Source: Gaeumannomyces sp. JS-464
Taxonomy: Eukaryota; Ascomycota; Sordariomycetes; Magnaporthales; Magnaporthaceae
Length of the DNA: 64,000 nt
Reading direction: 5' to 3'
NCBI GenBank assembly: GCA_002197995.1
Contig: NGZR01000002.1
Span: forward strand, 9,362,001 to 9,426,000
A program made the translations under genes and the position numbers. Numbering within the stretch: position 1 is the first letter of the stretch; each line of letters opens with the position of its first letter. The notes below the pieces were generated by a model. That model made no database searches. It saw only the letters and a program-made list of their open reading frames with translations, and was not told where the DNA came from. Below are positions 1 through 64,000 of the stretch, piece by piece.

Positions 1-3000
1 GGTTACGGGCTTTTTTTATATGGCTATCGTAAACCCCGTATATTTATAAAGAATGTAAGCCGGGCGAGTGCAAGCCGAAAAAAGTCCGGCCGTTTTTTGC
101 AAAAAAGTCGTAAGCTCGCCGGGTAAGCCTGCTTTAGGCTTTCGGGCGTTAAAAGCCGGTTTAACCGTTACGGTTAAAAGGTAATTTTCCGAAACCGTAT
201 TTATACGGGCCGCGAAACGAAAGCGGGCTTATTTTAAAAGCGCTTAAACGCTTAAAATGCCGGATTCGTAATGTAAAGCGTTTATCGGTGCGGTTTTCCA
301 AGCCGGAACCACTGCCCGGAAAAACGCGGTTAAAGGTTTATCCACCCGTTCGATTAAATGGCTTTAGCGGATATATTGCTATGGCTGGTTTATACGGGTA
401 TGGTTTGGTTTTACTTTATACCACACTTTAGCCTTATATAAAGCCGTGGAAATTATAACCGTAATAACGGCTTTATATACCGAATGTGCCGGTATCCTTT
501 TATCGAGTTTGTAAGCTTTTAAAGGTAATTAGTAACGCTTTGGGCTTTTACAGCCTTATTATCGACGTGGGTTTTAAAATTAAGCCGTTGGTCGAAAAAA
601 ACCTTTAATTACCGTAAAGCTTTTATAGCTTATTATATGGTAAAGCTTTCCGCCGTAACCGTTAGGGTTATAGGGTTTTTCCGTTTGGAAAAATGCATAA
701 GTTCGCACTTTCCCGGGTTAAAAGTAACCTTATTAACTTTGCCTTAACGTAGGATTTCCGTAACCGTAGCCCTTGCTTATAAAAGCACTCCTTTAAAGTG
801 CTACCCGTTACGCAAATGCCTATATCGTCCGCGTATTCGTACTTAACCGCTTTTGCTTTAAGTAGGATTTTAACCATATAAAGCATAAATAGGACTGGTA
901 ACGCCGGTAACTTTTAAAATAACCCGCAATTCGAAAAAAAAAGGGGGTTGCCGTAACGTTTTCCAAACGCATTTTAACCACTTTATTTTTTGCAAAAATA
1001 ATACCCATCGTATTAACGTTAGATTTTAACCTTGCTTTAAAAGTTTCCGAAAAGCTCCGGCGAAGTACGCGTCGAAAGCCCTTTATACATTTATAGTAAC
1101 GAAAGCGGCCGATTTATATGCTTTTAAAAGGCCCGTTTTCACCTCGTAAGCCACGCATGCCGTTAAATCGATAGCGGCTTTTTCGGAATAACCCCGGCGT
1201 ATTGCGGGGTTATAAGCCCGTGTTATAATGCGAAAAACGCTATCGCGAAGCTATTAACCGCTTTAGCCCTTTCCTTAAACACGGGAGCAAAGCTATCGGG
1301 CGGTAGGATTTAAATCCGTTATATCCGTTTTATTCGGCTTTTTTAGCATAACCACCTTCCGCTGTGCGAAAAAAGCCCGAATGGTGCCCGGCTTTAAAGC
1401 AAGCTTGAAAAAGGCCTTAACGTATTCCCTATTGCCGGCTAAGCCGTTATAAGCAATTTAACCGTTAAAAAGTCGACGCCCGGGGCCGTATTTGCCGTGC
1501 CGACGGTGCATTTCCGGCATTCCTTTAAAAGGACGGGGGTCCCACGGGATTTGTGCGGTCCTTTGGGTAGCTTTTTGCTATAACGGGTCCTTTTGTAAAT
1601 CATCCTCCGCCGTAAACCTACGAAGGATTTTGCGATTTAATACTTTTCGCTTTATTTTTTAAAGCTATTTTAAACTCCCCGTTCGATATTTAACGGGGGA
1701 AAGCTATATAGCGGGTGTAAATTTATGCTATTTTACAGCACGGTATAACGCTTTCGAAAATCCACTTCTTTTAACACGCTAGCTTAATGCTGTTTTTTTA
1801 ACCGTTTAAACCGTTGCTTTTAAAGCACAGGCTTCGGCCGTAAAAGGCCCGCCGTTTCCCATAGGTTTTGCGAGGTTTCGTTAGGCGTTAACGCACTTTT
1901 CGTTCCATTAGGGTTAGCTTTTTCTTTTAGCTTTAAGCCCCCGGCCGAGGGCTATTAACGCATTTTTTTAGCAGGTTTGTTAATGCTTCGGCCGTTTTAT
2001 TTAGTAATCCGTAATGCTGGATTTAAAAGTGGCGGCAGGCTGCCGGCCCCCGTTGCTACCGCGTTTGCGAAAATCGGTAATTATCGTTTGGTAGCGTAAC
2101 ACGCCGGCAGTTCAAAACGAAGTTATTAGGTTTAAAAACCTCGATCCGTATCGAGCGGTGGTTTAAATCGGTTGCTAACAAAAGGTTGATTTCCGCTATT
2201 GGGCGTAAAAAGGTAAACAAAAAATCCAAAACGCCCCCATCGTTATACGTAAGGTTAGCTTAAATCGGTAAGTAAAAAAAGGTTATAAATATTAGCTTAT
2301 TGGGCTATATTTTAGCCTTTATTCCTATTTACTTTTAACTGGATCCCACGCGAAAACCTTGCGTTAAAGTTCCTAGCTATAATGCATTTTTGCCGTTAAG
2401 CGCTAACGTAGTAAAAAGTTTAACGAAAGTTCCGAAAAGTCCTTTAAAAGCTTATATACGTTAACGAGGTGCACCCGGCGACGGTAAGCCAAAAGATATC
2501 CCGGGTGCTGCCTGCCGGCCGGTCCGTTACAAGCCGAAGCCTCGGGTTTTTCCGTACGTAAGTTATTACTTAAAGTTTGGTTTGGTAGTCGTGCTAGTAT
2601 TTACCGGAGTAAATAACTCGTACGACGGGTGGGTGCAAAGCATAAACTTCTTTTCCACGCGCTAAAAGGCTTTTACATTAGCACCACGTTAATATTTTAG
2701 CTTTAAAATAGTTGGAGTAAAATAGCCCCCGCTTTTTAGCTACGTCGAACGTTCGCTTAGCGGCGGTTAAAGCACGGCGTTAAAAGCGAAGCCCCGGGCG
2801 CCGGGCCTTATTGCCATGCGTTTATTATATCCGGTTAGCTGCTAACATACGTAAAAGCGACGTTAATATATTAGGGGCTTTAGCTTTAAAGTTGTTAGCC
2901 AGCGGTACCGTCGGTTTTTTTAAAAGGTTTTCGGTTATTTTAATAGCCCTTTCGAGCTCGGGAAGTTTAATTCCATATCCGCTAGTATTTCGTATTAGTT

Positions 3001-3678
3001 GTTGGAATTAACCCTAAGTTTTTAGCAAAGTGCTTTTTTTTGCCGGCTGTACGGGCCACGCCTTTCGAAGCCGCGGCTTGCCGGGTTTATAACGGCGGAG
3101 GCGACGGCGAAGGGCGGCGGGTAGCAGCGGCGATAAAAATGGCTAAAGTAACGGTAATAACGGTATTAGCCGTAAGGTTAACAACGGCGGTAGCGGCTAT
3201 ATTAGCGGTATCGTTATAATGGTAATAACGGTAGCCGCAATAATAGCGGTAGCGGTCGTAAGGTTTGCCGTTAAATTAACGGCTACGGCGGAGCCGCCCG
3301 TAGTAATAGCGGTTGCGGGAAGGGTATCGTCGGTAGCAGCAATAGCGGCGGTAGCGGTAGCAACGGCGGCTTTCGCGCCGCTTTTACCGCCGTTTGGTAC
3401 GCTTGTACGCCTAACCTTTTAACAGCTTTTTTTCCCTTATAGGTTAAGTGTTTTAGCACTCGTTTACCCGTACGGGCTTTATAAAGCAGTTCGGGTGGTT
3501 GGCAAAATACGGGCCCGAGTAGTTCGCGCATTACGGGGGGGCCGTACACGGTTATACGTGCCGGTCGTCGTTTATTTTCCCGCACCGAAAGCACTTATCG
3601 GCCCGGGCGTAGTTGCGAGCTACGTGAAAGCCGTGGCAGCTAAAAGTGTGCTAGTAACCGGCGGTGTCGTATAACGCG
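1..3678 (-). mobile_element. RIP-mutated Tad-like LINE, ORF2 to zinc-knuckle part (copy C, first segment)
   Basis: This segment aligns along its whole length with the less damaged LINE at about 55.8-59.4 kb, and the differences are overwhelmingly C-to-T and G-to-A, as RIP produces. On the minus strand it carries the reverse transcriptase catalytic box YADDIGICVTG near 830 and, at about 3283-3594, remnants of the ORF1 zinc-knuckle region. Stops interrupt every frame. The 3' end of the element lies outside the window. The 5' part continues at 12813 after a chromovirus insertion. Non-LTR retrotransposons of this kind encode an ORF1 nucleic-acid-binding protein and an ORF2 with endonuclease, reverse transcriptase and RNase H; this copy can make none of them. 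Confidence 0.88.
3674..3678. repeat. Target site duplication of gypsy copy 1 (left)
   Basis: The five bases ACGCG directly before the LTR start recur directly after the other LTR at 12813-12817. The undisturbed LINE (near 59370) has a single ACGCG at the same point. A 5-bp duplication is usual for Ty3/gypsy integrases. Confidence 0.85.
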
Positions 3679-4131
3679 TGTTAATATATGGGTTTGCTTT
3701 TAAAATAGGGCACTTCGGGGGTGGAAAGGACAGTATCGCTAATTTGGTCGATAAGGGAACACGTAACTTAAAAGGACAATTTAATTGCTTGCTTTAAAGG
3801 GATGCTTAAAAGCTAACTAAGTTAACTAATGCCGAAGCCCTTAGTTAAAGCTACTTAAAACAGTAGGAAATCCATTTTTTTATATACACGCTGCCTTTTG
3901 CCTTATATTGGGTTAAATTTATAGCTTAACCATAAATTTACAAATCCTCTTTTAAATTTGTTACTTTGTTACAAATCCATAAATCTTTTTTTGGATTTAT
4001 TGCTTTATTACAAATCCACAAATCCTTCCTGGTTTACGTAACTTTACGTAACCGAAGTGGGGCGGAAGCATTATTTTAAAACCCCGCCTTTTGCTTTGCT
4101 GTCCTAAAGGCCTGCATGCTAGTCGTAAACA
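3679..4131 (-). repeat. 3' LTR of gypsy copy 1
   Basis: It matches the LTR at 12364-12812 and both LTRs of copy 2 at 16120-16569 and 22954-23430. Inside each LTR lie two to three tandem units built on AAATCCACAAATCC followed by a T-rich stretch and TTTGTTA, at about 3940-4030 here. Confidence 0.9.
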
Positions 4132-4245
4132 TTAGGTTTCCCTTTTTAAGCCAAATCCTTTTAGCCACGTTTTATCGCCCCGCCTTTTATTAATAGTAAG
4201 ACTTTCTTTTTTTATCATTTCCTTTCCCCTTTTTATTTAACAAAA

Positions 4246-4715
4246 TGTTTGGCTAAGTACGAAAAACGTCTTTTCGCGAAGAAAACCATTAGTCGTAAAA
4301 AGCTTTTAGCGGCTGTTTTTCTTAATTGCTACGAAATGCCTTCCTATTTGTACTATTACGAGGTTTTAAAGCGTAAAAGGTGTAAAGCTTCCTTTTAAAA
4401 CTCGTTTCGGTGCGTGAAGTGTTTTCGGATTAATCGCTCGAAATGCGACGTTTTAAAGCCTTTTTTTTTCGAGCGTCGAAATATCGTCGTTTAGCATTTC
4501 AAATTTAAAGCTAAGCTGGAAAAGGCGGAAAAAAAAGTCCTCCGTTTTCGAAAGCAAAAACGAATGTGGCTGGAAAAAATAATGCGCGCGGTGCGTCGCG
4601 GTATTAACTCGGTGGAGGAATTAAAGCGTGTCGAGCGGGAAGAGGCCGACCAAGCGGCTCGCTAAGCTGCTTCGCGCTCCGAGCCTTTTATAGCTCCTTC
4701 CGTTCTTTTCGACTA
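4246..4715 (+). pseudogene. Antisense ORF in the gypsy 3' region, RIP-broken
   Basis: On the strand opposite to pol, between the chromodomain and the 3' LTR, one frame reads as a protein of about 155 residues with only a few RIP-type stops. It has a cysteine cluster RCVKCFRINRSKCD near 4394-4435, then a charged, probably coiled-coil stretch (LEKAEKKVLRFRKQKRMW), then RAVRRGINSVEELKRVEREE. The equivalent minus-strand frame of copy 2 (22320-22830) keeps RALRRGINAVKELERVKREE and continues AASRPKPSV, so the frame was coding in the ancestor. The stop at 4663 corresponds to an open codon in copy 2. Neither copy has an ATG in frame. The function is unknown; the cysteine cluster suggests nucleic-acid or zinc binding. 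Confidence 0.7.
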
Positions 4716-4799
4716 GTAAATGCTTAAAGTTAATCCTAATTTAAACCTGTTTGCCTTTTTTAACCAAAGTAAGTTGTAACTTTTTTAACAATTTTTTTA

Positions 4800-4869
4800 G
4801 GTTTTATAGCGCATTAAGCGTGGCTTTGGTTTTCCTGCCGAGGTTTTAGGTTCGAATCCCGGCACGACC
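4800..4869 (+). tRNA. tRNA-like module (degenerate), antisense to gypsy copy 1
   Basis: About 70 nt with an exact B-box (GGTTCGAATCC, 4849-4859), a T-stem 3' arm CCCGG, an acceptor 3' strand CACGACC, and a D-arm-like GCGC..AGCGT just after the 5' acceptor. The same module occurs in copy 2 at 22177-22248, where it is exactly 72 nt and the acceptor pairs better. The T-stem mismatches fit C-to-T and G-to-A changes. The anticodon cannot be read reliably. It is a tRNA relic rather than a working gene. Confidence 0.55.
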
Positions 4870-4913
4870 GTGCTAAAAAGGCTTTATTAAAACGTTTCGT
4901 CCGAACTTTGCCT

Positions 4914-4951
<38 letters not shown>

Positions 4952-4995
4952 AACCGTTCGGCGCAAACTCCTTTGCCCTATTTAATTCCGGTAAA

Positions 4996-5090
4996 TGCTG
5001 CTTCCTTTTAATTTAATAGTAAAACGGTATTATTTATAACATCCATTTTTTAAATCCCGGGTTCGATTCCCGGCTAAGCCAAAAAACCGG
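4996..5090 (+). tRNA. Second tRNA-like relic in gypsy copy 1, next to a poly-T run
   Basis: A perfect T-arm (CCGGG, loop TTCGATT, CCCGG) is followed by CTAAGCCA, a typical acceptor end. About 50 nt upstream, TTTAATAGTAAAACGG resembles a RIP-altered D-arm/A-box. The 5' acceptor pairing is poor. An uninterrupted T run of about 33 nt (4916-4948) precedes it. Copy 2 lacks this roughly 200-bp stretch, so it is either an insertion in copy 1 or a deletion in copy 2. Confidence 0.38.
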
Positions 5091-5149
5091 CGGTTTTTTT
5101 TGAAAATATCGCGGGTGTTTTTAAAAAAAATCGTCGTTTCGCCGTTCTT

Positions 5150-6958
5150 TTTACTGGCTAACCTTTTTACAATTGTTTTAGCTAATACTTTCGTAAAGTG
5201 TTTTAGCAATTTTTAAAATTGGTTTTTTTTTCCACGTGTTTTTTTCGTAGCCGTACCTTTTCCATTTAACCAAGTACTTTTTAAGCCTTATTTTTCGGCT
5301 TGTAATTTAAAATCTTTTCGACTTCGTATTTTTATTCCAAGTCGATTTTTATTAACTCGTCGTTTTTAAAGCCCGATAGCGCTAATTCGAATAGGGAAAT
5401 ATAAAAAACAGGGTGGGATTTTATAATTAATGGTAATTGGAATTTATAATTTACGTTTGAAACTTTTTTTAATATTTTAAACGGTTTTAGTTTTTTATGG
5501 TTTAGTTTATCGTTCGGTCGTTTCGTTTTAATATTTTGTCGAAAAAGATAAATGCTATCCCCTTTTTTAAAAATCGGTTTTTCGATTTTTTTTTATTTGC
5601 TTAAATAGCTATACAATGCCGCAGCTTTTTTAGCTTTGCTTAAAAGTGTTTATATAATTTGGTAAACTCCGTTATTTGTATTTCCGCTGCTAAAGCATAT
5701 TTTCCTGCCTTAAATTCCTTATACGCTGTAAGCGTAAACCTATAATTCGCATAAAATAATGTAGTTTTTATGCTTTATAAATTAAATTATTATAAGCGAA
5801 TTAAGCCATAAAAAGTAATTATACCTAATCGTTTTGTTTATAATTAACGTAATAACGTAAATACTGCTTTATGGTTTAATTCGTTCGCTTTGTTTATCCA
5901 TTTATTTAAAAGTGGTAAGTTGTAAATAAAAAGTGCTCCGCTTTTAGCCTATTCGTAAATCCTTTTTAAAATTTGCTTGTAAACAGTTTGTTTTTATCCG
6001 TAATTAAACGGTTCGGCGTGCCGTATTCCGCTATTACGTGTTTAATAAAAACGTGCGCTAGCTTTATAGCGTTGCTGCTTTTTTTATATGGTAAAAATAA
6101 AGCGTATTTGGTAAGCTTGTTTATTATTACCAATATACTATCGTATTTCACTTTAATTATTGGTTTTTTAAATTGGGAAAGTTTAATAACGAAGTTTATA
6201 ATAACTTTTTACCACGCTTCGTCCGGTGCTAGCAAAGGTTGCAATAACTTATATGGTTTGTACTTATTAGCTTTGTTTTTAGCACAGCTTTCGCAATTTT
6301 TTATTGCGTTTTATACTTCGGCCTGAATTTTTGCGAACTTGTAATATTATTATAACCGTTTCCAAGTTTTTTTTACGCTTTGGTAGCCGTATGCCAGCTG
6401 GCTATAAATTTGTTAAATTCTTTTAAGGTTTAAACTTTTTTTACCGGACCGTTTTAACGAATATCTTTTATACCGGGATTAAAAATCCGTTTGGTTTTCC
6501 CGTTAAAATTACTCGTGTTTTTTCGGGTATTGCGACCTGGTAATCCGGTCGTCGGTTTAAAGCATCCGTTCGGCCGTTTTTCGACCCTTTCCGGTATTTA
6601 ATCCGAATATTATAGTTTTGCAAAAACTCGCTTTAACGGACTTATCCTTTGTTTAGGTTTTTGCTTATAATAAAATGCGTTAGGTTTTTATAATCCGTAT
6701 ATACCACAATTTAATGCTTCGCTTTACAAAAGTATAACCGCCATTTTTCGAATGCTCGAATTATCGCTAAAAGTTTTTTATCGTGGATTTAATAATTTAA
6801 TTTAAATTTATTTAGCTTTTGCGAAAAAAACGCGTAAAGGTATAACCGTTTTTAATCGTTTCGTTGTCCAAGTTAGCCGCCGATCGCGTAATTTAACGCA
6901 TCGGTTTTAACTTTAAAAGGTTTTTTTTAGGTTTAAAAATGCCAATATTGGTTTTTTT
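5150..6958 (-). pseudogene. pol remnant of gypsy copy 1: RNase H, integrase core, chromodomain
   Basis: Read on the minus strand. Integrase core residues are clear at 5966-6151: KYDSILVIINKLTKYALF, then IAEYGTPNRLITDKNKLFTS, which covers the first catalytic Asp region (altered) and the GTP.RLITD segment with the second Asp. The chromodomain (YLVKWKRYG..ENTWE type) lies at about 5210-5350. RNase H sequence runs to 6958, where the small LTR element interrupts it. Stops throughout reflect RIP. In an intact element this polyprotein carries out cDNA synthesis and integration; chromodomains bias insertion towards methylated-histone chromatin. Confidence 0.85.
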
Positions 6959-6963
6959 AATAC
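6959..6963. repeat. Target site duplication of the gag-only LTR element (left)
   Basis: AATAC here equals AATAC at 8639-8643, immediately flanking both LTRs. Gypsy copy 2 has continuous sequence at the matching point between RT and RNase H. Confidence 0.9.
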
Positions 6964-7145
6964 TGTTATAGGTTAGGGCTGGCAGCCCTACCCTGATTGC
7001 CAAGGCTATGCCTTGTAACTTGTATATAGCTCCCTTCGTGGCACAAAGCCTCCGGCAGATAGGACCTTTCCCTTTGGCAGTTGAATTCATCACTCCTTTT
7101 TGGCTCCCTAACGCAACGACCCCCCTTTGGGCCCAGCCTATTACA
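6964..7145 (+). repeat. 5' LTR of the gag-only element
   Basis: 182 bp; differs from 8458-8638 at only a handful of positions (for example one C-run length difference near the 3' end), which suggests a fairly recent insertion. Confidence 0.9.
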
Positions 7146-7191
7146 TTAAATTCAACTCCATTTTTGGGGCGCACGCGCACCGGCCCCGAAG

Positions 7192-7927
7192 ATGTCAGAT
7201 CGACAGCAATTGCCGCACCCGCCAGAGCTTCTTTCCAGGGCAGGGCTCGAGCCCTGGCTGGTGGAAATGCGGATGAAGATGGCCATCGACGGGCCAGCGA
7301 TCGGGGGCAACGAGGCCCGATTTTTTTACGTCTTTTCACGCTTGGGAGCCTTCAAACAGCAGTACCTCGATTACGTTACTGTTACCGCCACGGCGGCAAG
7401 CAACGGAGGCCCCCAGGCCGGCCCGGAGGAGTTCCTACAGCAAATCGCCAGGGACTTGGGAGACGTACGAAAAGCCCGGAAGGCCGCCTAGCATTGGTGA
7501 CGATGCGCTAAGGGAGGGAGCCGCTGGCAGAGTTTTTGGCTCGTTGGGATCGGGAGAGATACGCCGCGGGTGCAAAAGATTGGTCCCCAGGGGCCCTGAT
7601 TGCCCTGCTGGCCGCCGGAGTGTCGCCGGCTCTCCAAAAACGACTCGATCTCGAAACGACCTGGCCAGACGAGGTGCCGGCCTCCTGAACCTCCTGCGTG
7701 GATTCGAAGGGGTTTTCGGAGGCGCACAAGGACAAAATGCTGCAGAGAGGTACGGAGGCGATCCGGGCCCGGGCGACGCTATGGAAATAGGGTCGGCCAG
7801 GACCCAAACCGTTTGTTTTCGGTGCAAGCGTCCCGGGCATTTCAAAAGGGACTGTCCCCAAGGCAGGGGGACGTCCGGAATCGCCTCGATTTTTACAAGG
7901 CAGCAGGGCGGCGAGGAGGAGGCGTGA
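7192..7927 (+). pseudogene. gag: gag of the small LTR element, split over three frames
   Basis: The first frame (7192-7491) gives a capsid-like start MSDRQQLPHPPELLSR..WLVEMRMKMAIDG..NEARFFYVFSRLG. A second frame (about 7512-7690) gives REPLAEFLARWDRERYAAG and LIALLAAGVSPALQKRLDLE, typical of fungal retrotransposon Gag. A third frame (to 7927) gives the zinc knuckle CFRCKRPGHFKRDC (C-X2-C-X4-H-X4-C) at about 7817-7858. The first shift coincides with an extra G in a GGGAGGG run near 7512-7518. Gag would package RNA into virus-like particles. This copy is broken by small indels, not by RIP. Confidence 0.82.
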
Positions 7928-8446
7928 CGGCACGGAGTTACGGCCAGGCCAAAGGGCGGAAAGGGAGGAAGACCGGCACCAGCCAGGCCGGCCCTGGACT
8001 GGGGGGCCCGTCGAGACCCTAACGGAAGCGTGCAAAAGGACGAGTCAGCCCGGCACGACGCCAAGCAGGGGGCTCGCCCCGTGCATTACCGAAGCAATAG
8101 CCGAGGTAATGCACCGCGCTGGAGCCCCTTTCCTTTTGTAGGGCTAGGGCAGGTGGCAAACGCCCACATTTTGCAAAGGCCGGGCATCACGATCACGGCG
8201 AACCACGGAAGGTGGTGGGCAGGCTGTTTGGAGGTATCGGGGTTGCACAGGTCCGGTGCAGCTATTCCCGCTGTCAATGCACTAACGAGCACGCCGCTAT
8301 ACCCGTCCAGGGTGCGGGCCGTGGGCCGAGGTATACAGACGGGTATACAGAGAGCGATTTAAAGGGCGACGGCCCGTCGCCTGCGCCTAAAGTGCGCGGC
8401 CCTCGCGTGGTTTTTCTGGTCCGGTTCCGAACCGGAGGAGCCCCGG

Positions 8447-8457
8447 GATGGGGGATA
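8447..8457 (+). promoter_or_regulatory. Polypurine tract of the gag-only element
   Basis: GGGATGGGGGATA sits directly upstream of the 3' LTR, the usual place for plus-strand priming, and fixes the element's orientation as plus. No convincing primer-binding site was found just after the 5' LTR. Confidence 0.6.
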
Positions 8458-8638
8458 TGTTATAGGTTAAGGCTGGCAGCCCTACCCTGATTGCCAAGGC
8501 TATGCCTTGTGACTTGTATATAGCTCCCTTCGTGGCACAGAGCCTCCGGCAGATAGGACCTTTCCCTTTGGCAGTTGAATTCATCACTCCTTTTTGGCTC
8601 CCCAACGCAACGACCCCTTTTGGGCCCAGCCTATTACA
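8458..8638 (+). repeat. 3' LTR of the gag-only element
   Basis: 181 bp, a near-identical direct repeat of 6964-7145, followed by the AATAC duplication at 8639-8643. Confidence 0.9.
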
Positions 8639-8643
8639 AATAC

Positions 8644-10900
8644 GGCGTTTCGTAATTATTCGAAGGCTTTTTATTTTTACCTTTCCTAATAAAACTGGTA
8701 GTTGTTTTTAGTGAAATTTATAAATAATATGGCGATTTTGCTATAATTACGAATAAACCGTTTATAAAAGTTTAAAACCCCTAAAAACCTTCGTACTTTC
8801 GTAACGTTTTTAAATATAAACCATTTTTTAACTTTCTTAACTTTTTTAAAGTTTATGCAAACCTGTTTAAATGTAACTACAAACCTTAAAAAAGCGACTT
8901 TTTGCAAGTGCTATTCGCACTTTTCTAGTTTAACGAGAAGTTTTGCGTTAAGCAATTTTTAAAGCACTTTATGCACGTGTTGTTTATGCTTTTTTATCGT
9001 TTTTAAAAAAATTAAAATGTCGTTTAAATATGCGAAAATAAAAATGTCGAAGTACTCGCGTAACATATAGTTAATTATTTTTAAAACGTGGCTAATGCGT
9101 TAGTAAACCCGAAAATTATTATTAAAAATTTATAGCATTTAAGCTTTATTTTAAAAACCGTAAGCCACTTTTAGCCCTTTTTAATCCGTATTAAACTATA
9201 AGTTTTCCGTAGGTTTAAAACCGTAAAATACTGGGCTTTGCCGAACTTATCGCGCAATTCGTTAATAAAAAGCAAAAAATACCGATTTTTTATCGTAATT
9301 TCGTTTAACGGGCGGTAATCGACGCATATCCGTTCCGTTTCGTTTTTTTTCCTTTTTTATAAAATCCTGTATCCTATTAGAAATCGGAAAATTTAACACG
9401 TCCTTTTCGTAAGTTTTCCTCCAGCTGTTTTTTTAGCACTTCCTATTGCGAGGGTTAAGTTAGTACAATTTTTAATATTTAAGCTATATATTTGGCTTAA
9501 ATTTAACTTTAAAATCGAACGGTTTTATTCGGGAAGCACCGTTTTTAAGTTTTTCCAAAATAATTTTTCGTATTTGTAGTATTCCTTCGGAATATTCGCG
9601 AGCTGTTTTTTAATGTTAATTAAACTATTTTAATCGCTTTTCGTTTTAAATAATCGCGTATTCGTTAATGCTAATATAAAAGTAATTGCCAAATTTTATT
9701 TACCATTATAACTTTGTTTCGTTGCTTTTTATACTTATAGTTTAAAATTCGTAACTAGTAAACCGTTTTAGTTATTTGTGGTTTTTCCTATTAAACTTGG
9801 CCGGTAATCCAATTTATCCGTAAATTATTTTTTTTAAGCCAAAAAATTTCGAAAATTACATTTCCTTTTTTTATATCCAACTTATCCAGTATAATAATAA
9901 CGTTTTCCTCGCTCCGGGTGCGTAATATTACTAATTGTATTTTTCGGTCGATTTATCCCTTATTATAAGCGATAAGTATTTTTTCGACCGTTTTTAATTA
10001 ATACGGTTAGCGCTTTCGTTTCGTAGGAATTTTATACCGTTTAACTGCTTATAACGATACGTAATCGCTTTATATTCCGCAATCGATTAACATTTTAACC
10101 TTTTTCCTTTAATATTCCATCCGGAATGTTAGTAAATCGTATAATTAACTCGATTTTGCTATTACGAAAGTTTTTATCAATTTCCGTTTCCCATTTCGTG
10201 CTTTCCGCTCGGGTGGTTTTTTTAATTTTTTAGTAAAAAAAAACGAGTATCGTACGTTCGTCTTTTTATCCGGGTTAAACGGGATATACGCTCGTACGAT
10301 CCTTTAATGCTAAGCTTTCGCTTTTTTATACCATATATTTTTTGCATTTCGCAATTTCGCACTTTTCCTAATCGAACGTCCTAATAACGCATAGCATCGG
10401 GTACCGTTCGTTAGGTTTAAAAACTGCAATAAATTTGCCGATCCGGGCTGGCTTTTACCGTGGCAATTGGAATGCCAAACGGGGCTTAACTTTTAGCTCG
10501 CTTTTTAATTTCCGTGGAAAGAAATCGTATTTAAGCTTAAGTTGTAAATAAAATTTGCATTCCCCGTAAATGCATTTTGCTTAAAAAAGGTACAAATGTT
10601 TAAAGTATTTTATATTAATGCTAAGGTAGTTTTCGGGTTTTAGCGCAGCTTATTTTAGCTAATTTGCTTCGTTAAACTTGTAGCTAGTATATTTAACTTC
10701 CTGCTAGTCGCTAAACTATAACAAAGGTTAGCCGTTATTTCCGTCCGCCGGGGTGCCGTAATATAACGGTCTTTCGAAATGTTTTAAAACTTTAACGTTT
10801 TAAAAGCACTTCGAAACGTCGAAAGGCGTAAAAACGTGCTGGTTTTTCCAATTTGCCTGCTTTTCGCGAATTATAAATACGGAAGTTTCGCCGTTCGAAC
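8644..10900 (-). pseudogene. pol remnant of gypsy copy 1: reverse transcriptase and upstream part
   Basis: On the minus strand, 8686-8907 reads FLGVLNFYKRFIRNYSKIA, the conserved thumb/connection segment that follows the RT active site in Ty3/gypsy elements. Near 9030 the catalytic box reads AYLNDILIF, where an intact element has Y-L-D-D; the Asp-to-Asn change fits a G-to-A RIP mutation. The protease cannot be picked out with confidence. Stops occur in every frame. Confidence 0.78.
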
Positions 10901-10999
10901 CTTCCGCTCGTTTTTAAAACTCGGCCGTTTCGAAGTTTTAACCACCTCGGTTTATTTTAACGTTAGTATCGGAATTTTTCGGCTTTTAAAAAAGGTGTG

Positions 11000-12350
11000 T
11001 TTAATTTAAAAGCTTTTTTCGGGCTTTTTTTCCCTTCGCGCTATTTGCTAAAGCTGCCCCTTTTTAAATCCCGCGAAAAGCGGTATCGTTTTTCCTTTTT
11101 AAATCCTCGGGCTTAAAAGCGATCCGCTATTTTCCTTCGTTATTATACTCGAGCTTCGTAGTTTTAAATATACAAATGCTTCGTAATTTCCAAAAATACC
11201 ATCCGGTAACCTTTTTATTAAATTAATATATGGCATATAATTCGTTATAATAGCCCGTCCAGCTAAACGCTATTTTAAAATACAGCTTTTTTTATATCGA
11301 GCTTTTTTACGTTTGCTAAAAGTTCGCTATTTAGCGGTTATTATTCCGCTAAAAGCAATTGGCTTTTATATAGCCAGTTTGGCCGTATTTAAAACACTTC
11401 CCGTTTTTCGGGTTTTATTTTTGTTTTTTTTGCTACCCTTATTACTAGTAAGCGGCTTTCGCATTAAAGTTTATAAAGTTTAAATGCGTTTCGTAAGCCG
11501 TAATAGGTTGCTGCTTAGCCTTTTTCTGGTTAGCTTTATTAGTTTATGCCGCTTTTTTAAAACCATATCCTTTTTTTTCCTATTGCCGTTCGTATAGCCT
11601 ATCGCTAATGCGAACCGCGTTTTTAACGTAATTCGTAAAAAACTTCGGGCAATTTTGCTTTACGAGTTTATCTTTTACGTTTTCGCGTAACCCGTTATAA
11701 AAGTGCAGTATTAACGTAGCGTTGTTTTAATTAAGCTTAATATTAATCCGTTAAAAGTCCGCTGCGTATTTAGCTGCAAACCTTCGTTGTTTAAAAGCTA
11801 GCAAGTTTTTTTCCGCGATTCGGGTTTCGTCGATTATACCGAACACTTTTCCGACCTTCCTTTCGAAGGTTTCGAAATTAGCGAAAATAAGCTTAGTGGT
11901 TTTTTGGCTATTTTTATACCTTTTAAAGTAATTATTCCAGGTTAGCTAAACTATTCTTTATTTGCCGTTTAACCTAATAGCAACGTAAGTAACCTTTTAT
12001 TCCTCGCTTACGAATTGCTATTCGTAAAATTTAAAATAGCTTTTACATTCGATAAAAAACGTTTTAAACTTGCCGTCCTCCTTTTCGTAAAAATCCGGGG
12101 ACGAAAACTTATACGCTTTAACCGCGATAAGCGTTTCGAAAGATAGCAATTTCGTGGTAAATTGCTTTATTTCGGCTTAGCTTTTGGCGATTTCCTTTTT
12201 TATAAATTTAAAAAGGCTAGCCGTATTAGCAGCTTCGTCGAAATTGTACTTAACACCGTTAAAGGTAAAAACCGTGGTTTTTTCCTTTTTAAGCTTTTTA
12301 TTGCTGCTCGCTATAGCTATACTATCCTCCTTTTAATAAGGTATTAAATA
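11000..12350 (-). pseudogene. gag remnant of gypsy copy 1
   Basis: Minus-strand sequence collinear with the gag of copy 2 (16640-17640). The nucleocapsid knuckle near 11354-11396 reads CFKYGQTGYIKANC: both the second Cys (to Tyr) and the His (to Tyr) are lost by G-to-A and C-to-T changes. It is too decayed to define a start. Confidence 0.65.
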
Positions 12351-12363
12351 AAATTAGTTAAAA

Positions 12364-12812
12364 TGTTACAATTAGGGGTTTGCTTTTAAGGTAAGGCATT
12401 TTTAAAGTGGAAAAAACAGTATCGCTAATTTAGTTAACAAGGGAATACGTAATTTAAAAGGACAATTTAATTGCTTGCTTTAAGGGATGTTTAGGAGCTA
12501 ATTTAGGTTAACTAATGCCGAAGTTTTAATTAAAGCTATTTTAAAACAATAGGAAATCCATCCTTTATATACACGTTGCTTTTTGCTTTATATTAGGTTA
12601 AATTTATAACTTTGCCACAAATTTATAAATCCTTTTTAAATTTGTTATTTTGTTATAAATCCACAAATCCTTTTTTGGATTTATTACTTTGTTATAAATC
12701 CACAAATCCTTTTTGGTTTACGTAACTCCACGTAACCGAAGCGGGGCGAAAGCACCACTTTAAAGCCCTTTCCTGCTTTGCTATCCTAAAAGCTTGCATG
12801 CTGGTTGTAATA
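12364..12812 (-). repeat. 5' LTR of gypsy copy 1
   Basis: 449 bp, begins TGTTACAATT and ends GTAATA (from GTAACA by RIP). It is followed by the ACGCG target duplication at 12813-12817 and then by resumed LINE sequence. Confidence 0.88.
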
Positions 12813-14100
12813 ACGCGGCGTAAAAAAAAAGTAGTTTCCCAAAGCTTAAACCCGGCCACTTGCGTATAAAGGGATATAATTCACGATATACGCTTTTAAT
12901 AGTCGACGCCGGTTTCGAAAAGCTTAACGTTTACCGGTTTGTGCTTTATTTAGGCTTCCATTTCCTCCCGAATTAATTTATCCGATACCGGGACGCATTG
13001 TCCAAAGCCGTTGGTTAAAAAGGTAAAGCAGCCGGAAATTACGTAGTTATATTAAATTTCGGGCTTTTCGATCTTTTCGGCGTTATATAAACGGCTTAGT
13101 TCGAATCGGTGCTGCAAAAGCCGGCTTTAAATATCGGCCGTTTTTGCTTTTAACACGAACCCGGTAAAAGATCGGTACGCTTCCGGGACATCGGCCGTCG
13201 TAAACGGCAGGTCCCTATTATCGGCAAAGGCTTTGCGAATGTTAAAGCCCGTTTGTTAGTTAGCTTAAGCCTGCTGTTTTTCCGAAATCCTAACGAACAC
13301 CCGGAAGTTGGCTTTAAGGCTTATTAGTAAACGGGGTGCCCGGGTTTAAGGCGTACGGCCCCGAAAAGCCTGTGCGGGTTGTTAAGGTTATTAATGGCCC
13401 TCCTGGGCCACCGACGCGTAAATGGCCGAAGGCGCGCGTTACGAGGGCCCCGGGGCCCCGTATAAGCTTTTTTCCTTTTCGGCCGGCGTAAGTAAGCCGA
13501 AAAAGCTTATTTAGCGTAATCGATAAAGCAATTTTTCTAGCCGTTAACTTTGGGGATTGCTTCCGCCGAAAAGGAGGCAATGCCGGCGTTAATAAATCGG
13601 GCTAACGTGGCGCAAATTAAAGCCGTTTGTTATTATTTGCGGCTATAGCTCGCAATAATTTCCTCCGCGGCTGCCGCGGCCAACCCAATAAGTGGGCGCG
13701 TACACCGGCGTTAGGGGAAAAGGGGAAGGGCACTTGTGCCGGTGCTGCCGTCGTGGGAGCCTTCCTAGCTTTAATCGGGCCCTATTAAGTGTTGCTAATT
13801 TCGCAACGGGAACGGCGTAATCGGGTGCGCTAACTCGCGGGGGGGCCCGGGTGGCAGCGACGCGTTTTTCCGGGCCGTTAGGCCGACGAGAAGGGCGCGC
13901 GCCACCCTATTAGCCGAAAAGGGGGGGTATTAGCAACGGCATATTACCGTCGTTAACGCCGTTAGCGGGCGTGGTTATTAATGTTAAGTCGCTAATTGGC
14001 GGGTGTTAAAGATTTGTATGCAATTTGGCAGTGTGCACTAATAGCGCAATGCCAAAAATTGGGGAATTCGAGGAAGGTAAGGGAGTTCGACGAGAAAAAG
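12813..14100 (-). mobile_element. RIP-mutated LINE copy C, second segment (ORF1 and 5' end)
   Basis: Collinear with 59370-60645 of LINE copy A, again with mostly C-to-T and G-to-A differences. It corresponds to the ORF1 region (proline-rich N-terminal part at about 13300-13700) and the 5' untranslated end, which ends near CCAAAAATTGGGGAATTCGA (14052-14071). Joined conceptually to 1-3678, it restores the usual LINE order around a single ACGCG. Confidence 0.85.
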
Positions 14101-14107
14101 AAAAAAA

Positions 14108-14530
14108 AAAGTATATTTAACGTTAACTAGTTGGGATTTACTAGTTTTTGCCTTTTAAAAGGCATATAACGTGCTAGCGCTACTTAAGCTTAACACGAGG
14201 CTATATGTTGCTATTAAAGCGGTTAATAAATTAAACCATAGGGCAAGCTAGCACAAAAAAAAAAAAAAAAAAAAAAGGAAGGCTTACCCAAAGCACACGG
14301 AGTTCGGGCCGCATTTCGGCGCTTTGTGTTAGTAAGCGGGCAATTGGCAAAAGGGCGAATATACGCTAAGGCGTTATAAGCGCTGCGGGCGGCGTAATAA
14401 GCGCCGCGGGTGGTAAAAAAACGCAGTCGGCCGGCAAAATGCCGGAAAAAAAGTAAAACCGGGTGTAAGCGGAAAGGATTACAATGGTCCCTTTTTAAAG
14501 CCCGGCCGAAAAAAGAAAATTCGAAGGCTA
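14108..14530 (-). mobile_element. 3' terminal fragment of another LINE copy (copy D), RIP-mutated
   Basis: Starting with TATATTTAACGTTA it matches the LINE 3' end at 54488 onward and 60680 onward, including the stretch that holds AAGCGCTGCGGGTGGTA in copy A. It follows directly on the 5' end of copy C, the same head-to-tail relation seen between copies A and B. Similarity fades at about 14520-14540. It contains an A run at 14255-14277. Confidence 0.75.
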
Positions 14531-16119
14531 AAAGGCTTAATTTTAACCCTGTATGCTTTTATATGTTTAAACGCGTGTTAACGATAGGCTTCGTAGGTGC
14601 GTGTTAACGATAGGTATCGTAAGTACGTATAATCGACTTAAAAAAAGTCGCGAAAATGGCGGAGGGACTTGGCGGCCGGGCTAATGCCATTCCCAGCCCG
14701 GCGTTAAGCCAATTTTACGCGTGCGTGCTTAAACAAAAGCTTAAGCAAGCTAATTTTACGCCGAGCGTATCGTTAGGATACGGTCGACCGAAAAGGAATC
14801 GCGTGTATGTACGACCGAAAGGGTCGCGTGTGTGGCGGGGGACGGCGGCGGCCGGGCCGGCTATTCGTTTAATGTGTTTTAACTGCTTACCGGTTTGCAA
14901 TTTTTTTGTGCATTTCGAAATCGTTTCGGCTTAGTGCGCGAAGCGAAAGCGAAAAGGAAGTCGAAAGGCAGTTAGCCTAATAATGCGCGGAAGTTAAAGC
15001 AATCCGATTATCGAAGGTTTCGGCGCGCGCGAAGCGCGTTTTGGGCTGTAAAAGGTGCAGGCTTTTTTATTAGCTGGTAATAGGCACCCCGAACCTTTGC
15101 CAGCTTACTTTTTTTGCATTTTTAACTTAGTTGCGTCGTCGTCGTCGTTATTAAAAAAACGCCGGCGAACGCGGGTAAAATAAAGCTAATTAGTTTGTTA
15201 GCGCTTATATAGCGTTTTCGATTTATTTTAGTAAAACCAGTATTAAAAATAGCCGGGCTTTTTTAACGGCCACTAATAGTAGGTTTGTTAAAAAGAATTT
15301 TTCGAAGGAAGGTGCAAAAGTTTAACGAAATTAATTAATTGGCAAACTTTTGGAAGTACTTTTTTAACCAAGGCGTAATTACTTTTATATTCCGTTAATA
15401 GGATGTTTTAATAAAAAATGCCTTAACTTAGTGTGTTTTGTATGGATTTAAACTTTTAGTAAAAATATTATTTTTTATCGTTATATTTTGCAGCTTTTCT
15501 TACCGCGTGGTTAAAACTAGCCCAAATTATACGAAAGTTAGTAAGTTATATTTTAACATTTAATTTTAACTTTAAAGCGGGTAATATATAATCGCTTATT
15601 TTTAAACGTTAATAATTTTTCTTTTCGGAAAGTACTAAGCGGGAGTGTGCAAAGCTAAGCTCTTTTTAACGTTTATAAAAAAACAATAGTTAATATTAGT
15701 CGTTTAACCTTTTTAAAAAAAACACGCAATGCCCGTTTTTAGCATACAATTTTATTGGCGGAAAAAAGGAAAAAGTTTACGTACGAATTGCAAATAACAA
15801 CTGCTAAACCTTTGGATCGGTATATTAGTAAATCGACTAGCAGGGTGTTTTATCGGCTTTAACTACCAGCATTAAAAGGTTGCTTACGAAATGAACGTTA
15901 TTATAATATTAATTGCTTTACAAGTTTATCGTTTAGCAAAAAGTGTAAAGCTTTTATTAATTTATGCAAACCTTTATCGGAATTGTAAAAGGTACTTTTC
16001 GTAAAACCTTTAACTGAAATTTACTAAAAACATAAATGGCTAATTATTTGCTTAAACGGGTATTAAATTTGCATGCACCGCCTTTTTAACCGAGCGCTAA
16101 CGCAAATACGGGATAAAAG
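14531..16119. other. Unassigned transposon-like debris
   Basis: No domain was recognised. 14567-14625 holds a 28-bp tandem duplication around GTTAACGATAGG. 14650-14940 is GC-richer with an open plus frame of 92 codons but no recognisable motif, and from 15100 to the LTR the sequence is AT-rich and RIP-like. It is probably another degraded element. Confidence 0.5.
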
Positions 16120-16569
16120 TGTTACGACTAGCATGCAAGCTTTTAAAACAGCAAGGCAAAAGGGGGCCTCGAAGTGGTGCCCTTCGCCCCGCCCCGGTTA
16201 CGTAAAGTCACGTAAACTAAAAAGGATTTGTAAATTTGTAACAAAGCAATAAATTTAAAAAAGGATTTGTGGATTTATAACAAAGTAATAAATTTAAAAA
16301 AAATTTGTGGATTTATAACAAAGCTATAAATTTAACCTAATATAAGGTAAAAAGCAGCGTATATATAAAAAATGGATTTCTTATTGTTTTAAATAGTTTT
16401 AATTAAAGCTTCGGCATTAATTAACCTAAATTAGCTTTTAAATATCTTTTAAGGCAAGCAATTAAATTGTTTTTTTAAATTACGTGTTTTTTTATTTACT
16501 AGCACTAGCGATACTGTCCTTTCCACCTTCGAAATGCCTTACTTTAAAAGCAAACCTTTAATTGTAACA
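16120..16569 (+). repeat. 5' LTR of gypsy copy 2
   Basis: 450 bp, begins TGTTACGACTAGCATGC and ends AATTGTAACA; the same family as the copy 1 LTRs, with the internal tandem units seen at about 16215-16330. Confidence 0.9.
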
Positions 16570-16639
16570 TTTTAACTAATTTTGTTTAATACCTCGCTAA
16601 AAGGAAAACAGTATAGCTATAACGAGTAATAGCAAAAAG

Positions 16640-17640
16640 CTTAAAAAGAAAAAAACCACGGTTTTTACTTTTAACGGTGTTAAGTATAACTTCGACGAAG
16701 CCGCTAATACGGCCAGCCTTTTTAAGCTTATAACGGACGAAATCGCTAAAAGCTAAGCCGAAATAAAACAACTTACTACGAAATTGGTATCTTTTAAAAC
16801 ATTTATCGCAATTCGAGCGTACAAATTCCCGTTTTTGGATTTTTACGAAAAAAAAACGGTAAATTTAAAACGTTTTTTACCGAATGCAAAAGCTATTTTA
16901 AATTTTACAAATAGCAATTCGTAAGCGAAAAGCAAAAAATCGCTTACGCTATTACCAAATTGGACGGCAAAATAAAAAAAGGGTTTTTAATTTAAAAAAA
17001 ATAAACTATTTTAAAAGGTATAAAAATAGCTAAAAAGCTACCAAAATCATTTTCGCTAATTTCGAAACTTTCGAAAGGAAAATCGGAAAAATGTTTAAAA
17101 TAATCGACGAAATTCGAATCGCCAAAAAAAAACTGCTAATTTTTAAATAGCAAAAAGCTATAACTAAATACGTAACGGACTTTTAACGGATTAGTATTAA
17201 GCTTAATTAAAACGACGCTACGTTAATATTGCACTTTTATAACGGGTTACGCGAAAACGTAAAAAACGAACTCGCAAAGCAAAATCGCTTAAAAATTTTT
17301 ACGAATTACGTTTAAAACGCGGTTCGCATTAGCGATAAACTGTACGAACGATAATTAAAAAAAAGGATATGGTTTTAAAAGTGCGATATAAAATAATAAG
17401 GCTAATTAAAAAAAAGCCAAATAGCAACCTATTACGGTTTACGAAACGCATTTAAACTTTATAAATTTTAATGCGAAAGCCGCTTACTAGCAATAAAAGC
17501 AGTAAAAAAAGCAAAAATAAAACCCGAAAAACGGGAAATGTTTTAAATACGGCCAAACTAGCCATATAAAAGTTAATTGCTTTTAGCGGGATAATAACTA
17601 ACAAATAGCGAACTTTTAACGAACGTAAAAAAGCCCGACA
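16640..17640 (+). pseudogene. gag remnant of gypsy copy 2
   Basis: The plus strand shows a degraded capsid region (for example KRFFTECKSYFKFYK near 16870) and, at 17539-17580, CFKYGQTSHIKVNC. In an intact C-X2-C-X4-H-X4-C knuckle the fourth residue is Cys; TGC has become TAC, a G-to-A change in RIP context. Many stops make it non-functional. Confidence 0.75.
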
Positions 17641-20600
17641 TAAAAGGAATTATGTTTTAAAATGGCGTTTAGCTGGACGTGTTATTATAACGAATTATAT
17701 GCGATATATTAATTCGATAAAAAGGTTACCGGATAATATTTTCGGAAATTTCGAAATATTTGCATATTTAAAATTATAAAGCTTAAATACGATAATAAAG
17801 GAAAGTAACAGGTCGTTTTCGGGCTAAAAAATTTGGAGGAAAAAAACGACGCCGTTCCCCGCCGGGCTTAAAAAAAGGCGATTTTAGCAAACGAGTTAAA
17901 AAAAAAGGTAAAACCCGAAAAAACCTTTAAACTAAACACACCTTTTTTAAAAATCGGAAAACTTCGATACTAATACCGAAATAAATTAAAACGGTTAAAC
18001 CTTCGAAATAGCCGAGTTTTAAAAATGCGTAAAAGGTTTAAATAACGCGGCTTTTGTATTTATAATCCGCGAAAGCTGGAAAAACTAACGCGTTTTTACG
18101 CTACTCGACGTGTTTAAATGCTTTTAAAACGTTAAAATCCCAAAACACTTAAATGGCTTATTATATTACGCCATTTTAACGAACGGAAATAATAGCTAAC
18201 CTTTATCGTAATTTAACGATTAACAAAAAGTTAAATACGCTGGTTACCGGTTTAATAACGTAAACGAGCTAAAAAAGGCTACGTTAAAACCCGAAAACCA
18301 TTTTAGCGTTAACTTAAAACACCCCGGACATTTATACCTTTTTTAAGCAAAATACATTTACGAGGAATGCAAATTTTATTTACAACCCAAGTTTAAATAC
18401 GATTTTTTTCTACGGAAATTAGGAAGCGAGCTAAAAGTTAAACCCCGTTTAGCATTTTAATTACCACGATAAAAGCTAACCCGGATCGGCAAATTTACCG
18501 CAGTTTTTAAACCTAACGAACGGTACCCGATATTATGCGTTATTAAAACGCTCGATTAAAAAAAATGCGAAATTGCGGAATGCAAAAAACATATAGCATA
18601 AAAAGCGAAAGCTTAATATTAAAAAATCGCCCGAACGTACGTACCGTTTAAACCGGATAAAAAGACAAATATACGGTATTCGTTCTTTTTACTAAAAAAC
18701 TAAAAAAAACTACCTAAACGGAAAGCACGGAATGGAAAAAAGAAAAAGCCGATAAAAACCCTCGCAATAGCAAAATCGAATTAACCGTACGACTTATTAA
18801 CATTTCGAATAAAATATTAAAAGAAAAAGGTTAAAATAATAATCGATTGCGAAGCATAAAGCGATTACGTATTGTTATAAGCGGTTAAACGGTATAAAAT
18901 CCCTATAAAACGAAAACATTAACCGTACTAATTAAAACGGTCGAAAAAATACTTATCGCTTATAATAAAAAATAAATCGACTGAAAAACGCGGCTAGTAA
19001 TATTACGCATTCGAAATAAGAAAAACGTTACTATTATATTAAATAAATTGGATATAAAAAAAGGAAATGTGATTTTCGAAATCTTTTAATTTAAAAAAAA
19101 TAACCCGCGGATAAATTAAACTACCGGTTAAGTTTAATAAGAAAAACTACGAGTAATTAAAACGGTTTACTAATTACAAACCCCAAACCGTAAGCATAAA
19201 AAGCAACGAAAAAAGGTTATAACGGTAATAAAACTTGGCAATTTACTTTTGCATTTAGCATTAACAAATACGCGATTATCCAAAGTGGAAAGCAACCAAA
19301 ATAACCTAACCAATATTAAAAAACGGCTAGCGAATATTCCGAAAAAATACCACAAATACGAAAAATTGTTTCGAAAAAACCTAAAAAAACGTGCTTTTCG
19401 AATATAAACCGTTCGATTTAAAAATTAAACTTAAACCAAAAACACAGCTTAAATACCAAAAGTTATACCAACTTAACTTTTAATAATAAAAGTTTAAAAA
19501 ATAACTAAAAAAACCTAAAAAATACATTAAAAAGAAATACTAAAGAAAAAAATACATTAAATTTTCCGATTTTTTAGTAAAATACGGATTTTATAAAGAA
19601 AAAAAAACAGGACGGAGCGAATATGCATCGATTACCGACCGTTAAATAAAACTACTATTAAAAATCGGTATTTTTTGCTTTTTATTAACGAATTACGAAA
19701 TAAGCTCGGCAAAGCTTAGTATTTTACGATTTTAAATTTACGAAAAGCATATAGCTTAATACGAATTAAAAAAGGCCAAAAATGGCTTACGGCTTTTAAA
19801 ATAAAGTTTAAATGCTATAAATTTTTAATAATAACCTTCGGGTTTACCAACGCATTAGCTAGGTTTTAAAAAATAATTAACCATATATTGCGCAAATATT
19901 TTAACGTTTTCGTTTTCGCGTATTTAAACGATATCCTAATTTTTTCGAAAACGATGGAAAAATATAAGCAGCACGTATATAAAGTACTTTAAAAGCTGCT
20001 TAATGCAAAGCTTTTTATTAAACTAAAAAAGTGCGAATAGCATTTGCAAAAAGTCGCTTTTTTAAAATTCGTGGTTATATTTAAATAAGTTTGCATAAAA
20101 CTTAAAAAAGTCGAAAAAGTTAAAAAATGGCTTATATTTAAAAACGTTACGGAAATACGAAAGTTTTAAAATTTTTAAACTTTTATAAACGGTTTATCCG
20201 TAATTATAGCAAAATCGCTATATTATTTACGTACTTTACTAAAAATAACCACTAATTTTATTGGAAAAAGTAAAAAAAAAAGCTTTTAAACAATTACGGA
20301 ACGCCGTGTTAAACAAGCTAATATTAATACTTTTAAACTTAAAAAAACCCTTCGAAGTTAAAACCGACGCGTCGGATTACGCGATCGGCGGCTAATTCGG
20401 ATAACGAAACGATTAAAAACGGTTGCATTTTGCGCGTTTTTTTCGCAAAAGCTAAATAAATTTAAATTAAATTACCAAATTTACGATAATAAACTTTTAA
20501 CAATCGTTTAAGCATTTAAAAAATGGCGATTACACTTTTATAAAGCGAAGTATTAAATTATAATATATACGGATTATAAAAACTTAACACATTTTATTAT

Positions 20601-22282
20601 AAGCAAAAACCTAAACAAACGATAAATCCGTTAAAGCAAGTTTTTGCAAAACTACAATATCCGGATTAAATACCGGAAAAGGTCGGAAAACGGCCGGGCG
20701 AACGTTTTAAATTAACGACCGGATTATTAAGTTGCAATACTTAAAAAAAATACAAGTAATTTTAACGGAAAAACTAAACAGATTTTTAATTTCGGCATAA
20801 AGGATGCTCGCTAAAACGGTTCGGTAAAAAAAAGTTTAAACCTTAAAAAAATCTAATAGGTTTATAGCCAATTGGCATATAGCTATTAAAGCGTAACCAA
20901 AACGTAAAAACGGTTATAATAATATTACGGGTTTGTAAAAACTTAAGCCGAAATATAAAACGCAATTAAAAATTGCAAAAGCTGCGTTAAAAACAAAGCC
21001 AGCAAGCATAAGCCTTATAAGCTTTTACAGCCATTGCCAATACCGAGCGAAATATAGCAAAAAGTTACTATAAATTTCGTTATTAAACTTTCCCAATTTA
21101 AAAAACCGATAACGAAAGTTAAATACGATAATATATTGGTAATAATAGATAAGTTTACCAAATACGCTTTATTTTTACCATATAAAAAAAGCAACAACGT
21201 TATAAAATTAGCGTACGTTTTTATTAAGCATGTAATAGCGGAATACGGCACGCCGAACCGTTTAATTACGGATAAAAACAAGCTATTTATAAGCAAGTTT
21301 TGAAAAAGGCTTACGAGTAGGCTAAAAACGGAGCACTTTTTATTTATAACCTACCACTTTTAAACAAATAAACAAATAAAACGGATAAATTAAACCATAA
21401 AGCAATATTTACGTTATTACGTTAATTATAAATAAAGCGATTAGGTATAACTATTCCTTATAACTTAGTTCGCTTATAACAATTTAGCTTATAAAAACAT
21501 AAAAACGATACCGTTTTTTACGAATTACAGGTTTACGTTAACAGCGTATAAAAAACCTAAAGTAAAAAAGCATGCCTTAATAGCGGGAAATACAAATAAC
21601 AAAGCTTATTAAACTATATAAATACTTTTAAGCAAAGCTAAAAAAGCTACGGCACCGTATAGCTATTTAAGCAAACAAAAAAAGGATCGAAAAACCGACT
21701 TTTAAAAAAAGGGATAGCGTTTATCTTTTTCGACGAAATATTAAACCGAAACGACCGAGCGATAAATTAAACTATAAAAAACTAGGACCGTTTAAAATAT
21801 TAAAAAAGGTTTCGAACGTAAATTATAAACTCCGATTACCGCTAACTATAAAATCCCACCCGGTTTTTTATATTTCCTTATTCGAACTAGCGCTACCGGG
21901 CTTTAAAAGCGACGAATTAGTAAAAGTCGACTTAAAATAAAAGTACGAAATTAAAAAAATTTTAAACTATAAGCTAAAAAACAAGCTTAAAAAGTACTTG
22001 GTTAAATGGAAAAGGTACGGCTATAAGGAAAACACGTGGGAAAAAAAAAACCAATTTTATAAATTGCTAAAAAGCTTTAACGGAATACCGATAAAAGCAC
22101 TTATAAAGAAGTTAGCAAAAGCAAAAATAGCTAAAAACCCGATCGCCGACGCGTCGATAATCGGATTCCTAACAACGGTCGCATTAAAAGCCGAACCTAA
22201 AACTTCCGGCCAATTGGGTAAAGTACGCTACCATTGCGCTATACGATTTATAAAAGTTATTAAGGAAGTTATAATTTACTAG
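17640..22282 (+). pseudogene. pol remnant of gypsy copy 2 (RT, RNase H, integrase, chromodomain)
   Basis: The domain order on the plus strand is clear. The RT box at 19921-19941 reads YLNDILI (expected YLDD). RNase H near 20360 reads FEVKTDASDYAIGG. An integrase zinc-finger remnant (IKNCKSCVKNKASKHK) lies near 20960-21010. The integrase core at 21120-21300 has KYDNILVIIDKFTKYALF and AEYGTPNRLITD. The chromodomain at about 21980-22070 reads YLVKWKRYGYKENTWE. The last open stretch, 21998-22282, runs past the chromodomain into the tRNA-like module. Stops elsewhere come from RIP. Confidence 0.88.
22177..22248 (-). tRNA. 72-nt tRNA-like module, antisense to gypsy copy 2
   Basis: On the minus strand the 5' acceptor AATCGTA pairs with the 3' TGCGACC once two G-to-A changes are allowed. 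Next come TA, a D-arm with stem GCGC/GCGT and A-box TAGCGCAATGG, and a T-arm TTAGG-TTCGGCT-TTTAA whose stem fits RIP of CCTAA. The length of 72 nt is that of a tRNA. The anticodon stem does not pair convincingly. The homologous module in copy 1 is at 4800-4869. Confidence 0.58.
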
Positions 22283-22319
22283 GTTAAAAAAAAAGCAGGT
22301 CCAGGTTAGGATAACTTCG

Positions 22320-22830
22320 AACGCTTGCCAATCGGGAAAAACGGCAAAAGCTACGGACGGTTTAGGCCGCGAAGCAGCCTGGTAAGCCGCCTGGTCGGCC
22401 TCCTCCCGTTTAACACGTTCCAATTCCTTTACAGCGTTAATGCCGCGCCGAAGCGCGCGCATTTTCTTTTTAAACCACTTTTTTTTGCGTTTTTAAACGT
22501 TTAATACGAGCGTTAGCAGCGAAAAGCTCCCGTTTTACGGCATAGCGCTTTTCCTTTTTTGCTTTTAGCTCGGCCTTTAATATTGCGTATTATTTCCTAA
22601 TTCCTCGGAACTGCGTAAAAAAAAGGCTTAAAATATCGCAACCCGAGCGATTCCGATTAAAGCATTCCACGTATCGCGATAAGTTTTAAAAAAAGGCTTT
22701 ACATTTTTCACGTTTTAAAACTTCGTAATAAAAAAAGCAAAAAGGCATTTCGATAGGAGAAGAAAGAATTTAAGCAAGCAAGTTTTTACGTTAAAGGGTT
22801 TTTTTCGCAAAAAAACGTTTTCGCACTTAA
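22320..22830 (-). pseudogene. Antisense ORF of gypsy copy 2
   Basis: Homologue of 4246-4715, in the opposite orientation to pol. The best preserved part (22320-22462) reads MRALRRGINAVKELERV then KREEADQAAYQAAS; upstream positions match the cysteine cluster and charged helix of copy 1 but are more damaged. Conservation of the same frame in two RIP-mutated copies indicates an ancestral coding gene convergent with pol. Function unknown. Confidence 0.65.
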
Positions 22831-22953
22831 CTAAACATTTTGTTAAAATAAAAAGGGGATAAAAAATGGTAAAAAAGGAAAGTACTTACCATTAATAAAA
22901 AGCGGGGCGATAAAATATAACTAAAGGGATTTGGCTTAAAAAGGGGGACCTAA

Positions 22954-23430
22954 TATTACGACTAACATGCAGGCTTTTAGGAAAGCAAAACGGGAAAAGC
23001 CTTAAATAATGCCTTTACTTCGCATTAAAATACGTGAAATTACGTAACCTAAAAAGGATTTATAAATTTGTAGTAGCTAAAAGATAAAGCGATAAATTCG
23101 AAAAGGATTTGTAAATTTGTAATAGCTAAAAAACAAAACGATAAATCCGAAAGGGATTTATAAATTTGTGGTAAGCCAAAAATAAAGCTATAAATTTAAA
23201 AATTACTAAAAAAAGGCAACGCGTATATAAAAAATGGATTTCCTATTATTTTAAGTAGTTTAATTAAAGCTTCGGCATTAGTTAACTTAAGTTAGCTTTT
23301 AGGCATCCCCTAGGGCAAGCAATTAAATTGTCCTTTTAAATTACGTATTCCTTTGTTTACTAGCACTAGCGATACTGTCCTTTCCTCCCTCGAAGTGCTT
23401 TACTTTAAAAGCAAACCCTTAATTGTAACA
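22954..23430 (+). repeat. 3' LTR of gypsy copy 2
   Basis: About 477 bp, begins TATTACGACTAACATGC (TG altered to TA) and ends AATTGTAACA. Longer than the 5' LTR because of differences in the internal tandem units (23040-23190). Confidence 0.85.
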
Positions 23431-23499
23431 TATTAGCAACGGCCCGAGGCCGCCCGGGCTTTCCGGGAGCTTTTTCGGGTTACTTAAAGCAATTTTTTA

Positions 23500-24430
23500 A
23501 GCTTTTACGATTGGCTAATTACGCATACGGGTTTCCCGGGGTTAAAACTAATCTTTATGCGCGAAAAAGTGGTTTATTTTTATATATCTGTAAGCAAAGT
23601 GTTTTTTTTCGAATGGCGGCCTATTTTTTTAGCTATAGCTTTTCCACGGTGCACCGGTATTTCCACGAAGTGCTGCAAGCTATAATCGCTTTTAACGCCG
23701 CGTTTATAACGTTACCGGAAATATCCAACGTCCGGTAGCCCGATTTTAAGCGACAAAAGGTCCGGAAAGCCTTTGTTAAATGCCTAAAAGCCATCGACGG
23801 GACTTTAATTAACGCTAAACTTAGCGCGGCGGAAGGGATCGCCTAAAGGAGTTGGAAAAGCCTAACGGCACAAAACGTTTTGGCGGCCGTAAATTACGGC
23901 GGGCGGTTCGTTTTCGTTATAGCTAGCGCTAAAAGCTCGATACACGACTTCTTATTGCTTAGAAAGGCTTAACAGGCCGGATTCCGCATCCTAAAAGGTT
24001 ATTTTTACTTTAAAAATGCCGGCTTTTTCCAAAACACCGGGGTAATAACCCCGTTTATAGCGACGAGATATTACCTTTAAAAATAAAGCTTAGCTCGGCC
24101 GGAAACCCCCGCCGAGCTTTTTAATTTACATTATGCAAAAATACGCGTGGTTATTAAAAGGACTTTTAGCGATTTTAAAAGCCGTTAAAGGATTATTAAA
24201 AGCACGCCCCCCGGTTACGATATCCGTTCGCAAATCGATATCGTGTTAACCGTTACGGCTTTGCATAACTTCATTTTAAAAAGGGAATTTAAGGCATTAT
24301 TAGCATTAAATCCTAATTTCGAACAAATTAAAAAAAAAGAAAAAATGCATTTTAAAAAGCTTACGTTAAAAAAAAGCTGTAAAGCGAAAGCAGGAAATAA
24401 GCATAACGCAAGCGTTTTGAAATTACTATA
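23500..24430 (+). pseudogene. Harbinger (DDE_Tnp_4 type) transposase remnant
   Basis: Combining frames across RIP stops, the plus strand shows AIDGTLIN near 23790, TAQNVLAAVNYGGRFVFV near 23865-23920, SSIHDF near 23935 (equivalent of the GS.HDS segment), AELFNLHYAKIRVVIKRTFS near 24110-24170, then IDIVLTVTALHNFILKREFK at 24236-24295. This succession (AID..., HD, FN.RH...R..IE..F, ALHNFI) is characteristic of Harbinger transposases, which cut and paste using a DDE triad. No intact frame remains. Confidence 0.78.
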
Positions 24431-25553
24431 AGGCTTTAATAGCTAATAAGTTATAAGCCGATTACTAAACGTATAAAGCTCGGGAAAAAGCACAATAATT
24501 TGCAATCGATTCGTTTTGGCAAAAGCAATTTGGAAAATATCGTGGCTTGTTGGTTAAAGCATTAGTTTAAATGCAAAATCGGCCGAAAACAGCGACGTGA
24601 TAATAGCTTTTATAATAGGGTTTTCGAGGTTTAGCATAGCGAAAAATAATTAGTTTTATGCATTAAAACTATTAATTAATTGCTTTTACCGAAGCGAATC
24701 GAATGGTGTATTTTTTTAAAAAAAACGGACAAAAATTAAAATAGCGGCCAAAAAACGAGTCGGGGTATCGTATTAAATATGCGTAATTATTGCCCGTTTA
24801 AGTATAAATGCGGCGGCGATCCTTTATGCGGTAAGTTTTTTAAGCCCGGTAAAAATCGCCACCCAAAAGCGGCATTCGTTAAATTTAGCTATTTAATTTT
24901 TAGCTATAATTGCTAATGGTTTTAGCGTTTACACTCGTTAAAATTTAGTGCATTTTAATCCTTTTTTTAAAGCGAATCGAATGTCGTAACTTGCGGCCCG
25001 ATTAACGCTAATTTTATTTATTTAAATGTAAAACGATTGTGTTTATAAAAACTGCCCTAATAGTAATTTCCGTAATGTTAGCTTTTTAACTTTAATAATA
25101 TTAACAAAGCAAAGCTAATAATAACACTCCTTTTTAACTCCGCTAATATAAGCCGTACAATTACGAAAATACCTTTATTCGAACCGTTTTAATTACGATT
25201 ACAATTTTAATACGTCGTTTTCCACTATATCCACGATTATATTTCGATATTCGGCGTTAGTTAACCATTAATAAACTATCTTTTCCTTTTTTTTAAACGC
25301 TTTAATTAATTTCCGCTTAAAACCGCTTTGCAAGCTTTCCCAAAAGTACTTCCGCAGCTTTTTTGCGGCTTATATTTAAAGCTCCTGCTTTAACTAACGC
25401 TTATAAAACGCCCGGCCGCCTAGGAAAATCGCGAATTCGAAAAGGAAAACCGCGATTTTAAAAAGGTAAACCGCGAATTTAAAAAGGACGAGCCCCAATT
25501 GGATACGGATTCGGCCCGGGTTAACGTTTGTGCGGCTTTTAAAAAGCGGTTTT
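24431..25553. other. AT-rich Harbinger interior, no gene recognised
   Basis: RIP-like sequence. The motif GCGAATCGAATG or its complement occurs near 24505, 24695 and 24972. No frame is open beyond chance and no known domain is visible; it is probably the spacer between the two convergent Harbinger genes. Confidence 0.5.
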
Positions 25554-26100
25554 TTACGTGGAGTTAAGCTTCGGCCACGGTAAGGTAGCTGGTCCTCCGG
25601 CCGGGCCGGGCCTCGCGGTTTCCCGTGCTTTAAAAGCGTTAGGCGGCCGTGACGATATAATCCCTTTTAGCCTAGTTGCTTGCAAAAGCGGCCTCGTGGA
25701 AATCCGGGCGGAAAAAAGGCTTCCTTCGCATCCAACGAGCGCTAAGCCGGACCGCAAAAAACGACTTTTAAGCTTGCCCGCTGGCGAGGTACAAGCTCGT
25801 AACCGGATCGAGGGTAACGCCCGACCGCCTTTTAAAATCTAGCCAGTTTTTATACTGCCTTTTAAAATTATTGTACTTGTTTTTAACCTTTTTTAACTAG
25901 TCGATATCGGGCTATTAATCGGATAGGGTTTTTGCCGCCGTTTTAAAGCATTTGGCCTGCCAGTTGGCGATCGCCGGGTTGGTTTTTCCCTGCCGGCCGG
26001 CTTCCGCGAAAGCCTCGAGGAAAGCTAACAACTGGTCGGCGGTTTAATCCGTGCGTCGCCGGGCATCTTAGGAGGTCCCTTAAGTCGATTGCGAGGCCGT
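25554..26100 (-). pseudogene. Myb/SANT-like DNA-binding protein of the Harbinger element
   Basis: The minus strand from about 26060 down reads DQLLAFLEAFAEAGRQGKTN, then NWQAKCFKTAAKTL, LKKVKNKYNNFKRQYKNW and LDFKRRSGVTLDPVT, the pattern of Myb/SANT-like domains (tryptophan-containing helices followed by a K-K-Y..F..L..SG segment). Several RIP stops interrupt it around 25900-25935. PIF/Harbinger elements encode such a partner protein, which binds the transposase and helps nuclear entry and end recognition. Confidence 0.68.
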
Positions 26101-27525
26101 GGCAAAAAAGGAAGCGAAAGATAAAGCGAAAAAGGGTGCGAGAAAAGGGTAAAAAAGGGCGGTAAAAGCGACTCCAGTGCTTCCGAAGCTTTTATAGCCT
26201 TAAAAGGATCGAAAAAGCCGTGCAAATTACCGGCCTCCGGGGCGTTTAAAAAGATCGCTGGAGTTTTTAACGTAATTTGGGTGGCCGGGGGATTTTCCAA
26301 ATCCTCGATAAAAGTTATAAGAGATTAAGGTTGTACAAATACGGCCCGATTTTCCTGTTCCAAACGCCGGCGCCGGGTACGAAAGGCGAAGTGGTAAAGC
26401 ATAACGAGGGTAATGTGAATGGTATTTTTAGGTCGTTATTTTCGTTGTTTTTTATTTAAAATTAACACTTTAAAGTTGTCCTTTTATATATTATAAAAAG
26501 TGCCTGGCTTTCGGGCTTTCGAACGATATTATTGCCAGCTTTAAAGGCCTTTTGGATCCTCCAAATTATAACGCTATTCCTACTCGCGTTAACGCGTTGC
26601 ACGGCCGGCCCGCCTTTATTTTGGGAATAGCTTTTATTTTTTGATTTTTTGGGAATAGCTTTTATTTTAATCGTCTGTGCCGTTGCATTCGACGGGTAGA
26701 CGCCCCCTGGCTGCCGGGGATGTGAATCCACCGGAAAACAAGGCCAAAGATACATGATCTGCCACAGGGCCACCCGGCAACCGTTTCCACTTCGAAGAAA
26801 ACATGCAAAAAACAACAGGGGGGTTAAAAAACCAAAAACACCGTACGGGCGAACACGCCTTAAAGCTAGAAGTGAAGATGTAGCTTAGGCGATTGCGCGC
26901 ATTGTGGATATAGTAGAAAGAATAATTGGGCGTGCCAGGCATTGATCGTTTCCACTACGCCCCCGTGGTACTGCAAAATCCAGGTCTTTCGCGACAAATA
27001 CCTATGAGCCAGGCCAGGGCTTTCGGGCGCAAGGGATCCCTGGGTACCTGGTGAGCCAGGTAAAAATAAGCGCTGTAGATTAGTGCTGTGCATTTCTCCG
27101 CCCTCTGGCAACTCGTCGAGCTGCGGCAACCGGCTCTTCCCGCCGTCTTCGCCCGGCCTGGCACATCAGCGAGCAAATGATAACAAGCGCAGACAAATGC
27201 AAGTACAGGCGGCAAGGCTGGACTCTGTGCCAATCCGGGCGACGATGTAATTTCCATGCAGCTTGCGCCACATGTCACACACCAACATGGCCCGCCAGCG
27301 TGTCTGCCCGGTGGCATAGGTGGGCTTTGGGTTGGCCTGCACAGCCCGGTTCAGTCGCGATAATTGGTGGTGCTCTGGCGTGGCGGAGCGGGGAGCTCTT
27401 ACATATGCTCAACCGTCCCCTCCTTTCACTTGACGAAAAGAAACCACAATCCATATCTCCGCAAAAGACAGCCCGAAAACGCGAAGCAAGGCTTTGAAAT
27501 CCAACGCCATCGTGCCCGAAGCTCC
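26101..27525. other. Transition from AT-rich block to gene island; no gene recognised
   Basis: GC content rises at about 26680. Open frames are present on both strands but none shows a known motif or a consistent coding pattern. The last few hundred bases may hold the promoter of the HeLo-E2 gene; no specific element is claimed. Confidence 0.45.
26619..26668. repeat. Tandem direct repeat, two units with 28-bp period
   Basis: TTTTGGGAATAGCTTTTATT occurs at 26619 and again at 26647, marking the edge between the AT-rich block and the island. Confidence 0.85.
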
Positions 27526-29059
27526 ATGGCCGAGCCTGTCGGCGTCACGCTCGGCGTGCTCGGCATCTCGGGCCTGATAAGTGTCTGCCTTGACTGCTAC
27601 AACTTTGTGCAGGATGGTCTTTCAATCGGACAGAGCTACGCCCAGTTCGAGGCTGACATGAGCCACCAATCCGTCCGCCTCTTTGCCTGGGCCAAAGCAT
27701 GCGGCTACATGAGCGTCCAGGGCCAGATGCACGCCTCAGTGGCGGGTGGGAGCGCCATGTAAAGATGCAGCTGAACTGCATCGCCCTGCTTTTCCTGGAC
27801 GGACAGAAATTGGCGGGGCGGTATCGCGTCGACGACTTGGCGTCCCGATCCTCCATCGGATCCAGTGTCGTTGCCGCAAACTCGCACTTCTTCGAGAATG
27901 GGCTGAAGGACGCCCTCAGCAGCATCCGCGGGACAAAGAGAAAGCCGGGTTTCGCGGGTTTTTTGCATTCGGGCTGAGAGACAAGAAGCGATGCGAGGAG
28001 ACGGTCCAAAACCTGGAGAAGTGTCTCACCGCGCTGGAATTTGTGGCCCAGAACTTGGACCTGTTCCAACTCGAGAAGGACATCATCAAACATGAGATCG
28101 AAACAAGCACCAATATCGACGCCCTACAAAGCATGGTCGTCGCCCGGCCCGGGTCGGACCAGGCGAGCCTCATCTCCGACGCTGCAAGCCAGCGCATTCG
28201 CCTGATCGATAACGCGGCGACTCTTGTCTCTGGATCCTCGAGCCGGGGTGGCGAGCGGCAGACTTTTGTCACTGCCCCGTCACACCTATCGCGCATCGAA
28301 GAAGATGGACAGGACGACCATCCCATCGGGAACGCACCGGCCGTTATAGCTACACCCCGCAGTGGTGAGCGGCCGAGGCCCAGTACCAGGCAGAACATTC
28401 GTATTATGCGCGAGCTGCTCAAGAATGGGCAGCAAGAGAAGCCCGTTCTCCATCTGGACGACAAAGGATGGGGCGACCGCTTGCAAATCCTGAAATGCAG
28501 GGACAGGCGCCAGTTTGATGCATTTTTAATGGGCCAGCATGACGAAAAATACGCCCTCGGCCAAAGGTGGCTTCTTAAGCAAACACGGCAATTACTCCAA
28601 GACGACGGTCTTACTTGGGTATCGATGCAAATCTTGGAGTTTTCGCCCGAGCGATCGCTGGCTCGCATCACTTTCGAGGGGTCTCCTCAAAGCGTCTACC
28701 AAGGCGGCATCTTCCACGCCGTCATGACTTTTGGGACCAAAAGCCCGATCGATCCACCGAAGCTCAGGATTCTAACCAAGATTTACCACCCCAACATCAA
28801 TGCTGTTGGAAAAGTGTGCATGGACTACCTTCAAGATGGTTTATGGAGTCCCGTCATTTCCATCTGGTCGGTTGTTGTTGGGCTCATATCTTTACTTTCG
28901 GACCCGGCCGTGGACGATCCGTTGGTTCCGGAAATAGCACAAACTTACGTGTTGGACAGGGAAATTTACAACCACAACGCGAGGATGGTGACTGCAAACC
29001 ACGCGACAACCTTGCAAAGCTACCCAGAGTTCGGGGTTGGTCCAGAACTGTTCGAATAG
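27526..29059 (+). pseudogene. HeLo-domain / ubiquitin-conjugating E2 fusion, two frameshifts in the HeLo part
   Basis: From the ATG at 27526 the frame encodes a HeLo domain start: MAEPVGVTLGVLGISGLIS, then CLDCYNFVQDG..IGQSYAQFE, closely resembling the first helices of HET-S. HeLo sequence goes on in another frame (about 27740-27950: MQLNCIALLFLDGQKLAGRY) and ends in a third (FGLRDKKRCEETVQNLEKC, from 27970). The third frame then stays open to 29059. After a linker of about 170 residues it gives an E2 fold: HPN motif at 28787-28795, catalytic Cys at 28817-28819 in GKVCMDYL, and LISLLSDPAVDDPLVPEIAQ. No GT-AG intron explains the two frame changes, so they are mutations or assembly errors. HeLo domains form membrane-active cell-death oligomers in fungi; E2 enzymes carry ubiquitin as a thioester. 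If intact, the protein would link the two. Confidence 0.82.
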
Positions 29060-29207
29060 CAAAAAGCAAGGGCTGCCCAGTTGGGAAGGGCATGGATAAT
29101 GTGATATGTGGGTAATATGTTGCCGGGTAAACTGAACACAAGGCTCCTAACTAGATCAAGAAACATGGTCTGTCACGTATTCTAAACAAGCTACCACGCC
29201 TGCTGTC

Positions 29208-32200
29208 TCAAGTGGCGTTGGTCTTCAGCCATCTCTTCAGAGCCGCGCGATCTATCTTGTGCGATACTGTCCTTGGGAGTCGCTCCACGGCGAGCCACGC
29301 TGACGGTACCTGCTCGGCGGGCAAACGAGACGACACGTATTCCCGCACCGCCTCGAGCCTTTGACCAACGACGTCATCGGGGACTGAAACCAGCGTCCTC
29401 TGCGGCGCCGCATCGCCGCGACGGGAGAGCTGCCCGTCCACCAGTCCGACGACCGCGACGAGCGCCGTCCGGCCCGCCGCGATCCTCGACACCACCGCCA
29501 CCTCGCGGACCAGGTCGGACGGACACGACCGCCTCGATCTGCTCGAGGTGCACCGTCGATCGCCGCTGAGCCGCGCCCGCGACGACGGCGCAATTGTCCG
29601 CGCGCCGACCAGGTGGATGCTGGGGACCGCGCTTTCCAGGTCGTACCGGCCCAGGTCACCGGTGCGGAAGAAGAAGCGCGGAGTCTTGGCCTCCCCGTTG
29701 CTCTGCGATGCTGCCGCCCAGCGCGCGGCGCCGGGATAAAGCTGGCCTTGGTCGCTCTGATGCCATTGTCGCTGACATAGCGGCGCGCGGCGGCCAGGCC
29801 AGGGCCCTCGACCAGCAGCTCGCCCACGCCGCCGAGCGGTGCCAGCTCGTCCGGGTTTGAGGGATTGACTATCCATACGGCGCAGCCGATCGGCTGGCCT
29901 ACGCTTGTGTAGCTGCCTGGGGCGGCAGGTGTGCTCCCTTCACCGACCTTGTCGGCTTCGTTCTGGGCTTCGAATACAGTGCTGAGGACAGAGGCCTCGG
30001 TGGCACCCCAGCCTACGAAGAACCGTCGACCAGGGGTGCTCCACTTTTGGCGCATCTCTTCAGTCACGCCGTCGCCGGTGGCAAGCACCGAACTAAGACA
30101 CGGAACCATGTCTGGGGAGAGGCAACTGAGGATATGGGGATGCAAGATAGCCCAGTTCACCTAGGCCGAGGCGATAAAAGCGGACAGACGAGGGACGTCG
30201 CCTTCGGACCGCACCGTCGGACCGGCGCAGAAACAGCCACCAAAGCAAAGAGCCGCGAGCGTCTCGATCACGCTTGCGCCTGTCGACAGCGGGGCGGACT
30301 GCAGCATTCGGCAGTCCGGCCCCCAGCCCAGCCGCTGCGCCAGCGCCGCGAGCGTCTGGCTGAGGTTACCGTGGGTCAGCTCGACAGTCTTAGCCGACCC
30401 TGTGACGCCGCTGGTGGGGACGATGCAGGCAGGGCCGTCATGGGTGGCTTCTTCTTCCGCTATTTTCTCTTCGGCGTCGTCGCCGTCGCCGTCGGAAACG
30501 TCCAGCAGCGACCCCTGCTCGCCCAGCAAAATAACCCCTCCGGGGATCTGCCCGCCCCTGAGCGGCAGCACGCGCTCTGCCGTCCCGAGTGACTTCCCAC
30601 CTCCCGAAACGGAAGCCAGGCTGAACTGGACGCCCGCGGCGGCCAGGTACGACATCTTACGGCTGCGTTCCGGCTCATCGTTGTCCTCGAGCACGTCGAT
30701 GGCCACGTACGCGCCGCCAGCCTTGAGGATCCCCAGCACGGCGACGGCGGCCCAGACGGACGGCGCGAGCAGCACGCCCACGCGCGAGCCCCTCCGCACC
30801 CCGAGCCGCCGCCGCAGCTCCGCCGCGAGGCGGGAGGCGCGCCCGTCCAGCGCCGAGTACGTCAGGCTCTCGGCGCCGTGTTCCGTCGCCGACGACACGG
30901 CCACGGCGTGCGGGCGCTCCCGGGCCTGCCGCTCGAACAGGGCGTGGAGTAGCAGGGCCGGCGGGCGCGGCGACGCCGTGTCGTTCCAGCGCGCGATCTC
31001 GGCCGCGGCGTCCGGGTGGAGCAGCGGCAGGGCGTCGAGGCGGGTGTCAGGGGCCGCCTCGGTCAGGAGCCGCAGCGAGTGCTCGAGCTGGGCGAGGATG
31101 CGGTCCAGCGTGCGGCGGCCCACGGCCCCGGCGTCGAAGCGGGTCCAGAGGGAGACGTCGCCGGCGTGAATTTTAAAGCTGAGCTGCAGGGGGTGCGTGC
31201 CGTTCACCCAGACGAAGTAGTCCATCTTGGCCTCAGCGTCGGCGTCAGGCTTCGCCGTGGCCGCACCGTCGGCCGCGAAGGGACGGACGTTGATGAGCGC
31301 CGTAAACGCCGCCGCCCTCGCGGCCGCCACCCCGCCCCCGGCCAGCTCCGCGACGCGCGCGGGCCCGCAGTGCAGCAGCGCCGGGTCCTGGCGGAACAGC
31401 TCGCGCAGGGCGGCGGCGCGGTCGCGGACCAGGCGGCCGACGGTGGTGGCGCGGCGCGGCAGGATGGCCTGGACGGGCACCTCGGTGAGCGTGGGCCCCA
31501 GCGCCGCCTCGAGGCCGCCGGGCAGCGGCGGCGAGCGGCCCGAGAGCACGCAGCCGTACGCGACCGACTCGGCGCCCGACAGCGCCGAGGCCGTCAGCGC
31601 CCAGGCGGCCTCGATGAAGAAGGGCACGTGCGACTGCGGCACCGCGCCGTCGGCCACGCGCGGGAGCGGGGTGCGGCGCTCCGGCTCCTCGAGGATGTTG
31701 GGGCGGCGGCGGCGGCCTTGGTGTGCCGTCGGGCGGGCGGCGGGAAGATGGCGGGTGCGCCCTGGAAGCGGCCGGCCCAGAACGAACGGGCGGCGGGCTC
31801 GTCGAAAGCGAGACACCGAGCCACGAAGCTCTTGAAGGGCGGTCTGGCCACGAGACCCTGCCCGAGGTAGAGCGAGGGCACGTTTACGTTTATCAGCGTC
31901 GTTAAGGACTAGTTGTTTGTCACGGCGTGGTGGACGGAGGTGATGAGCGTCTGGCCGATGAAAACGGTCCGGAACAGCGGCCGCCGAGGCCCATGGGCTC
32001 GGCATCGCCGCCTCCGAGATAGAGGCGGACCTGGTCCTCCTCGGACTCGTCTCCGTCGACGGTCCGACGGGCCGTCACATGGTCTCCTCTCAGCACGACC
32101 TGGACGATCTCCGGGCCCGCGTCGCCGTCGCCGTCCAGGGGCGCGAGGCGGGTGCGCAGCACGGCGTTGGCGGCGACGACGTCCCGGACCGCGGCGCAGA

Positions 32201-32414
32201 AGCGGTCGATATCGTTGCCCGGCTTGGCACGGACGACAAAGTGCATGACCTCATCGCGGTCCTCGCGTATCATGTCCAGCTGCATGGGCGTGCAGCTGTA
32301 GACGTCCTCGACGCGCTCCGGCGCCACGCCGCCGCACCTGGACGCCAGCTGGGCGACCTGGGCCTCGCTCAGGTCCGCTAGCGACCTGACGATTCTTGGC
32401 TGTGTGGACGGCAT
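29208..32414 (-). pseudogene. Nonribosomal peptide synthetase remnant: condensation plus adenylation domain
   Basis: Reading from 32414 down: a condensation-like domain starts around VEDVYSCTPMQLDMI (32290-32330). The expected HHxxxDG site reads HHAVTNN followed by a stop near 31915, and the domain continues through two further frames (SFWAGRFQGAPAIF; HVPFFIEAAWALTA). The adenylation domain follows: LKAGGAYVAID, core VPTSGVTGSAKTVELTHGNL near 30370-30420, GWGATEASV near 30000, FRTGDLGRYDLE near 29640 and RTVSHKIDRAALKRWL near 29230. A TAG at 30161-30163 interrupts the adenylation domain (FIASA-stop-VNWAIL; original probably CAG), and a later frameshift separates its C-terminal part. No carrier domain or second module follows. 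Dead fragment of a secondary-metabolism gene. Confidence 0.85.
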
Positions 32415-33324
32415 ATTTCCGATTTTGGTTCTGATGGTGTGATCTGTGAGTAGCCGAGTAGTTGACGTAGTTGACTAGGCCGTAACTAGATAGGTTTCTA
32501 GCGATTTTATGCAGGGCAAAGGAAGGGGGTGTGACAGGCCTGCTTGCCGCTTCGCTTCACGCAGCCAGGCTGCTATCTTCTCCTTTTTGGCAAAATAGCC
32601 AGTGCAGCGGTAGATAGAGGGAACACAGTGAGATGCCAAGACATGTTGTCCAACACGATATTAGGCAGCGGCGAATAAGAAGGAGAGATTATACCTTCCA
32701 TTAATCCGTCAGCAGCCTGTTTGTCGTATATATCTGCACCTTCTCGGACTTTGTCGCATCGCTTAGCTTACTAAATCAGGACATGGTACGACATACTTGA
32801 CGGTTTGAGGTGATAAGAGAGGTTGCAATGGGGGCAGGGGCGTGGTTTGCTCTCCCTTTTGCATAAACACGCCCCATGCTTCGGCCTGATGATAAAGCAG
32901 AAATGAGGGGCGTGTAGAAAGTGTGGTTGCTTCACTCAACACCCCCCTTATGCGGGTAGAAGAGCCGTGGTCAGAAAGACGACGATAATGCCAGCATTAA
33001 AAGATAGATAGTGTGATGAGGTCGCAGAGAAACATCTGCAGCGTGAACAAGATAGATAGCTGATTAACACTCCATGCAGCCTCACCCTCCTCTTCACATC
33101 TACCGGATGGCGTACGAGTGTTACGCATGTTATCCGGCCGTCTCAGTTGGGAAATCCAGGCCATATCTATCGGCGTGGGGATGGCTTGGCTTTGGTGGTC
33201 AGCCATGCGCTGATACGCTTCAAACCCCGGCTTGGCCAGCCCGGTTTTGCACCAAGCTCCTCGGGCGAAGCACGCAATACGGCAGGCAGGTTAGGAAGAC
33301 GCGGGTGCGGGGCTGATAGGCATC
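32415..33324. other. Intergenic, nothing recognised
   Basis: Moderate GC, frequent stops on both strands, no repeats or conserved domain seen. It lies upstream of the NRPS remnant and downstream of the tyrosinase remnant. Confidence 0.5.
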
Positions 33325-34130
33325 CTAGGCTCGGCGCGGGGGTGCCGGCGCTGCTTCCGTTTGGAAGGTCGGACAGCTCCCGAAAGGCCCGTCCGCCTGC
33401 TCCTTGCGGCCAAACAGGATTCCAAAGGTTAGAACGTGAGCGATCTTGGCCCAGGCCGGCCGGCTGTCGATCACCTTCTCCCCCTCCACCTCGGCCCCTT
33501 CGCGGGCGAGGTAGACGTGGTGGGAGTGGGGCAGGAACCTGCCCGGGTGCCAGACGTCCCAGATCGAGACCAGTCCCCGCCGCTTTGGATCCTGGGGATT
33601 GATGACTTGCTGTCGTCGCTAACGCAGGGCAGGAAGGCTTCCACGGGTAGCGACTTGCGCTGGGCGTTGCCGAGGGTGCCCGGGGTGGCGACGTTGGGGG
33701 TAGCCCATTTCAGACGGGCGCCTGCCCAGGCCCCGGACTGCCACTCCAGGACGAGGCGGGCGAGGTCGGCGTGGCGCGTGAATAAGCTGAAGAGCGGATC
33801 GGCCGACGAGAACGAGACGTCGTCCATGACGCCGCCGAGAGCGCAGTGGCCCGACGTATGCGGCGTGCCGCCCAGGCACGTGTTGAAGTCGACGTAGGCC
33901 GCGCGCTGCACACCTCGGCCTGCGGCTGGGCCACCATGTTGAACTGCGTCTGAGAGAGCTGCCGGGTCAGGCACCCGGGCCCGCCGCACGACAGATCGAC
34001 GTTGAGCTTGCTGGTGATGTTGGCGAGCGGGCCCATCGGTCACGCAGTCGTTCTCGTCCATGTTGATGACGCTGCCGAAGCCCGTGGCCGGGCCGAAGAT
34101 GGACCGACGGCGAGAACGTCGCATCTTGTT
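33325..34130 (-). pseudogene. Tyrosinase remnant, CuB half only
   Basis: Minus-strand frames in succession give FGPATGFGSVINMDENDCVTDG (about 34030-34095), GPLANITSKLNVDL and LSQTQFNMVAQ, AAYVDFNTCLGGTPHTSGHC, ALGGVMDDVSFSSADPLFSL (about 33800-33870), RHADLARLVLEWQS, then a tail HPGRFLPHSHHVYLAREGAE ending in TAG at 33325. Order and spacing match the second copper site and C-terminal region of fungal tyrosinases, which oxidise phenols in melanin or metabolite pathways. The CuB signature DPLF.LHH is degraded to DPLFSLFTRH, at least three frameshifts occur, and the CuA half is absent. Confidence 0.72.
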
Positions 34131-34500
34131 CTTTAACACTCGTATGCGGACACTGGCGTGAAGCGTCTTCCAAACACTTACTGCCCGGCCGGGCCTCACG
34201 GTTATGCAGGGCCTGCGGCCAGAGATGTCGCCCTGTACGGCTCATACCGCGTGGGACGGTTATCTTCGGTCTATCTTCGGTGTGTCTTGCTAGCGAACGG
34301 TGGTTCGATCGACAGGGGAGATCATCGGTACGCGAAGATGGTCCGAGGGGAGCAAATAAACAGCGTCGTTCAGAAGCTCCTTTGGCAATCCAAGACAGCT
34401 TGGGTAGTCCACACACTTTGCTTGGTGGGTAAGCAAGCACTCCACGAGGATCGGTGGTAACGAGTAGCATTAGCTAGCTGGGAATATCAGAACTAGAAAC
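34131..34500. other. Short intergenic stretch, nothing recognised
   Basis: Between the 3' end of the DUF3176 gene and the tyrosinase remnant; no CuA motif of a tyrosinase could be found here. Confidence 0.5.
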
Positions 34501-36310
34501 TCATCCAAGCCTTGCCCTTGTAGACGCCGCTCTCCTCTTCAACTCTCCCATGTCCTGGACCTCGGGCTGCAGGGTCGCAGCTCCTCCGGACCGACCATCA
34601 TCCGAGACCCTGTGAAGAAGGACGGCAACGTTTGAAGATTTCCACGGCTGCAAATCCCTGCACGCCGCCGTTCTCGCCAGAACCAATCCCAACAGCAACG
34701 CGCTGGCCAGCTGGACGGCCAGCGGAAGCGCCAACCACATCCACTGCACCTGGACAAAGACGACCTGGCGGATCGTCCCCGGGCGCAGTCGCGTCGAGCG
34801 TCGAGCGCAGCTGGTCCGACATGCTGCGCGTCATGTTGCGCATGATTTCTGCTATGTCCCGGACGTGAACGCGGATCCAACGCCGGCCTGGAGTTGCGGT
34901 GGGGTCGAGATTCCGTCGTAGGCATCGCCAACGAAACGTGGCGAGCGGAAAAAGTCGTTAATGGCAAATATGTCGGCGATTTTGATCCGGAGGGCGGGCT
35001 GGCCGGTCTGATTGAGCATGACGGTGATGCCCAGTGGGCTGGGGTCGCCTGGTGTCATCGGAATGTTTTCTTGAAAGCCAATGGAAAGGACGCCGCCCAA
35101 AGCGGTAATATTTGAGAACCTTAGCGCCGCTAGGCTGATATCGCACTCCACGATTTGCGTTTGGTTTAGGCGGAATATATAGTTTGGCACGTCCCTCGCG
35201 GTTCTTAAAACTGCTACGCGGGCGATGTCCGGCCGCTCGGGAATCAGGGGTGGCGAAGGCACACCATCTGTCCGAGAGCTATACCAGCGAGAGTCTTTCA
35301 GGAGGGTGATCGAATTGACGCTGATGACGGTTTGCCAGGATGTCCGCGAATACGCGGCCGACATGTTAACACCGCCGGGCGTGATAAGTCTCAGGTCCTG
35401 GGTATTACTCCCCGTCCATAGCGAACGGTCCACGGAGTCGAGGGTTGCTGTCGTGACATCGGAGCAGGTGCTCATAAACCCCAGAGAGATGTATGGGCCA
35501 TCCCAAGAGCAGGAACCGGGGCACCTGAATAAGACCGGAGAGTCGAGACCAAAGAGGCCACGATAGATTGCTCCCTGCATCGAGACATCGGCGGTCGTGG
35601 CTGCGGACTTGACCTGTCAGTAAAGGCGGGATATAGCATGGTTGTTGTGGATTTGCAAACTGACCATCGACCCTAGTAAAGGAGGGGGAAAAAGTGATGC
35701 CCTGGGGAGCGCTGGCATTGGTAATATAGTCATGAGAAAGGCCGAGCACAGCCCTCCCGTCATCAAAGCCAACGTCCCTGGGCTCCAGCCGTACCAGCTG
35801 CTGGACAAAGACGTCAAACCCCAGCGCCAGCACCGTCGCCAGCGCCCCGATCGTGGCCAGGCCCCACGGGCCGGCGCCCACCAGCTTCAGGCTGCCCATG
35901 GGCCCGCGGCTCGCCTCCTCGAAGCGGTCGAGGTCGCCCAGCGGCCGCGGTGGCCCGCCGGCGGCGCCAAAGTGCAGCCACTTGGACTGGCTGATGCTGG
36001 CGCCGACGGCGACGGCGGCCAGCGATTTAGCCGCCGTGCTGAAGACGGCAATGGTCGCGGGCAGGCTGAGGAAGAAGGTCCAGTCCGTCAGGGGCCGGCC
36101 GTTCATACGCAGGAGGACGACGACGATGCCGGCCATGCACGCGAGGCTGGCCACGACGGCCAGCGTCTCCCACCACCATGCCCAGGACTGCCTGCGCGCT
36201 CTCGTCTTGGGGGGCTCGGTGTCGCCGCTGTCGTGTTCATGGTGGTGCTCTACCGTCACAGGGGTCGACTTCATCAGGGGCGAGACGACGGATCCAGGCC
36301 CGCGATCCAT
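34501..36310 (-). pseudogene. DUF3176 family membrane protein, one intron, two late frameshifts
   Basis: Exon 1 (36310-35672) encodes a soluble N-terminus, then WWETLAVVASLACMAGIVVV, a second hydrophobic segment around FFLSLPATIAVFSTAAKSLA, the family signature ISQSKWLHF..RPLGDLDRFEEASRGPMGSLKL, and a third segment ending FDVFVQQLV. A 58-bp phase-0 intron (35671-35614, GTCGAT...CTGACAG) leads to exon 2, QGAIYRGLFG and CPGSCSWDGPYISLGFMSTC. Near 34870 the frame slips (GVGSAF to VHVRDIAEIMRNMTRSM), and near 34780 it slips again at a CCCGGGG run before the last transmembrane segment WMWLALPLAVQLASALLLG and the cytoplasmic tail with WKSSNVAVLLH. The family is common in filamentous fungi and its role is unknown. 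Confidence 0.8.
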
Positions 36311-37204
36311 CGTTGCTAGGTCACTGCGGTAGGACTTGGGGCTGAGGTTGTGACGCGAGCGGGCTAAAGCAGCGCCCTCGAGGAGGGGGAGACCTTTGAG
36401 GGATAAGTCTGAAATATGTATAAATCAGCTAAGGATTTGGGGCGGGATAGGAACTTGAAACCCAGGAACAGAATGGGGGGCTGTAAAGGGGGGCAGCGGT
36501 TCCCAAGACCGGTCAGGCTGGTCAGGCTGGCGCGCTCAGTATCACCAGCCTAGCAGAAGAGCCGCAACAGCCCATTTACACGGCATTAAACCCCAGCCTG
36601 CCCTCCGCATGCACCGGGGTCGCAATCGCGGCCGCCCCCAACTGCGCAGCCTCGGTGGCGGGATGCGCGTGGCTTTGTGCAGATGTGACAATGACCTTGT
36701 CTTGGCATGCCTGGGTCGTGCTATTGGGGGCAGCAGAAGCGCCAAAAGCGCATTTCTTCGTTCAGCTGCGGGGATGGTGCACGGGTTGGACACGAGCACA
36801 GTAGGTAGGTGTGTAGGACGGGGGGTGGTGCAGCGCAGCGAGTCCAACCAGCTCGAGCCGGGCACTGGAGCAGTGGACAGGCTGCGTGAGGCAGGCTAGC
36901 ACGCGTAGAGCGCGATGCTCCCCCCGCCGTGGTGGCAGCAGGCGCCTACATCCTCCACCGCGAGCAGCTCCCGCTCGACTCTACCGAGTGCAACCTCACG
37001 GTCGCAGGTAGAGGCGCTAAGAAATCCCCCGGGTACGGATCCCGAAGCCCGGGCTGTACAGTAGGTGGACAAAAAAAACGCCCAACCCCGCACCACACCA
37101 AATAAAACGGCCAGGGGTAAATCCAACCCTTCTACTTTGGAAAACCGCCCTAGGCCCAAACAAATGCAATTCGCATAGAAATTTGCACTGGAAATACATT
37201 ATTA
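36311..37204. other. Intergenic, nothing recognised
   Basis: GC-rich with short open frames on both strands; no motif, no consistent coding frame. It includes the presumed promoter of the DUF3176 gene. Confidence 0.5.
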
Positions 37205-38217
37205 AAGGGGCTATTTGTCAATCTAGTTAGTATTTGGTATACCACCCTTGTGCGTCGATAACGGCCTGTAAACGGCGGGGCACGGACTCGATCAAGTCAT
37301 TAATCAAGTCTTCCTCAAAGCCTTCCCAAACGGCCTTTACAGCGGCCACAAGTTCGTCCAGCGTGCGTGCGTTTTTAAAAGCAGTAGCCAAGTGAGGATA
37401 CTGCTCGCAAATGCGTTCTTTAAGCAATTTCCAAAGGTTTTCGATAGGGTTTAAGTTAGGGGAATAAGGGGGCTAGTCGAGCGTGCAAAAGGCTTCCTCC
37501 TGTAGCCACCTTCGGACCTTTTTCGCGTTGTAAATAGGGGCGTTGTTTTGCATAAACGTATATCCAGGCTCCCAAATAGTAGGTAAATGCTTTGCGAAAG
37601 TCTCGAGGTAAACGCTTGCCGTAACGCCGCTTTTTTTTACTTTAGGGTCCCCGTTAAAAAGGATTAAGGAGGTCCTTTTTTGCCACGTTATCCCCCCCCC
37701 CAAAACATTTGGGGAAAACGACCACTGCGATAGCGGGCTTAAACGAACCGATAATTAAATGCTAAAGTCCTTAATTTAAAGTAAATTGGTTAAAAATTGG
37801 GCGAAAAATAAAAGGTTAAAGTTGGTAGGTAAACTAACCTTAAAAGCGGAATACTTAACCCTTTCGGTAACCAGCCCTTTTATCGATAGTGCTTTCGTTT
37901 ATAAAAACGATTATGCGCCAAAACCCAATATTTTTACCAATATAACGCGTAGCAAAAGCGAGGCGTTTAATAGCGACTTCCTCGGTAAAAAACGGGCGCG
38001 TAACGGCGAGGTGGTATTAAACCCCTTGTGTTTTAAAATATCGAGCTACCGTGCGAGTTAACACCTTTAAGCACGAAATTAAAACGACTTTTGCTAGTGA
38101 ATAAAAAGGATTAATAGTAATAGTACGCATAATCGCTCGTTTGGCGCGTTTATCTAGCACGGATGGCCGGCCACGGCCGGGTCGGGAAACCCCATTTTGC
38201 TAGGACAAATATCTCTT
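37205..38217 (-). mobile_element. Short, 5'-truncated Tc1/mariner transposon
   Basis: Imperfect inverted ends AAAGGGGCTATTTGTC (37205 onward) and AAAGAGATATTTGTC (complement, ending at 38217), each next to a TA dinucleotide as expected for Tc1/mariner target duplication. At about 1.01 kb it is too short for a full element. The transposase lies on the minus strand. The half 37205-37730 has normal composition whereas 37740-38160 is AT-rich and RIP-like. Confidence 0.72.
37227..38110 (-). pseudogene. Tc1-like DDE transposase remnant
   Basis: The minus strand gives RPFFTEEVAIKRLAFATRY, then IIVFINEST (expected D-E-S), GGGITWQKRTSLILFNGDP, YTFMQNNAPIYNAKKVRRWL (expected QDNAPIH) and, after a TGG-to-TAG stop near 37473, PPYSPNLNPIENLWKLLKER (expected PDLNPIE), ending SVPRRLQAVIDAQGWYTKY. 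Both visible catalytic Asp positions are Asn, consistent with GAC-to-AAC changes. The N-terminal helix-turn-helix is missing. It cannot transpose. Confidence 0.82.
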
Positions 38218-39655
38218 TACGACCCCGCGAACGTGCACCTCGCTAACTCCTTCTTTGTACGCGACGCCACGCGCGGGCTGGCCGGCGGAGTACCTCCCGA
38301 AAATCCTAAATCGCAGGGCAGGCGAGGAATGCTTAAATTTTGCTTTTTTGACCGGAGATGACGGAATGGGTGCCATTTGAAGTGTGGTGGTTGGGACGCG
38401 ATAGGAAAAAAATTTGGGTTGAATTGGTGGGGTTGAGAGGGGTTGGGCGTTTTTTTTGTCCTCCCACTGTACACTAGGCGGTACTCGAGTGTCAGGCCAA
38501 GCTGGGGGTGTGGCAGCTCAAGCTAGAATAAAAGATGCAGGGGTTTCTGGTTCGGGCCAAGGAGGAGCTGCACTATCAAACCCGGTTATTCCCCACCCGA
38601 GTTCCGACACGCCCCAGCCCCCCGCCATTCGGGGGCAGTGGACTCCCGCGCGCTGTTGCGGAGCGGCCAAGGTGGAGGCCTTTGGCCAATAGGGAGTGAA
38701 CTAACTGAGAGTTGATCCACTGTCGCCCCGCCGGTTTTAGGCACCCCCACTGGTTTTAGGCACGCCCGCCGACGCGCTCCAGCCAAGTCGATACGCGCCG
38801 TCTCGCGACCAACAAACATTGACCACACCGGAGACATTCAATGGCGGCGCGTGGTTAGGCCATTCAGTTTCGTGTGTGGTTTTCCCGGTGGTGTGATTTC
38901 CAATGTAGCTTAATCGCCTCCCCCTGGGTTGGCCTCCTGGTCTAACGAATCTTGCACGCAGCGCGCGGACGGGCCGCAGGAGAAGTGCTATTATGTTCGG
39001 CCGGGTCTTATTTCCTGCAAAAGGCGGGTTTTGTTCCGTCAAACGCAGGGCGTAAAGAAGGCGTATGGCGCAGGGCGTGGTCTCGAGTGTGGGGTCGCGA
39101 GCATGGGACGATGACGCTATTCGCGGCGGGGCAGAGCATGCGCTGGTCTATCCAATACCTAGGCACGCCCGCCACAAAAAAAACGGCAGTCTTGCAGGTC
39201 CCAAAGATTAAGTAGAATTGTTAATGTCATGAGCCTTCTCATTCTTTTTCCTATTATTGTTTTTATTATTATTACTATTGTAACTAATTCCTATTAACTA
39301 TTATTCTTCTTATAACTAATTCCTATTATAATTCCTGTTTTCATTCCTCTTTTTATTCTTATTCTTGGTTTCGTTTTTTATATATTCCTATTCCTATTCC
39401 CAGAAGCAACTGCCATCTCTTTTGTGGTGGGCGTGCTAGGGTGGTAGTAGGTACCTACCAGCCCGGGTACGTACCGAGGCCATTGGGCATTAATGAATGA
39501 TATCCGTGGAGGCTGGGCGCAGCCTCGTCCAGCCGGTTTGGGCCCAACAGCCCCAACGAGCCCCATTATATAATTACACGCACTTCCCCGCCCCCCGCAT
39601 CACCCCAAGTGTCCAGGTGCAACGTGCAAAACAGCAAACCCCTATTCCAGTCGCA
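38218..39655. other. Intergenic upstream of the HET gene
   Basis: No gene recognised. 38727-38765 carries two tandem GGTTTTAGGCAC-type units, and a pyrimidine-rich low-complexity tract lies at 39236-39405. The last 200 bases should include the HET gene promoter and 5' leader. Confidence 0.5.
39236..39405. repeat. Low-complexity TTATTCCTA-type tract
   Basis: Degenerate array of TTATT, TTCCTATT and CTAATTCCTATTA words over about 170 bp; a degenerate microsatellite/minisatellite. Confidence 0.75.
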
Positions 39656-41766
39656 ATGCTGTGCGATATATGCAAGGCCGCGCTGCAGCCAGTGACATAC
39701 TTCGTCGAGTCACATCATACAACCTTAGACTCCTTACAGCACTCGGTTCAGATCGGATGCTTCATCTGCACCTCTGTCTGGACAGAGGTGCAGCGCGTGT
39801 CCGATCTGCCCAGCGGCTGGGAGGCAACTATCACCTCTGCAGATTCGAGCTTTGGGATGGTCCAAGACGGCTCAAACGCCTATGTCACTCTCCACATACA
39901 GCGCGACATTCCTTACAGGCAGCTGGAATCGAACTACGGTTTTACGCTCCTCGACGGCCACGGTAGGTTCCGTTCGATCAGAACCCATGGCTGCCAGGGC
40001 TAATGTAGCTAACGTATCTACCTATCTCACCTATTATAGACCACATCGGGATTGCCAGACTGTCTCCGAGCACGCGATCCACACAGACCTTCTCCACGGC
40101 CAAACACTGGATCAAAGCTTGCACGCAGTCGCACGAGGAATGCAGCCGTCACACTGCCAAAGTGGCCTGGTATCCGACTAGGCTTCTCAAGCGCAGCGTT
40201 AACGGGGACACAGAAACGCTTCGCCTGGTCGAGACCAGCAAATCTACCGTCGACGGACCGTACATGACACTCAGCCATTGCTGGGGCAAGGCAGACTGTT
40301 TGAAGCTGGTAACAAATAACTATACCCAACTTCTCCAGGACATCCCCCTCTCGACCCTTCCGCAACTGTACCGCGACGCCTTGACCGTCACCAAAGAGCT
40401 CAGTGTCGAGTACCTCTGGATCGATTCCTTGTGCATCATCCAGCATGGTGACGATGGGGCCGATTGGGGCTGTGAGGTCACTCTTATGGACCAGGTTTAC
40501 AGCAACTCCTTTTGCAATATATCGGCCCTCACGGCGCCCGACAGCCACCAGTCCATGTTCCATGACCGCAACCCGGACGCTTTTTGCCCGCCAAAGGTCT
40601 GTTTCAAAGACAAAGCCGGACTGCCAAGGGAAGGCCGCATCGACTCGGCTGTTATCGACGAACAGCGTACTATCATCAACCACCCAGGAATTAAGTGGGA
40701 CAAAGAAGTAGTCGCGGAGAGACTCAACACGCGGGCGTGGGTGCTTCAGGAGCGCCTCCTGTCGCCCAGGATCCTCCACTTCGGCCACAGCCAGGTCTAC
40801 TGGGAATGCCGGTGCCTTGAGGCTTCAGAGGAGTGGCATGGAGGCTTCCCGGAAAATCTCTGGCGGGACTCCTTCTGTCAGAGGGGCTTCTACTCCCACA
40901 GCTACACCCCAGCGGTGTGGGAGCGAATTATAGAAGTCTATTCCGCCTGCGACGTGACGTTTCCGCAGGACAAGCTCATCGCCATCTCCGCGCTCGCGAG
41001 ACGTGCGGCGGCTGCGTTTCAAGACTCCTATGTTGCCGGCATGTGGCGCAGCGCCATCGAGGACCTTCTGTGCTGGCGGGTACTCCCAAGGGCCCGTCCG
41101 GCCACGGCCAGAGCGCCAACGGGGCCCACAGAGGTCTACCGTGCCCCAAGCTGGTCCTGGGCTTCGTTGGACTGTCCGGTAAATTTTGCGAGTCGCGTTC
41201 GGCCGGGATTGCTCGTCAAGGCCCAAGAGGTGCACCTGGACTATGCCACTGCCGACAAGATGGGCCGTTTAAAAGGCGGGTGGCTACGTCTACACGGGCT
41301 TTTGCTGCCAATGGAAGCGCGGCCAAAAGGCCAACAGAGCCTACACAAGTCCTTATCCCTGGGCTGGGGTGATGGCAGGTGCTATTTCACCATAGACGAA
41401 GTCACGCGCTTTCTTGATGCTCAAGACCAGCACGATCGAGCCAGACTTCTCAAGAGTGCGGAAGCCGGGTTCTTCCACTGCGTGCCAATGTGGATCAACA
41501 AGGTTACCAGCACCATTCCTGGCCCGTATGGAAGGCCCCTGACTTCGGATAAGGTAATATTTACCATGCTTTTTTTAGAACGGCTAGTTAACGAGGGCCG
41601 CCGGGGCGACTTCCACCGTGTGGGCTGTGCCCATTTCTATCTCCTTGCGTCGGATTTGCCCATATTGGAGAAGCCGCTTGGATTCGCCCTAAAAGATGAC
41701 ACAGTGGACTGGAGTCCGTTGCGAGACGTCGTTTCAGCCGGGCTACAAACATTTACGATAGAGTAG
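39656..41766 (+). CDS. HET-domain (heterokaryon incompatibility) protein, one intron
   Basis: Two exons, 39656-39962 and 40040-41766, joined by a 77-bp GTAGGT...TATAG intron, give 677 residues without a stop. The join keeps the frame (DGH|D|HIGIARL) and restores TAKHWIKACTQSHEECSRH. The N-terminus LCDICKAAL..SVQIGCFICTSVW is the cysteine-bearing leader common before HET domains. The HET domain proper has YMTLSHCWG (about residue 176), YLWIDSLCIIQ (about 226) and AWVLQERLLSPRILHF (about 332), followed by WECRCLEASE and APSWSWASLD. HET domains are TIR-related and trigger cell death after fusion of incompatible strains. This is the only clearly intact large gene in the island. No partner such as an NLR is visible nearby. 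Confidence 0.93.
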
Positions 41767-41908
41767 CGATGAGGCACGACTGCCTACTTCGGAACAAGTC
41801 CCTTTTTGGTCTAATCATGGTTGCGGGATTGTGGATGTAAAAGTTATACAAGTTACTACCTAATTATAGATCAGATCTCCAGGCTCAGCACCGCCCACCC
41901 TGCGCGGG

Positions 41909-42940
41909 CTACCTCGGGTGCTGGGCCTGGTCGCCGTGGAGCTCGCTGGCTTCTGTGTTTCTCGCCGGCAGCTCGGCGCCCGGCATGGTCCCCCAAAGCT
42001 CGGGCCGCCCCGGGTGAGGGGAGGGTTTGCTTTCCGCCCCGGAGTAGGAGTGGGGGTAGGCTTGCTGCGGCGTGCTGCCCTGCATCTCGGTCGAGAGCGG
42101 CGAGCCAAAGGGGACGTCGTCGGGGCGGTAGCCCTGCTGCGGCTGCTGATCCTGGCCGTGGCCGAACTGCTGCGCATAGTGCGAGGCCACCGCCGCCGCC
42201 GCCGACTCGTCCTTTTTGCGGCGCCACAGGAAGAAGGTGCCGACGGCCCCCACGATAAAGACGACCGCGATGCCAATGACGATACCGGCAATGGCGCCGG
42301 ACCCGAGTGCGCCCGAGGAGAAGGATCCACTGCCGCCCTGGGACGCGGGGGCGGGGTTGGTTTGCGCGGGGCTGCCGGTGGTCTGGGAGGAGGAGGAGGA
42401 GGTGGTGGTGGTGGAAGAAGACGACGAGGCGGTTTGGGCGATGAGGCTGAGGGGGTCAAAGGAGATGTAGCTCGCCGACGAGGGCGCGGCGGCGCTGAGC
42501 GACGCGTGGGCCGACTCGATGGCGGGCACGCTGATGTTCTTCATCGTGTCGTAGCCGGTGCTCCAGCAGATGTTGATCTGGCCTGAGGCCTGGGTGCAGA
42601 CCTCGCTGTTGTGGCGGTGGGCAGTCAGTCGGCAGGCCCCTTCTTGAACTTGCAGGCCGGCTTATACGCACAGTTTGCTTATGCAGCACCACTTGGACTG
42701 GCCGGCGCGGCACTCAAAGGTGTTGCCGTCGTCGCTGCATGTCGTCGACCCGGTCCAGCAGAGGTTGAAGGGGTCGTTGTTGGCGTTGCAGCAGTACCAC
42801 TTGCTGGTATTTGGGTCGCGCGCGCAGGCGCCGGGCGCCTCGCACTTGAAGCCCATGCCCGGGCATTGGAAGCTGGTCGCATTGGTCGACCAGCTCCAGC
42901 CGTCGAAATATGTTGACATGACGAGCGCGTCGCGGGGCAA
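41909..42940 (-). CDS. Cysteine-rich, Ser/Thr-rich single-pass membrane protein
   Basis: Two exons are clear. Exon A (42940-42672) has a cysteine-rich ectodomain: FQCPGMGFKCEAPGACARD, WYCCNANNDPFNLC, CSDDGNTFECRAGQSKWCC. A 66-bp intron (42671-42606; GTGCGT, branch-like CTGAC, CAACAG) joins in frame to exon B (EVCTQASGQINICWSTGYD), then a Ser/Thr-rich stalk, a transmembrane helix AIAGIVIGIAVVFIVGAVGT followed by WRRKK, and a Gln/Pro/Ser-rich cytoplasmic tail ending at 41909. The layout is like fungal cell-surface sensors. The first exon with the signal peptide is not certain: 42940 is not an ATG and a TCTAG acceptor lies just upstream near 42950, so an upstream exon around 43000-43150 is likely. 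Confidence 0.75.
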
Positions 42941-42959
42941 GCTTCTAGACCAGAAAAAG

Positions 42960-44549
42960 AAAGCACGAGCCGTTGCGCCCAGGGCGTTTCCAGAATGGCG
43001 CCTGTCCGTGTATCAGATTATCCAAGCGGAGAGCGGCTGTGGCGTCTTGTGTCAGCAACAGAGACAGTGGCGTGAAGAGAGGCAGACGAGAGAGGGCAAA
43101 AAAGAAAAAGAAGCCGGAGAGAATGGCATCAATGGCGGGGAGGGAAATTGGATGCTGACGGCCACACGGCCCCCCCTGGCCACCCATCCAAGTGGAGAGA
43201 CTGTCAGCCGCAGCGGCCCCTCGCGTCGATAGCGCGCCGCCGATCGAATCCTTCGCGGCAAAAAGGCACGAATCACCTCCATGCTTGTGTGAAATAAGGC
43301 CCGTCGGCCCCCAGTCCCACAACGGCCCCCGATCTTAGCCGCCGATTTGGCAAAACGCTTCTCCCTGGTCTATAGCTCCCAACGGCCTCGCGCCTTGGCA
43401 CCCACCTGCCGAGGCGGCATGAGCTTGGAGGGCGCGCCAGTCTCTTGTCGGGGAGCGACCCATTTCTGCCGCTGCTGCGGACCGAGGCCGGACCGCACGC
43501 ACCGCGGCACCCAAGATTGTCGAGGCGGAATCTCTCGGCCACGCCCCATACCACTCACTCCCTACGCCGTCTCATAAGCTTCCGGGTCCATGCCGCCGCT
43601 GGGATCGTGCTCCAGTGTGGCTGCCAAGACAGCAGCTTGCGAGGCGTTGACGGGCGGAAAGGTTGATAAGCTTTTGGCCGGTGGCGTATGAAAGAGAGCG
43701 AGGGTGAGTACGTACAAGTGGTTACACAAGGGCTGTAGCCGATCCTTCGGGTCCCTTGCAGGAATCCATTCCAGAAGGCGTGGGCTGCTTACGTGCCGGC
43801 AACGAGCTGGCTCTTCGGTCCTCGTTGGGAACTCCTGGTCGGCGCGGCCAGAATCAGCAGCAAATGCGAGATGCTCCTGCGTGCGGTTTCTAGTATCTTG
43901 CTGGGCGTGCTTACTTCGTGGCTCGGAATGCGGCTCTCTTTAAATACAACCCGACGAGCGGAATATCTAAAAGCCGCCAGAGTAGAGTCCAGGGCGCATG
44001 CCAGGGCGCTGTCGGTATTGCTTTTATTGAATGCCAGCCCTAAAAGGCTTTTCTATGCACGAGCAGCGCCCAGTCAACCTTTAAACCGGCCTCATTGGAA
44101 TCCGAACGTACGCCAGTGATCTTCCCCGTCCACCCTCGCGGCGGTCTTGGGGCTATGCCCGGAGTGGGAGGTGCGGAAGAGAAAAGATCCTTTCGGGAGG
44201 CCTTGCAGGCGGCTCCGGGCCGCCTGCCCACGCTGTAGGGGATCAGAGGCCGTGGCGCTCGATACGAGTGTTGGGTAGCGACGCCGTCCAGATACGGGTT
44301 CCGCGTATCTCGTACTCTCTTGCCGCTTCGAACCTGCCTTGCCGGTGTGCGCTCAGGAACAGTGTTGCTTGGCGGATACGGCTCCTGAGTCCTACGCTTA
44401 TTGGCCCTGCTTTGCCACATTTGGTGCTACGACGGTAAGACTGAGATGCAATGCCCTTTATGCCAGTTCCACTGAGCATGGTTACACACGATATGAAGAC
44501 TGCACGAGCTGCTCTCCTCAAGATTTACTGGCTGGACTTGGGTTCACAT
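42960..44549. other. Intergenic, possible first exon of the membrane protein, otherwise nothing recognised
   Basis: A hydrophobic minus-strand stretch ILSGFFFFFALSRLPLF near 43080-43130 could be the missing signal peptide but no clean exon can be defined. 43300-44540 shows open frames on both strands without motifs. Confidence 0.4.
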
Positions 44550-44963
44550 TCAGAAAGGATTTTCCCTCCATGAGCACATGAAGGATGCTTGTGGCCGAGA
44601 GGAAGAGGGGTAGGTACTAGGTCCTATGCATGAGACGCAGTAAACAGCCCGTGCTTCGTGGACGTCGGCGCTCGGCTTTGCAGCCTTGGCCGCGTCTGAG
44701 TCCCTCGTCTGCTTGGTGCTGCTGGAGCTCGACTTCTTGGAGCTCTTAAAGACCGACCGCCAACTCTTCTTGCTGGCCACGGTGTCGGCGCTGTCCGTCT
44801 GGGCCGTCATGACGGAGCTGGCCGAACTTGCGAGGGCGGCCGGTGCGGCGGCGGCGGCGGACGGCTCGGACTTGGCGCTGGCGGAAGGGAAGCCTTCGGG
44901 TGTCCAAAGCGTAGGGGTGGTCGGTCCGGAGGGGAGGACGGGGGCGTGATGTGACGGGGCCAT
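44550..44963 (-). CDS. Small hypothetical protein, low complexity
   Basis: An ATG-started frame of 137 codons, Ala/Ser/Pro-rich at the N-terminus (MAPSHHAPVLPSGPTTPTLW), with a basic serine-rich patch SKKSWRSVFKSSKKSSSSS in the middle. No known domain. The last 30 or so residues (CVSCIGPSTYP...) look non-coding, so the true end or an intron may lie near 44640. Codon composition of the first 100 residues is compatible with a real gene; conservation would decide. Confidence 0.35.
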   Translation of the reverse strand: MAPSHHAPVLPSGPTTPTLWTPEGFPSASAKSEPSAAAAAPAALASSASSVMTAQTDSADTVASKKSWRSVFKSSKKSSSSSTKQTRDSDAAKAAKPSADVHEARAVYCVSCIGPSTYPSSSRPQASFMCSWRENPF

Positions 44964-46209
44964 TGCGTTTAATACGTGTATGGGTGGATGGCTGGGTGGT
45001 ACAGGCAGGTGCCTATGTTGCGGGCAGGGGTTGGATTTCGTTTTTGGTGTGTGGCGATGATCTATTCTGACTTGATCACTTAATGATGTATAAGGAAGGC
45101 GGTTCTCGTAAGTTTGAGATAAAGTTGAAGGATGGGTTGATGATAATTACAAGAAAGCTGCCTCAGGTGGAAGCAGGCCAAGCAAGATCTTATACTCGAC
45201 GAAAGATGTAAAGCGTGCCATCTCAGTGCTGGTGACTTTGCAAAAGAAGCTCTCCCTGCAGCAGACACTAATCCGAGGGCCGATGGTGGTAGCCTGGGAA
45301 TAGGCCGGACAGCCCCATTTTCCTGGAGGTGGTTGCATGGAACCGATAGACTCATCGGCGTACCCCAGTTGATCAATGGTTCGTGACATGCCCCACCGTG
45401 GTCCACATGGAGACGCCGACAGGGCGTGACAGCAATGGCCGGGTGTCTGTCCCGAGATGCCAGACTCCCTGCCAGACCTGCAAGATTGGCCCAGCTGGAG
45501 ATGGATACCCGACCTCGAAATCAACATATTCACTGCCACAATGCCGTGGCATCAAGGCTGGGTCAGGTATGGACCGGCTCCTATTTTCTGGGCGCAGCTC
45601 TGCGTGTAATCATCCGCAATTAAACGGCCAACCTCCAAACACGATGTTGATTTTGGATTTTGGCGGGATGGAGACAAGCACACCAAGCATACGAAGCCGT
45701 GGAGGCCCTGCAGATACGCTTGCCTGCCGAGCCCAGCCACCGAGGAACGGCTGTGCACAAGCCTGCCCCGCATGTGGTGCATATTAGTCAGTCGGCATCC
45801 GTCAGCAGCTGCAGTCCCTGCATTTGCTCCTCTCCAGCCCGAGCACCGACCTGTCAGACTCGCATTTCCATTGCTCCGACCCAGTTTGAGCCGAGCACCG
45901 AGCGCCGCGTCGAGATGCCGCCCAGTTTGTTCTTTTCGCGATGCCATATTTTGTCTTTTTGGTTCGAGGCCCAGATTTCTAATCAAAAATGATTCTCGTC
46001 CAGTCTTGGCATCGATCTTCCATCTGCGTGCTTTGTTGAGCCGTAACACTTGTCTGCGAGGCTGGAAAAGGCATTCATCTCGGGTGGACAAGACGCCAAG
46101 CCAAGACTCCCTTGCCTAATCGAGCGCCTACCATCTCCGCCCCCTCGTGAAGTGGCCGCGACGCCACGACAGGTGGTACGTGGCGCACGCGCGCCATCGT
46201 CCGTTTGCC
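44964..46209. other. Intergenic, nothing recognised
   Basis: Open frames on both strands overlap without motifs or intron-compatible joins. It contains the presumed promoter of the Zn2Cys6 gene. Confidence 0.45.
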
Positions 46210-48885
46210 ATGGAGCCACAGCCTAACGCCGCTCCGAGCTCGGTCCCGCGACGACGCAACGGTCGCCAGCAGGCATGGTGTGTGAGCTAGCCCTCCCTAA
46301 AAACCCGTCTGCCAAGGTGACTCACCCCCCTGACGCATCCGCAGTGAGCCATGCCGGAAGCGCAAGTTGGCGCGCGACCACTCCCTGCCCTCCTGCCAGA
46401 GGTGCAGGCGCAGGAATGCCGAGGCCGGTTGTGTCTACCTGATCGCCGGCACGGCCTCTGGCAGCGCCGCAAGGAGCTCGACCACCTCCGCCAGGGCTGT
46501 GCCACCGGACCGCCACACGCCGCCGTCGGCACGGCCTGCCGCTCCATCCCCGAGGCGCTCCCCGTCCAGCTCCGGCATCGAGGGAAGTCGCGAAGAGAGC
46601 CCGGCGCCCATGTCTCCCCCGACCAGTGGCTGTGACTCGCCGGGCTATCTTGGCCCGACGAGCTTTTCGGCCGTCTTTGCCGAGGCCGGCGGCCAGTTCG
46701 CCAGCCCATCGGCCGCTTAACAGCAGCAGCCGGCCTATATGACCAATGCGCAACATTGGATTCCCCCGTCGACCGGCCCTTATGGCCGATCGGAGCTGAC
46801 TGTCGGTGCCGAGCCGACCCCCGCCGCGAGCACGGGGATATGCCCGGAAAAGATGGAAGATTACATACGCGTGCTTAGGTCCATCCCCCCTGTTAACATC
46901 GGCGAGCTCCTGTACAACCGCAACTACAGTCCTATGGACGGCTGGGTGAGACCTGCCATGATGCACATCATCTCCTCCATTTGGGACGCGTTTGGGGAGC
47001 ACCTGGCATGCCGCTTTCGGAAAAGCCTCGCTGCCATGGCCGAGGTTATTTGTGCCAACTCGTCGAAAACGCTCGACGAGGAAATCCACGAGCCCCAAAA
47101 CTGGCTTGCGTCCTTTTCGGGCCGGAACCTGCGCTGGGAGTCGCTTGGCATCGCCTTTGTCGTCTACGCATTCGGTGCCATGGAGTATACCCCCGCCGAG
47201 TATGCCGCGCACACTAGGCAGGGGGGCGCCGATGCCGTCGACCCGCGACAGCTTATGCTGATATACAAGGAGTGCGCCATCAAATGCGGCGAGTTTTGCA
47301 AGGAATACGGCGCCAATTCGCTTCTACTATGCCTGTTATATAAGAACGGCGCGCTCGAGTCCATGGTGTTTAGTGATACGAGTGGGTTTTAGGTTTATTC
47401 CTTACCGCCCTCTGGCTGTTAACCTCCAAGCTTGCCTCACCTCTAATGGTCTCTTCTCCCTCGTCGCAGGTCTCCGAAATGTCGTCATGATGTCAGAAAC
47501 GACCGCGTTATGCTTATACCTGGGCATGCACGTGGACCCCGCCCAGGACCGCGCAGATAAGAAGCCATCCATCTCGTACGAGGCCCGCCGCCGACTTTTT
47601 TATGGCATTATGGTGCTCGATAAGGCTGCCGCCATCGTAACAAGGCGTCCGCCGCTTCTCAACAGCCGATATATATCAACCAAACTACCCCTGGACGTGA
47701 CCAACGAAGAGCTTATGGGGAGCCGCAGCGGGCTCATCGAGGCGGCAGCCAGGCTGGACTCCAATGGGTGGAACCGAAATCCTGCCATCACCCCGTAAAG
47801 TACATGCGCTCCCGCATCGACTCGGCCTCGTCCGGGACGAGATTTTCGAGATAGCCCTTAGCGGGCCCAACGTGCGCCCTAGCCACGAGCAACTGGTAAG
47901 GCTTAAGGAGAGGGAGCTTCGTTAAACCGCCCAAAATGCCCGAGGTCCTGGGGTGGAAGCCCGAGAACATTTACGACCAGAAGATCAGCCCCATGGAGCT
48001 GTTCGGCAAGGTCATAATGCGCCTTAAGCATCTGCAGAAACATGTTTTTCATCGAGCGCCTGCTCGGCCGCACCTGGCCACTGCAGTCGTCAGCCCACGG
48101 CGCAACAGCGCCGCCGCCGCCGCCTCCGATATCAGTAGAGCTGTTAACTGTCAGCGTCGAGATTGTGACGCTAACCGTAACGCTGTGGACGCACCGCGAC
48201 CGTGTGGCTGGGGTACAACGCGACTTTCAGTGGCTGGTAGGTTCCCCTGCCCCTTTCCCCATGGACTCCTTTGTGAGTATTTCGTCGCTGCCTTTGCCCA
48301 GCCTTGCTCTGGACCACATAGCTCACGTGGCCTGCGCCTTCCCCTCCGCATTAGATCATATCATACGCCGCGCCCGCTGGCGGCGTCCTCTGCATGGAGC
48401 TGCTCAGACAATCCCAGCACGCCCAGGCCCCGCGGAGGGACGACGCCAACCCCACCATCTCGCGATCCAACATGATCCTGCAGCTCAGCCTGCTGGTCGG
48501 CTTTCTCGGCTGGACGGGCCCGGACGCGGCCAACGCCAGGCTGTGCGCCGCCGTCAAGGAGGCCATATAGCGCGTGCTGAACCAGGTGCTGGACGCGCCC
48601 CGGCTGCGGTGTCGGCGGCAGTGGCGTCGGGGCCTGCTACAGGCTATTCTAGCGCCGGCGCAGGTGCCGGTAGCAGTGGGGAAGGCAACGGCCTCGCCGA
48701 GGGGGTGGTCGATCATTCCCAGCAACAACAAGCAGCAGCAAGCGCAGCAGGAGTTTGGCGTTGCGGGTCTGCTGCCACAGATCCACGACTTTGGCTTCAG
48801 CACCGATATCACCGAGTTCTTCAATTTTGAGCTGCTGGACACGTTTGACTTTTTGCGCCCGGAGTACTCTGACCTCCAGACGTAG
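46210..48885 (+). pseudogene. Zn(II)2Cys6 transcription factor, broken, third zinc Cys lost
   Basis: Exon 1 (46210-46277) joins through a 67-bp GTGTGT...CCGCAG intron (46278-46344) to give QQACEPCRKRKLARDHSLPS, CQRCRRRNAEAGCVYL. In this binuclear zinc cluster the third cysteine (KLKC-D in the family) is Arg. A CAA-to-TAA type stop sits at 46718-46720 before a Gln run, and the same frame then continues to 47372. A 97-bp intron (47373-47469) joins in frame to SLRNVVMMSETTALCLYLGM and EARRRLFYGIMVLDKAAAIV..RRPPLL, the fungal-specific regulatory domain. From about 47770 on, the protein continues only through several frameshifts (EIALSGPNVRPSHEQLVRLK; IERLLGRTW; WTHRDRVAGVQRDFQWLV; MILQLSLLVGFLGWTG), ending FGFSTDITEFFNF..EYSDLQT at 48885. 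Regulators of this type often control secondary-metabolite clusters; this one looks dead. Confidence 0.85.
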
Positions 48886-48960
48886 CATTTGCAAAAATAA
48901 ACGAGTTCGCTACCCCTTCGCCCTTTTCCCCTTGGAGACGAACACAATGTTAAGCTGCTT

Positions 48961-49163
48961 GTAATAGGGTTGGCGGAAACCCATGGGTCCTAAAATGGGT
49001 CCGACCTATTTGGGTCCAAAACCTATAAACAGGGGTCTTTTGGTTTTTTTTTGGGTTTTGGGTTTTTAGGTTTGGGTCCATTTTGGGTCCGGGTCCAAAA
49101 GTTTGGGTAATTTTTAGGTTAGGTCCTTTGGGTTTTGGGTCTTCTTGGGTTTAAAAAAAAGTT

Positions 49164-49190
<27 letters not shown>
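48961..49190. repeat. Degenerate GGGTCC/GGGTTTT-rich stretch, possible hAT-like terminus
   Basis: It starts TAGGGTTGGCGGAAACCCA and contains many spaced TTGGGTCC and TTTTGGGTTT words, followed by an A run at 49162-49188. Subterminal GGGTCC-type repeats behind a TAGGGTT start recall hAT transposon ends, but the partner end was not found in the window. It marks the right edge of the gene island. Confidence 0.4.
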
Positions 49191-49194
<4 letters not shown>

Positions 49195-49623
49195 ACATAT
49201 GGCTTTTCCGGCGTTGTAAATAATAAACATGATAGTTTTAACAATATTATACGGTATAATAGCGATAAATATGCGAAATATAACTAAATTACGAATGTTA
49301 ATAATGTTGTTATTATTACCATTATATTACCTTAAATATACGTTAAATAGCGTTTGCGAATAAAAGGTTTTATTAACTGCTAAATTATTAATTTAGCAAT
49401 TTGGGCGGAAAATAAACTAACGTAAAAAAATAAAAAAACGCCATTTATGCTATTAAGCTATTATTTTTTTATTAATCGTTTTCGTCGTTATTTTTATAAA
49501 ATCCCTATTTATATATTAATTTTGCCAATATTTAAACCTTAATTTTTTAACTTTCGTTATTATTAAGGTTATAACTAGAAATATAACCGATTTTAATCGC
49601 GAAAATTCCTATATTTTTAATTA
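49191..49623. other. AT-rich debris
   Basis: RIP-like sequence with no recognised domain, left neighbour of the Fot1 element. It does not match the Harbinger copy 1 sequence that would be expected if the Fot1 element had simply landed in Harbinger copy 2. Confidence 0.45.
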
Positions 49624-51482
49624 ACGTGGTTTATAAGCGAGTGCCACATATAAACGAATGCCACAATTAACGCGTCCACGCGTTAATCCAACTTTATCCA
49701 CGAATATTTTTATAACAAATAATAGCAAACCAAAACGACGAAGGCAAAATTGTTTTAGCTTTTTAAACGATCGCATCGAATTTATAATTAAATATACGGG
49801 GCGCCGTTAAAATTTACGAAATCGACTTTTTCACTTTCGCCCGGCGAAAACGCGGTTAATTTGCTTAACGCGACATTATGCTTAAATTACAAAAATTAAC
49901 GGAATCCGAAAAGGAAGCGCTTATTAAGTACATATTTAAACTGGATTCGCGAGCATTCCTTTCTTAGCTTTTTGGTATTAAAAATATGGCTAACCGATTA
50001 CTTGCCGAACGCGACGCGAGCGCCGTTGGTAAAAACTGGGTTGCGAATTTCGTTAAACGCCGCGTAAAGCTCGGTACGCGTTAAATTCGAAAGTACGATT
50101 ACCAAAAAGCTAAATGCGAAAATCCTAAGCTCGTTTTTGCGTAATTCGACCTTATACGGAACATTATAGCTAAATATGGCATTATAAATAACGATATTTA
50201 CAATTTCGACGAAACCGGCTTTTTTATAAGCATAATCGCCGCCGTTATAGTTATTACAATATCGAAAAGCCGTAGTAAAACAAAGCTAATTTAGCTTAAT
50301 AACCGGAAATAGGTTATAATTATTTAAAAGGTTAATTGTTACGGTTAAACGATCTTTTTTTTTATTATCGTTAAAAGGTAATACCATTTAGCCAATTGGT
50401 ATTCGAAAACCGACCTTTTACGAAACTAGGTTATTTTAACGAATTTTAACGGGTAAATTACGAACGAGCTCGGTTTAAAATGGATTTAACATTTCGATAA
50501 ACATATTGCAGCTCGTAAAAAAAGGTCCTATTGTTTATTAATACTAAACGGGTATAAAAGCCACTATTCGACGGATTTCGAGCTTTATTGCTAAAAATAT
50601 AACATCGTTACTTTGCATGCTTTCGTATTCGTTTTACTTTTTTTAGCCGCTTAACGTTAAATGTTTTAGCCCGTTGAAAAAAGCGTACGGTTAATAAATC
50701 GAAAATTTAATAAAATTACACGTTAACCACGTAATTAAAATCAAGTTCCTTTCGGCGTTTAAAGCGGCATTTTTTAACTTTATAACTGAAAAAAATATTT
50801 AAAAAGGCTTTCGAAAAGCTAGCTTTGCTTTTTTTAATCCGAATTCGGTTTTAAAAAAGCTGGATATAAAGCTACGAATTTTAACTCCCTTAAAAGAACT
50901 TTTAAATAACGCCGAACTTTGGATTTTTAAAACGCTTTAAACAGTTAAAAACGCAACTTCGCAATCCGAACATATTAAAACTCGAATTTCCAATTACCGA
51001 AGTAGCTTTTTATTACCCATATTAACGGTTGTAAACCAATTAACGAAAAGGGCTAAAGCAATTATGCATTAGGTTAACTTTTTAAAAGAAAAGTGCTTTA
51101 AGCTACGAAAAGCGAACGAAGCGCTAAGCAAACGCCGAAAGGTTAAAAAAAACACGTGTTTAACAAAAAGGGTTATATACTATCGAAAAAATACGAAATG
51201 TTTTAAACCAGTAGGAGCTAAATAGGCAGCTATAGTAAAAAATGCGCGATTATAAAGGTTAAAAAAAAAGGCGACGACGATTCGTCGGCGATATAGCACT
51301 TGCGGCAAAACCGGACACAATGCGCGCATTTGCCAGGAAAAAGTAAAAACGTTCGATATATACAATTTTAAGTAGTTTAAATAAATTCCTGGCGTTATTA
51401 GGTTAGCATGCGCGTCGATTAACCGGAGGTCGGGTGTAAGTGTGGCATTCGCTTATATGTGGCACTCGTTTATAAACCACGT
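49624..51482 (+). mobile_element. Fot1/pogo-like DNA transposon, full length, RIP-mutated
   Basis: 1859 bp with 45-bp terminal inverted repeats (49624-49668 and 51438-51482) that differ at three positions and are flanked by TA on both sides (49622-49623, 51483-51484), the target duplication of this superfamily. Each end is itself made of two related words, CGAGTGCCACATATAA and CGAATGCCACA. The interior is a transposase gene on the plus strand. Confidence 0.92.
49878..51375 (+). pseudogene. Fot1/pogo transposase remnant with C-terminal zinc knuckle
   Basis: ATG at 49878 starts MLKLQKLTESEKEALIKYIF. The CENP-B-like DNA-binding part has MANRLLAERDASAVGKNWVA and NFVKRRVKLGTR, then KYDYQKAKCENPKLVFA and the catalytic-domain start IYNFDETGFF, where the first Asp of the triad survives. 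At least three stops lie before this motif (near 49965, 50082, 50142), all explicable by C-to-T or G-to-A. Near the 3' end a different frame shows YSTCGKTGHNARICQEK (about 51292-51342), a CCHC knuckle seen in many fungal pogo transposases. Not functional. Confidence 0.87.
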
Positions 51483-51484
51483 TA

Positions 51485-52640
51485 ATTGCAAATTATTATG
51501 CCTTTTCCCGAGCTTTATACGTTTAATAGTCGGCTTATAACTTATTAGCTATTAAAGCTTTATAGTAATTTTAAAACGCTTACGTTATGCTTATTTCCTG
51601 TTTTCGTTTTACAGCTTCCCTTTTAACGTAAGCTTTTTAAAATGCATTTCCTTTTTTATTTTAACTTGTTCGAAACTAGGATTTATTGCTAACAATGTTT
51701 TAAATTCCCTTTTTAAAATGAAATTATGCAAAACCGTAACGGCTAATACGACATCGATTTACAAGCGGATATCGTAACCAAAAAGCGTGCTTTTAATAAT
51801 CTTTTAACGGCTTTTAAAATCGCCGAAAGTCCTTTCGATAACCACGCGCATTTTTGCATAATGCAGGTTAAAAACTTCGGCGGGGGTTTCCGGCCGGGCT
51901 AAACTTTGTTTTTAAAAGTAATATTTCGTCGTTATAAACGGGGTTATTACCCCGGTGTTTTAAAAAAAGCCGGCATTTCTAAAGTAAAAATAACCTTTTA
52001 AAATGCGGAATCCGGCTTGCTAAGCCTTCCTAAGCAATAAAAAGTCGTGTATCGAGCCTTCGGCGCTAGCTATAACGAAAACGAACCGCCCGCCGTAATT
52101 TACGGCCGCCAGGACGTTTTGTGCCGTTAAGCCCTTCCGACTTTTTTAAGCGATCTTTTCCGCCGCGCTAACTTTAGCGTTAATTAAAATCCCGTCGATG
52201 GCTTTTAAGCACCCAGCAAAAGCCTTTCGGACCTCCTATCGCTTAAAATCAGGCTATTAAACGTCGGATATTTCCGGCAACGTTACAAACGCGGCGTTAA
52301 AAGCGATTATGGTTTGCAGCACCTCGTAAAAGTACCGGTGCACCGTAAAAAGGCTGTGGTTAAAAAAATAAGCCGCTATTCGAAAAAAAACGCTTTGCCT
52401 ATAGATATATAAAAAATAAGCCACTTTTTCGCGCATAAAAACTAGTTTTAACCCCGGAAAACCCGTATACGTAATTAGCTAGTCGCAAAAGCTTAAAAAA
52501 GTGCTTTAAGTAACCCGAAAAAGCTTTCGGAAGGCCCGGGCGGCCTCGGGCCGTTGCTAGTATTGGAAAAGGGTGTCGCCGGAAAATGCTATCGTATGCA
52601 CGGTTTGTAAACCTCCGTTTAAAAACCCAGAAATGCAAGT
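51485..52640 (-). pseudogene. PIF/Harbinger transposase remnant, copy 2
   Basis: Reverse-complement homologue of 23431-24500: 51485-51660 matches the region after ALHNFI, 51700-51790 the ALHNFI segment itself, and 52399-52638 supplies the N-terminal part missing from copy 1 (MHFWVFKRRFTNRAYDS..HPFPILATARGRPGLPKAF..LLRLANYVYGFSGVKT). Homology with copy 1 stops abruptly at the TA next to the Fot1 element. RIP stops throughout. Confidence 0.78.
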
Positions 52641-53816
52641 GGCCATAACGGCTTGCATATATAAAAGGAATAGTTAACGGGCTTTGCGCTTAAATAAAGC
52701 CCGGGAGGCGGCTGGGGAAGTATCCATAAGATAAAGCAAAAAAAGCGAGTTAAACGGTATATTTGCTATATTAAACGGCTAAAAATTAAAGCCAAAATGA
52801 TCGAGTTTACTTTAAGCCCCTACTATTGCCGTAATTTAAATCCCTTCCTTTATTTAACCCGTGGGCCGGCCGGCCGGCCTATCTTCTTTTTAACTTTCCC
52901 AAACCCTTTTAGGCCTTTGCAAATTAAAAGCCACACGTGGCTTGCAGGGCCTCCAGCCGACCAACTCGTTGGCCTGGCTAAAATGGTACTTTTAGCGGGC
53001 CAAATCCTATTTTTACTAAGGGTTTTATATAGGGCGAGGCCGGGAAGCCTCGGGTTTACAAACGGTTTCTCCAGTTATTAGCAAAATAGTATGTAAAAAA
53101 CAAAAAACAGTCGTTAGGGCGAACACGCTTTTAAGTGCGGGCCGCGCTAACATTTAGTAATGTTAACCTTATTCGCGAAAAAGGAGGAAATAAAAAAAAC
53201 TAACACAATATAACAAAAATGAACTTAAAGCCGCCAGCAAAGAAGCAACCGTCTTACTATTACGAAACGGCCATCCAAAGCAGCGCGAAACCGCTTAACG
53301 AAAACATGTGGATTCCCGATCCGACTTTGCTTTGTTTTAAAGGGACCGGGCGAAAAGCTGCGTTGGCGACCTGCTTTAGGGGCTGCAAAACCATTGCGGC
53401 GAGGCAGGCCGGCGAGCTACGGAAACCGCTAACGTTTATATCGCCGACGACAGGAATGTTGCTTAACGCCGTGGCCAAAACGCAGCAAGCCCGACGACAT
53501 CTGACAACGTTAACGCGCTTACCGCGTTTTGGGCAAACGTCCGCGCGATTATTAAAAACACCCAGTACTAGGAGGAACAAAAAAAGCATTTTATTATCAA
53601 ATACCGTATATGCCGTGCCTATTTTTCCGCATCCTTATCCCCCACTCCATCCCGCAAATTCGACGTATCGCAAATGTGCTTACTAATCCTTTTTATTTAA
53701 AACAACTTTTACCCGGGATCCTATTTGGTAATTTCGATATTCGGAATAAAACCTTTAAAAAAAAGCGGGGTAATAACTATTTAAACAGCAATACTAACCG
53801 GAAAAAGCGGGCCCGT
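52641..53816. other. Unassigned, moderately AT-rich
   Basis: 52641-52780 is probably the 5' region of Harbinger copy 2. 53219-53686 holds an open plus frame of 155 codons (MNLKPPAKKQPSYYYE...) with no recognised motif; the minus strand is open too. Likely transposon-derived. Confidence 0.4.
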
Positions 53817-54020
53817 TTTTCCGCCTTAACAGTAATGGCTGCTGGAACGAGGAGTTTACAAATTGCTGCCGCCGGGTTTCCCACTCCCGCCGCTTTAGCA
53901 ATAGCTGCTGGCTTAAAAAGGAATGCACGGATTGCAACCGCCAAGGTTTCCAATCCCGCCGCTTTAGCGACAATTCCTAAACTAAAAAGGAATGCACGGA
54001 TTACCGCGAAAGTGGTTAGT
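53817..54020 (+). repeat. Coding minisatellite, 69-bp period, nearly three units
   Basis: CCCGCCGCTTTAGC recurs at 53886 and 53955. In the plus frame 53610-54047 the unit encodes 23 residues of the form AALAIAAGLKRNARIATAKV, with an earlier divergent unit SALTVMAAGTRSLQIAAAGF. Because 69 is a multiple of three the frame is kept, suggesting selection on, or descent from, a coding repeat. Confidence 0.65.
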
Positions 54021-54447
54021 AAAAATGGAAATAGGCGGACGGGATAAAATTATAAGGACGGTAAGCCATTAAAATGCTATACAACCACAACACCTTCGCG
54101 TACATTTCTCCTAATATCGCGCGCGACCCGTTACGGTCGCCGCTAAACTATTAGCGAAGTTGAAAATGGGCGGAGGGGATAAGGTAACAAAGGCGGTAAG
54201 CCATTTAAGTAATAAATCCGTCGGTTCGTTCCTGCTGGCTCCCAAAAGGAAAAGGCGTACAAACCTAACACCGGCGTTTGTCGTTAACGTAGCAAAAGCG
54301 AAGGTCGGGGAGTCCAAGCGCGTGGAACTTGGAAACGACTTGGCGCGACAGCCGGAACTAAGCGCGGCTTCCTTAGGCGGCCGTAACGGCGCTCGGAAAA
54401 ACCCCACCCGCCGGCCTTTTTAAAGCCTCGGTCCGCTCCGCGCTTAG
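54021..54447. other. Unassigned stretch before LINE copy A
   Basis: Contains a degenerate duplication of GACGGTAAGCCATTAA (54055 and, as GGCGGTAAGCCATTTAA, 54191). An open plus frame of 87 codons (54160-54423) is rich in Lys/Arg but has no known domain. Confidence 0.4.
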
Positions 54448-54489
54448 GGAGAGAGAAAGAGAAAGAGAGTGAGTAAGTGAGTAAGTAAG
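54448..54489 (-). repeat. Simple-repeat 3' tail of LINE copy A
   Basis: On the minus strand, tandem ACTTACTC-type words directly after the conserved 3' end CGTTAAATATAC. The shorter equivalent tail of copy B is at about 60660-60680. Confidence 0.7.
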
Positions 54490-55189
54490 TATATTTAACG
54501 TTAGTAAGTCGGGATTTACCAGTCCCTGCCTCCCAAGGGGCATATACGTGCTAGCGCTACCTAAGCTAAACATTAGGCTACATGTTGCTATCCGGCGGCT
54601 AGCAGAATTAAACCCGAAGGCACACGAAGGTCGGGCCGCGTTCCAGCGCTCCTTGTTAGTGAGCGGGCAATCGGCGGTAGGGCGTATATATATACGCCAG
54701 GGCGTTGTAAAGCGCTGCGGGTGGTAGTAGTGCGTTCGGCCGGCGAGTATGCCGGTAAAGGGGTGGGGCCGGGTTTTAGGCTGGAAGGTCTCGGGACCCC
54801 CAGGGCCCGGCCGGAGGTGCGGGGGACCAACGAGCCTACTGTTAGTCCTGGTGGTACAAAGGAAAAAGGTAAAAGGTGTAGGAGAATAAGGAAAAGGATG
54901 TATGCGGGCTTTTTAGGCCTTGTTGTTATCGTCCAGCGATAGTGTAATAATTGGTAGCTTCGGCGAACGAAGCAAAAAGGAAAGGCTTTTAAAGTAGCCG
55001 TTTCCAATATCCGGGCCTGTCGGAAGCCGGGGAGGGGTCCGCTATAGGCCATTTATTTTCTGCCGTTTTAGCCAACCTGCAAAATACAGGTGGGAAGGGG
55101 ATTTGTTTTTTCCGCAGCGGCACGGGTTATCGTTTTCGTGCTGGAACTTTCGGTGGTACCAGTCGAAATCCCCGTAACCGGTGCGTGCG

Positions 55190-58100
55190 GCTATTAGCCG
55201 TTGCAGTACCTCCGGTGCAGCTGCAACGCTTCGGGCGTATGTTGTGGTGCCGGCGGGAGGCCTATAGCCTTATACCGATCCGGAAAGTTGTTTTTAAACC
55301 ATGCGTTCCGGGCGTCCCGGGCCGTTTTCCGGGCTAAAGCCTTTACTCCGGCCACCGTTGGTTTAAAATGTTGGGGTATTGGCAGGGCCGATCCCAACTT
55401 TGCTTCGGCGTTTGCCTTTTCGTTTCCGGGGATTCCCATATGGCCCGGGGACCAGCGTACGTATACCTGGTGTTTATCCATAAGGCAATGGATTTTTTTT
55501 AAAGCCTTTTAAACTATTAGGGGCCGTGCTTAAACAGCCGTTGGCCGCCGAGGTGTTATCGAGGCACAAGTGGAAAGTGCAATTGCGGAAGCTCCAAACG
55601 GCTTTACGGAGGCCCATCCGGGCCCCTTCCGCCTCGCCGTCGAATACTTCCGCGGGATGCGCCAGCCGGCCGTGCCCGGAAAGTTTGCGTTGGCCGGCTT
55701 GGTATATTACCCAGCCGTATCCAACTGCTCCGTTTTTGCTTTGGACCCGTCGCTATATATTATAACGTCGGTGGGTGGGAGGGTGCAAAGCCACGCCGTA
55801 AATGCTTTAGCGGCTGCTTGCTTTTCTTGTATGGCCACCGTAAGCCCCGTATATTTATAAGGGAGGTAGGCCGGGCGGGTGCAAGCCGGAAAAAGTCCGG
55901 CCGTTTTGCAAGGAGGTTGCAAGCCTGCCGGGTAAGCCTGCCTAGGCCCTCGGGCGTTAAGGGCCGGCTTAGCCGCTGCGGCCAGGGTGTTTTTCCGGAA
56001 CCGTATTTATACGGGCCGCAAAACGGAGGCGGGCTTGTTCCAAAAGCGCCTGGGCGTTGGGATGCCGGATTCGTAATGCAATGCGTTTATCGGTGTGGTT
56101 TTCCAAGCTGGGACCACTGCCTTAAGGGACGCGGTTAAAGCTTTATCGACCCGATCGATTAAATGGCCTTGCGGATAATTTGCTGTTGTGCCGGCTTGTA
56201 CGGGTGTGGTTTAGTTTTACCCCTATACCATACCTCGGCCCCGTATAAAGCCGTAGGGATTATAACCGTTACGGCTTTGTAAACCGAATGTGCCGGTATC
56301 CCCCCTATCGAATTCGTAAGCCTTCGGAGGTGGTTGGCAACGCTTTGGGCTTTTGCAGCCCTGTTTTCCACGTGGGCTTTAAAATTAAGCCTTTGGTCGA
56401 AAAGGACCCCTAACCACCGTAAAGCTCCTGTAGCTTGTTGTATGGTAAGGCCCTCCGCCGTAACCGCTGGGGTTGTGGGATTTCTCCGTTTGGAAAAATG
56501 CATAAGCTCGCACTTCCCCGGGTCGAAAGCAACCTTATTAGCCCTGCCCAACGTAGGATTTCCGTAACCGTAGCCCCTGCTTTACGGGAGCACTTCCGGA
56601 GTGCTACCCGTTACGCAAATGCCTATATCGTCCGCGTATCCGTACTAATCGCTTTTGCTTTGGGTAGGATTTCGGCCATATAAAGCATAAATAGGACCGG
56701 TAACGCCGGTAACCCTTGGGGTAGCCCGCAGTCCGGGGAAAAAGGGGGTGCCGTGGCGTCCTCCAAACGCACTTTAACCACCCTGTTTTGCAAAAAATGA
56801 TACCCATCGTACTAACGTTGGATCCCAGCCTTGGTTTAAAAGCCTTTAAAAGCCTCCGGCGAAGTACGGCGTCGAAAGCCCCTTGTACATCCATGGTAAC
56901 GAGGGCGGCCGTTTTATGCTTTTGGAAGGCCCGTTCCACCTCGTGGGCCACGCATGCCGTTAAATCGATGGCGGCCTTTTTCGGGGTAGCCCCGGCGTGT
57001 TGCGGGGCTATAAGCCCGTGTTGTAATGCGAGGGATGCCATCCGCGAAGCCACCAGCCGCTCCAGCCCTTTCCCTAAGCACGGGAGTAAAGCTATCGGGC
57101 GGTAGGATTTTGGGTCCGTTAAATCCGTTTTATTCGGCTTTTTTAGCATAACCACTTCCGCTGTGCGGAAAGGGGCTGGGTGGTGCCCGGCTAAGCAAGC
57201 CTCGAAAAGGCCTTAACGTATTCCCTATTGCCGGCCACGCCGCTGTAAGTAGTTAACCGTTAGGGAATCGACGCCGGGGCCGTGTTTGCCGTGCTAACGG
57301 TGCATTTCCGGCATTCCTTTAAAAGGACGTAAGGGTTTTACGGAAATTGTGCGGTTTTTTAGGTAGCCCTTTATTGTAACGGGTTTTTTTGTAAATCGTC
57401 CTCCGCCGTAAACCTACGGAGGATTTTGCGGCTAATGCTTCCGCTTTATCCCTGGGGCTATTATAACCTCCCCGTTAATATTTAACGGGGGAAGCCGTAT
57501 AGCGGGTGTAAGTTTATGCCACTTTACAGCACGGTATAGCGCTTTCGGGAATCCATTTCCTCCAGCACGCTGGCCCAATGCTGTTTTTAGCCGTCCGAAC
57601 CGTTGCTTTTAAAGCACGGGCTTCGGCCGTAAAAGGCCCGCCGTTTCCCATAGCTTTTGCAAGTCCCGTTGGCGTTGGCGCACTTTTCGTTCCACCAGGG
57701 TTGGCCTTTTCTTTTGCTTTAGCCCCCGGCCGAAAGCCATTAACGCATTTTTTAATAAGTTTGTTAATGCTTCGGCCGCTTTATCCAGGTGTTCCGCAGT
57801 GCCTGGGTTTGTAAGTGGTGGCAAGTTGCCGGCCCCCGTTGCTACCGCGTTTGCGAAAAACGGTAGTTTATCGTTTGGTAGCGTAATACGCCGGCAGTCC
57901 GGAACGAAGTTATTGCGGTTAGGAATTTCGATCCGTATCGAGCGGTGGTCCGAATCGGTTGCTAGCGAAGGTCGATTTCCGCTGTTGCTAAAGGGGCGTT
58001 GGAAAAGGTAAAATCCAAAACGCCCCGTCGTTATGCGTAGGTTGGCCTGGGTCGGTAAGTAGGAGGAGGTTATAAGTATTAGCCCATTGGGCTATATCCT

Positions 58101-58555
58101 GGCCCCTATTCCTATTACTTAACCGGATCCCACGCCGGGGACCCTGCGTTAAAGTTTCCAGCTATAATGCATTTTGCCGTTGGGCGCCAACGTAGTAAAA
58201 GGTCCAACGAGGGTTCCGAAGGGTCCCTAAAGGCCTATATACGTTAACGAAGGTGCACCTGGCGACGGTAAGCCAAAGGATGTCCCGGGTGTTGCCTGCC
58301 GGCCGGTCCGCTACGGGCCGAAGCCCCGGGTCCTTCCGTACGTAAGTTATTACCCGAGGCCTGGTTTGGTTCGTGCCAGCTATTTACCGGAGTAAATAGC
58401 TCGTACGACGGGTGGGTGCAAAGCATAAGCTTCCCTTTCCACGCGCTAGGCTCCTGCATTAGCACCACGTCGATATTTTGCTCCAAAATAGTTGGAGTAA
58501 AGTAGCCCCCGCTTAGCTACGTCGAACGTTCGCTTGGGCGGCGGTTAAAGCACGG
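55190..58555 (-). pseudogene. LINE copy A ORF2: endonuclease, reverse transcriptase, RNase H, frameshifted
   Basis: Reading down from 58555: an APE-type endonuclease start (QANVRRS; then NIDVVLMQEPSAWKGK at 58440-58486 and HPSYELFTPVN). Reverse transcriptase covers LTDPKSYRPIALLPCLGKGL, ACVAHEVERAFQKHKTAALV and TMDVQGAFDAVLRRRLLKAF at 56890-57110, then YADDIGI near 56620-56640 after a shift. A DQRLNFKAHVENRAAKAQSV segment follows at about 56400. RNase H has IIYSDGSKAKT near 55750 and RWSPGHMGIPGNEKANAEAK at 55400-55460. Indels of one or two bases break the frame several times, so no full-length protein would be made. Confidence 0.87.
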
Positions 58556-58979
58556 CGTTCGGGGCGAAGCCCCGGGCGCCGGGCCCTATTGCCATGCGTT
58601 TGTTGTATCCGGTTGGCTGCTGGCATACGTAAAAGCGGCGTTGGTGTATTGGGGGCTTTGGCCCTAAGGTTGTTGGCCGGCGGTACCGTCGGTTTCCTCC
58701 AGGGTTTCCGGTTATTTCGATAGCCCTTCGGGCTCGGGGAGGTCCAGTTCCATATCCGCCAGTACTTCGTATTGGTTGTTAAAACTAACCCTAAGCCTTT
58801 TGGCAGGGTGCCTTCCTTGCCGGCCGTACGGGCCGCGCCCTCGGGGGCCAGCGGATTTGCCGGGCTTACCTCGGCAGCGTCGGCGGTGGCAGCAGCGGCA
58901 GGAACGGCGGCGGCGGCGGGGGTAACGGAAGCAGCGGCGTTACCGGTACCGGCCGCGGGATTGGCATTAGCGGTAACGG

Positions 58980-60511
58980 TTACAACGGAATTGTCCGTAG
59001 TAACCGCGGTTGCAGGAAGGGCGTTGGCGGTGGCGGCCGCGGCGGCCGCGGCGGTGGCGGCGGCAGCGGCGGCTTCCACCTTTTTACCGCCGCCCGGTAG
59101 GCTTGTGCCCCTAATTTCCTAACCGCGCCTTTTTCCCCACGGGTTAAATGCTTTAGCACTCCGTTTACCCGTACAGGCTTTATAGGGCAGTTCGGGTGGT
59201 CGGCTGGGTACGGGCCCGAACAGTTTGCGCATTGCGGAAGGGCCGTGCACGGCGATGCGTGCCGGCCGTCGTTTACTTTCCCGCACCGGAGCACCTATCG
59301 GCCCGGGCACAGTTGCGAGCCACGTGAAAGCCGTGGCAGCCGGGGGTATGTTGCGTAACCGGCGGGTGTCGTTGTACGCGGCGTGAAAAAAACGTAATCC
59401 CCCAAAGCCTAAACCCGGTTACGCGCGTGTAAAAGGATATAATCCATAATATACGCCTTTGTAATTAGCGCCGGCCAGGCTTAACGCTTACTGGCTTTAG
59501 CCCTGTTTGGGCTTCGACTTCCTCCCGGACCAGCTTTTCCGATACCGGGACGCTTTGTCCGAGGCCGTTCGTTAAGGACGTGGGGCATCCGGAAATCACG
59601 TAGTTAAACCAGATTTCGGGCTTTTCGATCCTTTCGGCGTTATATAAACGGCCTAATTCGGATCGCTGCAAAAGCCGGCTTTGGATATCCGCCGTTTTTG
59701 CTTTTAGCACGAACCCAGTAGGGGTTCGATAAGCTTCCGGGACGTCGGCTGTCGTAAACGGCAGGTCCCTGCTATCGGCAAGGGCTTTGCGAATACTAAA
59801 GCCCGTTTGTTGGTTGGCCCAAGCCTGTTTTTCCTCCGGGATTTTAACAAAAACCCGGAAATCGGCTTTGGGCCGGGCGGGAGGGCGGGGCTCCCGGGGT
59901 GCACGGTTTTTTAAAGCCTGTGCGGGTTGCTGGGGCTGCTGGAGCCCTGTTCGGGCCGCCGCCGCGTAAGTGGTCGGGGGCGGGCGTTGCGGGTTAGGCG
60001 CGTAAGGTTCCGGGGCCCCGTAGGGGTTTCTTTCCCTTTGGGCCGGCGTTGGCAGGCCGAAAAGGGCTTGTTTGGCGTATTCGATAAAACAATCCTTCCA
60101 GCCGTTGGCTTCGGGGATTGCCTCCAGTGGGAGGGAAGCGATGCCGGCGTCGATAAAGCGGGCGAGGGTTGTGCAAATTAAAGCCGTTTGCTGTTGCTTG
60201 CGGCTGTAACTCGCAACAATTTCCTCCGCGGCCGCCGCAGCCGACCCGAGGGGTGGGCGCGTAGGCCGGGGGTGGGAAGGGAGGGGAAAAGAAAGGAAAG
60301 GGGCACCTGTGCCGGTGCTGCCGTCGTGGGTGCCTTCCTGGCCCTGAACGGGCCCTGTTGGGTGTTGCGAATTCCGCAACGGGGACGGCGTGGTCGGGTG
60401 CGCTACGCGCGGGGGGCCCGGGTGGCAGCGACGCGTTCCTCCGGGCCGTTGGGCCGACGAGGAGGGCGCGCGCCACCCTATTGGCCGAAGGGGGGCTGTT
60501 GGCAACGGCAT
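58980..60511 (-). pseudogene. LINE copy A ORF1: RNA-binding protein with zinc knuckles, frameshifted
   Basis: 60511-59465 is open: a proline-rich N-terminus, LICTTLARFIDAGIASLPLE, QALFGLPTPAQRERNPYGAP, then FRVFVKIPEEKQAWANQQTG and YVISGCPTSLT..LVREEVEAQTGLKPVS, a fold resembling the RNA-recognition region of LINE ORF1 proteins. After a frame change 59294-58980 gives FRCGKVNDGRHASPC-like and CANCSGPYPADHPNCP knuckles, then GEKGAVRKLGAQAYRAAVK. The following stretch (58880-59100) is a GCN-rich alanine/proline tract. Confidence 0.82.
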
Positions 60512-60659
60512 GTTGCCGTCGCCAGCGCCGTTGGCGGGCGTGGTTATTGGTGTTGGGTCGCTAATTGGCGGGTGTTAAGGATTTGTATGCAATTTGGCAG
60601 TGTGCACTAACAGCGCAATGCCAAAAATTGGTGAATTCGAAAAAGGTGAAAAAAAAGAA

Positions 60660-63600
60660 AAAAGTGAGTGAGTAAGTATATTTAACGTTAGTAAGTCGGG
60701 ATTTACCAGTCCCTACCTCCCAAAGGGCATATAACGTGGTTAGCGCTACTAAGCTAACATTAGGCTACATGTTACTATCCGGCGGCTAGCAAAATTAAAC
60801 CCGAAAGCATACGAAGGTCGGGCCGCGTTCCAGCGCTCCTTGTGTAGTAAGCGGGCAATCGGCGGTAGGGCGTATATGTATACGCCAGGGCGTTGTAAGC
60901 GCTGCGGGTGGTAATAGTGCGTTCGGCGGCGAGTATGCCGTAAGGGGTGGGGCCGGGTTTTAAGCTGGAAGGTCCTCGGGACCCCCAGGGCCCGGGAAGT
61001 GCGGGGAACCAACGAGCCTATTGTTAGTTTTAGTAGTACAAAGGAAAAGGTAAAAGGTGTAGGAAAATAAGGAAAAGGATGTATGCGGGCTTTTTTAGGC
61101 CCTGTTGTTATCGTCCAGCGATAGTGTAATAATTGGTAGCTTCGGCGAACGAAGCAAAAAGGAAAGGCTTTTAAAGTAGCCGTTTCCAATATCCGGGCCT
61201 GTCGGAAGCCGGGGAGGGGTCCGCTATAGGCCATTTATTTTCTGCCGTTTTAGCCAACCTGCAAAATACAGGTGGGAAGGGGATTTGTTTCTTCCGCAGC
61301 GGCACGGGTTATCGTTTCGTGCTGGAACTTTCGGTGGTACCAGTCGAAATCCCCGTAACCGGTGCGTGCGGCTATTAGCCGTTGCAGTACCTCCGGTGCA
61401 GCTGCAACGCTTCGGGCGTATGTTGTGGTGCCGGCGGGAGGCCTATAGCCTTATACCGATCCGGAAAGTTGTTTTTAAACCATGCGTTCCGGGCGTCCCG
61501 GGCCGTTTTCCGGGCTAAAGCCTTTACTCCGGCCACCGTTGGTTTAAAATGTTGGGGTATTGGCAGGGCCGATCCCAACTTTGCTTCGGCGTTTGCCTTT
61601 TCGTTTCCGGGGATTCCCATATGGCCCGGGGACCAGCGTACGTATACCTGGTGTTTATATAAGGCAATGGATTTTTTAAAGGCCCTTTGTGAACTATTAG
61701 GGGCCGTGCTTAAACAGCCGTTGGCCGCCGAGGTGTTATCGAGGCACAAGTGGAAAGTGCAATTGCGGAAGCTCCAAACGGCTTTACGGAGGCCCATCCG
61801 GGCCCTTCCGCCTCGCCGTCGAATACTTCCGCGGGATGCGCCAGCCGGCCGTGCCCGGAAAGTTTGCGTTGGCCGGCTTGGTATATTACCCAGCCGTATC
61901 CAACTGCTCCGTTTTTGCTTTGGACCCGTCGCTATATATTATAACGTCGGTGGGTGGGAGGGTGCAAAGCCACGCCGTAAATGCTTTAGCGGCTGCTTGC
62001 TTTTTTATATGGCCACCGTAAGCCCCGTATATTTATAAGGGAGGTAGGCCGGGCGGGTGCAAGCCGGAAGAAGTCCGGCCGTCCTTTGCAAGGAGGTTGC
62101 AAGCTGCCGGGTAAGCCTGCCCTACCCTCGGGCGTTAAGGCCGGCTTGGCCGCTGCGGCCAGGGGTGTTTTTCCGGAACCGTATTTATACGGGCCGCAAA
62201 ACGGAGGCGGGCTTGTTCCAAAAGCGCCTGGGCGCTGGGATGCCGGATTCGTAATGCAATGCGTTTATCGGTGTGGTTTTCCAAGCTGGGACCACTGCCT
62301 TAAGGGACGCGGTTAAGGCTTTATCGACCCGATCGATTAAATGGCCTTGGCGGATAATTTGCTGTTGTGCCGGCTTGTACGGGTGTGGTTTAGTTTTACC
62401 CCTATACCATACCTCGGCCCCGTATAAAGCCGTAGGGATTATAACCGTTGTAACGGCTTTGTAAACCGAATGTGCCGGTATCCCCCTATCGAATTCGTAA
62501 GCCTTCGGAGGTGGTTGGCAACGCTTTGGGCTTTTGCAGCCCTGTTTTCCACGTGGGCTTTAAAATTAAGCCTTTGGTCGAAAAGGACCCCTAACCACCG
62601 TAAAGCTCCTGTAGCTTGTTGTATGGTAAGGCCTTCCGCCGTAACCGCTGGGGTTGTGGGATTTCTCCGTTGGAAAAATGCATAAGCTCGCACTTCCCCG
62701 GGTCGAAAGCAACCTTATTAGCCCTGCCCTAACGTAGGATTTCCGTAACCGTAGCCCCTGCTTTACGGGAGCACTCCTCCGGAGTGCTACCCGTTACGCA
62801 AATGCCTATATCGTCCGCGTATCCGTACCTAATCGCTTTTGCTTTGGGTAGGATTTCGGCCATATAAAGCATAAATAGGACCGGTAACGCCGGTAACCCT
62901 TGGGGTAGCCCGCAGTCCGGGGAAAAAGGGGGTGCCGTGGCGTTCCAAACGCACTTTAACCACCCTGTTTCCTGCAAAATAATGATACCCATCGTACTAA
63001 CGTTGGATCCCAGCCTTGGTTTAAAAGCCTTTAAAGGAGCCTCCGGCGAAGTACGGCGTCGAAAGCCCTTGTACATCCATGGTAACGAGGGCGGCCGTTT
63101 TATGCTTTTGGAAGGCCCGTTCCACCTCGTGGGCCACGCATGCCGTTAAATCGATGGCGGCCTTTTTCGGGGTAGCCCCGGCGTGTTGCGGGGCTATAAG
63201 CCCGTGTTGTAATGCGAGGGATGCCATCCGCGAAGCCACCAGCCGCTCCAGCCCTTTCCTAAGCACGGGAGTAAAGCTATCGGGCGGTAGGATTTTGGGT
63301 CCGTTAAATCCGTTTTATTCGGCTTTTTAGCATAACCACTTCCGCTGTGCGGAAAGGGCTGGGTGGTGCCCGGCCCTAAGGCAAGCCTCGAAAAGGGCCC
63401 TAACGTATTCCCCTATTGCCGGCCACGCCGCTGTAAGTAGCTTAACCGTTAGGGAATCGACGCCCGGGGCCGTGTTTGCCGTGCCAACGGTGCACTTCCG
63501 GCATTCCTTTAAAGGGACGTGGGGGTCCCACGGGAGTTGTGCGGTCCTTGGGTAGCCCTTTGCTGTAACGGGTCCTCCTGTAAGTCGTCCTCCGCCGTAA

Positions 63601-64000
63601 ACCTACGGAGGATTTTGCGGCCTAATGCTTCCGCTTTATCCCTGGGGCTATTATAACCTCCCCGTTAATATTTAACGGGGGAAGCCGTATAGCGGGTGTA
63701 AGTTTATGCCACTTTACAGCACGGTATAGCGCTTTCGGGGAATCCATTTCCTCCAGCACGCTGGCCCAATGCTGTTTTTAGCCGTCCGAACCGTTGCTTT
63801 TAAAGCACGGGCTTCGGCCGTAAAAGGCCCGCCGTTTCCCATAGCTTTTGCAAGGTCCCGTTGGGCGTTGGCGCACTTTTCGTTCCACCAGGGTTGGCCT
63901 TTTCTTTTAGCTTTAGGCCCCCGGCCGAAAGCATTAACGCATTTTTTAATAAGTTTGTTAATGCTTCGGCCGCTTTATCCAGGTGTTCCGCAGTGCCTGG
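60660..64000 (-). mobile_element. Tad-like LINE, copy B, 3' half, continues beyond the window
   Basis: Nearly identical to copy A and in the same orientation, so A's 5' end abuts B's 3' tail. It includes the 3' untranslated region (60680-61370) and most of ORF2. The window ends inside the ORF2 region. Confidence 0.9.
61372..63900 (-). pseudogene. LINE copy B ORF2 (partial), frameshifted
   Basis: The same motifs as copy A: RNase H RWSPGHMGIPGNEKANAEAK (61580-61640), QRLNFKAHVENRAAKAQSV (about 62550), YADDIGICVTGSTPEEC (62780-62840) and ACVAHEVERAFQKHKTAALV (about 63090-63150). The positions of the small indels differ from copy A (for example after TMDVQG near 63075), so the two copies were broken independently, or some indels are assembly errors. 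Confidence 0.83.

What the first reader, a model, noticed from the sequence alone, without database searches (positions are those of the whole stretch)
27526..29059. HeLo cell-death domain fused to a ubiquitin-conjugating (E2) domain
Seen: the N-terminus has HET-S-like HeLo helices (CLDCYNFVQDG...), and the C-terminus an E2 fold with HPN, catalytic Cys at 28817-28819 and the DDPL..EIA segment. Known: HeLo domains act as membrane-targeting death effectors in fungal allorecognition and are usually coupled to prion motifs or NLR proteins; E2 enzymes carry activated ubiquitin or ubiquitin-like proteins. Inference: the fusion may place a ubiquitin-transfer step under HeLo oligomerisation, or the E2 may mark targets during incompatibility. 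An E2 with its catalytic Cys retained argues that conjugation, not just binding, was the original role. This is the most unusual protein architecture in the window.
Basis: partly seen in the sequence, partly recalled or inferred. Interest (0 to 1): 0.8.

Follow-up and report, generated by a model that had tools for sequence, protein, structure and literature searches.

The report
Fungal death domain fused to E2
A fungal cell-death (HeLo) domain really is joined to a ubiquitin-transferring (E2) enzyme in a protein family found across many fungi, and in close relatives the side of the E2 that normally grips its partners is unusually variable, although the copy in this window is split over three reading frames in this assembly.

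Summary
The fusion is real. A HET-s-type HeLo domain (start 27526) is followed by a UBE2D-like E2 (HPN 28787-28795, Cys 28817-28819). The window copy is not one open frame: HeLo runs through three frames with two breaks, while relatives are colinear. This assembly also breaks frames in conserved genes, so decay and assembly error cannot be separated; a paralogue on contig C23 has two nonsense codons.

Of 99 distinct proteins from two searches, 72 carry both domains; the four named species looked up fall in four Pezizomycotina classes. HeLo and E2 distances correlate (r 0.86), as one old fusion predicts. The catalytic Cys is kept in 72 of 73.

New here: in a clade of 16 relatives HeLo averages 88% pairwise identity, but the RING-binding regions of the E2 (helix 1, loops 4 and 7) are hypervariable; in canonical UBE2D-like E2s loops 4 and 7 are the quiet part. 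The pattern recurs in the window's lineage but not in every close pair. I read this as a death effector whose E2 partner face diversifies (allorecognition or immunity). Function is untested. No paper on the fusion turned up in the open-access library searched.

The parts
27526..27762 (+). HeLo domain, first part (first frame, ends at an in-frame TAA)
   Evidence: PF14479 positions 1-60, E 3.2e-14; 87% and 85% identical to P0001 and P0002 over the BLAST stretch
27720..27965 (+). HeLo domain, middle part (second frame)
   Evidence: tblastn with P0001 and P0002, both 79% identical; no Pfam match on its own
27929..28132 (+). HeLo domain, last part (third frame)
   Evidence: PF14479 positions 145-204, 18.8 bits, under the cut-off; tblastn with P0001 and P0002
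28133..28555 (+). Linker, mostly low-confidence in the model, with short motifs shared by relatives
   Evidence: Alignment A1; model of the window piece, pLDDT under 50 at residues 97-148
28556..29002 (+). E2 (UBC) domain, UBE2D-like, complete from helix 1 to the last helix
   Evidence: PF00179 E 1.6e-29; UBE2D1 in PDB E 3.6e-31; model matches UbcH5A, TM 0.92 by target length, 38% identity
28736..28753 (+). E2 loop 4 (UBE2D residues 58-63), variable partner-binding segment
   Evidence: HPN-anchored numbering and site entropies
28787..28795 (+). HPN motif
   Evidence: Sequence; invariant in the unanchored alignments of 20 and 42 rows
28817..28819 (+). Catalytic Cys codon
   Evidence: Sequence; Cys in 72 of 73
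28832..28870 (+). E2 loop 7 (UBE2D residues about 90-101, one extra residue here), variable partner-binding segment
29057..29059 (+). Stop codon of the third frame

Best explanation
The locus is a copy of an old Pezizomycotina gene family, HeLo-linker-E2. The HeLo part is homologous to the membrane-attacking domain of HET-S, and an E2 sits at the C-terminal end where HET-S carries its amyloid trigger. I propose that the E2 keeps its chemistry but uses its partner-binding face (helix 1, loop 4, loop 7) as a diversifying specificity module: binding of, or ubiquitin transfer with, a co-diversifying partner (an E3, an allelic product or an invader's E2-binding protein) decides whether the HeLo part is held off or released to kill the cell. 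Shown: the fusion, its joint inheritance, retention of catalytic residues, and a variable partner face in several clades. Inferred: E2 activity, gating of HeLo, the partner, selection, and a role in allorecognition or immunity. Whether this copy makes one protein is open.
For: 72 of 99 distinct proteins carry both domains. HeLo aligns to HET-s structures over residues 1-227 of P0002 (E 6e-15). HeLo and E2 distance matrices correlate over 72 proteins, r 0.86 against at most 0.134 in 999 permutations. Catalytic Cys in 72 of 73, Asp117 equivalent in 70 of 73. In a clade of 16, over 120 pairs, mean identity is 0.88 for HeLo, 0.38 for E2 helix 1, 0.42 for loops 4+7 and 0.87 for the rest of the E2. 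With the RING-binding residues given in PMC4944129 (legend passage) the clade's entropy is highest of 147 circular shifts; in 116 canonical UBE2D-like E2s the same set ranks 99 of 146. Same direction in the window lineage and one more group of four.
Against: No DNA of the relatives was at hand, so positive selection is not separated from relaxed constraint, and gene conversion could also make HeLo look over-conserved. The face that varies also binds E1, so charging is uncertain. The pattern is not universal: P0043/P0051 show no contrast, P0017/P0044 the reverse, and in P0037/P0033 and P0053/P0055 it is slight with helix 1 as conserved as the rest; outside the clade the E2 core is sometimes more conserved than HeLo, as in P0084/P0045. 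The clade's members come from unnamed sources, so alleles, paralogues and species are not told apart. Both copies in this genome carry lesions.
Confidence: 0.5

Rival explanations
1. Regulator: the E2 ubiquitinates its own HeLo part or its complex, with ordinary E3s, and so controls turnover or trafficking of a death protein. Loop variation is drift of partner use without a recognition role.
For: Catalytic residues kept. [quoted passage not shown]
Against: The canonical RING contacts are mostly gone: Phe62 in 27 of 72 and the SPA triplet in 8 of 67 scored, against 114 of 117 and 113 of 116 in the canonical control. In P0060/P0062 the loops are 50% identical while HeLo is 99%.
Confidence: 0.25
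2. Integrated decoy: the E2 imitates housekeeping E2s that invader proteins bind or modify, and capture releases HeLo killing; catalysis is not needed.
For: HeLo is a death domain and the E2 is UBE2D-like; decoys of this kind are proposed for plant NLRs (search listing only).
Against: A decoy should keep the canonical face and may lose the Cys; the family does the opposite.
Confidence: 0.12
3. Relaxed E2: the E2 is losing partner binding and its face decays, with no recognition role.
For: Loss of the canonical RING signature and lesions in both local copies.
Against: The rest of the E2 stays 87% identical in the clade and catalytic residues are kept across the family; decay should reach them too.
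Confidence: 0.13
4. This local copy is a pseudogene (a statement about the window only; it can be true together with any reading above).
For: Two frame breaks in 1.5 kb; a neighbouring AMP-binding gene is also split over frames; the C23 paralogue has two nonsense codons.
Against: Frame breaks with no room for an intron also occur in an HSP70 gene (two) and an RNA polymerase second-largest-subunit-like gene (one) of this assembly. My rough estimate from these controls is three breaks in about 16 kb, which makes two in this gene about a 3% event: not decisive.
Confidence: 0.5

Closest known systems
HET-S/HET-s of Podospora anserina (HeLo, PF14479)
   Same: HeLo domain homologous over its whole length, with the hydrophobic N-terminal segment and the SDAA end segment
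   Different: HET-S ends in an amyloid domain templated by an NLR (PMC9815663, passages); this family ends in an E2
UBE2D/Ubc4-type ubiquitin-conjugating enzymes
   Same: Fold, HPN, Cys, Asp117 equivalent, DPLVPEI
   Different: Fused behind a HeLo domain; helix 1 and loops 4 and 7 variable and mostly without the RING signature
MLKL (animal necroptosis)
   Same: A membrane-attacking helical bundle with a C-terminal enzyme-type fold, and ubiquitin acting on the bundle (PMC12881547 passages; PMC8816944 listing)
   Different: MLKL carries a pseudokinase and is ubiquitinated by others; here an apparently competent E2 is in the same chain
HNWD allorecognition proteins (het-d, het-e, het-r)
   Same: A diversifying recognition part in a protein that controls cell death (PMC2873952, abstract)
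   Different: There WD repeats of a STAND protein; here an E2 face on a HeLo protein, and no incompatibility has been shown

Membership tests
HeLo domain (PF14479) | Pfam match above the gathering score | tested here: met
   First part 53.7 bits against 23.2; the last part alone 18.8, under it
HeLo domain (PF14479) | Homology to the HET-s HeLo domain over its length | tested here: met
   Tested on orthologue P0002, residues 1-227 against 2wvn, E 6e-15
HeLo domain (PF14479) | Hydrophobic N-terminal segment used in membrane attack | tested here: met
   Best 19-residue hydropathy 2.0 in the window, median 2.02 over the 52 of 73 with a recognisable start, lowest 0.15
HeLo domain (PF14479) | Cell-death activity | not testable with these tools
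   Needs expression
HET-S/NWD2-type two-component system | C-terminal amyloid motif | not tested
   An E2 fills the C-terminus; no amyloid-motif scan was run
HET-S/NWD2-type two-component system | Adjacent NLR gene | tested here: inconclusive
   No NACHT or NB-ARC match in 20 of the 72 long open frames of the window that were scanned
E2 ubiquitin-conjugating enzyme (PF00179) | UBC fold | tested here: met
E2 ubiquitin-conjugating enzyme (PF00179) | HPN, catalytic Cys and Asp117 equivalent | tested here: met
   All present in the window; family 72 of 73 Cys and 70 of 73 Asp
E2 ubiquitin-conjugating enzyme (PF00179) | Thioester formation with ubiquitin | not testable with these tools
   Needs a charging assay
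Canonical UBE2D subfamily | RING-binding signature Phe62 and Ser-Pro-Ala | tested here: not met
   Window has Ile at 62 and SPV after the Trp; family 27 of 72 and 8 of 67
Fungal allorecognition (het) gene | Polymorphism under balancing or diversifying selection and an incompatibility reaction | not testable with these tools
   No population DNA or genetics at hand; only protein-level variability

The most novel reading that the evidence does not exclude
A widespread fungal immune family in which an active ubiquitin-conjugating enzyme is the polymorphic specificity module (self/non-self or invader) of a membrane-killing effector: the E1/E3-binding face of the E2, normally strongly conserved, diversifies under selection while the chemistry and the killing domain stay fixed.
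Probability: 0.4. Interest if true: 0.87.

Novelty: new variant of a known kind. Interest (0 to 1): 0.68.

Why it matters
HeLo killers are known as parts of NLRs or as effectors triggered by amyloid templating. A HeLo-E2 family would put ubiquitin transfer in the same chain as the fungal death machinery, next to the ubiquitin control of MLKL in animals. It would also give a natural collection of E2s with altered E3 faces for asking how E2 specificity evolves, and a concrete candidate behind the reported enrichment of ubiquitin-degradation domains among genes up-regulated in incompatibility in two fungi (PMC3689799, passages).

Tried and rejected
Intron reading of the frame changes: rejected for the window copy, because relatives continue residue by residue with no space for an intron and the C23 paralogue lies in one frame over its length. 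RIP as the cause of damage: six AT-rich or TE-like stretches of the window tested show RIP-type indices (CRI 0.74 to 1.24), the two HeLo-E2 genes do not (-0.9 and -0.6); a few RIP-type changes in the C23 copy are not excluded. NLR next door: none in 20 of 72 long open frames scanned. HeLo by structure: E2 rows filled the listed matches and the HeLo part of the model is of low to middling confidence, so HeLo homology rests on sequence.

Tree of E2 domains: 72 of 73 fusion E2s fall in one clade (support 0.68) together with 8 of 14 proteins annotated as E2 only, and without the 29 canonical E2s and the 5 other E2s of this genome that were sampled; a larger clade with 13 non-fusion E2s has support 0.99. 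P0040 fell outside and its pair values are misaligned. So one origin is likely but not strictly shown.

Pair table: loops 4+7 below the rest of the E2 in 27 of 32 chosen pairs (2 of the 27 involve the misaligned P0040), 3 equal (two of these pairs are identical over the compared parts), 1 reversed, 1 not measurable.

Control set: the best 120 listed of 7200 hits to one UBE2D-like query; 117 had the full region and 116 were kept for C85 and W93. Picking close hits favours conserved loops, so this is a null for UBE2D-like E2s, not for every E2 type. In 867 of its 6670 pairs the loops are less conserved than the rest, in the clade in 120 of 120. The HPN count is partly by construction, as HPN was the anchor; the alignments are not anchored. 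Helix-1 numbering in the clade is shifted by one against UBE2D and was treated so. The linker patterns are loose.

One search failed by a script error and was redone. An HMM control with the acetyl-CoA carboxylase family did not complete.

Papers. Passages only: PMC12881547, PMC9815663, PMC4986451, PMC12258605, PMC10197012, PMC3689799, PMC5654768, PMC4944129. Abstract and outline: PMC2873952. Search listing only: PMC8816944 and the decoy papers. 'Not found in print' rests in an open-access library without preprints and without most subscription journals; searches returned no paper, one search returned 8 (passages read in two of them), one search listed 15 of 73. UBE2D residue roles other than the ranges quoted from PMC4944129 are recalled.

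Full report
What is there. The window is 64 kb of a 53 Mb fungal assembly (contig C12, 9362001-9426000 of 9596913). A HeLo domain begins at 27526 and an E2 occupies about 28556-29002, with the stop at 29057-29059. Pfam finds HeLo positions 1-60 (E 3.2e-14) and UQ_con positions 31-138 (E 1.6e-29). HPN lies at 28787-28795 and the Cys codon at 28817-28819. The reading frame changes twice inside HeLo.

The relatives. A search with the third-frame piece gave 35 proteins, 19 of them with both domains; the closest named one is GGTG_02436 of Gaeumannomyces tritici, 67% identical. A second search with an alignment gave 71, of which 59 carry both, 53 of them new. Together 72 of 99 distinct proteins are HeLo-E2 fusions. 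Four named species were looked up and fall in Lecanoromycetes, Eurotiomycetes, Dothideomycetes and Sordariomycetes, all Pezizomycotina. Ten fusions were rescanned with Pfam: all ten have HeLo ahead of the E2, some with a long linker or tail, and one has ankyrin repeats behind the E2. HeLo and E2 distances over 72 proteins correlate with r 0.86; the highest of 999 permutations was 0.134. That is what one old fusion, inherited as a unit, predicts. An E2 tree agrees without proving it.

The unexpected part. In a clade of 16 close relatives from unnamed sources (the nearest named protein in the tree is from Letrouitia) the E2 changes faster than HeLo in 120 of 120 pairs. Mean pair identity is 0.88 for HeLo, 0.70 for the linker and 0.73 for the E2; within the E2 it is 0.38 for helix 1, 0.42 for loops 4 and 7, and 0.87 for the remainder. 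In P0060/P0062 HeLo is 0.99 and the loops 0.50. Helix 1, loop 4 and loop 7 are where UbcH5a meets RING domains; a published figure legend gives residues 1-12, 58-63 and 94-99 (PMC4944129, passage). For that set the clade's mean site entropy is the highest of 147 circular shifts; in 116 canonical UBE2D-like E2s the same set ranks 99 of 146, loops 4 and 7 having entropy 0.23 against 0.59 elsewhere; 2000 random subsamples of 16 canonical E2s gave at most -0.13 for loops minus other sites, the clade 1.04. At an overall E2 identity of 0.70-0.78 the loops are 0.85 identical in canonical pairs (n 967) and 0.43 in the clade (n 92). The same direction appears among the window, the C23 copy, P0001 and P0002, and in the group P0003/P0005/P0007/P0036. 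It is not universal: P0043/P0051 show no contrast, P0017/P0044 the reverse, and P0037/P0033 and P0053/P0055 only a slight one. The RING signature is mostly gone: Phe62 in 27 of 72 and SPA in 8 of 67 scored, against 114 of 117 and 113 of 116 in the control.

How it may work. HeLo domains attack the membrane through an N-terminal helix, and in HET-S this is released when a C-terminal amyloid trigger folds (PMC12881547 and PMC10197012, passages). Here the trigger's seat is taken by an E2 that keeps its chemistry and varies its grip. The reading I favour is an effector whose E2 is both enzyme and specificity module. A decoy should keep the canonical face and may drop the Cys, the reverse of what is seen. 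Simple decay should reach the rest of the E2, which stays 87% identical in the clade. Ubiquitin control of a HeLo homologue has a precedent in MLKL (PMC8816944, start of abstract). In P. anserina seven of eight further HeLo genes rise in incompatibility, and genes up-regulated in both P. anserina and N. crassa are enriched for ubiquitin-degradation domains (PMC3689799, passages). Every functional step is inference, and without DNA of the relatives selection cannot be told from relaxed constraint.

State of this copy. The window copy has two frame breaks; the C23 copy (6971496-6972941, minus strand) has two nonsense codons in its HeLo part. A genome search with P0002 found no third HeLo-E2 locus among the best candidates scored. 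The assembly also breaks an HSP70 gene twice and an RNA polymerase subunit-like gene once where no intron fits; HSP90 and the two other RNA polymerase subunit-like matches were unbroken over the matched stretch. So the window breaks may be errors; from these controls I put two breaks in this gene at roughly a 3% chance, which is not decisive. I leave it open. The locus borders AT-rich, RIP-like sequence, and a HET-domain gene lies 11 kb downstream (40009-41763).

Known or new. The domain pair is visible in databases, which label such proteins by one half or the other. Seven literature searches found no paper on the fusion (limits under Tried and rejected). I file it as a new variant of a known kind: a HeLo protein with an E2 in place of the amyloid module.

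Noticed in passing
window 29252-32074, minus strand: An AMP-binding (NRPS-like) gene split over two frames, next to the HeLo-E2 locus.
   Followed up: no
window 40009-41763, plus strand: An open frame of 585 aa with a HET domain (PF06985, E 2.5e-28), 11 kb downstream of the HeLo-E2 locus.
   Followed up: no
window 33474-34241 and 35408-36424, minus strand: A tyrosinase fragment and a DUF3176 frame.
   Followed up: no
window 1-26000 (parts) and 50001-52000: AT-rich stretches with RIP-type dinucleotide indices (CRI 0.74-1.24 in the stretches tested); a zinc-knuckle frame at 7277-7924.
   Followed up: partly
window 56607-57212, minus strand: A reverse transcriptase fragment (PF00078, E 1.5e-8).
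   Followed up: no
G000 C1:7197157-7199045 and C30:2601795-2602890: Frame breaks without room for an intron in an HSP70 gene and an RNA polymerase second-largest-subunit-like gene: this assembly seems to hold single-base indels.
   Followed up: yes
window 28133-28555 and relatives: Short linker motifs, loosely [FY]xT[AG] and QNxRI, found by pattern in 62 and 63 of 72 fusions; role unknown.
   Followed up: partly
protein P0098 (Rhizophagus irregularis): An E2 at the N-terminus of a protein that also carries PF05699, which I recall as the hAT transposase dimerisation domain.
   Followed up: no
protein P0089 (Seiridium cupressi): HeLo, E2 and ankyrin repeats in one predicted protein.
   Followed up: no
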